DNA of 64,000 nt, from NCBI GenBank assembly GCA_022457155.1, contig JAJGOT010000355.1, positions 28,501 through 92,500 on the forward strand, given 5' to 3'. The stretch is from Cladopsammia gracilis. Taxonomy: Eukaryota; Cnidaria; Anthozoa; Scleractinia; Dendrophylliidae. Below the pieces are notes generated by a model. That model ran no database searches, was not told the DNA's origin, and saw only the letters and a program-made list of their open reading frames with translations. How positions within the stretch are numbered: position 1 is the first letter of the stretch; every line of letters starts with the position of its first letter. A program made the translations under genes and the position numbers. Shown one piece after another: positions 1-64,000 of the stretch.

Positions 1-159
1 CTGAATAGCGACTAAGCATGAAAGACTGTTTTCCCCAATTTACAGTCATTTGATTCCATCTCCTGCTAACTCAAACCTTTTTTGATTTCTTTTGAAGATT
101 GAGTCATCGAGACTGCCAACTCGAGTACTTGTAACATAATAATTATATTGATTTCAAAC

Positions 160-3100
160 CTAATGTCTGCATGTCGCCTTCACTCTGTTTGACTTGACTT
201 TCCATCATTCTTGCTATACTCATCAAATCTTGTGTTATATTGCTTGCAGTCTTCGCTAAATTCTCCTTGTTAAAATTCCTGAATGACACAGAAAATATCA
301 TTGAGTATTCTTTCTGGAATCATAATAATTATTTTCCTCAAATGCTTTAATTAATTTCTCTTTCAAAAGAAATTAATAAAGGCATTTAATGTAAAATAGC
401 TAATGTTACATGTACACATCCTGTCAAAATGGTTATTTATTAACTGAAGAAACAATCACACCACATCCTTTTCACAAACATTTATGCAATCATAATGTTA
501 TCTAAAACAGAAAAAGAACGTAGAATAACCCCCTCCACAAAGAAAAAAGATTCAGGTCAAAATTTAGAACCCAACCAAATGACATTTTTCAAATACAAAA
601 TCCTTTGCACATCCTCCTTCAGTTTAATTTCCCCCCAAGCAGATGGTTCAACTTTTCTACTGAACTGTGGAATGGGCCCAAGGTTTTGTATTGCTGTCCT
701 ACACATTTTTTTTTTCACTGTCCCCCCACTTTTGTCAATGAATTCACAGGGCTCGAAAAAAGTCCCGTCCAGTCGTCCGGGACAAGTAAATTTTTGTGTT
801 GGGCAAGTAACTTGCCCCACTCATGCGATCATTTGCTCAACGGGCAAGGATACAGACAAGCTGCCCATAAACTAAGCTTAAGTAACTATTTGTCCGGGCA
901 AGTATAAAACTCAAGACTTGCTTGCCCAAAGGGCAAGTTTAAATTTTACTTTTTTTCAAGCCCTGAATTTAAGAATCCTTGTCGAATCCTAGTGTTCATG
1001 GTTCACACTCATGGCGGCCTTTTGTTTGCTGCTATATTCAAATTCTTTGAATTCATCAACAAATGTGGACAGGGCAGTAGGACAATGTGAGTGGCAGCAA
1101 TAAGAAAATTTGACCAAGTCAACAGTATAGTGATTTTCATAGTAAGCATTTGATTTTAACAAGCCTCGTTGGTTACTTACTTGTATATACCAGTATATAC
1201 CAGTATCTTGTTGTAAACCAACCTTTGTCTTACGTTAGATGTTTGTCTGCCCAGTAATTCTTCCTTCTCACTTTTGTCAATAATGGTCTTTGATTCTAAA
1301 TTGGCTTTCCTGATTGATGCCTGAAGACTGATAAAAGACACAAAAATGCATAAGCTCTCATGATTAGCATTTGATGCCCTTGGAGCAAAAGTCAATGTTG
1401 TAAGTTTACATAACACAAGAAGAGTAAAAAACACTGAATAGAACTTAGGTTTGTCTATTGGCCTTTCTTGGGATTTTTATTAACATATGAAGTGAAGGGT
1501 TGAGTGGAATAAAGCCCTAAGTGACTTCTGATCAACTGTTAGATTCTCCTTCCAGTTTGTCTTGTGTATGCTCATGTAACAAAGGGAGAATTTTGTTTCA
1601 GATTAGGGGTCACTTTGGGCCTTATTTCAGTTTGGGATAAGGCGCTAAGTGACTCCTGATCTATAGCCAAATTCTCCCTTTGTTACATGAGCATATACAA
1701 GACAGACTGTAAGGAGAATCTAGCAGTTGATCAGAATTCACTTAGGGCTTTATTCCACTCACCCCTTCAATTTGTTGTTGGATTGGACATAGGAATGGTC
1801 TGTCTATTCTAAATAACCCTAGGACTAGGACCAGGAACATACACAGCAGGATTTGCCTTTTTTATCAATGGTAATTAGTCAAATAAGGAAATGAAGGAAT
1901 AAGATCACATATATTTTTTTAATTTGCAACAGGCTCAGTGAAAACCAGTACTATATAGTAAGCAGTGGCAGATCCAGCCCCCCTCCCCAACCCTATGGAG
2001 TCTGCATCTGCCACTGTTAAGGCACAGAGTAGGTGAGGGGATAGGGGGGGGGAGGGGGGAGGAGTATGCCTAAACTGTGTATTCTAGCAAGCAATAATAC
2101 CAGCCAGCAGGCCTGTCACTATCTTATTACTTAATGGAACACACTTTGATTACAATTAGTTATTAAGGCGTATATTTGTTGAAGTCATACAAGGCAAGTG
2201 AAATTCAGAATACTTGGACAGCTCTTTTCTGTGATGCTGCATCGCTGCTAGTATCGCAAGCCGATCAGATTCTTTGTCTTGCTCAAATGCCACTTGCTCT
2301 AATCCCTATAAAACATACAAGTTTATTGTATATTAATTTAATTAAGACTGAACACGAAACAAAACAAAGGGAAGCTAGGAAGTGAAGTGAAGTACAGGAA
2401 AATACATACATACAGTTAACATACATACATACATATATACATACATACATACATACATACATACAGTCATACATACATAAATAAACTTTATTTAAATTCA
2501 GATACAGAGCAGCATAAATATGCTAATATCTATCTAACTCAGATACAAGTATATATAAATAAACATTAATAAGATCCTTAATTGACTAAACAAACGAAAC
2601 AAGGTCAGAAAAAATTACAGCAGGTGTTCATAAAAGGCGAAGTACCGGTATCTGGGATGGATCCAGGTTTTTAGCAGAAGGGTTTGATGAAGGGGGCCGC
2701 TGAAGGTGTCCCCCTGTTGAGGGGTCCTGGGGGCATCCTCCCTCGGAAACGCGATTTCCGCCATTCTGATATTACATTTTTTTTAAAGTAAAAATGCCAT
2801 TCTGTATTTATTTTATATTTTTACAAGTTTTTGACATTAGCTGTTTTAATTTAAGGGGGTTCGATCGAACCCCCAGACCCCCCCCCCCCCCTAGATCCGC
2901 CCCAGAGTATTAAGTAAAACTTTAAAATCTTCACAAACAGTAGTTGATCCAATCTTATCTGGTAAGTCATTCCAAGTTCTAGGCACAAAGTATGAAAAAT
3001 CAATTCAACATTTTGCAGAATGAAGCATAGAATAATAATAATAATAAACTTTATTTAAATGTCAAAAGACCGCCTAGCCAGGGAGAAATCTCCCCTACTA

Positions 3101-3706
3101 ATATGGGGACATTCTAAAAATTAAGTTAAAATAAATAAATAATTACTAGTAATAATTAAAAAGCTATGTACAATAGGACATCTAAACTATTTACAATAAA
3201 ATGACAGTTTAAACCTAAAAAGCAATAAAATAATAAAATTTCTTTAAAATTATTACTATATTTTAGGAAGAGCACAGGCCGCAACCTCTGCACCCATCGT
3301 CAATTAATTCACTTAAGTTAAAATCTCTTATTCGTTTTTTAAAAACATTAAGGGATTCTACGTCCCTATTATTCTTACAATAGGATCTATTATTACCCCC
3401 GACGTCAGATGTAAATACGTTTTTTACAATTCCAAAAAGTATTATATGTCTATTAAGCCTACGTAAGCTTAAGTCTTACTTTTCTGTAACAAAAATAAAC
3501 TTAAGCTAAGTGCTTAAGCTTACCTCGACTTTTTGCCTCAAGGAATTCACTTTTTGTTTCACCTTCAAATTTATGTCATTGAGTAAATTCAATGGCCCCT
3601 GACATTGCCGTATGTCTTGTATAATGTTTTGAATCTCAAACTCAATTTTTACTATTTCTTGAACGTGAATCTTCACTTGCACGGGAATTTCAATGCCGTC
3701 CGCCAT
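160..3706 (-). CDS. BNIP1: BNIP1/SEC20 vesicle transport SNARE, 5' four exons (3' end outside window)
   Basis: Four minus-strand exons join in phase: 3524-3706, 2214-2305, 1223-1327 and 160-278. The N-terminus aligns with vertebrate BNIP1/SEC20: VQVKIHVQEIVKIEFEIQ, then QDIRQCQGPL, then EQDKESDRLAIL in exon 2, LQASIRKANLESKTIIDK and RQR in exon 3, and SNITQDLMSIARMMESQVKQ in exon 4. The family is a Qb-SNARE of the ER syntaxin-18 complex, acting in Golgi-to-ER retrograde fusion and ER/mitochondrial quality control. The C-terminal SNARE remainder and tail anchor must lie left of position 1. A possible acceptor (CAG on the minus strand) ends exactly at position 1, so exon 5 may start just outside. 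The start ATG (3704-3706) reads AAAATGGCGGA. Introns carry a 280-bp palindromic element and LINE tails. Identification is firm; the exon 4 donor (gtttga) is weak. Confidence 0.88.
747..965. mobile_element. MITE-like element with CAGGGCTCGAAAA termini
   Basis: The ends are inverted copies (CAGGGCTCGAAAAAAG at left, CTTTTTTTCAAGCCCTG at right), with internal GGGCAAGT/ACTTGCCC inverted repeats. It lies in the last visible BNIP1 intron. A related fragment is near 14465-14515. Confidence 0.6.
1493..1770. mobile_element. Long palindromic (fold-back) MITE
   Basis: Two arms of about 110 nt are near-perfect reverse complements. The left arm runs from GAAGGG near 1494 and includes AGTGGAATAAAGCCCTAAGTG; the right arm ends CACTCACCCCTTC at about 1770. 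Both arms contain GCTCATGTAACAAAGGGAGA or its complement. It sits in a BNIP1 intron and has no coding capacity. Confidence 0.75.
1962..2017. repeat. Short hairpin GCAGTGGCAGAT...ATCTGCCACTGT
   Basis: A 56-bp inverted repeat with 12-nt arms and a C-rich loop. It could be a small MITE remnant. The arms are directly visible. Confidence 0.5.
2402..2478. repeat. (CATA)n microsatellite
   Basis: Tandem ACAT/CATA units with two interruptions. On the minus strand it follows a LINE-type 3' end (ATTTAAATAAAGTTTATTTATG), so it probably grew from the retrotransposon tail. Confidence 0.8.
2479..2630 (-). mobile_element. 3' end of a non-LTR retrotransposon, minus orientation
   Basis: Read on the minus strand, the segment ends in TTTAAATAAAGTTTATTTATG followed by a short-unit tail. 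The same terminal motif recurs at 3048-3060. No reverse transcriptase reading frame is present, so this would be a 5'-truncated copy. The extent to the right is uncertain. Confidence 0.45.
2651..2906. mobile_element. MITE-like element with TCTGGG(A/G)(T/C)GGATC termini
   Basis: Left end TCTGGGATGGATCCAG and right end CTAGATCCGCCCCAGA are imperfect inverted repeats. The interior holds GGGGGTTCGATCGAACCCCC and a poly-C run at about 2875-2891. Noncoding, in BNIP1 intron 1. Confidence 0.55.
3028..3480 (-). mobile_element. Truncated LINE 3' region with (ATT)n tail
   Basis: On the minus strand the segment ends with a run like ATTTAAATAAAGTTTATTATT, a typical non-LTR retrotransposon 3' end with a trinucleotide tail. 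No coding domain was found, so the copy is 5'-truncated and the left and right limits are approximate. Confidence 0.45.
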
Positions 3707-4172
3707 TTTGGAAATCTACGGCAGCAAAGCATTCTGGGAGAAAGTTAAACATGCACCCCCGTGCCCCCCCGTGCTTTATCGAACGTTTCGGGGCGTTTGG
3801 ACTTTTTGAGTATGTATAAAAGCGTCAAGTTTTTTGGTTTAAATTTCTTTTTCAAAACCAACAGATTTTCTTTATTATCTCCGAGATTCCATGATTTATG
3901 TAATTTTCTTTTCACTTTCGAGATCCGTCTGACCACATTTCGCTTTCGGCAATCGTCGGTATTGGTCGGCGGATTTACAAAACAATCGGCTGATGTTCGG
4001 CGACAGTTCGGCGACCGCCAATTTTGAGCCATGTGTACCGCGGGAACCAATCAGAATGTTTCAACCGTTGTTCTATCCGACAACGCTTCGAAGATTTGGT
4101 GCACGCCGCGAGTGAAATAACTGCTTTTAACATAAATTTACTGCGTGGATTTTAACTGTGTCGTCTTCTTGG
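3707..4172. promoter_or_regulatory. Head-to-head promoter between BNIP1 and the NSD methyltransferase
   Basis: The start codons of two divergent conserved genes are only 466 bp apart. CCAAT boxes appear in both orientations: CCAAT at 4047-4051 on plus (ACCAATCAG) and ATTGG at 3961-3965 (minus). A TATAAA at 3815-3820 may be incidental. The region is richer in CpG than the introns around it. Shared control of the two genes is inference from spacing. Confidence 0.6.
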
Positions 4173-7100
4173 ATGGCAGCAGTAGAATCCAAAGATGATA
4201 GCGGTTCGTCTGAACTTTCGGAGAGTCCTAACGCGAAGGAATCGAAAGTTACAACAAGTCCAAATCAGTCTGCTTCGTGGCTCGTTGGCGATGTAGTGTG
4301 GTCGAAAATCCCGGGCCATCCGTGGTGGCCTTCAATGGTTTCCTACGACCCAAACACCGCTGTTTGTTTCAAGTACAAAGGAAGGGCAAGATTTTACCAT
4401 GTGCAATTTTTCGGGCAGGATCCTGTGAGAGGCTGGGTCGCCGAAAGATCGATTTTGAAATTTGAAGGTAGGAGGGTTATTTGAATTGGTGCATTGCTAA
4501 GAAAGAAATTGATTAGCTCAGTTTTGGGCGAATCAATCTTGCTTAAATCTCGCAAGTTTTATCGATAATTGCGGGATTAACCTAACACACTCTCCTGCTA
4601 GGTGTCGTAATTAAACGCATCGGTTTTTCCATCGGGAAGAAACGGCGGCGATGTAATCGCTTGGCGATTTGTGTGTTCAAAAATATATTTTATCCCGCCA
4701 TGTTTATCCACATTTCATTCAAAACAAGTCAATCGCCCGCCAGTAACTAAAACGAATTGGGAAATCCGGTGAAAAGTGTGGCTTATTCTAACTGTATTTT
4801 AATTAAGCGTTTGTTGCAGAAGCGCTGCGAAGTTTTTAGGCCGCCGAGAGTTGTTTTTGGATCGTAACTTGCTTATGTAAATATGTTGGGTGTACTTGAG
4901 CGAGCCTTTTCAATATGTTTTGGCGCTTCGCCATTCTAAGATTTCACCAGGCCTCTGAGCGCATGATCAATAAACACAGGACAGCTGTTTTGGAAAGAGA
5001 AGTGTGAATTTTACCAATGTGCACTTGTTTACAGTGATAATCTAATTTTATTCTTGGATCTCTTCATACCACATAATTTTGTTTTGCTGTAAAAGGTCAC
5101 ATTTTCCAAAAAGCAACACATTTGTCAAAATAATCATTATTATTCGTTCTCGCAGAAAGGCACTTTATGTCATGAAAATTTGTGGCAGGATTCAGCTGCT
5201 CAAGTTTCATTGTATTAAGCTCAATTATGGCTTTCTGTCAATATGTTACAATTTTATTGAAATTGGTAAGGGTGATACGACTTCATCTGATTTTGTTTGA
5301 AAAAAGATATGACAATCTTTGCAATATACAGCCTCGGGCTCCAGAAATTATTAACATGTTCTCGTCTCATCCTCCAGACTCATCATTTCATTAGCTGCTG
5401 CTTCACCATATCCAAGAACAGAATTAATCTTCATTCACAGAAAATTAAATAATCTTTCCTTTTGATGTTCAAAATGTCAATATTTGACCTAAAACCTTTG
5501 CCGGCAGCATAAGAAATTAATAGCATGTTCTCTGCTTTGCTTGATTCTCCAGACAATTCTCTAGATCTCTATTAATTTTTAATATGCTGCTGGTAATATA
5601 AGTTTGCAATGAAAAATAAACTTTACCACTCCAGTGTTTTCATTGTTTGTACTCTTTAAGGTTCATTTTTTGTTTAATTCTGTATTTTAATTTCAGCGTT
5701 TCATTCCCTGAAGTCTTACATAAGTTATTGTCACTTACCTGTCTATCTTACCCCACATTCTGGCATGCAAGTTAATTAAACTGAAATATTGTTGGCTTGG
5801 TTTTTTATCTGATCAAATCACTTTTGTTTTATTGACATTCAAAACAGCTATATTTAAAGATGTCTCAATAAAAGAAACTCCAAATTATGAACAATTTGAA
5901 ATATTGCACTCCCAGATGAAAAGACAGATTTTATTATTGGATTTTTTCTTTGCTAAAGAGAAATAATAAGTGTGTTTAGTTCATTCAATAATTTTTTTAA
6001 GTAAAATCCTAACACATCATTTTCAAATTAACTCGGACCCCTTATTTGAGAATGTACTAAATTTGTTAGGTTGCAATTTTCCTTTTTTATTGTGCCTTCC
6101 TACATGTAGGTATATTAGCCATGCATTACAAAGTCAAAACATTGATATTTTTCTAGTGGGAAGCCATTTCTTGATATTCCTAACCTGTATTAAATTCATT
6201 GGCACATATAATGTAACAGTCCAATTTCTGGAAATTTTAACTCTTCAATCAAATATTTGTTACTTATCAAACCCAATGATCTGTTGGTTGGTTTTAAGTT
6301 TGTTTGTTTGTTTGTTTGTTTTTTTTGCCAGAGTTTGTACTGTTATTAAGCAATATCTGTTTAGAATTTTCTGAAGTTAGCCCTTTATTCCCAGAGTCAA
6401 TTATGGAGACATGTAGTGTAGTTCTAACTTTTGAGTCTGTCAACAAATTCTGTGGTGTGACCATTCAAATGAAACCTTGTTGCCAGTGCTTTTGCATGGC
6501 ACCATTTGTTTTTCAATATTTTACAAATTGAAATTTGGGATTTTATATGAATTTTTCTCTTTGGTACTTTTATGAGTAAGTGCCTATCATCCCTAGAAAG
6601 TTATTTTCAGATTCTGAAAATAACTTTCTAGGGGTGATAGGCACTTTAAGTGCTTCATTGATTTAACAGACAAAAGGTGGATGTAGTAGCCAACTTAACA
6701 ATAAAATGAATCAAGGGAACAAAATGTTGATTTTTGGCACTCTTGGGAATTAAGGGTTAAGTTTATTAGTAACATTTTTTTCTTAATTTTTTTACACTGT
6801 AGGTCGAGAGAACTTTGAGAACTCCCTTCCAGGAAAACAGCTTAAGATTGCACAGAAGCGTGTGGCTCAGTGGGAAACCGCAGTTAAAGTGGCTGAAAAA
6901 GCAAAACCAATGAACAGGCATGAACGCCAACTCTGCTATACCTTCAAGTACTATGACAAGGCAAAACGGCTTGATCCCTTGAAACTTAAAAAGTTAAATG
7001 GCTTGAGCGTCACATCCTTGCCGCAGCAAGTGAATGGGATGGCTGACAATCGTGAACATAGAACAGGTGATCTCAGTAAGGGCGAGAATCAAGTTTCCGA

Positions 7101-10100
7101 AGTCAAGGTTGTGAATGGAGTTACACATTGCAATAGTAGTTTAAAACCTGATCAAAAGAAAGCTACAAAGGAGAGAACACAGCGGAAAAGAAAGCTGAGT
7201 TCAGAAGTGGTGGTTTCAAAGTCGGTTCCAAACCATGTTGAAGCTTCAAAAATTTCTGAGCCTCCAAAGAAAAGGAAAAAACGGACTATCAAACAAAAAC
7301 AAAGAGATGAGCTGAACTCTTCTGTTGGATCAGAGCTGGAGGATATCGCTGACAAGATAGGCTTACCAGTCAAACTTAACATGACTGACAAAATGGATCT
7401 TAATTCAGACTTGCATGGCAAGTGTAACGGAGTATGCAGTAATCCTATTGCTGCTAGTCCTCCAAGAATAAACGGTGACATTTCTACATTTGGAGCAAAT
7501 GTGGAGGTATCGCCTAATACTGCGCTTAAGTTAAAGATCAGAAAAATCACACCAAAGCAAAACCAAGTTGAAGGAAAGCGCAAAAGAGGTCGGCCTCGTA
7601 AGCCACAATTTGTTATTGTCAGTGAAAGTGAAAGCGAAAAGGAAGTCGTAAGTTTCTCAGAATTGCCAAATGACTTGGAAAGTAAAGAGATTCCTGATAC
7701 AGACAAGGAGTTGGTGAGTCATGAGGAGATTACCAAAAAGAAAAAACGCATTCGAAAACCCACTAGCAAGGTGTTGAGTGCTCAAGAAGTGGCAGTACTG
7801 CCAAGAAAAAATTCGCTGGCTTTGAAAGAAAAGAAAGTTCAACCAAAAAGTAAAAAGTTAAAAGAAGTGGAAGATGTTGAGCTGAAAAGTAAAAAAGTTA
7901 AAAAGATGGAAGATGTTGAGCCTAAAAGAAGAAAGGTGAAAAGTGCGGAAGATGTTGAGCCAAAAAGTAAAAAGGTGAAAAAGATTGCAGCTGTTGAAGC
8001 AAAAACTGAAAAGGGAAAGAAGATGGAATATGTTGAGCCAAAAACTGAAAAGGGAAAAAAGGTGGAAGATGTTGAGCCAAAAAGTAAAAAGGCGAAAAAA
8101 GTGGAAGAGAAAAAAGATGAAACTTCTGAACTGAATAGTACAATTGAAATTGAAGGTAGTGTGGCAAGTGATGATACAGGCAGCATAAAGAATGGTGCAC
8201 TGCCCAAAAAAGAAAAAGATGCAGTTTGCATTGTTTGTGAACAGCAGGAAAATCTAATATTCTGTGAAGGGATTTGCGGGAATGCCTTTCATTTGGACTG
8301 TATTGGACTTTCAGTTGTTCCCAAGGGAAAGTTTATCTGTGATGAATGTGTAACTGGCAATCATTGTTGCTTTGTCTGTCGACAAACTGGAAATGTAAAA
8401 CAGTGCAGTCAACCGCTTTGTACAAAATTCTATCATGATGAATGTGTCAAGACATTTAAGACCGCAAAATTTGATGGCGATCGCTTTTCCTGTCCACTCC
8501 ATTTCTGCAGTACATGTGTTTCTAACAAGTCAGTAGTATCTAGGGGACGGATGATTCGCTGTGTACGTTGTCCGACAGCCTATCACGTCTCTGGTTGTCT
8601 TGTCGCAGGCTGTATACCAATAAGCTCTCATCTAATGGTTTGCGCAAAACACTTCTTACGTGAGAAAAACAAGGCGCACCATACTCATGTGAATGTCAAC
8701 TGGTGTTTTGTGTGTTCCATTGGCGGCACATTGATCTGTTGCGAGAGTTGCCCTGCTGCATTTCATCCTGAATGCATTAGTTATGAGGGGATTCCGGAAG
8801 GACATTTCTTTTGTAAAGATTGCACAGAAGGCAAGCAGCTTCTTTATGGAGACATTGTGTGGGTCAAGCTTGGAATGTACAGGTGATGTTAATACTCCCC
8901 TAGTCATTTTACTAGTTATTGTAAAGGGAGTGCAGGGTTTTTGTTAAGGTTTGCAATAGCAGGTACGAAATTGCGAATAACAGGGACCACTGAATGGCGG
9001 TGTAGCCATGGCAGTGTAGCCGCCATTTATTGGCATGCAGTGGAAAATCAGGCATTTTAGGAGATTTCTGACAAATTTGGGTCTTTGCTTTAACTGCTAT
9101 GAAAGAGGCAATGTGTTTATACAGTCGAACCTGTATATAGCGGCCCTGTGTTAAGCGGCCACCCTCTATTAAGTGACTAGTTTTCAAAGTCCCAATTTTT
9201 CACTCATACAAACGCTGTATTTGTTACCTGTATTAAGTGGCCACCTCTATTAAGCGGCCGCAGCCACCCTGTAGCAGTCCTATGTTTGTCTTTCTTTGTT
9301 ATTTTTACCTGTATTAAGCGGCCACCCTTTGAACGGAAACTAAGCCACATGTCATTTTATGCGGTATTTTATTGTTTAAAATGTGATCCATCGTCACTAT
9401 AAAGAAATAACATGTACAAAGCTACTGTAAGCTGATAATCGGCCGTTTAGTATCGTTAACGCTTTGCAGATGTCCGCAACGTGCTGAAAGAGACAAAATC
9501 ACGAACACAAAAAATGTTCGTTTTGAATATGCTTCACTCTTTAGCTAGAAATTCCTCTTTAATTAGTTTGTTCTTCAGCCATGTGATGGAGAATGAATCG
9601 CCTTCAAATGTATACTCGCAAGGGATTTTAACTGCACGTAACAACTATGAAATGACGGAATGAGATATTTTGCACGTGTGATCTGTAAGTCATAGAAATA
9701 CAGCACTGTATATCGTAGAAGAGTAGAGGACAATTTATTGCACAGTACTTTTACACAATGTTACGTCAATTGGCGCTGAACTTTGTTTAAAGTATTGATC
9801 GCTTAAAAGAGTGTTGATTGTCTTATTGGTCCCTTGCATGAAGTGTTTTTGTATGATACGCCATTAAAATTGACATAAGACCACACCCAGTGAGTATTTT
9901 TAGTGATCCTGTATTAAGCGGCCAGTTTCTCAAGTCCCGAGGGTGGCCGTTGTATACAGGTTCGACTGTACATTTATTTGTGCTGCTTCATAAAGCCTAA
10001 ATTTAGCATTATCATGAACTTGAAATGAGCTACACAATATACAACGTGTGAAAGTGAAAGTCCCGGTGTCCCGGCTCTAACAAAAACCCTGGGAGTGTAC

Positions 10101-13100
10101 TGGCTGATATATCATATTTTTACAAGTATGTCCAGGAGATTTATTTATCGTATTGAAATATGGAAAAAAAATTCCAAAAGCGGTGAAAGAGAAATAGACA
10201 ATACCATGGCAATTTTTGGCAATTTTGATTTTTTGACTGCCTGTCACAAAATCAATGTTCAACTGTAATCCACTTCCATCCTTGTAATCCTACACTTTTC
10301 TCCCAAAATACTTGTTCTGTTTTGCTCTATAGAATCTAATTTATCCAATTTAGTTGCATATTTGGTGATATACATGGATATGTAGGATTTCATGTACAAA
10401 CTTGGAGAGAAGTGATGGTGCAGTGGCGAGGGTGCTTGCCTTCAACCAAACTGTGATGCTCCAAGTTTAAATTCCCTATTGAGATGCTGGCTGCAGGAGA
10501 AAATCACTGCCTACTTTGTCTTAGCAACTGGCTACTTTGCTTGCCAGTTCTTTAGAGGAAATGGCATTTTAAAAAAATATGTTTGATTGCTTTCCAAAGT
10601 TTGACACCTATTTCAAACTTTTCTGACAACCCTTATTATGTGGTCTGTTGTTTTCATCCCTGCTCCCTTCTCCTTTTTTCTATTTCCCCTAAAAGTTAGA
10701 AGCCACATTAACTACATGCAGGAATGTAAAGGTTAAGTCAATAATGTAGGGTTCAACTTTTAATGCACATGACAGTCAAAACAACTCAAGTGTTTACTAC
10801 TGCAAATTTGATGTCAGTACCGACGTTCAGTTATCTGTTCTTGAGATGAATAATTCATAATCGTCCTCAATCCAAATCTCAGACTTCGATTGAGTTTAAA
10901 AGGTGTGAGAATTTGATAGTTTTTCCTCTGTTTGCATACATCATATCATCTGATGGTCCTCACATAATTCTCATTTCTCTTTTCCAATCTCTTTTTGACC
11001 TTCTGGGAATATCAAAGACTTTCCTGTGTTTTGATATTCCAAAAGAAATTTTAAAAGCTGGCATTGAAGAGAAAAGAAGGTAAAAATCTGAACAGACAAG
11101 TGACCATTGTGAGATGGGTCGTGCAATTTTCAGGAAACCTGTTAAGTGTGTGAAACAATGCATTTTAATCCAATCAAAATTGGAGATTTGGATCGAATAT
11201 CAATTTGAGTTTTAAACTTTTCCTCTGAAGAATATATTATTTAAATGAGTAATGAAATCAAATGAAATTTGCAGCAATGAACTTCATTATATAGTAATTC
11301 CCTAGAAATTTATGTTGAACAATTTTTCAAAGTTTTCCGTGATCGTTCCCTGCCAAGTATTGTTTTGAAATATGGTATGCAGTTAAAAAACATGGGTCGC
11401 CATGCTAGAGAAAGGATATGATAGGCTCAAATTACCGTGTTTTTTCCTGTGGCGGCTACATGTATCCACTTTTTTTGATCAAATCATGTTACATTTTCCA
11501 TAAACTGTGAGTACCATAATAATTCGATTTAGCGCCTGGGGCACATATTTATTTACTTTTGGTAACTCAAGAGAGGGCGTTTATTGGAAAGGGGGTGCTT
11601 ATTTCCTTTTTGACAAAAAAGCACTAATGAACAATAACAGAAAATGTACAATTTGCATAGTCAGAACAACAATAACAATGGTTTGCATAGTCAGAATTTA
11701 ATTCACTATTATACCTCACTGTCTTAGATGTCACTTTCTTCGATAAAATGATTTTTGGGGGCACTTATTAACAAAACGACACTATGGGGGGGGGGAGGGG
11801 GGAGGGGGGATAATTAGAAAGGAGACGCTTATTAAAGCATTATGGTATACATGTCTTAAATTCCTGCTCAGTGTTCGTTTCAGGGCTTTTTCTGCGTTCA
11901 AAATGGTAGCTTACATATGAAGCTTTTATCGCACAATCTGATTGGTTGAATTATTTGTATTTGTCATTTTGCTGTGATGAACGTATAAAATTGCTGGAAT
12001 GGACAAGCTGGGTGAATGACAGCAAATCTGACATGCCAGATATCGGTGATTTTACAGTACTGCTCAGAGATAAGCAAACCATCAAACGGTTGGCCATGCG
12101 TTGACAAAGAAGAGCCATCGCATTGGTCCGTTTTTTGCTAACGCATTAGCCAGTGCCTTTGTTATTCATTTTGCTACCACCAGCTTTTTTTTTGTGTGCT
12201 CTTTTTTAAAGTGACACAAAAAACACTTCAACCTGCATCGTTTGAAATTTGAGAAGTGAGAAGCGGTGATTGAGCGATCGCGCAATTCAAAATCGGCTGG
12301 CTTCCTTCCAATCATTTGTTTATCTCGTCGCTCGCTTGAGTAAAAGAGTTTCATCGCTTGATTTAGAATTATTTTTTTCTCTCTGTTCAGAATTATTTTT
12401 GTCTTGTTCAGAGTAATGTTTTCACTCAGTTCTGAATTCAAGCACATCAAATATTTCTCAGAATCCCAGACATTCTGGCGAATGTGTGTGTAAACAACTC
12501 GTCAATGAATTTGTCATTTGATGCAGTTAAAGTTTTAAATAACATGTCTTGAATGAGTTGAATAGCCTTGTAATAACCTTCTTGGTAGTTTGCCTGGGGA
12601 GGCAGTGGATTTTTGTTTTCTTTTCACGAGGACCTGTACCCATGAGCGGCAAAGCCACAAGCAATCAAGCGACTCTAAATCGGCTGGCTTCTAATCTGTT
12701 GTCTATCTTGTCATTCGCTAAAAATAGTTTTGTCGACTTGTTCTGAATTATTGTTTTCTTTCTGATCAGAATTATTTTTATCCGACTCTTTCGGTCAGTT
12801 CTGAATTCTACTGCGGGTTTGCGATCAGAGTTAACATGTGCAGTGCATGTCCTGGAGTCCCAGAAATGTGGGAATTATCTCCTCGACAGCTGAATGATGA
12901 ATTTGTTAATGATTTGAAACTTTCTTGAATTATTTTTGTTGCCAGCGGCTTTAGAATTATTTTCGCAGACATTTTTAGTCGTTTTACAGCTCCTGAAGGA
13001 TATTTTTTCTTTTAAACTACAAGTAATGTGACTCAGAAATTGGGTGCGTAAACAAGCATGGCGACGCGACGAGCGACGAGTACTATAAATAACTCAGAGA

Positions 13101-16100
13101 TGGTTTTCAGCTAACTACAACAAAATAACTCCTATTTATAATGATTTTGTCTGCTTCAAGGCACATGTATTAAATGTTTAAGTTTGGATCATATTATTTC
13201 GACACTGCATAATATGTAAGGCTCGTTATAACAATTATTTGCATCTTGCTTCAGAAATAATTTATTTCTCGCTGCTTTAATGTAATGATGTGACACAAGT
13301 CAACAAATGCAAGCAGCCAATAAAAATCAACTGTTCCCATGGCTAGAATTTCACTGCCAAAGTGGCTAACGAAAACCAATAACGGAAAGTTTTGGGAGTT
13401 GCAAATTATGCTTGCTAGTTTTTATAGTTGAAAAGACGCGTGGCATGTTAACACGAGAATGTTTGATCAAATTGAAAGCACTCCAAATATCAGCTGAGTA
13501 AACAGTTTCAAGGAATCTTCATGAAAACTTTTCCTTGAATTGTTTTCAATACCAGGATCAGTTGAAATGCAAAGATGAATGTGACAAGTAGCGGCATTGT
13601 GTAGGTCTTTTGTTACATAAAATGACTTTGAAGTGTGATGTACCAATGAGCTTCACAAATGCGTTAGCGTTACTAATGAGCTTCACAAACGCGTTAGCGT
13701 TTGTGTGGGAACACAAACGCTAACGCGTTAGGTTCTAAATGCAAACTAGTTTTAATGGTCAACGCGTTTGATGGTTTGCTTATCTCTGAGCAGTACTGTA
13801 TATGCCAATCGTCATCACACTACACACCTGGCGGTTATTAAAATTGCCTCTGTGTTACTGGCTTCAGAACCCTTAACTTAAAATAGACATTTATTCATTG
13901 TGCATAGGTTCAGCATTATCTTAGAATTACTGGTGTCACATTACCTCAACTCTCTATAAGCCGGACACCTCTCTAAGACGGACAGTTGGGGCCGGTCCCG
14001 AGGGTGTCCGTCTTAGAGAGAGTTGGCTTGCACTACACCCTCCCCCCTCCCCACCCCACTCCTGAAACAGCACATTTTCAGAAGGCTATTAGACGACCAC
14101 CTTCCCTTGCATTAAGATGGTTGCTGCTTACAAAAGGTTTAATGGTAGATTGTTTTATTATGTCTTCAGATGGTGGCCTGCACAGATCTGTAATCCACGT
14201 GATGTCCCAACGAACATTCAAAACATGCGTCATCAGCCAGGCGAGTTTCCTGTCCAGTTTCTTGGGTCACATGACTATTACTGGATTCACAGAGGTCGTG
14301 TGTTCAGCTATCAGGAGGGCGACAAGGGGTCAACTGACTCCGGCACCAATAAAAATTTGGCCAAAGTTTTTAAAAAGGGTGAGTGTGCCAGGAAAAAAAG
14401 TTGTTCTTACAACAGGGCTGTCAGTAGCCAGCAGTTAGGTATTATACCCAAGGCAAGCAATGTTTGAAAGTTGCTTGTCTAAAGGGCAAGCTGAATCAAA
14501 GTTCTTTTCAAGCCCAGATTATAACCCATGAGTATGTTCTTTTGCATGTTAAACTAAACTTCTTATTGTTCTGAGACATTCACTGTGATAATTCAGGGTT
14601 CGTACGGTCATGGAAAAACCTGGAAAGTCATGGAATTGTATAATTTAATTTCCAGAGCTGGAAAGTCATGGAATTTAAGTGTGGGTCATGGAAAATTATG
14701 TTCATGGTACAAAATCACTAAGGCACCATACATTGTGGGAATTATAAGGCAAGATGAAAAATTAAAAAAATGATCATTTTGATAAAATTTTGAAAACAAC
14801 TGTTGAACTCTTGGTCATGAAAAATTTGAAAAGGTCATGGAGAGTCATGGAATTTCAAAATCTGAAAAGAGTATGAACCCTGTAATTGACAGCATTAGAA
14901 AAATGCAATATTTGGCTGAGCTTTGAACTTCATCCTCATTGTTGTTAACCCTTTAAAACCCTAACATCAACATGCATATTCTCTATGTACTGTTCTCCAT
15001 ACATTTCCTACGATACTAATAAGGAGAATTTGTTTGACAATCAAGACCTTTCTTTTCTTAGTGATCATTTTCTTTACTCTCATGACCTTTATGTTTGATT
15101 AAGCAGTGATCATCTAAGGAGAAATTAGATGCTGGTCACTCTTAGGGGTCAAAGGGTTAACAGGGAATTGAAAATGGCTTTGTATGAAAAATTCTCAATG
15201 ACCCTTTTTGTTTTGTTCAGCGCTTGTTGAGGCAAAAGAGAAGTACGCTGAGTGGAGGATAGCACAGGAAAACAAAGCAGAGCAAGATCTTCAGAAAATG
15301 TCCAAAAAACCAGCACCATACAAACACATTAAGGTTAGTAGAGGAGTAGTGTTATATCATTCCCAATCATTATCTCCTGGAACTTAAGTTCATAGAAATC
15401 CCCCCTAACCTTTCCTTACTTTTTATTGCATTTGTCCTTTGAGCTTGCAATACCCTGCCCTGTACTAGTTAAAGGCATTCACTCTAGAAAGCAATTTCAA
15501 TTTCAATCTTTTATTAAACAAATAAATTATTTACAAAATTATAGGCACCCGCAGGTAGCATCAAGCTAATCGAGGCAGGTGCTTTTAGAAATAAATAGAT
15601 AAATAAATAAGAAATCACATAACAAATAAAATACGGAGATTTGGTAGATTTAAATAAAGAAACTGAGTCTTACAAGATTTTGAGTGAGACATTTAACAAG
15701 TCGGATAATTATTTTCACACGTCAGAATAAAGTAAACAAAGGAGAATGTCAAGAAATCATGTGTATTATTGTGGGCTCGTTGATATACGAATCAGCGTTA
15801 TCAAGTATTTTGAAAAGCTGTACATTTATGCCTATTAGGATATGACTGCAATAAAGGGTACATTCAACTTCCACTTGTAGACACTTAGCTATATTTGCGC
15901 ATGCATGAAATGCTCTAAGAACCCCAAAACGATGATTAAATCATAACCAGTTTTTAGCGATTTTTCCAAGACACAAGGTGAGAATTTGAAAGATTGGCCA
16001 ATATTTTGAGGGGGCAATCTGCTTCCAAAGACTACAACTGATAATAGTATTAGTGTGTTAGTATATACAGTGTATACATTGTAGTACTTGGTGAAATTGC

Positions 16101-19100
16101 CCCATTAAAAGCCCTCTATCCAGTTGCTTGTCTAAGTTCATTATATATATTTCAGGAAAATGTTGTAGCATAACTAAGTTAAACAACAGTTTAGATCTGT
16201 TTCCCTCCTGCGAACCATTCCCTGCAGTTCCCATTGCAGAGGTATGCAACCTCGGGAGGCAGAGCAAACACCAGGAAACGTGTTGTAGAGGGCTTCAAGT
16301 AAATATCACATCCTCTTATTCCACTTAATTTTGTTCTTTAGCTTACATTCGTTCATTTGACATACATACAGCTGCAAACAACACAATCATTCATTCATCA
16401 TTGCACACATATTTTACATGACTCGAAGCCTGCAACATGTTTCTACATTTTAGCAGCTAGAGAGATTAGTTTAGGAAGTAAACATTGGTTTCGGTTTGTG
16501 AAAAGAATGCTGATTTGGAATTTAACTGTTATTTGTTGGATGTAGCCAAGTGCTAGGTGAAGCTCTACAAACAAAGGCCTTCAGCAAATTTCCGATAGAA
16601 AACTTGATCAAAACTCGTGGAATTTGTTGAATCCTACCCTCTCATAGACCAATATCATGCTAGCATGGTACAAAAATATATTTAGTTTATTGGGGGAAAG
16701 AGCCCAGCATCAAATTCAGCATATCGATATTAGTAAAATTACAACGTTTTGTAAAGTTTGCTAGCAAACTAACAAAGACATGAAATTTTGAAACTGAGCA
16801 TTTTTACAAAGAAATGTATGGTGGACGGGCAAAGATTGCCTGTCCGGCCTCGTTTTCGTGTTTTTCCCATACATTTCTTTGTAAAAATTAGGCGAGAGTA
16901 CTAAGTTTCAAAAGTTTATATCTCCGTCAGTGTAAGAGCAATCTCTACGAAACTTTACAGTTTTACCAATGTGGATGTGCGGAATTTGATACTAGACGCT
17001 TTTCCCCATTAAATTAAATATATTTTCATGCCATGCTAGTGTGATATTGGTCTATTAGCTTCATCTTTGGACTGGGTTTTTGAACAGCGTTTAGTTGTCA
17101 ACTTTAATTCAGTTCTATTGTTATTTTCCTGTAAAATAAGTCTTTTCGTCTCCTAAATTCACTACTTTAACAATGGAGTTTGTTAAAAATGTTCCAGGAT
17201 AAATTCTACTAATTGGGTAATTGCAGAATTTTTTAAATATAATTTAATACAGTTACAACATTCTTGGTGAAGTGGTTATGTGTCTATCAGTGGCTTCCCG
17301 CAGGGGATGACCCACGGCGACTCGGGCATTTGTCCAGATTCGTCAGATGTTTCTTGCCCGAGGGTGTAGGGGAAAACCTCACTTTTTTCTCCAGGAGATT
17401 GAACCCAGGGGCCATACCCTGGGAATTTGTAATATGAGGTCAGTGGTCTACGTTCTCAACAGATCCCAGATAGTCTTCAAAGACTGTTTCGCACACAAAT
17501 TCTCATATTCTTAATGGGTGGGCTTTATTCCCTGCAAAACAAAAAATGTGCCTGTTTTCAATGCCAGGAACTCTGAAGATCTTTTGGTTTGATATTAAAC
17601 TGATCTCTAAGTGAGTTATATCACAGGAATGTTTATATTAGGCCTCATGGGGTGGGGATTTGTCTGAAACCCTCTGCCTCTGCTCCATACCCAGGGGCAT
17701 TTGATGAGGTTTGATTGAGCATTTGGACAAATCCTCAGAGGGGCCTCTGATAGATGCATTAGGCCATTGGACATAAGATATGGAGGTCAGTGGTTCAGTG
17801 CCTAGTCTCTGCCAGTGCGTTGTTTCCTCAGACGGGAAACTTTTCTCCACATTGGCTCTCTCTGCTTTGTTGTTACCCGGATTGTTAATTATGCAAATGA
17901 TACACATGTGATAGCTGTGGTTATGGAATTGTCGTTCTCACCCTAGGTAAACAAGTGCACAACAGCCGTACGTATGTTGACTGATCCTTCGGAGCTCCCT
18001 GTCTGCGACTGTGTACCAGACAGTGAAAATTCTTGTGGGCCTGAGTCCAACTGCCTGAATCGCATGCTTCAGTTCGAGTGCAATCCACAAAGATGTCCAG
18101 CGAAAGAAAATTGTCAGAACCAGCGATTTCTCAAAAGGCAGTATGTGGATAGTGAAGCCTTTAGAACATTGCATCGTGGATGGGGATTAAGATGCAAACA
18201 GGGTGAGTGGTGCAACAGTACAGAAAATAACAGTTGATCATTGGACATTTTTCAACCAAAATGGCCCTTATGCATAATACATCACCAACTCAAAATCCAC
18301 TCCCAGACCTCATTTGTGAACAAAATACTTCACATTTTCACTACTATTGCATGGGTATTCTCTTCAACCAGCTCAACTGCTTTGGGAATTCATTGTGATA
18401 TTGTGAAACTTCACAAGTTTACAATTCCAAAACTAGGCTTGGGGTAAAATTAGCTAGTCTGGCATGAACATGCAAATTAATGTCTGATTAAGCCATTTTT
18501 ACTGGGTTAGTTTTTGTCTTTTAACCTTAATTCGAGGCCAAGTTTTCTCAAATCTCCATGGCCATATATTTTATTGGCCAAAAAATGCAAGACGACTATA
18601 GTCGCCTGTTGCCTCAAGTAATTTGTATTTTATTGCACAATAGACTTATATTTAATTTATCTATTTCCCAGATGTCAAAAAAGGCCAGTTTGTTATTGAG
18701 TATGTCGGAGAGCTCATTGACGAAGCCACATGCCAAGAACGTGTGCGAAAGGGCGAAGATATCACCAACTATTACATGTTGACAATAGACAAAGATTGCA
18801 TAATTGATGCTGGTCCCATGGGAAATCTGTCACGCTTTATGAATCATAGTTGTGATCCAAATTGCGAGACTCAGAAGTGGACAGTTAATGGAGATGTTAA
18901 GGTGGGGCTTTTTGCTGCGCGCGACATCAAGGATGGAGAAGAATTAACTTTTGATTATCAGCTTGACTGTTTAGGTGAGTGAGTGTTTATGATTAAAATT
19001 ATTTATCTACATGGCGTTGAAATAGGCACATCAAGGAAGTAAAATGAAATGATGACAAATGACAAGAAGATTTGGTGAATTGCGAACTTGCAGCATGGTA

Positions 19101-21763
19101 GTGCATGAAACTCTGACAGCAACATGAAACGGAAATGACAACGTTTTAAAGGGGCGCTGCCCTGCCAAAATATGTTATCGCAACTTAGTTGGATAAAAAG
19201 GTTCTATACAGCTAAACAAACGCAGTAGTTTGGAGATAAAATGCAGGATTGCAAGGATTGAAATGGATTACAATACTTCAACCAGGACAGTGTTCCTTTA
19301 AAGGCCCACTGTCACCCAGTCGGCTTCGCGGTCGTTTGTTTTTGTTTTCAAATGACGAGCTCGCTCATGATTGGCTCTTTCAAGAATTTTCGACTGCGTT
19401 AAATTCGCAATGCATTTTGGGTGACCATGGACCTTTAAATTCATGCCCTAGTCGGAGTGAAATGAGAAATTAGTGATGCAATCTATCCCTGAATCCATCT
19501 TACTTTTCTACCAGGGAACGAAAAGAAGAAGTGTCACTGTGGAGCCAAAAACTGCAGCAGTTTCCTTGGAGTGAGACCCAAAAACCAGATTCAAGAGGAC
19601 AAATCTAAAAAAGCAGGAGATAAAAGGAAGAAGAAGAGAATTAAGAAAGCTGTTGTCAAAGAAGGTACATAATGCATTCTTTAGATAAGTAGAATAGATT
19701 AATTGAAGAAAATGTTGAGAAGATCTTCACAGGAAAGTTCAACTTAATGAGTTTCATTTAAATATCACACTTCAGGATTTCACCCACATTGTACCTTATT
19801 GCAAATAATTTTCATGACATCAAATTTTTCAGTCTTTTAAATTTGCAAAAATTTGATGTCAAGAAAGAAAATGCATAATTATTAAATGCATAATGCATAA
19901 TTTTTAATTATGAATAGGAAATTTGCCACAATTTATCCCAATTCGTAAAAATTGAGTGTTGCAAAATGTCGCCCTGCTTCCAAAATTGCAAAGTTAAACT
20001 GTCATGAAAATATTTTTCAATAAGGTACCACGTCCTTAAAGCCTTTTTTTTATGTTGCGCTTTAGCATTTTATCCAGACTCAAAAGTTAGACTACGAAAT
20101 AAGGGAAAGATCACTGGGTCATTTGAATGTTTAGATTTTTATATGAGTTTCTGTTGTACAATGTATTTCTTGTGGTTATTTGTTCCCTTTTCTGTCGTAA
20201 TTTGCTATGTAACATTCTTCATTGCAACTCTTTCTAAATAAAACTAAATGATAATAGCAAGATAATAAGGATCAATTCAGAACAAACTGAATGCGCTTTT
20301 TAACATTACATCGTCTGCTAGCAAGCTTCAACAGTTAAAAAATAGTTTATTGAATTGCACAGTAAAAAATAGTTAAACATTTTTGAAGCTTAATCATCTT
20401 AAGCCATCTAAAGCCTAAACGCAATGCAAAGCTACTATTGTTATAACTTAAACTAAATTTTAAGCTTATGACGGCTACTTCAAAATTTTTCATTTCTCTA
20501 CCTTTAAACCGAATAATTGCAATATAGAATTTGCTCACATTGAATATTAATGTTTCTTCAAGTTGCCCTTTTAGTGATAAAGGTTAAAAAACTTGTAACT
20601 GAAGCAAGCATTTCTTGTTTGGCTTCAGATACGCCGGTGTCCACCGAACATCGCAAGCGTCCCCCTCCTCTTCCTGCCGTTCATCATGAAGTTTTTAATG
20701 AGCATGGCACAAGTTGTAACACCTCTGACCAGGCAATAAAGCTCACAGGCACCTCTCCTCTCAATAGCGCATTGCCGTGGACTTATAGCCCAATACAGCC
20801 AGGCTTGACCTTAAGCAATAATGTCTGAAAAAGGTGCGCTGATTATGACTTAAACACTACATTATTAAAAGACAGTTGTAAACTAGTAAAAGTAGTTAAA
20901 AAAAACTAAGTGTAAATGTAACGGTAAACTATTTTGAAATGAAGAGTGTTGCCACAGACATGATTAAATCTGTTTTCTTATTTTCTTTTGCGCTAACTTG
21001 AAAATGCAAGCTCCACTTTTTCAAGTTTGTCCAATTGTATTCAAGACTACTGTACAGTTACTGCGCCTTTCAATAACATGCGGAATTTGAAATTCAAATC
21101 TCCACCAACAGTTGCGTTATTCCCTGCCGTCAATCATAATTAATACAAAAGCCAACGGACCATGTAAAAAAGAAACAAACAAAATGGATCGAAATCTACC
21201 AATCATAATGCACGGACGTGACCTTTTGACCTCATTGAAGTGAAGATCTGTTTCCTGAAAGGTAAGCTAAGATGATTGACGGCAGTGTAAAACGCAGCTG
21301 TTGGTGGAAATTTGAATTTCAAATTCCGCATGTTATTGAAAGGCGCAGTAATTCTATGTCTTCAAGAAGAAAAGCACTTGCTAACTCAGTTTCCTCTCTC
21401 GTTTCAGTTCATGAGGACGACTGCTTCATCTGTGGTGATGGCGGAGAGCTTCTGATGTGTGACAAGGGAGGCTGTGCAAAGTGCTACCACAAGGGCTGCC
21501 TGGGCGGGGAGGTCAACATCCGCGGCAAGTGGATCTGCCCGTGGCACTTTTGTGACGACTGTGGAAAGTGGGCCAATGTTCTGTGTTCAGAGTGTCCAAA
21601 TTCCTACTGTAGAGGTCATGCCGCTGGCCAAATCAATGAATTAGGGAATGGAATCCTGGTTTGCTGCGACCATATTTTGACAAGGAAAAAGACATTGAAA
21701 AAACAACGTGTTGATGAGGAACAGGGCAGTGGAGAAACATCCAGCACTGACATGACTGATTAA
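4173..21763 (+). CDS. NSD: NSD-family histone H3 lysine-36 methyltransferase
   Basis: Eight exons splice in phase: 4173-4467, 6803-8882, 14170-14378, 15221-15333, 17947-18202, 18672-18974, 19515-19664 and 21408-21763, giving about 1253 aa. Domains in order: PWWP1 (about 36-103, [10 protein letters not shown]), an AT-hook-like KRKRGRPRK (about 355), a Lys-rich repeat block (about 447-537), a PHD cluster (about 566-785), PWWP2 (about 787-860, [14 protein letters not shown]), AWS (about 917-957), SET (about 960-1085, with [20 protein letters not shown] and LTFDY), post-SET ([14 protein letters not shown]) and a C-terminal PHD/C5HCH (about 1138-1200). This order matches NSD1/2/3; the length is nearest NSD2 or NSD3, but no HMG box was seen. 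The expected activity is H3K36 mono- and dimethylation in the nucleus. The start is the first ATG after the divergent promoter. The paralogue is not assigned. Confidence 0.93.
6376..6765. mobile_element. Repeat family copy A (partner at 58345-58650)
   Basis: It shares long stretches with 58345-58650, including AATTATGGAGACATGTA, TAACTTTTGAGTCTGT, GTGTGACCATTCAAATGAAA and CTTTTGCATGG. The ends resemble inverted TTAACCCTT(A)...CCCAAGAG signals. A hairpin is nested inside it. Confidence 0.6.
6578..6646. repeat. Near-perfect 69-bp hairpin
   Basis: AAGTGCCTATCATCCCTAG at left is answered by its complement at right, with arms of about 33 nt meeting at ATTTTCAGATTCTGAAAAT. Only one or two mismatches are visible, so it is either recent or functional. 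Confidence 0.75.
9120..9970. mobile_element. 851-bp nonautonomous DNA transposon, TACAGTCGAACCTGTATA termini
   Basis: The inverted ends are TACAGTCGAACCTGTATA and its complement TATACAGGTTCGACTGTA. The subterminal motif TATTAAGCGGCCAC occurs several times just inside the left end and once inside the right end. No transposase reading frame. It lies in NSD intron 2. Confidence 0.75.
10400..10560 (+). mobile_element. Degenerate tRNA-like SINE fragment
   Basis: A possible A box (TGGTGCAGTGGCGAGG) is followed about 45 nt later by a weak B-box-like AGTTTAAATTCC. Both boxes are degraded. Low-confidence call by shape only. Confidence 0.3.
11512..11847. mobile_element. MITE with TACCATAAT termini
   Basis: Left end TACCATAAT and right end ATTATGGTA are inverted. 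Inner GGCGTTTATTGG/GACGCTTATTAA blocks also pair loosely, and a G-rich tract lies near 11786-11809. Length 336 bp, noncoding. Confidence 0.65.
12053..13800. mobile_element. 1.75-kb nonautonomous TIR element
   Basis: The terminal inverted repeat is about 50 bp: TACAGTACTGCTCAGAGATA followed by AGCAAACCATCAAACG at left, complemented at 13763-13800. Inside are repeated TCAGAATTATTTTT-like blocks (about 12365-12790) and a GCGTTAGCGTTTGTG inverted pair near 13680-13725. No intact transposase was found, so movement would need a partner in trans. Confidence 0.8.
13947..14025. mobile_element. Mini element with TCTCTAAGACGGACA inverted repeats
   Basis: Left CAACTCTCTATAAGCCGGACA and right TGTCCGTCTTAGAGAGAGTTG are inverted copies about 30 bp apart. 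The same CTAAGACGGACA motif forms the ends of the element at 40660-41159. Confidence 0.65.
14594..14882. mobile_element. MITE with CAGGGTT(C)(G/A)TAC termini and GTCATGGAA repeats
   Basis: The ends are CAGGGTTCGTACGG and GTATGAACCCTG. The inside repeats GGAAAGTCATGGAATT several times, which gives a misleading open frame. It lies in the NSD intron between exons 3 and 4. Confidence 0.7.
14945..15160. mobile_element. MITE with TTAACCCTTT termini
   Basis: Left TTAACCCTTTAAAACCCTAA and right TTAGGGGTCAAAGGGTTAA are inverted. An inner GTGATCATTTTCTTT... TGATCATCTAAGGAGAA symmetry continues the fold. It ends about 60 bp upstream of NSD exon 4. Confidence 0.65.
15490..15800 (-). mobile_element. LINE-like 3' tail fragment
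   Basis: The minus strand reads towards TTTAATAAAAGATTGAAATTG, resembling a non-LTR 3' end with a short repeat tail. AATAAATA runs follow. No coding capacity; boundaries are vague. Confidence 0.3.
16644..17055. mobile_element. 412-bp long palindromic element
   Basis: The whole segment folds back. Outer ends are ATAGACCAATATCA/TGATATTGGTCTAT, the middle pairs AATATATTTAGTTTA with TAAATATATTTTCA, and the centre pairs TACAAAGAAATGTATGG with CCATACATTTCTTTGTA. The loop is the GGCAAAGATTGCC region. Noncoding. Confidence 0.8.
17280..17930 (+). mobile_element. SINE-derived sequence upstream of NSD exon 5
   Basis: The segment at about 17815-17870 (GGGAAACTTTTCTCCACATTG followed by GCTCTCTCTG) resembles the body of the SINE at 37060-37370 (AAACTTTATTCCACATTGTC). 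CCAGGGGCAT/GGGGCCAT-type blocks repeat. Limits are approximate. Confidence 0.35.
19297..19439. mobile_element. MITE with TTTAAAGGCCCACTGTCACCC termini
   Basis: Left TTTAAAGGCCCACTGTCACC pairs with right GGGTGACCATGGACCTTTAAA, with mismatches. The 143-bp element is noncoding and lies in the NSD intron before exon 7. Confidence 0.65.
20629..20828 (+). CDS. Possible alternative last exon of the NSD gene
   Basis: After the acceptor TTGGCTTCAG the sequence continues in the exact phase left by NSD exon 7 (G + AT = Asp) and stays open for 65 codons to a stop at 20826-20828. The tail starts [20 protein letters not shown], is Pro/Ser/Thr-rich, and matches no domain I know. Spliced from exon 7 it would replace the terminal PHD finger, giving a shorter isoform of about 1200 aa. 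No in-phase donor with good consensus was seen, so it reads as terminal rather than cassette. Supported only by phase and codon-like composition. Confidence 0.4.
21058..21351. mobile_element. 294-bp palindromic MITE next to the last NSD exon
   Basis: Ends TTACTGCGCCTTTCAATAAC and its complement at about 21332-21351; the arms continue through GCGGAATTTGAAATTCAAAT and CCAACAG, then GACGGCA near the centre. It ends 56 bp before the exon start at 21408, so it may supply part of the branch-point region. Confidence 0.8.
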
Positions 21764-23336
21764 AACACAAGTATTAGTGTGTGAAAAAATTGGCATATTT
21801 AAAGTATTGTTGAGACATTTTAGGTTGTTTTATATCATTTTAATTTGTTTATGCATCTATAGACTACAGAAAGACTGAAGTCTTTCTAAGAACTACACCA
21901 CTGTATTCGTTATTTTCTGATTTGGTCAACACACACTTCCTTTTGATCCTGCATATAGAAAAAAAGAGGTGTAAAAACTAACTAGGGGGAGTGAATTGTC
22001 ATAGCGTGGTTTTTGTAATGATTGATTCTTGCAAACAGGTTTTATTTTCCTGTTATTATAAAATTAGACCTCATTTTGTCACTATAGTCATTAGCAATTT
22101 GTGCAGCATTTACTGTCAGAAAGGATCACGTATCAAAATAACCTACCGGTAACCGTCAAGTTACTGTAGGTCAAATGGATGCAAAAATTCTTCAAATACA
22201 CAGGACTTTTATGTGCGTGTTTTAGGGATAATTATGTTTCTTGGGTCAAACAGACTAACCCTGTACATCCATGGAATATTTATCCATTCACTACCAGAAT
22301 TAAACGTTTAGTCGTGTGTTCTGCTTCGAACATTCAAGGCTGTGGATCAAATCCTAAAGTGCGACTATTCTAATGAAAGCTATTAAGCAGTACTTTCCTG
22401 TGGTTCTTGTACCGCAGGAACTGAAAGTACAACTCGATAGTTTTCTTTCATTTGAATGGTCACACGGTAACTTTACTAGAGGCATGTAAGATTCCAGATA
22501 CGAAGGGGTTGAAATGGGTTTAAAAAAAGCTCGTCAATATATTCCCGGATATATTAAAATGGTTTTATGAGGATGATCGCTAACGTATTTTTTTAAAAGC
22601 TCGTTGTTGACAAGCAAGTAGGTCTAGTAAATGTTAAACCGCCGAGAGTTTTTCCAAACCCTTATTGGCCTTTGCGTAGCGATGACATCAGTACTTGTCA
22701 ACAAGAGCTTTTTTTCTAAGGGCTGGTTTATTTATATGCGGTCTTAATTTAAAACATAGGGTCTAAAAACGATGAACAAGAGTTCTCTTGTATAAAACTA
22801 CACATTTTTTCCCAACTGGCCCCTAGCGCATTGTGGGATGCGGTCTCAAATAGGGTGGGGAGGGCGGGGATTTACTTCATTTTAGATAGATATTGCATTT
22901 TCTTGTATCTTCAATCCTTCAATTCACGGCGGCGTTAATTTCCATCATTGCGTTACAAATCTCTTTGTCCGTAGCAAAACGCTTTGGAGAAAAATTTAAC
23001 CAAACAATAACCTCAATTTAGCCCTTTTCCGGGGGTATGCTGCTAAAACGATGACATTCGAGTTGTAGTCACGCAAGTGTTTGCTGAGCGCCGCGAAACT
23101 AATGGAAGGTCTCCAAACTTGTAGAATTCTAAACATTTTGTATTTTTTACGTAAAACTCTATTTTGACGAGATTGTAAGGAATGGTTGTTCGTGTTAGCA
23201 GTATTAGTTTTACACACTTTTATTCTATGTGCTGATGTAATGATCAGTGTTTTTAGAATTACAACATCCGTCCTGTAATAAACTTCAAATTGATTACCGT
23301 CCTTGACCGCCTGTGTTTTTTAAGCTCTGCGTTTTG

Positions 23337-24250
23337 TACAGTACTTACCCGCTTATAAGAACCCATTTTTTCAAATTTAGCCTAAACGGGTTCTTATGTA
23401 AATGGTGCTTAGTGGAATTTTAGGCTACTCAGGTTCTTATATAGGTTCTTATTTAATGAGAAATATATTATACACCTGTGAATGGTAGAAAGGTGGCATG
23501 TATATTAATTTAATGCCAAAACAGGCCTGGCTTTTAGACATTATGTGACCATGACCCATTTTAGTAGATATTTTAATTCTCAGTATCAGGCTAAAAGTTG
23601 ATTTAATGATATATACACCTGATTGAAGAAACGTTGTCATTTAAAAAAGCATAAACCACGAACGATGAGACCGAATGGGATTCTGGGTAGGCAGCATTGC
23701 CAAGCTAGTTATATTCTATTTCTTGATAATCAAGATGTTTTCTTTGTTTGAGACATTTAAGAGCATGATTTATGTATTCTGTGTTAATATAATGTATATT
23801 CTGTCAGAGACGAAGATTAAATTTTCCAACTTCCCAGTAAGCCTTTGGGTCGCATCGTTCATGGTTTACGCTTTTTACCTGACAACGTTTCTTCAATTTG
23901 GTGTATCTAATGAAATATATATCTATTGAAATATATACATATATGTGGATATGTTTTTTCTTCTAAACACTGTAAGTTATAACTGAAACATTTTTTTAAC
24001 TACTTTCTATGTCCTTTATGTACAATCTGCATGACATAAAATCGAGAACTATGGTACCCTACTCAAGATCAAGAACTCAATTTGAAACTGTGTATACATG
24101 TTCAAGTTCACTACTTTTGTAGAACCTTTCGATAAGAACCTGTTTCAAATTTTAGGCTAAATAGGTTCTAATGTAAATGGAGTCTAAATTGATATTTTTA
24201 GGCTAACAGGTTCTTAAATTGCAGGTTCTTATAAGCGGGTAAGTACTGTA
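23337..24250. mobile_element. 914-bp nonautonomous TIR element
   Basis: Termini are TACAGTACTTACCCGCTTAT and its complement (ending AAGTACTGTA at 24250), followed by AAGAACC blocks. The inside folds too: GAAACGTTGTCATTTAAAAA near 23629 pairs with the region near 23870-23897. GGTTCTTAT repeats lie at both ends. Open frames inside are not protein-like. Confidence 0.8.
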
Positions 24251-24840
24251 TCGTCGCTACCCTGAAATTTTGTTCCAGGATTCAAACAAAATTATGTGAA
24301 CATGGAAAAAAAAAAAACAAAATGCGCACAAGTCTCCACACGTTTTCCGAGAGACTGAAACAAAAGCAAAGGCTCCCGCGATAGGAAACAACCTTCGGAC
24401 TCTCCTCCTACGCGTTTTACTCTTCCGAACCCCTTCCCCCTTTCCAAACCCTCTGCGACTAACTCCCCCTCCCTGCGACGCCGTTCCCATGGAAACGAGC
24501 AAAATATATGCGCAAACTTTATTTACAGCCGATGGATGAAAGACGAAGCTAAACTGTCTACAGAGCGAGGGTCGTCACTAGCCTGTGTAACAGGCGCTTT
24601 TGCGGATCCGAGCGCGAGTCAGCGACTCTGCGTTTTGCATTTTTTCGCGTTTTCTTTCCCCACTCCGTCAAAGCGCCTGATACGCACAATACGCAGGCAA
24701 GGTTTCGATTTCCAGCCGTTTTGTGCGCCCACGTTCCTTCACGCAAAACCGGACTTCCTCAAATGGCTGGAAATAGAACCCATGTTGGATATGTAAATCG
24801 CAAACGGCACTGAAGTTACGACTCGTTCTTTTTCTTTTTC

Positions 24841-24862
24841 GGGGGGGGGGGGGGGGGGGGGG
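24841..24862. repeat. Poly-G homopolymer
   Basis: A run of about 22 G. The length is likely polymorphic and the base count may be an assembly estimate. Confidence 0.8.
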
Positions 24863-25602
24863 AAGCTGTCTTTTATAATTGTCGCTATTTTCTTCTTCAA
24901 CAACGCGTACCCTTTAGGAGCTGATTTATCTTATGAAATCGCGTGCGCTACCCACTCAATGTAATCCTAGCATTCAGTCGCCCTGGAGCATGAATTCGAA
25001 ACAATGTTAGGGTAATGGACTCCCTACAATGTTTATCATTGCACGGGCAGATAAAGAGGGTGGTAAAGGGTTTTTTCGTGATCCGTGAAAGGCCTTTTTT
25101 TTCCCGCGAATTGTGAAATGGCTATTTTTTCTCGTGAAACGTGATTTGGTTACATACCCGTAAACCGTGACTCGACTTTTTTCATGAGCACTGCAAAATG
25201 ACTGTTGTTTTTTTCTCGTGAAATGCTAATGTAAACCGTGATTCTTTCTTCCTCCCAAAAAATTATCCAGTAAGCATTTAACTACGCCGGTGGTAAATTG
25301 CGTGGCGAATGCATGACCGTGACTGATCGTCATTCTGGACCCCACCCAGGTCACTCTACAAGGTTAGGTAAAACAAAGAACTCAGCTTTCTTTTTACATC
25401 AGGAAGAACGAGGAGTGGACGGTCGGTGAAGATAACGAACGAAGCTGTACTTTGGATGTAATTTAATTAGCAAAAAGTAAGGATTTTTTCTTCGTGAAAT
25501 GGCCATTTCATTCTCCGTGAAACGTGAAATGACAATTTTATTTTTTGTGAAACGACAATTTTATTTTTCGTGAAACGTTTTTGCAACCACGCTTTCAGAT
25601 AC

Positions 25603-25777
25603 CGCTCTTTTTACACTTGCTGCATTTAAACACCGTTCTGCCATCATCTTCGTTCTCGCTTTCATCTTCGTCTTCGCTGTCTTCTGCCTCTACCGGATTC
25701 ATCACCCTCTCGTTGTCTTCTAAAAGTTCTGCCAAATCGTCTTCATCCCACACCAAACAAAAATCTTCAATATCCAT
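25603..25777 (-). CDS. Doubtful acidic first exon with CxxC motif
   Basis: An ATG at 25777 opens a strongly acidic peptide (MDIEDFCLVWDEDDLAELLE, then an EDSEDEDESENEDD run) ending in a Cys pair, FKCSKCKKSG. A donor-like GTATCT follows at 25602. Continuing exons on the minus strand were not found in the 2 kb downstream, so this may be a pseudogene fragment or the start of a transposon-derived zinc-finger protein. Function is unknown. It is back to back with the gene starting at 26232. Confidence 0.3.
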
Positions 25778-26231
25778 GGTTTATAATGTCACTTACAATG
25801 TCAACAAACTTGCCGCAAAAAATTTCGCTCTCAATAGTGTAACGTCACAAATTTCCATTATGTTGGAATCGATCACGTGATATAAGTTTCCTATCCAGTC
25901 TCTTTACTATCAACGTTTTCATCGTGTTTGGTGATATATCAGCCGGAAAACAGTCCTTTCAGTTAAACGCACCAGATTACAGCTTGCCACATGCCTGGTT
26001 CAAAGGAAAAAATATTTTAAAAAATCCAAGCCCCAAGAAAAAAAAGCCTGAAGTAAACTACAAACTTTCGAATTTCATTGTTCTGCGTCACGCACGAACA
26101 TATGACGCATTGACTTGCGCGCGCGCTTTGGAGCTGATTGTGATGTCGTATGCACGCATGTTTTGTCTTTTGAATACAAATCAGCGTATAACCAACGTTT
26201 CTCCGATGAAACACGAGAGAGAGACAACACA

Positions 26232-28434
26232 ATGAGTTATTTTCCAAATCATTCCTATTTCGGCCAATATTATTTCAATCCGCAGTGGATCCAGGCTCCT
26301 GAGGGCAATCCGCCTTCCGTTGTCTATAACAATGTTGTTAATTTTACAGTTGGACCCGATGGCACGCATTACTTTCATCAAACGTACAGTGGTCAGTTTG
26401 TTGCTCCGTCAGGTCCGACAGCTGATTCGAAAACGGTAAGACATCCTGCTACTAAAAGATTAGTACAATCAACTCTCGGTATAACGGACACCTTCGAGAC
26501 CACGATTGATGTCCGTTAAAGCGGGAATGTTTGTTCTTTAATTATTCTGGCGTGTGGCGAGGTGTTCGCAAGGCGATCGTGTTGCCAATACTTACAGATT
26601 TCTGAGCAATTGCATCACTTTAGGGAATTAATATTCATTACTGGGTTTCATTAACAAACTTGAGTTAATTAAGCTCATATAAGTTGAGTATATATTATCT
26701 ACACAAACAAGAATTATAATGCGAAAGAGCAAATTATCCGTGCACAGGACTCTTTCGATGACAAGGTTTTGAAATCCTATTTTATTTCGAGACCGTTCAG
26801 TGTGGATATGTTAATATGATTGACCCAAATCAAAATCTGTGATTTGTTGGTCGTTACATTTTTCCTTTCTGTTTGCTTTATTGTTTCGCGTCAGTTAGTT
26901 CTTTATGAAAACGGATCCAGTTTCTCAGCCGCTCTCTTCGCTCTTTTCATTTTTCCATCATTGACCCATAACAATCAGACTACGTATTTTTTTCCTAAAA
27001 TTTCGCATGATTTAATCTAACAACATTTTTTATTGGTTGAATCACTAAACAAAGAACACTGCACCACCTTCCTACGACGAAGCAGTTAATCCCGACAAAG
27101 GGAAAGCCACTGGATCTGGTAACACCGAATTTAAACAAAAACGGCAGAAAGGAAAAAGCGAGAACGACAAAACGACACCAGAGGCTGGGGCACAGGAGAA
27201 ATATTCATCTGACGAAGACGTGTGGGCCACTGAAGATGAAGATAACGAAGGCATCGAATCGGACAGCTCACAGGACGATTGCAACACCAGTCGCTCGGTA
27301 GGTCATTGTGCGCGATGGGGCAAGTATTTCGTTTGTGATTGGTTAAAAACAAACCCATGCCACTTTCTCAATCACTTGATCATGTTGATATACTCGCACC
27401 CATTTTTCCGCCCATGGCAAACAGCTACATGTATTGGTTTCGAATTCTGATTAGTTCATTGCGTTGTTTCCGTCTGCGATGATTGGCCAGAACGAATACT
27501 TTGGTTTTTGGGTTTATGACAATCAATGGGCCATTTCCGAGTTGCCTTTAGCCTCTCTATCAAAGCGAGGCTAGGTGCGAAACCTTTCATATGCAAATAA
27601 AACTTATTTCCATGTGAATGAAAACTCACTTTCATATGAAAGGTTTCGCACCTAGCCTCGCTTTGATTGAGAGTTTAAAGGCAACTCGGAAATGGCCCAT
27701 TGCATTGCTAAATTTCAGCCGGTATTCAACACGTATTACTGCTGCGTGCGATAGAGCGCGCAATATTTTAAAAGTAAAATGTGTTCCTACTTTTCAGCAA
27801 GATTTTCAAGGGAAGAAACAATTTGCAATATTATTGCGCGTAATGCCACTCAGTGAAACTTGACCGAATGACTAAATTGTTAAGTATACCCACCCCTAAA
27901 ATTCTTGCGTCCAACATTGACAAAGAATTAATTATGCTTATGAACCGTTGCGCGCAATAATTTCAACGTGTCCACTTTGTGTGCAATAGCGTAGCACAAA
28001 AATCAAAATCGTCAAAAATCGCCCGTGTAACAGGTCACGGACTATTGTTAACGTAGTACTGTGTTGCAACAAAATGCTGCAACATTTTAAGACATTAAAA
28101 AAATTGCAACATTTTACCACAAGATGATGTGTTAAAACTATCCGCGCACTGTACAGAGTTAAAAACCGTCTTGTGTAACCCCTGGTTTTTCGCATCTTTT
28201 TCCTGCATCGAGAAAACAAGTAAAAAAATGGTGTATTGTATGTTACGATTCAAAATGTGCTTTTTTTTTTTTTTTTTTTTGCTATTTTAGCGAGTGTATT
28301 CCAGGGCAAGACGTCGTCGAGTCTACAACAAAAGGGACGATTCTCCCAGTTCTCCTCGAAGAGAAACGGATGCGCGTTCAACGATCGTGTCCTTGGTACC
28401 GAGGGAATTTCAGGGTTTTTTGACGAACAACTGA
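26232..28434 (+). CDS. Unrecognised 196-aa protein with PPxY motif, acidic segment and Arg-rich tail
   Basis: Three exons splice with phase-0 junctions: 26232-26435 (donor gtaaga), 27055-27297 (donor gtaggt) and 28291-28434 (acceptor preceded by a 20-T run). Exon 1 gives an aromatic, Asn/Gln-rich N-terminus starting MSYFPNHSYFGQYYF. Exon 2 opens with APPSYDEA, a PPxY motif that could bind WW domains, then a basic patch (KQKRQKGKSE) and an acidic Ser-rich stretch (SSDEDVWATEDEDNEGIESD). Exon 3 is Arg-rich (RARRRRVYNKRDD) and ends at a stop at 28432-28434. AATAAA follows at 28611-28616. No signal peptide or membrane segment is evident. I do not recognise the family. Codon-open frames, matching phases and a poly(A) signal support a real gene; the exon 2 acceptor (aaacaaag) is weak. 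Confidence 0.5.
27310..27522. mobile_element. Diverged copy of the GAGCAGTTTT MITE family
   Basis: It shares blocks with the copies at 30374-30658 and 47846-48138: TTTGTGATTGGTTAAAAA, GCCACTTTCTC, CTGATTAGTTCATTG and GATTGGCCAGAACGAATAC. The terminal repeats are decayed. It lies in intron 2 of the PPxY gene. Confidence 0.5.
27534..27702. mobile_element. 169-bp palindromic MITE
   Basis: CAATGGGCCATTTCCGAGTT at left and AACTCGGAAATGGCCCATTG at right are exact complements. The arms continue through GCGAGGCTAGGTGCGAAACC, leaving a short central loop. Very low arm divergence. Confidence 0.85.
28261..28280. repeat. T20 homopolymer
   Basis: A run of T directly ahead of the acceptor GCTATTTTAG of the PPxY gene's last exon, probably serving as its polypyrimidine tract. 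Confidence 0.7.
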
Positions 28435-28610
28435 ATTGCAATTCTTTAACGAATTCACGCAGTGAACTTTCAGCTTTCCGTTGATGGCCTCGGCAAGAGG
28501 GATAAGTCGCTAAGCTTGCCACACAAATAAGCCACTTCTGAGCTTTGTTTTTATCATAATACAATTTTCCAGCAGGAAAATGTTTGTTTTATTCTCTAAA
28601 ATATGTTGTA

Positions 28611-28616
28611 AATAAA
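28611..28616 (+). terminator. AATAAA poly(A) signal of the PPxY gene
   Basis: Canonical hexamer 177 bp after the stop codon at 28434, followed by TTATTGAGTG-type sequence. Confidence 0.5.
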
Positions 28617-28789
28617 AGAGAATTATTGAGTGAAATAAAATGGACCAAATGTCCCCCAGCGCCCTTGCTTGTATTAGTTTATAGTTTGTATGTCATACAA
28701 AGGCAGGAATTGATTGTTAATGTCCTTCAGGTATAGAATCTTTTTGTTTTCGTTTGTCTGTTCTTTATCTCTTCAGCGTGTTTTATATA

Positions 28790-29267
28790 TACCTTATTCT
28801 TACTAAATTTCGCGTGTACTAAATTTTGCGATTTTCGCGTTTTGGAAAAAATCGAGAAAATTAATACTCGCGAAATTTAAGGCCATATTATACTTCATAA
28901 GAACCTCAAAATTGACGACGTCACCTCGTAAAAGTAGAAAGTGCGTAACTCTTGATATTTCTATATAGTCATTTTGTGAACATTCTTTTAGGGCTTGGGA
29001 GATTAAAGTGTCAATATTGCCTGCAGGGTTTTTCTGGTTTTAGTAACTTTATGAAGCGTAGAAAACCGTCCAAAACTTTTTTTTGGCATTTTGACCCGTT
29101 TTGGCCTTGAAAATTCGGTTTAAAGTTCCCGCTTGAGCCACGCCCTTCAAAGTCGACCGCGCGCTTGGGGATTGGCAAAATGAAATACTTTTATCCTGGA
29201 ATCGCGAAAATTAATACTCGCGAAATACAGCTCCCGAATTTTCGCGAAATTAAGTACGAGTAAGGTA
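28790..29267. mobile_element. 478-bp TIR element rich in TTTCGCG
   Basis: Left TACCTTATTCTTACTAAATT and right end complement TACCTTACTCGTACTTAATT match with few changes, both followed by TCGCG. Inner copies of AATTAATACTCGCGAAAT occur twice in direct orientation (about 28858 and 29208). It lies between the PPxY gene and SFXN5. Confidence 0.7.
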
Positions 29268-29452
29268 GTTTTCAATTTCAATGCTCTAAGAGCTGACTAC
29301 ATTTAATTCACATAAAAATGTCTAGTGACAAAAGGAATAATAGTACATTTATAGTGAGTTGGAAAAACTAAAATGCATTGAATATTGCTACAAATGAAGA
29401 TATTGTTATACTAATTCGAATTTCAAAACCCCGTATTTCATTTGATATTATT

Positions 29453-32400
29453 TTAAAGTCCTTTGTTGTAGTAAAGCGTTGACTCTTTGGTTTTCATCTG
29501 AATTTCAGACTCGAGTTCAGACGGTGAAACCTGAAATATCAAAAACAAAAACAACAACAAAATTACATTCATTTTTACCGATACTTTGTTGTTTTTCCCA
29601 AACTCTGGCGTAAGAGAAAATTGTTTTTAGCAAACTTAAAACTTGGCTTCTCATTTCACGTATCTCGCATTTGACGTTTGCTGTAACTTCAGTGTGTGTA
29701 ACCTCGTTTCACAGGACCCACTCTCTTCCTCCCTCCGAAGAATGAACCCTGAGAACGAGGAGGGAGGTTTGTAGAAGTTTGCTGTGTGAAAACACGAGAT
29801 TGCCAAAGTTTTGTTTGCCGTGTGAAGGCACCTTTTCGCTAAACAGTTTACGTCACAGATGACGTCGCTAAGCTAGCCTGCGAATACAGCCGCCTCTCAT
29901 CGCTCCTGGCCGCTAGGGGCGCTCTCGCGACGCCCCTAGCGGCCGGGAGAGGTGAGAGGCGGCAGTATTCGCTGGTTATCGCTAAGCATAAACTGTCCTT
30001 TACATTATGATCCGCTTACCTGGGATGTCTGACGGAAGAGAGCGATAGTGAGTGGAAGTGCAAACCCAAACGCAGCAACACAGACCAGCGCTTGGACAGG
30101 AAGGTGAAGTCTAGGACGGGACATCATAAATTTCGTTCTGTGTTGAGAGAAAAAAAAACAAGTTGTACTTAATTACTGTTTTGGAGGTGCGTCAAACTTC
30201 AGAGCGGCAGGTCAATGGTAAATTGAACTATCGACACTTTGCACTTTCGCCTGTTACCTTTCTAAAAGCTGCATGGCAAACGGTGGAATGACCAAAACAG
30301 GAAGCGGGAGAAGCACTCGAGTTAAAGTTGTTTCAAACACCGCCTAAAAACAAAAAAAAACCGGAATTACTGATAGAGCAGTTTTTAATTGAGTGTCGAA
30401 AGTAATTACACAATTGCTTTGGTTTTGCATTGCTGCGCTTTGTGATTGGCTAAAAAATCTCGCGCCACTTTCTCGACCAATCAGAAGTAAAACCAAAACC
30501 AATCGTGACTTGCTCGCACGCGTTTTCCCGCGCTTGCGCCGGCGATATGTATTTGCTTCGAGCTCTGATTGGTTCATTGGATTGTTTACGACTGCTGTGA
30601 TTGGTCAGAGTAATTACTTTGGTTTTGGTTTTACGCCACTCAAATGAAAACTGCTCTAATAAGGTTTATAACTGCGATTGAGCCTGAACAAAAATTAATC
30701 TCATTACGGTGTATTTTTAAAAACTAACAATTGACCACTCCCAACATAACATATGGTTGTTTTCGGCAATCTGAAACTGTCGCTACATTTCATCGTGTTT
30801 TACGTGAAAAAATACTCGCGATTTTTGTAGTTTTTTTGACAGTCTTCTCCAGGAGTTTCTGCGCCCGAGCTGATTTTGACAGTTCCTCGCTGTTGTGCGA
30901 GCGGAGACGCGCATGACTGGAGACACGCATGGTGGGAAACAAGTGTGGAAAACACACGAAAAGGGAGACGCGCAACAGCATATACAGTTTTCAATCTCAA
31001 TTTTACCTTTTGAGCTGCTATTTTTGATATTCCAACAACATTCCCATCTTCATCTTTCACTTCAATTCCTGTGAACAACTCATGATTTCTCATAAGGACC
31101 ACGTTACAGATGTTTGCAGTAGCTAGAAAACGAGATACAACAAAACAAGATGAAGAAAAAGAAAGCACGCCAGATCTTTATTTGGGTATTAATCAGTTAT
31201 TAATCTACTAGAGGGCTCAAACCATCACTAGAGCACAACGGCAACTTGAGATCTCGAGAGTTCGAATTGGCGGAATTACAGGTGTCCTATATATACCTGC
31301 CAACTTTTTCAGTTATAGGCGTGAGAATATTTTCGTGGGAGTGCCAGGATTTCCGAAGCCGACCCGACCAAATCCGATGAGAACCCGATCTGTTCCGAAG
31401 ATGTCCCAAGATGTTCGAAGAATTCGGAAGTTTCCAAGAGTCCGTTTAATAACATCCAGCTGAAATTGAGTGTAATGTTAGAACGATAAAAATCTACAAA
31501 AAAGTGCCATATTTTCATGAAAGTAACTATATTTTTAATTGGATCATGCGATCAATTAAGGCTGATAGCTCAAATCTGAAAGTCAGGCGTGAGAAATTGC
31601 TCCATAGGCGTGAGTAGGCGTGAGACCGGAGATTTGGACTCGCAGGCGTGAGACTCACGCCTAAGGCGTGAGACTTGGCAGGTATAGTGTCCTCAAGGCG
31701 AGAGTTGAAGAAATTGGTTTCAAGTTAGCACGAGCTGCAACTGGTTAGCTGCAGCTGGTCACCTTTTCCCGCGCTTGGCGCTGGCGGCAATTTCTCCCGC
31801 GGTTAGCGCTAACTACACGTTTTCCCGCGCTTGGTGCTGACTACACCTTTTTCCCGCGCTTGGCACTGGGTCACGGACATTTTCCTGCGCTTGGTACAAG
31901 CTACGTTTTTCCCGCGCTTTCCACTATAACGTACCAGTAGCGGGGTAGGCCACTAATCGTTGAAGAAGAGCTTTCACAGATGGATTAGAAATCCTCGCTC
32001 TTTTAACTATTGTAGTGAGACCAAGCTGAGAAGAAAGAAGATCTGAAGGTTAGAAAATTAACCATTTTCCACTGTTGCTACTAAACTAACTAGTGTTTAT
32101 GTAGCGGTTTGGCTCGCAGGGACCGGGTGACTTGTATGCATGTAAGAAGGAAAATCATTAAACTTTGGATGTCGTTGTCAGCGGGACATGTGGCACGAAT
32201 TCTCTCTAAAAATACCATGCTGATCGGGGGAATGCGGGCTTGGGACTAAACAGTTGTAAGATGAAATGAATAAACTTACAGCAATTGTCAAAGCACTAGA
32301 AACAGCTCCAAAGTAACTCATTAAAAACCGGCTTGTTGGTGTTGGCTAAAAAGACAAGTAAGCAAATTACTTTTTTCAGTAATCAGTAAGCTTAAATATT

Positions 32401-34899
32401 CTGCCCCACATCAGCTGCCACATCCTACACAAGTCTAGACAATATCTCCATCATTTTATTATTGTAATAAATATAGTAATAATAATAATAATGATAATAT
32501 CAACAAGCATTTACTAATTAATATAGACACAAAAAATAGCATTAAATTTAACATTTTGGTATTTTCATGATCCGTTTACTCAAATTGTTCAAAAAATAAA
32601 CCTAAAATTAACATATGAGACATAAGCTTATATGAGGCCAGAAACCCATATTAAAGTGTGTTGAAATGTGTAACGCGCATTCACAGCTTCCAAATATTCA
32701 TTTTTTGCTTAGTACCATATTTGGAAACCCCTCGGTCCCTCGAGATTGGAAGAAAGTTGTTCTAGCGAATTGATTTATTTTTATCTTGATGTTCCAAATA
32801 TGGCTGTAACAACTTCTAAGCAAATTGAATAATCGGAAGCTTGTTTTGAAGCGTACAAGAGACAGTTGCACGTTTCAACCCACTTATGGGTTTCTGATGA
32901 CAGTGTAATGATGATAATAATAATGCCCAAGTCACCAAGGTGTTTTTCAGTGAGGCCCAGCAAATATAAAAAATATAAAACATTATATAAGATTAAATAA
33001 AACTGTAATATTTTGGCTAACAGCTCTAAAACAACTGCTTGGTCAATGAATCCATTGCCCACTGAGGCAAATGTTTCTCACCTTGCTTGCATTTCTGTTA
33101 GAATAGTTCACAGCTGCATTGTGACTCTGATTCATCCACTGCAATGTATTAACAGTAAAGTTACTTTTTAGAACAACTAAGAAAGATGCCAGACTGATTC
33201 AATAGAACTGAAGGCATGCATATACATAATGCCATTAAATTCAAACTTGAAAGAAGTCAACTATAGTTGTTACTGAGGAGATAAAGGGGTATGAACTTAT
33301 CCATTTCTTAATGTTTACTCACAATTTCTGCCCCAGTAGACTTCTCGCTCCATTTTTCCACAGATAATCATCTCCTCTGGCCTACAATGCTACACACACT
33401 AAAATTTGACATACCTGCCAGAATATAACAGTCCTTAAAGATGGTGCTGGTAACAACATTCCTACAACCTAAAGAAAATTTGAGCAGAAAATTCACTTCA
33501 TTTCACTTAGAAAAGATCAAGTTATAGACTGCTTATTAATAACAGTTTGAAGCAATTTAAGCATTAAGGGCAATGGCAGTAGGACAACCACAAACTCAAA
33601 GCTATGTATAGAAGTTGCTTCACTGACAATCTAACATAAATTTACCCAATTTATACAACAGACAAATTATCCATCTGAGATGAATTATCTGTCGGAGGCA
33701 GATTCATCTGTCTGCATGTCCTGAAGATGTGCTAGACAGAAAATGAAGACAGATCAGATAAATTGTCTGATGTTTAAATAATAATTAAATGGAATAAAGA
33801 TTGTTGTTGTTAATGTTGTAGTTTAAAATGATCTTAGGTTAAAATGACTTTAAACTAGTTTGATTTGTACTTTTCTTTGTCTTAGGATTATGGTAATGAA
33901 TCTGGAATAAAAGAAAATCAAAACTAAACTAGTTTGAAATCATTTTGACCTAAGATTCATTTTAAGCTACAACAATGATAATAGGGGACTTTAGATCGGA
34001 CGATGAGTACGAGATTGAGTATGAGTACTACTTTTAAAACTTAGTTCGCATGCTCTAAATAACCATTTACCACATACATTTTATACCTAGAGTCTTCTTA
34101 TCTTCTGGTTTGCAACAGGAAGGACTGACAGCTCTGGGGACATGACTGGCTTTAAATCTAAAACTTGTACTCGTACTCAATCTCATACTCGTTGTCTGAT
34201 CAAAAGTCCCCGAATAATGTCTCAAGTATAAATTGAGCCATTCAGATTATGACTTGAATATTTAATTACATTCACTCTGATTTACTCTTTGTCTGCAATT
34301 CATGTGTTTCAATGACTAGCTCATAAGGACTGTCAGTGGCAAAGTCACACTATTTAAAGAAAAAAAGGAAATGCAAATGGTTTACCGTTACTGTCCCAAA
34401 AGGAACAAACCCTGCAAAAAAAAAAAGAGGTCAGAAACATATGGACTAGCTACAGCTAAGGGACTTCAAAAATGGTGGCAACATAGAATTTATGACCTGA
34501 AACAAACCTGACATTCTGAAGGGCATCAGCACTTTTTTGCCTGTGTCTGGATGTATAATGGCCTAAGAATTGAGAACAACTACATGAGTTCGGCAAATGT
34601 CTCCTGCTTAATACATTGGAGAAAATTGACAAAGAGGGCTCTGTTATTGTTGTTGCCTAGTGACTAAACAACATAGGATGAGGGTGCCTTTGAACTAAAA
34701 ATAGCTTACCTCCTTAACTTTTCTTGCCTCCCAAAGCTAAAAAATAAAAAATAAGGTAATAATAACAGATTATTAGCCATAAGGTAATTTCAAGTAAAAT
34801 TTCAGCATTTTCCTGCTCCCTCTTCATCCCCTCTCCCATTTATCCACACCTGGTTTTGAATTAAATTTTCAAGAAAGTAGAGTTATTACTATTATTATT

Positions 34900-34934
<35 letters not shown>

Positions 34935-34935
34935 G

Positions 34936-35003
<68 letters not shown>

Positions 35004-36928
35004 AGTTAAGGCCTGGGTTGATCCAGTGGAAAAAGGTTAGTATTAGATAATATCCTCCTAAATCACCTCAGACACCTTATTAAGTAATATATAATGCAAA
35101 AAAAATGTAACAAAGAGGTCCGTTCTCGGGAAAAGCATACAATATAGCAGGTCATAAGGTGAAATAAAATACTTAAACCAGATAGAAGCCCGCTGTGTGG
35201 TGGTAGACCTGAGGTGACAGTTTTAGTCAGGAAAAAATTATGAGCAAAGTAGGTGGTGTAGGTTGATGTTATCTAATGCTGCTCAGAGAAAGTATTGATC
35301 ACCAGAAACTTTTAACATGAATATCTACATTATGTACATTTCATTTTGGCAGTAATGCAAGTACAGCCTGTGAGAGTGGTATGATAAAATTGATACCCTC
35401 ACCTTATGATCTGTAGTTCCTTGTGGCAAGGTTCCATTTTCAAACTGCTTTAACAAATTGATGGAGTCCTGGAGCTTTTTCTACAAATAAAAAATGTCAA
35501 CTAATTAATAAATCTGAGAAGTGGAGGTGGAATCCACCTCCCCATCCCCACTCCCGTTGGGTCAGACTCATCATATTTCAGTGCATTCCATAAATCAGCT
35601 ATTAAGTATTAAGCCCCCAGGGGAGAGGGCATATTTATTTCAAGCATGTTTGAGGGGTGATGATAAGAGGCGGAGGGGGTATTAGAGTGGGAGGACTTAT
35701 TACAATGTAGTGGAACGTGATGTCACCTGAACTTCCTGCACATAGATAAACATCCATAAACCATAAGTTTTGATTGATCAATGAAGTGTTATACATTTAT
35801 GATTTCTGTAATTACGATTATTTTTCAGTACCAGTACCAGTACCCATACATGCCAACTCTCCTGGAGAGTCTCCCGGATACGGAACGAATCTCCTGGTCT
35901 CCCGTACGGGTCACCAAATCTCCCGGATAAAAGCAACTTTGGATCTTTTCTCTAAAATAGGCTAAGATTTTAACCCAAATTTTCCCAAAATCCCCAAAAA
36001 ATGTGGTTTTTCATCAAATCTTAACTTCACAAATGCTTTTCGGGTCTCAGGAATGCAGAAAATGGTACCTTTTGAGGGTAAAGCCAAAAAAAAACATTTT
36101 CCGGACCCCCTTTGACTCTCGTGACTGCGTCGCTCGATTCATGCCTTGGGCGGGGGTAATGGTGGTATTTCACCCCCAGAAAAAAATCTCCCTATTTTAA
36201 GTCTTTAGTGGTTGGCATCTCTGAGTACCAGTACCAGTACTGGTAACATTTCCCCCAAAGCTCGCGAGTACTGTATATGAATTTGTGCCTGGATTGGTAC
36301 AGTAAAAATGTACCTATAATACCATCTGTCATTTATTGTTTTGCTCCAAAAGAGGGGGCAGGGGGGGTGGCTTATTTAAGAGGGGGGCTTAACAGATGAT
36401 TTACGGTACATTATACATGAAGTTTCAATTTGTAAAAGACAAGGAGATGCACCTACCTCGCCAACAAACAAGTTTCTAGGGTCTGTTACATCCAGACAGC
36501 GTTTATACCTTCCCCAGTAAGTTGACTGAGTGAGCAAGAGGAAGGTAAAAAAATATTATGTTAGTCAAGATAAACTTCTAACTGTGTGTCATGTAGCAAC
36601 TCTGAGAAATACTTTATTCGAAAAAAGTTGATCAATGACAAAGGAAAGTGCTGCTCGATCTCGGCAGCATTCAGTGAAACAGGAGGGTGACGGTTTCCTT
36701 TGACTTGTGCATTTTTACTCCCTTAGCTTTAATAGGATGGAAAGCCGGTTTAAAAATCCAAGAAATGTATAGCATTTGCCATACCAACAGATCGAACCTA
36801 TTTGTAATCCAAACATTTCTTTTAAAAAACATTAACCTAAGATCTACTCTACGATTGCCTACCTGATCAAATCGCGACTCGGTAAGAGAAAACTTCGGAT
36901 AGCCTGGAGATGGAACTGTATCCGCCAT
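29453..36928 (-). CDS. SFXN5: Sideroflexin-5, mitochondrial inner-membrane transporter
   Basis: Fourteen minus-strand exons splice in phase: 36863-36928, 36457-36525, 35403-35480, 34710-34736, 34508-34562, 34386-34411, 33415-33468, 33082-33138, 32280-32345, 31935-32025, 31007-31122, 30258-30343, 30020-30137 and 29453-29530, giving 328 aa (human SFXN5 is 340). Matching landmarks are the HPDTGKK motif, FRMSGFVPFGT, the Asn-rich WMNQSHNAAVNYSNRNASK, ANICNVVLMRNHEL, RPRLHLPVQALVCVAAFGFA and the C-terminal YYNKGL. Helical segments lie in the second half, as usual for the family, which transports amino acids and related metabolites (SFXN5 has been linked to citrate) in the mitochondrial inner membrane. 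An upstream in-frame ATG at 36937 has a poor context; the ATG at 36928 (AAAATGGCGGA) also matches the human MADT start. The gene is intact and very exon-dense. Confidence 0.95.
29880..29972. repeat. GC-rich 93-bp hairpin
   Basis: The arms pair almost perfectly: GCGAATAC, then GCCGCCTCTCATCGCTCCTG, then GCCGCTAGGGGCG, closing on a CTCTCGCGA loop. It is very GC-rich against an AT-rich background, and lies in the last SFXN5 intron. Confidence 0.8.
30374..30658. mobile_element. GAGCAGTTTT MITE, best-preserved copy
   Basis: Left TAGAGCAGTTTTTAATTGAG and right CTCAAATGAAAACTGCTCTA form the TIRs; inner blocks GTAATTACacaattgcTTTGG and its mirror continue the pairing. Related copies are at 47846-48138, 27310-27522 and about 61849. 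It sits just upstream of SFXN5 exon 12 on the minus strand. Confidence 0.8.
31294..31684. mobile_element. MITE with TACCTGCCAA termini and GGCGTGAGA repeats
   Basis: Ends TACCTGCCAACTTTTTCAG and TTGGCAGGTA are inverted. The AGGCGTGAGA unit occurs several times near the right end. The element at 35848-36219 has a similar GCCAACT...GTTGGC structure. Confidence 0.65.
31740..31920. repeat. Tandem CCCGCGCTTGG(C/T)-containing units
   Basis: The block TTTTCCCGCGCTTGGCGCTG recurs at intervals of about 30-45 bp, at least five times with drift, in the SFXN5 intron upstream of exon 11. A short degenerate minisatellite. Confidence 0.6.
33814..33975. mobile_element. Palindromic MITE, TGTTGTAG(T/C)TTAAAATGA termini
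   Basis: Left TTAAAATGATCTTAGGTTAA pairs with right TTTGACCTAAGATTCATTTTAA. Inner AAACTAGTTTGA repeats pair as well. It directly abuts the next inverted-repeat element. Confidence 0.75.
33984..34211. mobile_element. 228-bp inverted-repeat element, GGGGACTTTAGATC termini
   Basis: Left GGGGACTTTAGATCGGACGA with GAGTACGAGATTGAGTATGA pairs with right CTCATACTCGTTGTCTGATC and AAAAGTCCCC. Noncoding, in an SFXN5 intron. Confidence 0.75.
34891..35002. repeat. (ATT)n(TCA)n(ATT)n compound microsatellite
   Basis: A run of ATT, then about 14 TCA units, then about 22 further ATT units, in the SFXN5 intron between exons 3 and 4. Confidence 0.95.
35848..36219. mobile_element. MITE with ATGCCAACTCTC termini
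   Basis: Left ATGCCAACTCTCCTGGAGAG and right GTGGTTGGCAT are inverted ends; CTCCCGGATA and TCTCCTGGTCTCCCG blocks repeat inside. It is flanked by ACCAGTACCAGTA short repeats on both sides, which may include the target duplication. Confidence 0.6.
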
Positions 36929-37059
36929 TTTGAGCATCAGGTCATCAGCTGGCAGAAGAGTTTGCAGGCTCTAATAAATGAAAATTAGGATCGGACTTCT
37001 GGATTCAAGGACTGTCGATTGCACATTCTTCTTATATTCGCTCACTTGCAGAGCTGGGC

Positions 37060-37370
37060 GTGGTAGTATAGTGTTTAGCGGACCTCGCTCCGTTTAGCGC
37101 GTTGGACTTCAGGCTCCAACGTCGGTGGTTCAAGCCCTGATATCAGCCGTCGTGTTGTTAACTTCAACCAGAAACTTTATTCCACATTGTCTCTCTCTTG
37201 CCAGTGTAAAATGGTGCCAGAACCGGCGACATAATGCTTGGGGTAACCCTGCTATGGACTAGCATTCCATCCTGGGGAAATAGTAATAATCCTAGTTGCT
37301 TCGTGGGACAAAATCTGGGTTAAGCTCCGGCCGTTGGATTTAGCTTTACATTCGCTCCTGGAAAACCAGG
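37060..37370 (+). mobile_element. tRNA-derived SINE
   Basis: A tRNA-like head has an A-box-like TGGTAGTATAGTGTTTAGC and a good B box, GGTTCAAGCCC, about 75 nt apart. A stem-like GTTGGACTTCAGGCTCCAAC lies between them. The unrelated body includes TTCCACATTGTCTCTCTCTT. There is no CCA end and the acceptor stem does not pair, so it is a retroposon rather than a tRNA gene. Confidence 0.65.
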
Positions 37371-37689
37371 CATTTTTTATCTCTTAGCTCCTGAGTACAA
37401 AACAAGTGATTTAATTGGCATTTGATTTTTTTCTTTCCCTTTGTGTTTTTACCACAACAACAACAACAACGATTTATTTTTCAAATAATAAAGCAAAATA
37501 TAGTAGCAACCCACAAATAACAAGATCACAAGATCATCATGGGTCACGCGAGCGCTAGAAAGCCTGAGAAGGGAGCCGCGTTGTAACTTACGTGCAGACC
37601 CTTCCTATGCCTTGAAAGCTGGGGAGTGGAAAACGTCTGCATGCAGGAACGCTTTTCTTTACTAAATACCTCCCTCGTGCACAAAAGGC

Positions 37690-37840
37690 AACTCAGTCTT
37701 GCAACTGTTGCGCGCAACAAGACTTTTTGGGGGTGTCACTCGTTGCAATCAGTGTTGCGCGGAACGTCGTAAAAGTATAACTCGATTCTACTTCTGCAAC
37801 TGTTGCGCGCAACGTTACAAGAAAAGTTTCACCGTGTGTC
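37690..37840. repeat. Repeat of GCAACTGTTGCGCGCAAC
   Basis: The 18-nt self-complementary unit occurs at about 37698 and 37796, with a partial copy between (GTTGCAATCAGTGTTGCGCG). Probably part of a decayed MITE. Confidence 0.5.
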
Positions 37841-40659
37841 CGGGCCTTTAGAGCACTAGTGGAATAATTTTAAACAATCATTTGGACCATTATGTTTGGG
37901 TCTCCACTGATACTGAAAGATGTCTTTGGCTCTTTAATGGTGACATACTGCCTAATGACAATGCGGATAGTTAAGCTGGATGATTTCGGATAGAATCTAG
38001 CTCTTGGGCCACTATCTGCAATCCTTCCTTTTCACACATTCATGGAGAAAAGCCGACATCTCTTCTCTCACAGATCACGAGTCGTGCCGGCTTCAACGCA
38101 CGGCTGTCAGGTATCGCTAAGTACAATCACGTGCAGGCAAGACAACACAAAGAGTGACTTGGTTATATTGTTTGGATCGTGTGAGATTGCCTGAGAAATG
38201 TCTGAGGACATAAGGACTTTATCTTCCCCTTCACTGTAATTTAGAGTTTTCTCTGATAAGCTGATTTTAATATCGCTTTATTAATTCACTCTGTATTGGA
38301 CAAAGTTGAGTAGTTGAGTAGTTGAGTAGTTGAGTAGTTCACCCTTTCAAAAAGAGTGCTCAACCGTACTACAGTGCCGCACAGAAGTAACCTAATAGAG
38401 AACTAAGAGAAGAATGCATCGGCTAGCTCAAGTGCAAATGCATTTTGCTCTGAGTTCATCCCTGTTGGCGTTATTTTTGTCCGGTACTGTAATTGAGAAC
38501 ATTGCATTGTAATTTGAAAATACAAAAATTCTGAGGAGCCCCTCCTAAAAAATCACATTCTCTTTTTAAACATCGTGGGTAGTCCAACAAAGAAAAACTT
38601 ATTTTTCTGAGGAGGCAATGTATACTGATTATGTTATAATCCCGTGTTATCATGACACTGGACACTCTCGTCCCTGAAGGAAGCTTTGTACAGTACTTTG
38701 ATGGACTGCTTACAATCCATAATTTAACTGAAACTAAAGAAATTGCACTGAAAAACTTTAGGAATTTAGGAGACTCCGGATCTACAAGACGACATCAACC
38801 ATGAAGAGCGGAAATCGTCATTTTAAAGGAAAAGCGTGTTAAATTCAACATATTTACAACCGCAATTGCGCTTTTCCGGTTTCAAAAACGTGTTACTTTC
38901 CTTCATGCACTCCCAGGGGTCCAGTTGTCTTTGGATAAAATCCTACAAAGTGCCATCAAAAAAAACTGAAAGCTCTTCAGTGGTACCAGATTTTATCGTG
39001 TTTTTTTTTTCAGTATTTAAAAAAATAATATTTGGAATTTGTCATGAATTTCCTGATTTTTGCCCTCTTGGTTGTGAATGAAAAAATGGCGTCATAAAAC
39101 CGTATAGTCAATGGTTTTATTTCATGTGCTTTATTTGTATTTTGGAGAATTATCATTTGTGAGACCGGCCAATTCGTAAACAGAATACACCTTTTTAACT
39201 GACTCGTGAATACGCGGCCAGTTCTGACAAATTGTAAGCGCCCAAATTTGTTTCATAACTGAAATGATATGTCATTGTCGCACGTGCTGTGCAGCGGTGT
39301 GGCTCAAAGTAGCCAAGGTTAGGCGTAGCGCCACGGAGAGGGACAAAACAAACATTAATTTGTCAGTGATTTTGCGTTTGTTTCCAGAGAGATTGTACGC
39401 TGTATAAAACGTCCCACGTTTACTTTAATAAATGAGGTCAAGGTTATGGCGACTTAATTTATGCAGAATGTATCATCACTGCACTTCTGAATCGTCGGTC
39501 ACGTTTTCAAAACTACCACTGATTAACAGTTGCCTGAATGCAGGTCAGAAACCGCACAGTAAGCTTAGATCCACGACTATTCTGATTTCTGTAACAAATT
39601 TCATTGCTAGGAAATAAAAGATTGTTTCTGACATCCACAAAACGATATGGAGAATATTTTGCCAAGTTTTTAGATATTGATAAGCGTTTGGTATCAGTTC
39701 AGTATCATTACCCGTCTGAAGATCGAAATATTGGATAAAAAAGGACTTGAAATCAAAGATAAGGAAATAACTACTTGGTCCAATTCCAAGCAGAAAAGAC
39801 TTAACTGTCAAATATATCTTGCAACTCAGTTAAATTTCTTGAATTTATGCCAGTTATGTCAAAGAAGTTCACCTGTCCATTACCGTCCACTTAAATCAGT
39901 CGATATTTCGCACCCACGCATATTCAATTAGAGTTAGAACCAAAATATATTCACCATCACTGGTACCGACAGAAAGCCAGCACAATTAGTTTTATAAACA
40001 GTTCTATTCAACTGAAATGTAGCAAAACTAAATTAAAACACGAGGGCTGAGGCAAAAAGCGGGGAAAATTGTACTAACGCCAGCTGGGACAGTCGCGACA
40101 AGCTGTTGGCGCAGTCATGGGACAATTTGTAAATGTATGTCTTAGATGGGTTCTCAAAAATCGGAATTCTGATTAAATCTGAGAGTTGCATTGTAAACAA
40201 GTTTAGCATTTGAGCGGCCCGACCGCACCTCCCTACAAGAGCGTCCCCCCCTCCTCTGGGCCTTTGTAGAAGGCTAAATGTGGAAGGAAGGAGGAAGTAA
40301 GACGAAAATGGGAAAATCTATTAAAAATCTATTTTTCCTGCTGACTGTCATATGAGGCTTTCTATTTATGGCAGGTTCTGCACGTGCGATTTCAATAAAA
40401 TATCTTCAGTTGCCATGTTTATGTTGCAGATGTCATCTGCAAAAACATTCAAAAAAGTTAAAATTACACAATGCTGGCGCTTGAATTTGGTTCGTCTTAT
40501 GGCCATGAAATAAATTTATGGCAAACATAAACTACAATGCAAATTTTCCAGTCAGTCTATTTTCATATTCTAGTGTCCTTAATTAACTGACTGCGGATTT
40601 AATACCCTTGCAAGAGTCTTACAACGCAAGTAAAACCATACCGGCTAGAGAAGTGTAAT

Positions 40660-41159
40660 ACAGTAAATGCTCTAAGACGGACACCCCTGTAAGACGGACA
40701 TCAATTATTATAATTCAACACATTGATACACTGCCCAAATATGGTCAAAAAGTTATCGATATACGCTATGTCTACATGAAGTATATCCAACGATGCATGT
40801 AAATTTCGCATTTTGACAAGAGAATGCAAAAATGACGGACCGGCCTCGATATTTTTTCTTCAAACTGTGCTTTGTTATCTATGTGTTGAGTTAGTATAAA
40901 ACTATTATAGCGCTCAAGCTTGCGAGATATCGCCTAATTTTAGCCGACTCGGCCTACGGCCTGACGGGATATCGCTTAATTCTTAGCCGACGACGCGCGC
41001 TTTCGCGCTATAATAGTTAATTGGCTGACTCTGCCCAAATTTTCACTTGTTCGTCTGCAACTTAACTCTCTATAGACTGTATAAGGCGGACACCTCTCTA
41101 AGGCAAACAGGGAAAACTGGAAGGTGTCCGATTTAGACACAGTCATGCGGTTTACTGTA
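40660..41159. mobile_element. 500-bp TIR element with CTAAGACGGACA ends
   Basis: Left TACAGTAAATGCTCTAAGACGG and right end (GTGTCCGATTTAGACACAG...TTTACTGTA) are inverted. AAGGCGGACACCTCTCTAAG lies inside. It is related to the mini element at 13947-14025 and has been invaded by another MITE at 40900-41018. Confidence 0.7.
40900..41018. mobile_element. Nested MITE with AACTATTATAGCGC termini
   Basis: Ends AACTATTATAGCGC and GCGCTATAATAGTT are exact inverted repeats. Inside, GATATCGC(C/T)TAATT(T/C)TTAGCCGAC-like blocks are directly repeated. It is inserted inside the 500-bp element, so it is younger than that element. Confidence 0.8.
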
Positions 41160-41843
41160 CTTCATTCTTGATTCCAGTAGTAAAAAAAAAAGATTATATT
41201 CATTATCCCAAACTAGTGCGAAATAAATCCTTCTGAGTGAACCTTTCAGTAAACAGACTAAGAGCCTTTATATATTGCGTCATTTAATATCCCCACATCA
41301 ACCTCCTGCACATCCGTCGTGTATGGAGATATTCTGAAAACAGGTCAAGTTGAACGCCATTACGGTACTTCATCAATATTATTCCGGCTTAAATGTAAAC
41401 TGAAATGTAACAGCAACTCCGAAATTTTCCCTCTTTGACCTCGAACTGTTTCTATAAATTGAACGTTTGCGGGTATTAAAGTGATATAATCCGGATTTCC
41501 TGAGTTCAGCTTATAGGTTCTTTAAAAAGCCGGATCGATCTCTAATCCTTTTGGCTTTTTTTCGCGAGCCTTTCACTACACAGGATTCGCTGTTCGCGTT
41601 ACGAAACTCACCAACTGGTGTCCGCAAGTAAAAATTACAGTGTTTGAAAGTCTTTTTGAAGAAAACATGTTACTTGGTCAGTTTTCAAAAGACTGGCCAA
41701 TGTATCGCGCTTTCAATTCCCAAAAAGCCGTGACTGAGGCTGAATTTGACAATGCATGTCTTTAGAGCTTTGCATTGAAAAAAAGAAATCGTGCAAATAA
41801 TCAGGAGGCTATGATCACGAAACAATTAAGGGTGGATTGGGCA

Positions 41844-41946
41844 TTGTCGCATTAGTGTGTGTAAAGTGCCTACTGCTTCAATTTTTTTTTTTACAAAAAA
41901 AAGCTTTTAAGGAAAACAATAGGCAATTTACGAACTAATGCGACAA
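41844..41946. repeat. 103-bp inverted repeat TTGTCGCATTAGT
   Basis: Left TTGTCGCATTAGT and right ACTAATGCGACAA are exact complements, and the middle pairs poorly around poly-T/poly-A. Confidence 0.7.
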
Positions 41947-44872
41947 CAATACGCAAACTATGCCGCAAATAAAATTCTGTCATACATTATATTACATGAA
42001 TTAAGGCTTCATAGTGGTCTGCCTGCACACGCAGGTTTTCGGGCGCGAGCGCCAACACCCCCAAAAGCACATGTTGCGTGCAGGCTGAGCAGGCTGAATA
42101 TTGGTTCACGAGGGTAGGTGACGTCCCGGGTGATGTGGGTTACTTAATTATTTTCATTCTCCAAGAGTTTTTCCGTCCAAGCTGAGAAAGGGAAATTTCC
42201 CGTCATGTCGTGGCACTTTCGAAATAAAATCTGCTAAATTAGCGTTTTTGTGGCGTCATGCCCTGTCAAACTGGAACCGGAGGGCAAACGGATGAAATAT
42301 TACTGCTCTCGAACTCGCCACAGTCGGAAAGTTACGTCAAAAACGTACATTTAGTATACCTATCCTCTTTTTAGAAAGTCCTTAAAAGGCATTGGTGATA
42401 TAACCGTGAGTTCCGGGCCTAGAACTGACAGGTTTCATGCACTGCGACAATACCAGTCGCGTCAAGGCAGACTGCATCACAATTTCAAACAGCGCGCGCA
42501 CATATATGAAAGCACTGCTCGATGTAAAAAATCTCGAAATTTCGTCCACAGACTGACTATACGCCCCACTGACTTTTCGTCATATTTTTTTCCGGTTTGT
42601 TTTGCATGAGTAGCTGGAAAAGTGGTGGCAAGCAAGGGCAAGCCTAACTTGACATGATCATTATCTAATCATTGTATTCTGATATTTATTTCCAGTAAAA
42701 CTGGCGTTATTCATGACCTAAATGACTCTTCATCATGAATACCCATATTTCGCATGTTTTGTTTAGAATTATAGTTTAAAAAGCTGCTGATACATCAATC
42801 GTCATTGATGATTTTCCTTGTTTTAACACAACATTTATCTGCAGCTGGATTTAGTAACAATATGTGTACTCAGATCATACCAACATAACTGATTCATTGA
42901 CAGCAATAACAAATAAATGCTGAATATATAGGACCGAAATGATCATGGATGCGAATTGCAGATGAAAACGTCTTGACGAGTGAAATATTCTTGCAATTAT
43001 GTTAACACTTTGCAGTTGCAAAGAATGCTCGATTTAAGACGACAATTCCGGCAGGCCTGTATTCAGTCAGGACCGCTTCATTGACCTTATGATATACGGG
43101 TGCAGAGGAGCTCAGTACTATGCCAGTACAGCTGGTCAATTTGTACTGTATCTTATTTACTTTCATTTCTACTGAGTAGAGGTAAGACAATAAAAATTAA
43201 GCTTGAAAAATGATTTGTACAAAATGAAACAAGATAACTTTGGCCTTTTCGTGCCTTTGGCTAGCTGGCATTGACCTTTCATTTAAATAATTAAACGAGT
43301 TTTGCATAATGACTGATAACTATCCGTATTATCGCACAAGCTAGTTAGATAGATGTTAGATAGCACTGAAAAGAAATCAGTAATCTTCCCAAAAAAAGGA
43401 GATGAAGATGTAATTTTTCAGTAGAGAAGGACACTGTGTCAGACCGGCTGCTGACTCATGAGTTTATTTGGAAATCACGAGATCGGCTGATCGCTCGAGT
43501 CAGCGATCACGTGACATCGGCTAAAATAAATATCGGATTGAAACTTTTAAATGCCAAATTGAAGTCAAGGTAAAATACGTAACAATAATTTGCAATACAC
43601 ACCATATGTTACTGATGTTGATAAGGAAAATCGCGATTGCGTGAAATGTTGACAATTTCTTGCTTCGATAAGTTCTTTTGAAATTAGACGAGCCATGCCA
43701 GAGACAAGCCTGAACACAACAAGCCAATAATGAGAAATGACAGCAATTTGAATGACAAAAATAGAAAAAAAAAAACAATAGCCCCTTGAAGTGCAAATGT
43801 CCCGCTGGTAGGGATACTGCCGATCTGTCGCAAAAATAAAAATACGAAATGAACAACATTTCACTATCTAAAAAAAAAAACACGAAATGCGAAAGATGTA
43901 CGATGTTTTACATTTTTACCTGTCATTATCAAACGAAGGTAAACCTTTTGTGATCGAGTTGACAATAATATTGCTGGCTCGTCACTTCTCAAGGACCAGT
44001 GATGACAACATATAGCAATGCAGAAACTGACACGGTCTCTTGAGCTAAAAACCTGCACGTTTCAAGTACGTTTTGCATTTAAAGGGCTTTACTAAAGTTG
44101 CCACCGCTTATCGTCGTTTTCCTATCAAGGTTTGCATGACTGCACATCTAACATTTTCATCTTTATCTTTACCTCAACCCAGTGGATGTTTAATTCTTTA
44201 GTCTCAGGGTTGTTTTCTATAATACTTCCTGAGATTTTATTTTTTGTTTCCTGATCTTTGTCTTATAGCTTCTTATCAAAGATCATGATAACATGTCCAT
44301 TACATTTCCGATGTACAATCTAAAATGTTGAAATATAAACACGGCAGACCTCACATCTGGGGAATATATTGTATTGAAAATAACAACGTTTACTCCATTT
44401 ACGCGGGTGCATTATTTCAAGGATTGTCACCTTTACGCAAGCCGAACACAAAATATAACTGGGCAAAGCCGCCGAAAATAAACACGAATTTCAGTTTTCA
44501 GTTAAGGAGGCATTTTTCAACGTTTTCACAAATTCAATCCAGGTCTTAACAGTTCAAATATTGATACAAAAAAAGATCGGATCATAATCCTGTCAAGAAA
44601 TTCGTTTATAACGGTTTTCTAAACTGAGAAAAACGTTATAAAAACGCGGGCTTATACAGTTTTCTTTTTACATTATGTATAAACCAGTCCCAAGGGAGTG
44701 TTTTTGCAATTAAAACTCGCCAGTATTATCAAACGCGATTGGCACGGAAAGATCGAGCGTGCATATTATTTGTTCCTTTATTTTACGTAAATCAGTGGTA
44801 AATGTACTTGCGTATTTGAAAAGAGTGGGCGATATATTTGGACAAGTTTCTACGTGCCTCAACTAGCCCGGG

Positions 44873-45299
44873 TATGCCTGCCTATATGTAGCAATATTTA
44901 ATCCTTGTTGAAATATATTTGATTTAAACTTTGTTATCTGTAAATTTAAACTTTTATCTGTAAATTTAAACTTTTATCTGTAAATTTAAACTTTGTTATC
45001 TGTAAATTTAAACTTGCTTATCTGTAAATTTAAACTTTGTTATCTGTATATTTAAACTTTTATACTAAATTTCATTTAATCTTTATTTAAAATTATATGT
45101 AAACTTTCAGTTTTCTTATTTAAACTTTGTTTAAAATGCATTTAAACTTCGTTCAAATGTCGTTTAAACTTCGATGATAAATTTCGTTTGAACTTCCAAG
45201 TTTATTTAATCTTCTTTCAATTTTCATTTAATCCACGGTAAATTTCATTTAATCTTCCTGGGGCGAGCTCGGCCAGAGTATAGCCTCGCTTTCGAGCTG
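44873..45299 (+). repeat. Left terminal inverted repeat
   Basis: 427 bp. Order from outside: TATGCCTGCC tip, six 20-22-nt units built on TTATCTGTAAATTTAAACTT (44930-45060), then AT-rich (T)TTAAACTT/ATTTAATC-rich sequence, then a GC-rich inner edge with GGGGCGAGCTCGGCCAGAGT. Homology to the other end resumes at GCCATTTTGTTTT just inside. Confidence 0.92.
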
Positions 45300-45398
45300 C
45301 GAAGACAGCCATTTTGTTTTAGTATCTCAGAAGTATGTGAAGCTTCGAATTCCAAGCTTCTCCTTTCAGATTCATTCGGGTTCTTTCGTTCGAGCGAA

Positions 45399-46907
45399 AT
45401 GGCAGACGATGTGGAAACGTTTTTAAAGTTTGTGTTAGAGAGATCGGAGGAAATAGGCTTACTTCAAGAACACCAAGATGTTTCTGAGAACTTTCTTAGT
45501 ACACTGCTAACACATGTGGATTTACTTGGAAAGACAGTGCAATTTTTGCATGAAATTGGAAACATTTCTTTACTGGATCCGGACGATTCCAAGAAATGGA
45601 AAGATTTAGAGAAAGTTTACTCGGAAATTGAAAAGGAGTTTGTTAGTCTGTATAATCACTATCATCACGAATCCACTCTCACTAAATTATGCGAGTTACC
45701 ATTGTCAGTTGTGGACACAAAACGGCCTGGCAGGCCTAGTTACTGTATTCCAAAGGAGGTCTTGGTAGAATTACGTGGGCTGAATTTCTCCTGGTGCAAG
45801 ATCTCTCAAATGTTTGGAGTGTCAAGGTGGACTGTTATGCGCCGCGTCCAAGAGTATGATCTGACTGGTTTGCAGCAGTTTTCCAATATTTCAGACGACA
45901 GAATTGATGATATAATCAGGGACTATATGTCACGTCACGGTTCCACCACTGGTGAGCCACTTATGTCAGGCTACTTTAGGTCACTGGGTTTGCATATTCA
46001 GAGAAGTAGAATAAGAGCTGCAATAAATAGAGTGGACCCCCGTAATACTGCCTTAAGATGGGGTGCTCTGGTATCAAGGAGGAGATACTTTGTACCATGG
46101 CCAAATTCTCTGTGGCACATTGATGGACATCACTCTCTCATAAGATGGAAGTTTGTGATTCATGGTTGTTGTGATGGCAAATCTAGGAAAATAATGTTTT
46201 TGAGATGCAGCACCAATAACCTGGCAGAGACAGTCCTGGAACTTTTCAAGGATGCTATCAAGAACAATCGTGACTTATGGCCCTCGCGTATTCGTGTAGA
46301 TTATGGTGTGGAGAATGTTTTGATTTGTGATGAAATGGTTGCCTACCGGGGAGAGGGGCGGGGTAGTTTCATTGCTGGATCATCCTCAAGCAATCAACGC
46401 ATAGAGAGACTTTGGCGGGATGTATTTAGATGTGTCTGTCATTTCTTTTATTTTACCTTCTATGCAATGGAGCAAACAGCAATTCTGGATATTGAAAATC
46501 CCATTCACATGTTTGCATTACATTTAGTTTTTACTGCTAGAATCAACACCACTCTAGATGAATTTGCCACAATGTATAACAATCATAGACTTTCAACTGA
46601 ACATGGTTGGACTCCCAATCAGATATGGCTGAATGGAGTGCTAGATGAAAACAATCCATTAAATTCAAATGGTGGCCTGGATGATTCTGTTGTTGATCAA
46701 TTTTACGGTGAAGATCCCGAGGGTCCACATCCTCAACCAGATGATGAAGGCATTGTTGTTCCACCTGTCCAAATACCTCACCACGAAGAAATATCAGATT
46801 TTGTTCTTCATCACATTTCTGTTAACAGACCATCGAGTCAAGCTGGAATTGACATTTACACTACAGTTCTTTCACTGATTGTACAAAAACTTGAAGAATA
46901 TATGTGA
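45399..46907 (+). CDS. Integrase-like DDE transposase
   Basis: One uninterrupted 502-aa frame starting at a good ATG (GCGAAATGGCAG), 100 bp inside the left TIR. The N-terminal third is helical and acidic. A resolvase/IS-type helix-turn-helix follows (about 118-160, SWCKISQMFGVSRWTVMRR). The catalytic core resembles the rve integrase fold: D242 in LWHIDGHHSLIRW, D301 in RIRVDYGVENV and E336 in NQRIERLWRDV, with 34 residues between the last two. HGCCDGKSRKIMFLRCSTNN lies between the first two. A Pro/Asp/Glu-rich C-terminus completes it. Proteins of this type are common as uncharacterised 'integrase core' genes in corals and fish. The expected role is cutting and joining at the TIRs. No frameshift or stop, so activity is possible. 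AATAAA follows at 47297. Confidence 0.88.
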   Translation: MADDVETFLKFVLERSEEIGLLQEHQDVSENFLSTLLTHVDLLGKTVQFLHEIGNISLLDPDDSKKWKDLEKVYSEIEKEFVSLYNHYHHESTLTKLCELPLSVVDTKRPGRPSYCIPKEVLVELRGLNFSWCKISQMFGVSRWTVMRRVQEYDLTGLQQFSNISDDRIDDIIRDYMSRHGSTTGEPLMSGYFRSLGLHIQRSRIRAAINRVDPRNTALRWGALVSRRRYFVPWPNSLWHIDGHHSLIRWKFVIHGCCDGKSRKIMFLRCSTNNLAETVLELFKDAIKNNRDLWPSRIRVDYGVENVLICDEMVAYRGEGRGSFIAGSSSSNQRIERLWRDVFRCVCHFFYFTFYAMEQTAILDIENPIHMFALHLVFTARINTTLDEFATMYNNHRLSTEHGWTPNQIWLNGVLDENNPLNSNGGLDDSVVDQFYGEDPEGPHPQPDDEGIVVPPVQIPHHEEISDFVLHHISVNRPSSQAGIDIYTTVLSLIVQKLEEYM

Positions 46908-47845
46908 TTCACTAATCTCGAACTTTAACAATGTAAAGCCTGGTTTTGTTTCTATCAAATGGTCAGAAAAGGATGTACACATTCTAATGGAAAGAACAAT
47001 CGCGTTCAGAACTGCAGTATATGGATTAGTTAACATGAATATTGTTTGAAATTTTTGTAGTAAACAATTAACTGGCCTTGATCTCGAGGCTTTAAGTTGT
47101 GAACATTACATGAGGCCTGTATGTTTGCTATGAAATTGTAGTACCTGAAACATATTCCTCTCGACAGTCATTCTGTGACGATATGTGTTGATTTACTGTA
47201 ATTCGAGAGGTTGTTTTATAGATTATGTATGACTAGACACGTGACGAGTTCACGGGTGATTTTGTATGGCAATGTGACCGAGTTTGCGGATGATACAATA
47301 AATTAAGGATTACAATCAAAAGCTTGGCTTTATTGGATGCGCCATTCGATAACCATAACACATTCCTCTCTCTTTTTTTGAGAATGTTATTGCAAATACT
47401 TAGGGAAAGGATTTTTCATGAAATCCTTCTAATCAGTTTAGAACAATTAAACAGCAATAAAAAAAATCCCGCCTTTTTAAAATGTAAGCTTGAACATTTG
47501 CATGTTATCTTAATTTTTGACCCTCTCTCGTCTGATAAAATTAGTGCTTCAAATGGCCAAGATTTTTTGTTGCATTGTAGGGAACATGTCACATTCAACT
47601 AATTGATGGGAATGGTCTGTTAAGCCTCTGAATAGATTATTTATATTTTGAATCCAGCATATACTTGTGTGGCTTGCGCTAGATCCTAATTATGTCAGCC
47701 CAATATCTGAACTCACTTGAACATTAAGAGTGTTGACACAAAAACACCTCCGGAAACGTAAACTTTAATCTAATACATTAATAAAATATTAATAGACCAT
47801 AAATTTTAAGAGTCTATCTTGATAGTAAAGTTAAGTAATAACATA

Positions 47846-48138
47846 TAGAGCAGTTTTCGATTAGGTGGCGAAAATAATTTTGCGATTACATTTGTTTTGC
47901 ATTGCTATGCTTTGTGGTTAGCAAAAAAATATTGCACCACCTTCTTAACCAAACAGAAGTAAAACCAAAACCAACTGCGAGTTATGACTAATTAGCACAC
48001 GTTTTATTGAGCCAAGCACACTACATGTATTGCTTTGAGTTCTGAATGGTTTGTTGAGCTGCCTGTGTCTGTTGTGATTGGCCAAAAAATCACTCTGGGT
48101 TTTGTTTGATGATACCACTCAATCTAAAACCACTCTAG
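47846..48138. mobile_element. Diverged GAGCAGTTTT MITE nested in the transposon
   Basis: It aligns along its length with 30374-30658 (TAGAGCAGTTTTCGATTAGG, TTTTGCATTGCTATGCTTTG, AGAAGTAAAACCAAAACCAA), with many substitutions. The right end CACTCTA is decayed. Confidence 0.7.
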
Positions 48139-48830
48139 ACCATACTATCACAACATAATTTTAACAAAATTCAATGGCTAGGAAACGTTTGCAGCTATTT
48201 CCTAAAGTTGACTGACACTGGTTTTCAAACTGTTTATGTGAACAGATATTGAAAAACAACATAATTATGACTTCAATCAACTGAACTTGAACTAAACTAG
48301 ATTAAATGTAAAGCAGTAAAATATAATAACAAGCTAAGTAGCCTGGCTGTATTTAAAGAGTGAACACAATAATCCATCCATCCATCCATCTTGTAAATTT
48401 CAGGGTTAGGGAGGGTACTCCTTTATTTAAGCTCCATAGCTTAAAACCCTAAACCTATTTTTGACCTGACTTCAAAATCTACAAACTTTATTATGCCTTC
48501 AAAGACTAAAATCTACACAAACATTAACTGTTTTTATGGTCCAACCCTTGTAGTGGTTCAAAAAGTGTAAACATTGTAGGTTGAGCTCTAGATGGCACAA
48601 TCCCAACCAAAATGCTGAGTGGCACCCCACACCCACATCACTGGGGATTCAAATTGGTTCATGGCTACATTTAAAACCTAACCAACAATAATAACAGTAA
48701 CACTAACAATATTTTAATACTATTTGCAAGATAAATATACAAGAAGCACAAAATTTCCACAGGGCCCCGTAGTCTTGTTGCCCTAGTTTATGTTGTTTGG
48801 GATCCTGGGAGTTTTAAGGAGATACCATAG

Positions 48831-48850
48831 TCCCCCCCCCCCCCCCCCCC
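48831..48850. repeat. Poly-C homopolymer
   Basis: A run of about 20 C in the transposon centre; the exact length is uncertain. Confidence 0.7.
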
Positions 48851-49889
48851 ATCCTGTAAACAGGAAATGAAAAAGGCCCCAACGGTAACCTGCTCAACGT
48901 CAATTGTACCAGGGTGTTTTTTTTCTTCTGGTTTTGTCATTGCATAATTAAATGTCAAAGTCAAATCAAAGTGTTTTTGGATTCTCACAGTAAGTGGACT
49001 GATTGACAACAGAAATCAAGTCTGAAACAAGTGCGAAACTGTCCAATTTACAACTGCTTTTCAATTATGGCCATATACTGTACTGTAAGATCACCAACAA
49101 CTTTGAAATTGAAAAACTGGAACTGGAACAGTGGCTTCCGACAATGTAAAAAGTAATACAAAAACTTGAGGCGGATGACTAAATAGTTAGGCCTAATGTC
49201 CATATCATTTATTCATCCACCGCCACCCCCGAGTAAGCTTGCTCCCAGGCTACGAGCAATATGTTGGATATAATAATAGGAACACCTGAGTGCAGTGAGA
49301 GGTCATGAGACTTAAAATCACAGAACGTACCACAAGGCGAAAATATTGCGTCTCCAAGTACCCGTCATTACACACAATGCTATAATTATTGGACAGCTGC
49401 ACTTAAATGGGTTCCTTTGTTTGTGTGTGAATCTAACAGGAACTGCTGTCTTTTATTCACAAGAAAGGTTAAGCCTTTTTTTTTAAATTTTGTTATAGTG
49501 ATGATTACAGTCAAGTTTTCCACAAGCAGACCTCCTAGGGACCACATTAGAAGAGATGTCCATTTATGGGAAGTTAAAAATGTAGTGTTTCTTCATGTAT
49601 TTGGTATTATCCAATACCCCACAATAAACTTTGTTTTAGAGGGCCATTTCGCATAAACAATTGTTTTCATTTTGTTTTTACTTGGGAACACTTGGGAGAG
49701 CATTTAGGAATTTCTTTCTTTGGTAAATTGGTCAAATTTGGTTATTACTGGTGATGTACAACAGGTACTACCACTAATGTATGTCTTTTCACCCCCACAT
49801 TATTAGTACTTATCTGCTGTAATCTTCACATTTCAATATTTCAAAATTTCAAAATACAATGTAACTTGTTAAACTTAGAAAATGCAATA

Positions 49890-52634
49890 TTAAACTGTTC
49901 CAAAATGAGTAGATGCAAATGCAACATCATACACCTGAAAAATGCTGTCTTCCTCTGGCAGTGGGGATGTTAAGGTGCCAATGGGCAGAACTAAAACATT
50001 ACTACAGGTGTGTGCTGTTGGTAAGTACTCGTAAGGAATGTGCTCTGATGACTCTCCAACCTGTTAAAAAATTAGTATTAAATGCTTTTTCAGTGGCTGC
50101 TGATAAATGAGAAAATAACTATAAATTATGATATATATCATTGTTGTATTTCAATTTTATCATTGGTTCAATTTTTATTTTCTTTTGTTTCATACTCATC
50201 ATCATACATTTCAATAATGTCACAAAAACAAGCGAAAATAAAAACAGAACCAGAGATAAAATTGAACCACAAAATATACACTGCAGTCAAACCTTCCTTT
50301 GCAGCCACCTCTCATGTGTTGATATTAAATTTAAATATTAAAGAATCAATCTATGATCAAGCAACTGCCTCATGATGTCTCAAAACAAAGCTGAATCTTA
50401 TTCAATTTGAAACATGAGCCAAGGTCAAGTTGTTCACTGAAGCAGAAATGTCACGCAACTTTGGATTCAAGGTCAGAAAATTGGTGTGCAAACGAATAAA
50501 TCATTCACCTTTTATGTTAATTCATGCCTGGACATGGACTGGGTAACTCACTTTGGATAACCTCAATGCCCAGTCTTTTGTATCAGTGTTTTGGGTATCC
50601 GTACGGGGGTACCCATTTTACTGTTGTGTTATTTATTCGTGCCTTTCTAAGATTTCTATAAAGGGAGTTGTACAGAAAATTAATATTAATCTTGGACCCA
50701 TGAAATCCAAGACTTAGCCCTCAAATTTTGGGATCCACCCTCCTCCCAATGGCTGCAACACTGTATTCTGGTGCTTGAGATGCAAGTGGGAAAACATTGA
50801 GAACATTAATATCATTCCCACATTCAATACGCCATAGTTAAAAAAAATATAAAGCACTACATGTATGTTTAGTATTTTAATGGCACACCTTAGGTTCTTC
50901 TTGAGACACAAATGTGATCGACGGGTGCAGGGCAAATCCGAGTACTGGTTCCTCTGAAGCTCCAGTGACAAATACCAAAATAGAACTTAAAGTTATTGGC
51001 TCTCTCCGCCCACTAGCAACTTGTCGCACATATTTAACAAACAAAGCATAAACTTTCTTTTCTTTGACAATTGCTGTGGATCCCTCTTGAGAGAATTTGG
51101 GGGCCAACAAGTTGAGGACCATTCTTGCAACCAGCGTGTGGTTTCCTGGTCTAAGCAAGTGAAGTAAAATTGGAACCTCTTGAATGACTTCTGCTAGTCC
51201 AAATACATCCAATCCTCGCTGTATATTGGCAATGCAACTTTCTGTTGATGATTTGGCCAGTTTCTCAATGATATCAATTGGCATGAAAGTTGGTAATTGT
51301 CCATTTTGCAGAAGTGCAATGCCCAACATTATGCCTACGTAGTAATAGTCATTTGACAAGAATTCCCGGAGTCCATTGTCAAAGTACTTTACTTTTATAG
51401 CAGCATTCATGAGGCGAATCCATTCTTTCCTCGGTCCACCAAGATCCTTCGCTTTCTCTCCCATGAAATCAACTTCAAAAGTGATGGTGAAATTATCTAT
51501 GCATGCCAGCTCTGCAAATGTGGTATTCAAAATGTCAAGTCTATCTATGCAGATATAATTGGTATTTCCTTCTTGTATTTCAGATTGGCTTGTGACATCT
51601 AACTCTCGTCCTCGAATAAGTTTTTTCTGCAAGAAGCGCAAAATTTCCACAGGATCATTCAACCCTTGATTGTGAATTTCACTCACCAGCTGCTTTGCTG
51701 TTGGCACTAGATCAGCAGATGTACGTCCACTTGTAGCCTCCAACAGATGCTGAACTGGCTGGTTTTCAATCACATCACAACTCTGAATTTCTCCTTCCAC
51801 TTTCTCATATACAGCTGCTGCTCCATCTGGTTTAATTTCCTCTTCAACTGGAGATGAGACATCAGTTGAACTGGCATTTGCTGTGCCAGAAAGCTCATGG
51901 TTTGCAGGCTTTGGATCACATGTGCTGTCGAATGCTGATTTCAGTAAATCGTCATCACTTTCCATTTCTCCGTTGTACACAAACTCGAATCCTTGTTTGA
52001 CTTTAACATACAGCAATCCCTGGCCTGCCATCTTTTTTACTACTGCATAATTGTACTCAGTCCCAGGCCCCAATTGAAGCGTAGAAATTGCCTTGTGCCT
52101 AACCTTCACGAAGTCAAAATCATTTGAGCCCAGCAGCGGAAATTTGGCCTTCAACGATTCTTTTATTGCATTTCGGATTGTGTTTTCGTCATCACCTTCT
52201 TCCCACAACAACATACCGCTAGCAATTATTGAATCCCATTTCAGATAGCGAACTTCTTCCAGGCCATCGGCCTCCAGGCATCGCAGCAGAGCAAATTCCA
52301 TTGCTTTTTTTTCTTTTTTTGCCTTAGCTTTAGCTGGCTTGCCACGCTGATAGGGACCGTCCGCGGCTCTCAACCGTTCCTGCCTATTTAGTCGTCGACA
52401 TAAACCTGATGAACTGCTTTCTCTTAGCATCCCCTGAGCTCGTCTAAGCGTGTCCTGCAAAGTTCGCGTTGTCAACACTGAGGAATTCGATGCAATGGCA
52501 GAATCAGCAACATTTGCAACGCTGTTAGTGTTTGCAGCAGTGCTGGGAGCAGTGTTGGCGCTGTTTGGGGAGACAAGAAGTCTTGACGCTTCGCTGAGCA
52601 AAGAAGAAACCCTCCCTTTGATTTCTTCGTCCAT
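49890..52634 (-). CDS. HECT-domain E3 ubiquitin ligase carried by the transposon
   Basis: Two minus-strand exons: 50889-52634 and 49890-50060, joined in phase 0 (donor AAG|gtgtgc, acceptor tttaacag), giving 638 aa. The N-terminal half is low-complexity Ala/Ser/Asn with a basic patch (KPAKAKAKKEKKAMEF), then a conserved-looking block (FDFVKVRHKAISTLQLGPG). The HECT domain fills about 370-638: VDFMGEKAKDLGGPRKEW, YYVGIMLGIALLQNGQLPTF, and in exon 2 the C-lobe with YLPTAHTCSNVLVLP; catalytic Cys is C601 (codon 50004-50006). The C-terminus FASTHFGTV is the usual HECT ending. It resembles the G2E3-like HECT proteins of fish and cnidarians. The first ATG lies about 50 bp inside the right TIR. Why a transposon carries a ligase is not known to me; it might modify host repair or the transposase. 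No inactivating change was seen. Confidence 0.88.
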
Positions 52635-52682
52635 TTTCAAAGCCCGCCAAAACAAAATGGCCGTCTTCTCTTCTGGCCGTCT

Positions 52683-53067
52683 CAGCTCGAAAGCGAGGCT
52701 ATACTCTGGCCGAGCTCGCCCCAGGAAGATTAAATGAAATTTACCGTGGATTAAATGAAAATTGAAAGAAGATTAAATAAACTTGGAAGTTCAAACGAAA
52801 TTTATCATCGAAGTTTAAACGACATTTGAACGAAGTTTAAATGCATTTTAAACAAAGTTTAAATAAGAAAACTGAAAGTTTACATATAATTTTAAATAAA
52901 GATTAAATGAAATTTAGTATAAAAGTTTAAATATACAGATAACAAAGTTTAAATTTACAGATAAGCAAGTTTAAATTTACAGATAAAAGTTTAAATTTAC
53001 AGATAACAAAGTTTAAATCAAATATATTTCAACAAGGATTAAATATTGCTACATATAGGCAGGCATA
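52683..53067 (-). repeat. Right terminal inverted repeat
   Basis: 385 bp, reverse complement of the left TIR but with four instead of six TTATCTGTAAATTTAAACTT-type units. The inner edge again carries the GC-rich GGCGAGCTCGGCCAGAGTAT block, now facing the HECT gene. Confidence 0.92.
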
Positions 53068-53554
53068 TTTGACACATCTATAATTATATTCCTTCATCCC
53101 AAAACAAAAATTGGTGAGAGCAAAATTCCATGCTTTTGCCTCGTTGAAACATTGTACACGCTACGAAAACTCAATTGCTCGATCAGTAAAGCTTTTTGTT
53201 ATGTACACCAAAATTTCTGCATGTCCTCGTGAAAGCTGTTTTTTGTGTTGGTTTTCCAGTTGCTAAAGCTCTTCCCACGTGGAACACCAAAGCAACCATG
53301 TGAATTTACACGTTAAATTTCGCCGCTTTTGATTGGCTCACTTCTAACCTTCTAGTCCCTCGTGATTTTTTCTTTTGTCTTTCAACCAATCAGATCGTTC
53401 AAATTGGCGTGTGATTTCCATGACGTTTGGGCGCGTGACATATATCTTGTTTTCGTTTTGATAATATTTACAATCCTCGTACAGCACATGCAGGGAAAAA
53501 ATTTTCTCGTGAATTTCGTTTCTGGCTCGCGAAATATTCACTTAAAGAAAGGCC
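53068..53554 (+). promoter_or_regulatory. MXD promoter region with E-box and CCAAT boxes
   Basis: The 487 bp between the transposon end and the MXD start hold a perfect MYC/MAX/MXD-type E-box CACGTG (53276-53281), ATTGG at 53332-53336 and CCAAT at 53386-53390. E-boxes are the binding site of this very family, so feedback control is possible but unproven. Confidence 0.5.
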
Positions 53555-56500
53555 ATGAATATCGAGCAGCTTCTGGAAGCTGCTAAAATCATCGAACAAA
53601 GGGATGAAGGTATGTTTCGTTCGTTTCTTTGCGAAAATTTCGTGGCACATGTCGCTCTCACGCCCCGCTAATATCCTCTTTCCGCCCCAAACTACAGCAA
53701 AGAAGCGAAGCCAGGCGTCTGTCAAACGGGATAGAAAGCCAACGAAACGTTCTCCGAGCTACAGGTAAGACTCACGACATTTTTTCTGAACTTCTCGGAG
53801 TAAAAATACTCGTCCCGCGCTTTTTGCCACGTTGCATGCGTTGCGTTGAAAATTTTGCGCTCGAATTATGGCGCCCAGTGTTTTGTTCAGTGTACTTTAT
53901 GTACACAGCAGATGCGAAGTACTTTAACGGCCTTTTCAACCTTCGGTAGCACCATGAATACCTTTCAAGACTTGTTTCGGTGCGGAAAAGAACATGAAAT
54001 TAACAAGTGTTGTCAGTTCTTGTTCTACACGGGGCTGAAATTGATTTTGTGAAATAGGCATCCTCCTTCCCTTTGCGAAAGCGCTTCGGCGAGCAGTTTT
54101 CGCTCCCCGGGTATTCCCCGAGACAGCGTGGGCTGTTCGTTTCGGTCTAAAAACTCCATTTTGACAGTTTGTTGTACCTGTAAACCCTCTGCAATGTCCG
54201 TAAAGTGTGGGTCTGGAGTTTCGTGAGGAATACCACTCGCAGCTTTGCTTTCCGTCCCTTGACGCTTCATGTATGTTTTATAAACACGGCTTGCCCTCGA
54301 GAGCTAGAAATGTATCTGTCATGCTCTATGCAGGTAACAAAGAAGTTTATTCCGGGTTTTTCTGAATAATATCCGCTAGGAGAGTACCTTTCTAGTCTTT
54401 TTTTAGACGGTTCGTTGACTAATGACAATCTTTTTGTTTCTACACCTCTTTACTTTCTATACTACCTACTGTCAACGCTACCAGCCGTACGACCCATAAT
54501 CAGTTGGAGAAAAACCGGTAAGTACACAAGACCAGCCACATCACCTAGAACAAGTTTTAGTCAGCGTTCAGTTTGATTCGGAAGGGATAGCCTTCCAAAG
54601 GGAAAAATATGTTATATTTTTTGTTAATGTGTGTTTCGGTAGGGGTTTCCTCTCGACAAATGTTTCGCTGCTTTGCCACGTGGCCCATCAAAACAACAGA
54701 ATGCACGTGCGAAATACATACCAAATTGAATACGTATGTACGCGTTAAACGAAATGGTTTCTTAATTTTTTCCAAACGACAATTCTGATCTTGCATATGT
54801 CGAGTTGCTAAGGAAGGAATAAATTTTAATTTTGTAAAAGGGACTCTATTAGTGTAATGTATGTTTTGAGTCAGCTCCAGATGGTTTGCACGGATTTGGG
54901 CGCCAAAATTTATCGTGCGTGGTTAGTAATTTTCCGTGGATGTTATTTTGGTGCAGTGCAATTATTTTGCCCGGTACCAGTCAAGGGAATTTTCCGGCTA
55001 TATCGTCAGCCAGATAAGACAATCAATTTAGAGACCACAGTCTGTTTCTAAGCTTCAATTTGAAAGGAAAATTGTGTTTACGGTTTATACGTTAGGATTA
55101 GGCCTTTTGTATAATTATAAACTGGAGAAGCTCGCTACCCTATCTTTGCCCAAAATCACGCCATCCCACTCTTGAAGAAAAAAAAATTAAAATCTGTCTG
55201 AATGCAAGTCTTCGTGGGTGGATCGAGTTCCAAGGCATTGTTTTCAAACCCAATAGCAGGTTTCATTAGCCTCAATGATAAAATATTATGGTTGATATAA
55301 TTCGTTTCTGTTTCTTTCTATTTCCTTTGTCAGACGAGCTCATCTAAGAGATTGCCTAGAATTACTAAAAGATTTGGTTCCGTCGCCACCTGAACATCAG
55401 AAAGCTACCACTTTAGCATTACTACAGAGCGCCCAGCAATATATTCAGGTAAACATGACACTTCATTTTTTCTTATTCTTTATAATGACCGTGATACTAA
55501 AACCATGCTATAATTTTCAACTTGTAACTTTGTATATTTGGATACTAATGAAATGGCAAAACGTTGAGGCCCTAAGCAAGCAATTTGAGAATGCCACAGG
55601 TTTGTCAAATGCAAATCTAGTAATGTTTTGAGCCCATGAATCAAAAGTGTTGAAGCAGATGTTTTTTGGTAGTGGGTAAGCCAAAACTTGTTTTCAAGAA
55701 AAAAAAAGATATATGGTTAAGTAAAAGCAGCTTTGTCCTTTGGTACACATGCCAAATTATTTCAAAATGGTTTCTTCAGCATTTGAAATAAAAATAATTT
55801 TCTTCAGGCCTGATCTGTTTACCAATAAGAATATAATTTAAGAAAGCTATATGTGGACAGTTTTTATGCAAATGGTAATGAGCCTTTCATATCTCCCTTT
55901 AAAATGAAATAAATTTCAAGCCAAAGTTTAACACATGAAAAATATTTTCCCTGCATTGTCATACAGCAAAAAAAAACTGTTAAATTTTCCTGCAGAAAAG
56001 AATTTAGAAACAGAGCCTTTTTCGAGAAGAGTTTTGACTATTATTGTGAAATGGCTTTGGCTATAAATTTTAATTACTGTAACACAACTTGTCTTTTCTA
56101 AATTATTCCCAAGCCTGTGTTTATAAGAACTTTGTATTAGAAAAGAAAGCCACAGGCAGTGTACAAAAAGCCTTGCATCATGTTACTGTAAAATAAGTCT
56201 ACGAGGAAATATCCATAGTACTGTTTACTTCTAAGGAAATAAAAATTCATGTGTGTTTGAATGTGTATTATACACATGTGTGTATGTGCATCTAACCCAA
56301 TCTAACCCTTGAAAAAAGGAACTAACCTGGCAAAATGCAATTATTTTGACCTTATTATACATGTTAGGATTCTAACAGGTCAAGAAATAATATTATTGTA
56401 TGCACATTTTTCCTGAAATTAAGATATCTTCATGTGAACTCTGCTATTACCATCTACAATGTGTAGCTTGAGTGTTTGCATGTAGTGGTTGAGCCATTAA

Positions 56501-59500
56501 TTTGTGAAAAATTACAGGTGTAAGTTGGAAGTATAATTAATCCTCGCTTTTGAAATGCAGATGAAGACAGGTGAAAGGTACACAAAGAAGAAACATTTTT
56601 TTGAGACTTGCATCCTTTTGGAACAAAACTTAACAACTTCATGGTGGTGTCTGGTGTCAAATTGTATCAGCCACACAGACTCTTGAAAATTGTCTTCTCT
56701 TTAAAGGGTCTGAATAAAATGTTTGGTAAATATACCAGCTTCTTGGGTGTCCTACTGATTTTTTAACAGTGAGAATTAATTTGCATAACATGCCAAGAAA
56801 TTGTACTGATGTTAAAATCTCTTTGATTATGTCAATGTGTACTTTAAACTTTGTTAAATCCACTTAAAAGTAGCTGTTAGCATTTCTTTTATACGATCTT
56901 GATATCTGCAGCTCGCAGACTGTTCCTATGATTTTGTACATTGCTATTCGTATTCACTGCACATGCAAATATCTGACAGCTTGGGAAAGGCAATTTATTT
57001 TAAACCATCTCAAAATAGGCTTTAAAGGAAAGGTCATTTGTAATAAGCAATGATTGTGAAAGTCAATTAAGGCTGTGAGTGAATTCCCCTAAAATGGGTT
57101 TAAATAATAAAAGCCCAGAACTATGGTCTCTTAAATGTTAAGGAACAATATCATTTACCTTCATTAGTATTAATTATTCTAATGAGCATATCTTTCAAGT
57201 GATGTGAGCTGCATATATCTTCTCATGCAATATAGTTTTATGTGAATGGATTAAATAGTTTTAAGATATTGCTTCAACTTACCACTTTTTATTAAAGGTA
57301 ACTGACATATGATTGAAAATCTTAGGGCAATATTTTAAGCCTGTAAAAGGTAATCTATAACCTCTTCTGGCTGTACTAGTGGTAATTTTCTTTTCAGAAA
57401 CTAAGGAACAAATAGTAGACCTGTCAATTTTTTATTTGCTTTAACCCTTTCCACGTTAAACCCTGATTTTTACGGGTTTTGGGGTTTTACACATGGAAGC
57501 CATTGTAACATCATCAATTCACATGTCACAAGTTAACTTTGATGTGCAGTTGATGCATAATGGATAGATCTTTGCACTCATGTGTCAATTTTGGGAAATA
57601 TCGGTCAAATTCTTCCAGAGTTATGCAGGAAAAACCTGTTAAATTTTTGTTGCAAAATCAGTGCCAAATTTGGCTCACACACCAGACATTCTTCCAGATT
57701 CATTTCTTGGGTTCCTGAAAAGGTTGGGTCAAAACTTTTCCAGCTGAAAGAAAGTGTATAAATAGCCGAAGATAGCAAGAAAAGAAAGGGAGGGAAAGAT
57801 GAAAGGAAAAGAGAGAAAAAAAAATCAAATGGGAAAAACTCCTTTTTCAAGTCTAAACTATCGGTTTACAGCTGCAGCAAAGATAAAATTGATTGTTTTC
57901 GCTCAGAAACTATATAAACACTGTGCCCCCGTTCATGAATACACATTTTTAGTGCAGGAAACGCCCAATTTGGCCAAAAAAATCCATGAAAACCCACTTT
58001 TTTAACCCCAAAAAGTGTGTTTTGAGCGAAATTCCGCAATTAAAGGGTGAAAGGCTAAGAGCAACCAAAAATTAAAAATTTGCATTTTTAATGCTTTCAT
58101 TCTTTGAGTTTAACCGTAAGTCAAGTATTTGCAGTTCTAGATTTTGAATCTTTGAATAAATTATTGTGAAATATTAAGTTATTGAGAAATGAAAGCTGTT
58201 TTAAAATAGCAGTACATTGTATTTTTATTCCTGTGCATGTTGTTTTTTATTTATTTTTTGGTGTATGTAATTTGAGAATTTTTTTCGGTGGGTCAATTTG
58301 GCCACTGTTTACTTTTATAGAAGCGAGTTTGCTAAGTTGAACTTTAACCCTTACTCCAGGCCAGAATTAATAATTATGGAGACATGTAAATATATGTGTT
58401 TTTAACTTTTGAGTCTGTGGATGAAATCCTATGGTGTGACCATTCAAATGAAACCTCTTCAGCAGTACTTTTGCATGGTACCATTTGTTCTAACTTTTGA
58501 GTCTGTTGATGAAATCCTATGGTGTGACCATTCAAATGAAACCTCTTTGGCAGTACTTTTGCATGGTACCGTTTGATGTTCAGTATTTTAAAAAATTAAA
58601 TTTGGCATTTTTTTTTATTTTGATTCTGGGCACTCTTGGGAGTGAAGGATGACACTTCTGGGCATGTTATATTTTTTATGTTACGTTGGTTCTTATCCAC
58701 CTTAATACATGGGTGTTTTAAGGTCATAAGGAAATTGTCTCCAAAACTGAAAATTTTAGGGTGATTTTAAAATGACATCTTGGTCTTAAAAAAGCTAAGA
58801 AAAAACCTGCCTTTGGAAAAAGGGAATAAATAGCAATTAACATTTTTAATATCCGAGTGTAGATGAAATAGTTAAATATTTTTTTTGTTGGTCTGATTTT
58901 TTTCTCTGTCAATAACCAACGAATCAAAGTTAGAATTTAATTAGTCACTCCTTAATTTCTCTCGTAATCTCACTCATATCTCCTGAGTATTTGTTGTTTC
59001 ACTTGTGAAAACATGATGAAGTAATGTTGTATTTAATAAACATGATTGAATGTATTAATGGAGCTAACAAGTGGAAATTATATTCATTTACGGTAGCAAT
59101 GCTTTTATCCATTTCTAAGAAATCTAATAAAGAAATAATACTGAGCTAAGAATATAATTGGATTTTTAATTTTAATTTGTTGGCATCATGCTGTGATTTG
59201 TAATTTACATAATGTTATTTATATAATTAAATGTGTGATTTTTGTGTATCAAAACACATTACAAAACCAAGTGTTCTTTAGACATCTTTACACTCGCTGT
59301 ACATTTGTCAATGGTTTATGAAAATCGGAATTAATGTGCTGCAGAGATATTTGCATCTAACATCAATACAGAAGACCTATTAAAAAATGGCAATTTTTAC
59401 AAATTATGGCTTCATTTTGCTACTGCAACTACCATTGATAATTCAGTTCGTTTTTTCTTTCTTATTTAAATAATTAACATGAGAAAACAAAGAAACTACA

Positions 59501-60608
59501 TGTAAAGGATTCTGGTTGTTGATGTCATCTTGACAATGGCCTAATTATGAGGCTAAAAATGACTTATTTAATAACACCGTCAACAAAAATAAAAGAGAAT
59601 TGGCAGCTGCAAGTAGAGAAAAATCCTGTGGTCATTTTCTCATCATATCTCATATCAAACAAAATTTATTTCCCTAATTACTATGGTTTTTTTTTAATAT
59701 GCCTTGAGGGTGTTCCCATGAGAATCTTCTACACCAGAATTTGTTGCCACAGCTGAATTATGAATCCCCCTCGTCAGAATTGCAAATGCAGATTTTGAAA
59801 AATCGGCACTTAGGTAACGTTAATTTAAAAAAATACTGAAGATGAGTCACTGGAGAGAAACTTCTCAGTCAAATTTGAGTAGATAATAATTTCAATTAGT
59901 GTTATCCTTTCAAGTGATTAAACGTGACCTTTAAAAAGGACATTTGCCAACTCTGTGGTATTACTTGGTGCGTGGGTAGAAAAATTTCAGCCTTCCAAAA
60001 TGCAGATTTTTTTTGGTTAGTGTAGAGAAATGTTAAAGAAGACCATCCACTAATAAAATGGGGTCACCAACCATCCAAGCAAGTTAAATGTAGGCAAAGT
60101 TAACACAATGGCTACCTCAGTATGGGCGTCCTTAAAAATCAATATAGCAGTAGTTTTTTGTGCTCTCCATAAAAGCTGCACTAATACAGATTATGTCACC
60201 GCAACAATCTCATTTTGCTCAGTAACATCTGTTCTTAAAACCAATGGCCCACGTTTATACTTGGAAAACAGACTGAAAAGTTCACAGTTAATAATTTTGT
60301 TCCTGTTGCATATTTAGGTATTGCAAGTGTCAGAGAAAGAAGCATTAGATACGAAGAAGAGACTGAACCAAGAGAGGTATGCACTCCAGAGAAGACTTGA
60401 CCTACTTCAAGGCCGCAGTGACAAAGCTATGATTGGTATAAAGAGGCCGCGTCATTCAGAAGGGGAGTCCTCGACTAGCAGTGAGGAAATAGATGTAGAA
60501 AACGATGAGGAAACTGGCTATGCCAGCAGCGAATCTGACGATCGCTTTAGTACTGGAAGCAGCATTGGTAGTGATGGTGGATTAACTGCCAACTCTAGGA
60601 GAGTTTAA
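53555..60608 (+). CDS. MXD1: MXD (MAD) family bHLH-zipper transcriptional repressor
   Basis: Five exons splice in phase: 53555-53609, 53698-53764, 54485-54517, 55334-55448 and 60318-60608, giving 186 aa (human MXD1 is 221). Residues 1-18, MNIEQLLEAAKIIEQRDE, form the Sin3-interaction helix that recruits mSin3-HDAC. A basic linker follows (KKRSQASVKRDRKPTKRS). The bHLH is RTTHNQLEKNRRAHLRDCLE...LLKDLVP with helix 2 in ATTLALLQSAQQYIQ. The zipper is in exon 5 (VLQVSEKEALDTKKRLNQER). The tail is acidic and Ser-rich (SSEEIDVENDEETGYASS), as in MXD proteins. The expected role is dimerising with MAX and repressing E-box genes against MYC. The orthologue among MXD1/3/4/MXI1 is not resolved; the symbol is nominal. 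The intron before exon 5 is 4.9 kb. Confidence 0.9.
55449..60317 (+). other. Large last intron of MXD
   Basis: 4.9 kb, AT-rich, with no supported gene. It includes a TTAACCCTTT-type element candidate (about 57441-58050) and repeat copy B (58345-58650). Confidence 0.6.
58345..58650. mobile_element. Repeat family copy B with internal 88-bp tandem duplication
   Basis: It matches copy A at 6376-6765. The unit starting TAACTTTTGAGTCTGT occurs at 58403 and again at 58491 with few differences, so it is an exact 88-bp period duplication. The ends show TTAACCCTTACTCC and GGAGTGAAGGA. Confidence 0.7.
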
Positions 60609-63600
60609 TGGTACAAATTCAGTGATCTCGCTGATTCATGTCGCCATGCTTGTTTCAACCATTGGTGTTAAGTGCACCTCAATATATTTTAAAGGTTTTT
60701 GGAAAAAAAATCTTTGTTGGGGTATGGGGAGTGGTAGGGAGGGTGAGATCCTCACTAGATTTATCATATACTATTGACATGCGCCAAGTGGGAGCGTCAT
60801 GCAATTTCTTGCTTTTTTGTGCAAGATTCTCATCACTGTGGCATAATTCTAAAAGCAGTAAATGCAGTTAGTCGGCTAATTATGGTCTTAGATAAGTTCC
60901 TCTTATTTCCATCAAGCCCAATGTTCTGGTGGAATCTTTAAAACAATTTTTCTTATGTACAAAATTAACGTATCACTCTGAAGGTGTTATCTTCTTCCAT
61001 TTGTATCAAAAAGTTAGACTACTTGAATACTTGCAAAAGACTTTTTAAAAATGTCCTTTACAGGGATTTACTCTTAATAAATTTATCAATGTATTAATTA
61101 AAAGCAATATACATGTCTCTCACGTCAAGGTCCGATAACCATCTCATTTCTAAAGATGGGATGTCAAACAAGCAAAACAAATAATAATTTATCCTGTAAG
61201 AGTTGTAAATAGGGAAATTATATACGACAGAACTCGACCATCCATTCAAAATATATCAAAATGATTTGAGAAATCAACTATATAATGAATGAATTAATCA
61301 TACAGATGTGTCAATCATCAAATGATCAATTTAATCCTGGTGTTGTAGGCATCGAGCAGGTGTTTGATGCATACTGAACCTAGCATCAAAGTTATCATCT
61401 GCAAAAAAGTACTGTAATAACTGAGTTGGTGACAAGGGGAACTTAACCAGCCTTTCCATTCAACCAAAGTCCATAGAAGGGAAATTTTCTAAAGACAAGT
61501 TCTCAGAAATTTTGAATTCATACATGTATTGACTGCTGGAAATATTTGGAAATTTAAAGTGGAGTTTTTGGTTGAGTGGAAAGCCATCAAGTTGTTTTCA
61601 TTTTATTCGAAATTGACTGCTCTGTTTCATCAGTCATGAAACAATTTCTGATAAAGGCTAGACATGATTGTGGTTTACAACTTGTGACACTTTTAGTTTG
61701 TAGATTTATGCGTCATCACCGCAAGTCTAGTGAAGTCATTGCTGCATGTACTACTTTGGAAAGAATCTTTGAGGTAGATTTTGTTTCCACAAATTAGAAA
61801 TGTATGGAGCATTTTAAAAAGAAATTGTTTAAAAAAAACTATGCAGACAGAGCAGTTATTTAATTGACTGTTGAAAGTAAAATGTATTAGAATTTGCTCT
61901 GGTTTGGATTTGCTGAAATATTGGTTTTAAATACCTATTTGCATATTTTAACTAATTCAAGCTAAACAGAGAAGCTACCATAATTCTTTTTAAAAAACTG
62001 TTTTAGGAATACGACCAAAACCCAATTCAGTCACTTAAATTCACTCAAGTTTCTTTAGATTCCAATTTGATATGAATAACCAGATGCGATTAATCCTTCA
62101 CAACAGTCACTCACTGAAGAAAACTGATGTAGTTATGATTAACAACAACTTAATGAACCATCTGCTGTTGCAATAGCCCTTATCGTAGATGAGCACGCCC
62201 CGCCAACATATCGGCAGTTTCTCGCTTTCTTGACCCTATAGTCTCGTTTTGATGTTTACAAGAACCTCTGACGACGATGAGCGTAAACATGAAAACGAGG
62301 CTATAGGGTCAAGAAAGCGAGAAACCGCTGATATGTTGGCGTGGCGTACTCATCTACGATAAGGGCTATTTGTAACAGGGGTGTAACTGTTAATCCTAAA
62401 CATCATCTAGTCAAATATATAGCTGACACAATACAATTGACATATATTATTCACATCATCTAAACCAACATTTTCTGCAAACCACAGGTTTGAAAATTGC
62501 AGCGGTGCAATACAATGTTAAGTCATCGTCCACCTCTGCAGACTGAAGAAGTTCATTGACGTATAACTAATTTTCTCCTGTCCAAAGCTCTTTGTGGTTT
62601 AGATTAATAATATTTGTAACTTTTTTTCTGTAGATAATTGTAAATTACTATTACCAGTGTAAATTCCAGGTTAATTACCAAATATTATATATATTAAATA
62701 ATAATATTAACTATTTATGATGTGGGTTCTTAGAGGGTACCAGGGACCTAATTAATATCTCCTATCCAATCACTTTTTTCATCTGTGTACAATCTTGGAT
62801 GGTAGTGTTTGTATTTTTAATGTGATCTGTAAATAATGTGTATTTTTGAACAAAAAAAAGTGTACCAAAAAGATGACATTTTTATAAATTATTATTGCCA
62901 GAGTTTCAAGGAATAGCAAATAAACATGTTTTGAACATCTTAACATAATGGTCTTTTACTTCTGACTGGATTCTCCTATGGGGCTTGTTTGGTAGCGGAA
63001 TTAACAGTCCAGAATAAAATCTTCAAACGTGTGTTAAAAAATCCACGGCATATTTGATGTCCACAATAATTATAAAACTAAAAAATCAAATGGTGATTCA
63101 AAATTCTATATGCAGTCAGTCTAAAAGTTCGGGTCTTTCTGCATGTACCGGTACCCATGAACCACTTATTGTCTTCTATTGTTTGTGAGGTGTTGTATTT
63201 TTGGTCTTGTTTTGCATTTGTATTATTGTCGTTCTTTGTTCCTTTTGTTTTACGTAATATGTGACCGGTACATGCAGAATCTACCAAAAGTTCCCAAAAT
63301 CCTGGTTTTGGGCATAACTGACAGAGCAACCAATTTTTAACTCACAGAGTAATTTCTTGGTGGTGAATTACAACCCACCATAAGTTTTTTTTTTCTCCAG
63401 GGTTTCTGATTCGTGGTGCTGTTGGTTTACTCTTGGCTTACAAGAGTGCTGGGAATTTCAGGCCAGTTTCTGACTTAAAGTTTATTAAGTAACAATCTGC
63501 TTAAGAAGGATAGCGCTGAACGGCAATGCATGATGGAATGTCAGCTTTTTTCATTGTTACAACTAGTGATCTCATTGGCCTAGACTCGAAAACCGCTAAA

Positions 63601-64000
63601 AAGTTAAGGTTCAAGGTGCATTTTGTCTAATTTTTTTTAAGGTTTCAAGTAATTTGAGACCCAATCGCACAACATGCAATTTTTAAAAGATTGTATTTGG
63701 GGAACTTCATCAAAGAAGCAAAATTATTAGCTATTGTCTTCTGCTATTCTGATTGGTTAAGCACAAACATTTCCTAAAATTTATTTGACACAAATGGATT
63801 TTCTTTATTTTTATAATGAAATATAATTATTATGAACCATCAGCTCCTCTATTCTTGAAATCACAAATACTCTATGTGGGAAAGAGCCAATGCCGCAGAA
63901 CAATGAAGTTTGCTATCGTTCTTACGTGGAGCATTACTTAAAGAGTCGTGGGACATGGAAAGTGAATCACTCTGACTATAAATCATTAATTTTAACATCT
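60609..64000. other. MXD 3' UTR and downstream spacer
   Basis: AATAAA hexamers at 61076-61081 and 62919-62924 are candidate poly(A) signals. A fragment of the GAGCAGTTTT MITE starts near 61849, and a palindrome lies at 62166-62376. GCATGTACCGGT/ACCGGTACATGC at about 63140-63275 is a further inverted pair. No other gene is seen to the window end. Confidence 0.55.
62166..62376. mobile_element. 211-bp palindromic MITE
   Basis: AATAGCCCTTATCGTAGATG at left is answered by CATCTACGATAAGGGCTATT at right, and the arms continue through GTTTCTCGCTTTCTTGACCC and TATAG(T/C)CTCGTTTT. Arms differ at few sites. Confidence 0.85.

Follow-up and report, generated by a model that had tools for sequence, protein, structure and literature searches.

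A two-gene, integrase-type DNA transposon from a coral encodes a predicted HECT ubiquitin ligase next to its transposase

The element and its two genes

The window analysed here, a stretch of 64,000 nucleotides of Cladopsammia gracilis DNA, contains a DNA transposon whose terminal inverted repeats (TIRs) enclose two genes that face each other. Its features are as follows (positions are those of the window).

44873..53067, whole transposon, 8,195 bp, two convergent genes between TIRs
44873..45302, forward strand, left TIR, 430 bp, first letters TATGCCTGCC
44922..45060, forward strand, 22-bp tandem units of the left TIR, 6.5 copies
45243..45275, forward strand, 33-bp box at the inner TIR end, upstream of the transposase gene; its 22-bp core is also present in family 2
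45399..46907, forward strand, transposase gene, a single open frame of integrase-type DDE (stop included; 45399-46904 encodes 502 aa)
46908..49889, no strand assigned, spacer between the convergent genes, containing two ORFs of 102 and 115 codons
49890..50060, reverse strand, HECT exon 2, 56 codons and stop, holding the catalytic Cys601
50061..50888, reverse strand, HECT intron, GT..AG (AAG|GT...CAG|G), predicted from sequence
50889..52634, reverse strand, HECT exon 1, 582 codons
52680..53067, reverse strand, right TIR, 388 bp, equal to the left TIR minus 42 bp of repeat units
52707..52739, reverse strand, the same 33-bp box in the second TIR, upstream of the HECT gene
52922..53018, reverse strand, 22-bp tandem units of the right TIR, 4.5 copies

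Comparison of the two TIRs showed them to be identical except for one 42-bp gap that consists of repeat units. The initial annotation had described paired TIRs around two inward-facing genes, and this arrangement stands; the TIR lengths it gave (427 and 385 bp) are corrected to 430 and 388 bp. It was likewise right about an intact integrase-like DDE gene and a HECT E3 gene with catalytic C601. The triad D242, D301 and E336 is present in the translated transposase, which is matched by the Pfam family rva_4 (E = 1.8e-72). A sequence search with the transposase profile against solved structures gave no match. An intasome fold was also recovered for the transposase and was counted toward its placement in the integrase-like DDE class.

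The spliced HECT product is 638 aa long, is encoded by two exons and carries Cys601 within the motif LPTAHTC. The Pfam HECT domain is detected in it at 4.4e-9 (36.8 bits versus a curated cut-off of 23.9). Its domain layout was taken from a structure model of the relative P0127, in which the C-lobe has low confidence. According to this model, exon 1 would comprise an N-terminal tail, a predicted ubiquitin-like domain, the HECT N-lobe (whose fold is seen in the model) and part of the C-lobe. Family 2 (see below) has a similar arrangement, with a separate C-lobe exon that bears the Cys. The C-lobe motif is absent in 106 of 141 HECT relatives, many of which we read as single-frame predictions that end ahead of the last exon. 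G2E3 has PHD/RING-type domains ahead of its HECT domain. No such domains were detected upstream of the HECT domain in the 638-aa product, for which Pfam at E ≤ 1 returns HECT alone; in contrast to G2E3, a ubiquitin-like domain is predicted instead, based on P0127. Judged from its sequence, the product of the second gene is a HECT-type E3 in which the catalytic Cys is intact and which would act as a ligase.

Some further repeats and frames were observed in the window. A 130-bp part of the spacer (47845-47974) matches window positions 30373-30502 at 81% and is perhaps an older small repeat, and a 24-nt direct repeat (96% identical) is found in the spacer (48740-48763) and in the HECT coding sequence (51630-51653). 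Outside the element, an ORF at 21266-21760 has a PHD finger-like pattern by eye and is probably a host gene exon.

Sister copies, target duplications and families

A TIR search of the genome (878 Mb, 1469 contigs) gave 44 matches. One of these, L009, is located on another contig and is 99.99% identical to the window element across 8.2 kb, the lone difference being one base in a C-run, and it is flanked by a 6-bp duplication (CTTGTG). Because of this near-identical copy and its target duplication, we conclude that the family of the window element moved recently, as the description of the locus as a recent 8.2-kb transposon had held. The window copy lacks such a duplication: its flanks are CCCGGG on the left (44867-44872) and TTTGAC on the right (53068-53073). 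A later rearrangement on one side or an error in the assembly could account for this.

Among the 12 loci with both ends found, exact 6-bp duplications were present at seven (L009, L010, L012, L017, L018, L020 and L032) and inexact ones at L019 and L029, and no exact one was present at the window copy, L011 and L016. Visual inspection was used to define the ends of L029 and to call the duplications in family 2; for L017, L018 and L020, a script provided a second reading of the duplications. L021 was excluded from this count as a duplicate of L017, with which it has a common left flank (contig C1464); the two appear to reflect segmental duplication of one insertion. The 5.4-kb copy L010 has an identical intact transposase, has lost the HECT gene beyond residue 207 and is flanked by its own duplication (CCTCAA). 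Four shortened relatives (L011, L012, L014 and L015) have an inverted transposase start (approximately residues 1-104) in place of the HECT end, and their ends look as if they were made alike.

Three families were distinguished. Family 1, to which the window element belongs, has the termini TATGCC..GGCATA. Family 2 comprises L017-L020 and L021, plus two partial members, L027 and L028. Its transposase is 49% identical to that of the window over its length (L018), and its HECT protein 33-66%, depending on the segment. Its TIRs carry 25-bp tandem units, its ends are TATGGCACG, and the termini are TATGGC..GCCATA (the right end of L019 is without TA). None of the four family 2 copies compared (L017-L020) has both genes open, some frames being broken. 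The third family, L032, has both genes, 283-bp TIRs that are 98.9% identical, the termini TATGGG..CCCATA and the duplication ATGGAC. Two loci with transposases approximately 32% and 39% identical to that of the window keep a diverged, convergent HECT gene. The catalytic Cys is present wherever the C-lobe exon was examined (family 2, L029 and L032).

Of the 28 loci examined, some of which overlap each other, 22 contain the 22-bp core of the box without mismatch, and the other six (L012, L014, L016, L025, L026 and L008) have no exact match. In L009, L010, L011 and L017-L020, the core is present as two oppositely oriented copies.

Pairing of transposase and HECT genes in the genome

Searches with both proteins scored 85 of 1012 transposase candidates and 75 of 184 HECT candidates, which were merged into 83 transposase and 54 HECT places. 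Of the 54 scored HECT places, 26 have a scored transposase no more than 12 kb away (0.12 predicted by uniform placement), and the orientation is convergent in all 26. The pairing is concentrated among the best transposase matches: 22 of the 27 best places have a HECT gene, versus 4 of the 56 others, and HECT sequence was found in all of the best 21 (truncated in C1192). Several places occur on pairs of contigs with nearly equal scores, e.g. C586/C683 and C720/C1374; therefore, both haplotypes may be represented in the assembly, and there may be fewer independent insertions than places.

Four transposase places without a scored HECT gene were examined (L029-L032). L029 and L032 have a diverged HECT gene that was missed by the HECT query. 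At L031, an LTR retrotransposon follows the transposase and no HECT gene was found in the stretch examined; at L030, the transposase is present and no HECT gene was found at the locus. L030 (326-1915, 2984-3616, 7340-9001) shows a transposase relative together with a different second ORF of low complexity with an arginine-glycine tract, and further on a tnp2-type transposase. Conversely, 28 of the 54 HECT places are without a transposase among the scored matches. Six of these, on five contigs, were examined: transposase sequence lies nearby in C955, C382 (two places) and C1349, in C1119 the contig breaks off at the place itself, and no transposase was seen in 9.9 kb of C1140. In the degraded locus L034 (3337-5415), transposase and HECT fragments are fused or side by side.

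The initial annotation had proposed that the two genes together make up one mobile element. This is borne out by other copies with both genes inside matching TIRs (L009, L017-L020 and L032 in this genome) and by the uniformly convergent order. A HECT gene that never accompanies other integrase copies, or that exists as a single-copy host gene, was not seen in this genome.

Relatives elsewhere and co-divergence

A public protein set yielded 1058 transposase relatives, the best 120 of which were examined, and 93 HECT relatives. Equal contig size was used as a proxy for co-location; on larger contigs, equal size does not imply one element. For 11 of the 93 HECT clusters, the longest contig is exactly equal in size to that of a listed transposase cluster (118 compared), and a twelfth pair (P0048/P0234) was found by eye. 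When the lengths were shifted by 1 to 50 to estimate chance matches, the average was 0.74, and no shift gave more than 3. Among the matches listed, relatives with organism names are cnidarian (Paramuricea, Dendronephthya, Montipora, Porites, Stylophora, Actinia, Hydra and others), as are the rows bearing organism names in a further protein search with 74 matches. Viral contigs scanned with both alignments gave 12 and 17 pattern matches, none of which encodes a relative.

The agreement between paired-gene phylogenies that had been suggested as a check is found in the distances, the trees themselves being poorly resolved. The distances between transposases are correlated with those between the HECT proteins for 16 pairs (r = 0.77, p = 0.0001; rank correlation 0.69, p = 0.0003), for 14 pairs with L029 and L032, whose HECT is incomplete, left out (r = 0.51, p = 0.002; rank 0.39, p = 0.017) and for a set of 13 pairs (r = 0.50, p = 0.0043; rank 0.36, p = 0.034). 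In both trees, five of the ten inner branches are open, and c19932 with c56420 is the sole two-member group that has good support in the one as well as in the other. The window element clusters with c975231; this grouping is firm in the HECT tree and part of an open group of three in the transposase tree. Family 2 groups firmly with c8448 in the transposase tree and has no resolved grouping in the HECT tree.

Proposed mechanism and alternative explanations

We interpret the element as an autonomous, two-gene, cut-and-paste transposon of the IS3EU/GingerRoot type, whose ligase most likely serves transposition in trans (estimated probability approximately 0.8). The transposase would bind the repeat-rich TIRs, cut at the TA..TA ends and insert the element with a 6-bp duplication; the sequence evidence for the cutting and insertion steps consists of the TIRs, the catalytic triad and the duplications at sister copies. 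Since the near-identical TIRs reach both gene starts and carry the same box, they are probably twin promoters, which would drive both genes inward equally. The ligase may then act in trans by ubiquitinating the transposase-DNA complex, leading to its unloading and to junction repair. Alternatively, its substrate may be a host factor that holds the element in check. We place the transposase complex slightly ahead as the target.

That an integrase-like transposon merely landed beside host HECT genes has next to no probability left. HECT-like places are indeed numerous, and 28 of 54 are without a scored transposase, but four of the six examined have transposase sequence nearby, both genes lie within matching TIRs with the duplications outside, and all 26 pairs are convergent where 0.12 pairs were expected. 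Chance juxtaposition was therefore rejected, given also the second full copy L009 and the further TIR-bounded copies with duplications. It is a harder question whether the HECT gene was captured long ago and rides along as a tolerated passenger that gives the element no help. Among the recent family 2 copies L017-L020, none of which has both genes open, HECT dN/dS is about 0.5-1.1 (0.52-1.13; 9-18 changes per pair, two exon 1 segments) and transposase dN/dS 0.16-0.43, so these ratios give no evidence that the ligase has recently been under strong constraint, and L010, a copy with a duplication of its own, lacks a full HECT gene. A trans-acting gene may decay in single copies, and these observations therefore lend no support to service to the element without refuting it. 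The passenger explanation is nevertheless improbable in our view: the pairing and its convergent order persist at the loci with approximately 32% and 39% identical transposases, the distances of both proteins correlate, and the catalytic Cys is kept in family 2, L029 and L032 where the C-lobe exon was examined.

A ligase directed at host silencing or restriction, with a chromatin, repair or small-RNA factor as its target in place of the transposase complex, is a serious contender to which we give somewhat less than even odds. By analogy, it could resemble the fungal IS3EU elements with a TET/JBP dioxygenase and an alpha-kinase, where the TET is read as methylation escape in the available text of PMC12730594, but the sequence offers nothing that favours one target over another. 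Beyond the single element, we lean towards a deep cnidarian lineage of integrase-type transposons in which a separate HECT gene would be ancestral and co-inherited, would share its TIR promoter with the transposase and would control the transpososome or the host.

Comparison with known systems

IS3EU/GingerRoot elements, in the part of their description available (Kojima and Bao 2023, PMC10045372), have an integrase-like DDE transposase, TIRs, TA..TA ends and 6-bp duplications. The window element shares the transposase type, TIRs and TA..TA ends, with 6-bp duplications at its sister copies, and differs from that partial description by its convergent HECT gene and its long TIRs with tandem units. 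Assignment to IS3EU/GingerRoot fits, as judged from the described ends, duplications and transposase type rather than from a reference tree. The fungal IS3EU elements of PMC12730594, according to excerpts of that paper, carry alpha-kinase and TET/JBP genes beside the transposase and have the ends TAYGG..CCRTA; its abstract interprets TET as an escape from methylation. On this basis, accessory enzymes are already known in IS3EU. As in those excerpts, the accessory enzyme gene of the window element is opposite in orientation to the transposase gene; the fungal enzymes are a kinase and a dioxygenase, whereas that of the window is a predicted ubiquitin ligase.

The words HECT and ubiquitin are both absent from the main text of PMC10045372 and of PMC12730594 in the portions available, and HECT from the main text of PMC4255032. 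A literature search of limited depth found no description of a HECT gene in such transposons, and a HECT ligase as accessory enzyme thus appears new in print. If this holds, ubiquitination joins the toolkit carried by DNA transposons, and separate annotations of integrase and HECT genes in coral genomes would be explained as parts of one mobile element. The near-identical young copies are material for testing the role of a transposon-borne ligase.

Two further systems share the general layout. MuDR also has two convergent genes expressed from near-identical long TIRs; its second gene is not the transposase gene and is not known to encode a ligase, its transposase is unrelated to that of the window and its duplications are 9 bp. 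The RAG transposon is a two-gene element too, and vertebrate RAG1 has ubiquitin ligase activity, as given in the accessible part of PMC4411706. The window element resembles it, to the extent of that text, in combining two genes with a link to ubiquitin ligation. The ligase of RAG1, a member of the Transib superfamily, is a RING domain inside RAG1 itself, whereas that of the window element would be the product of a separate HECT gene.
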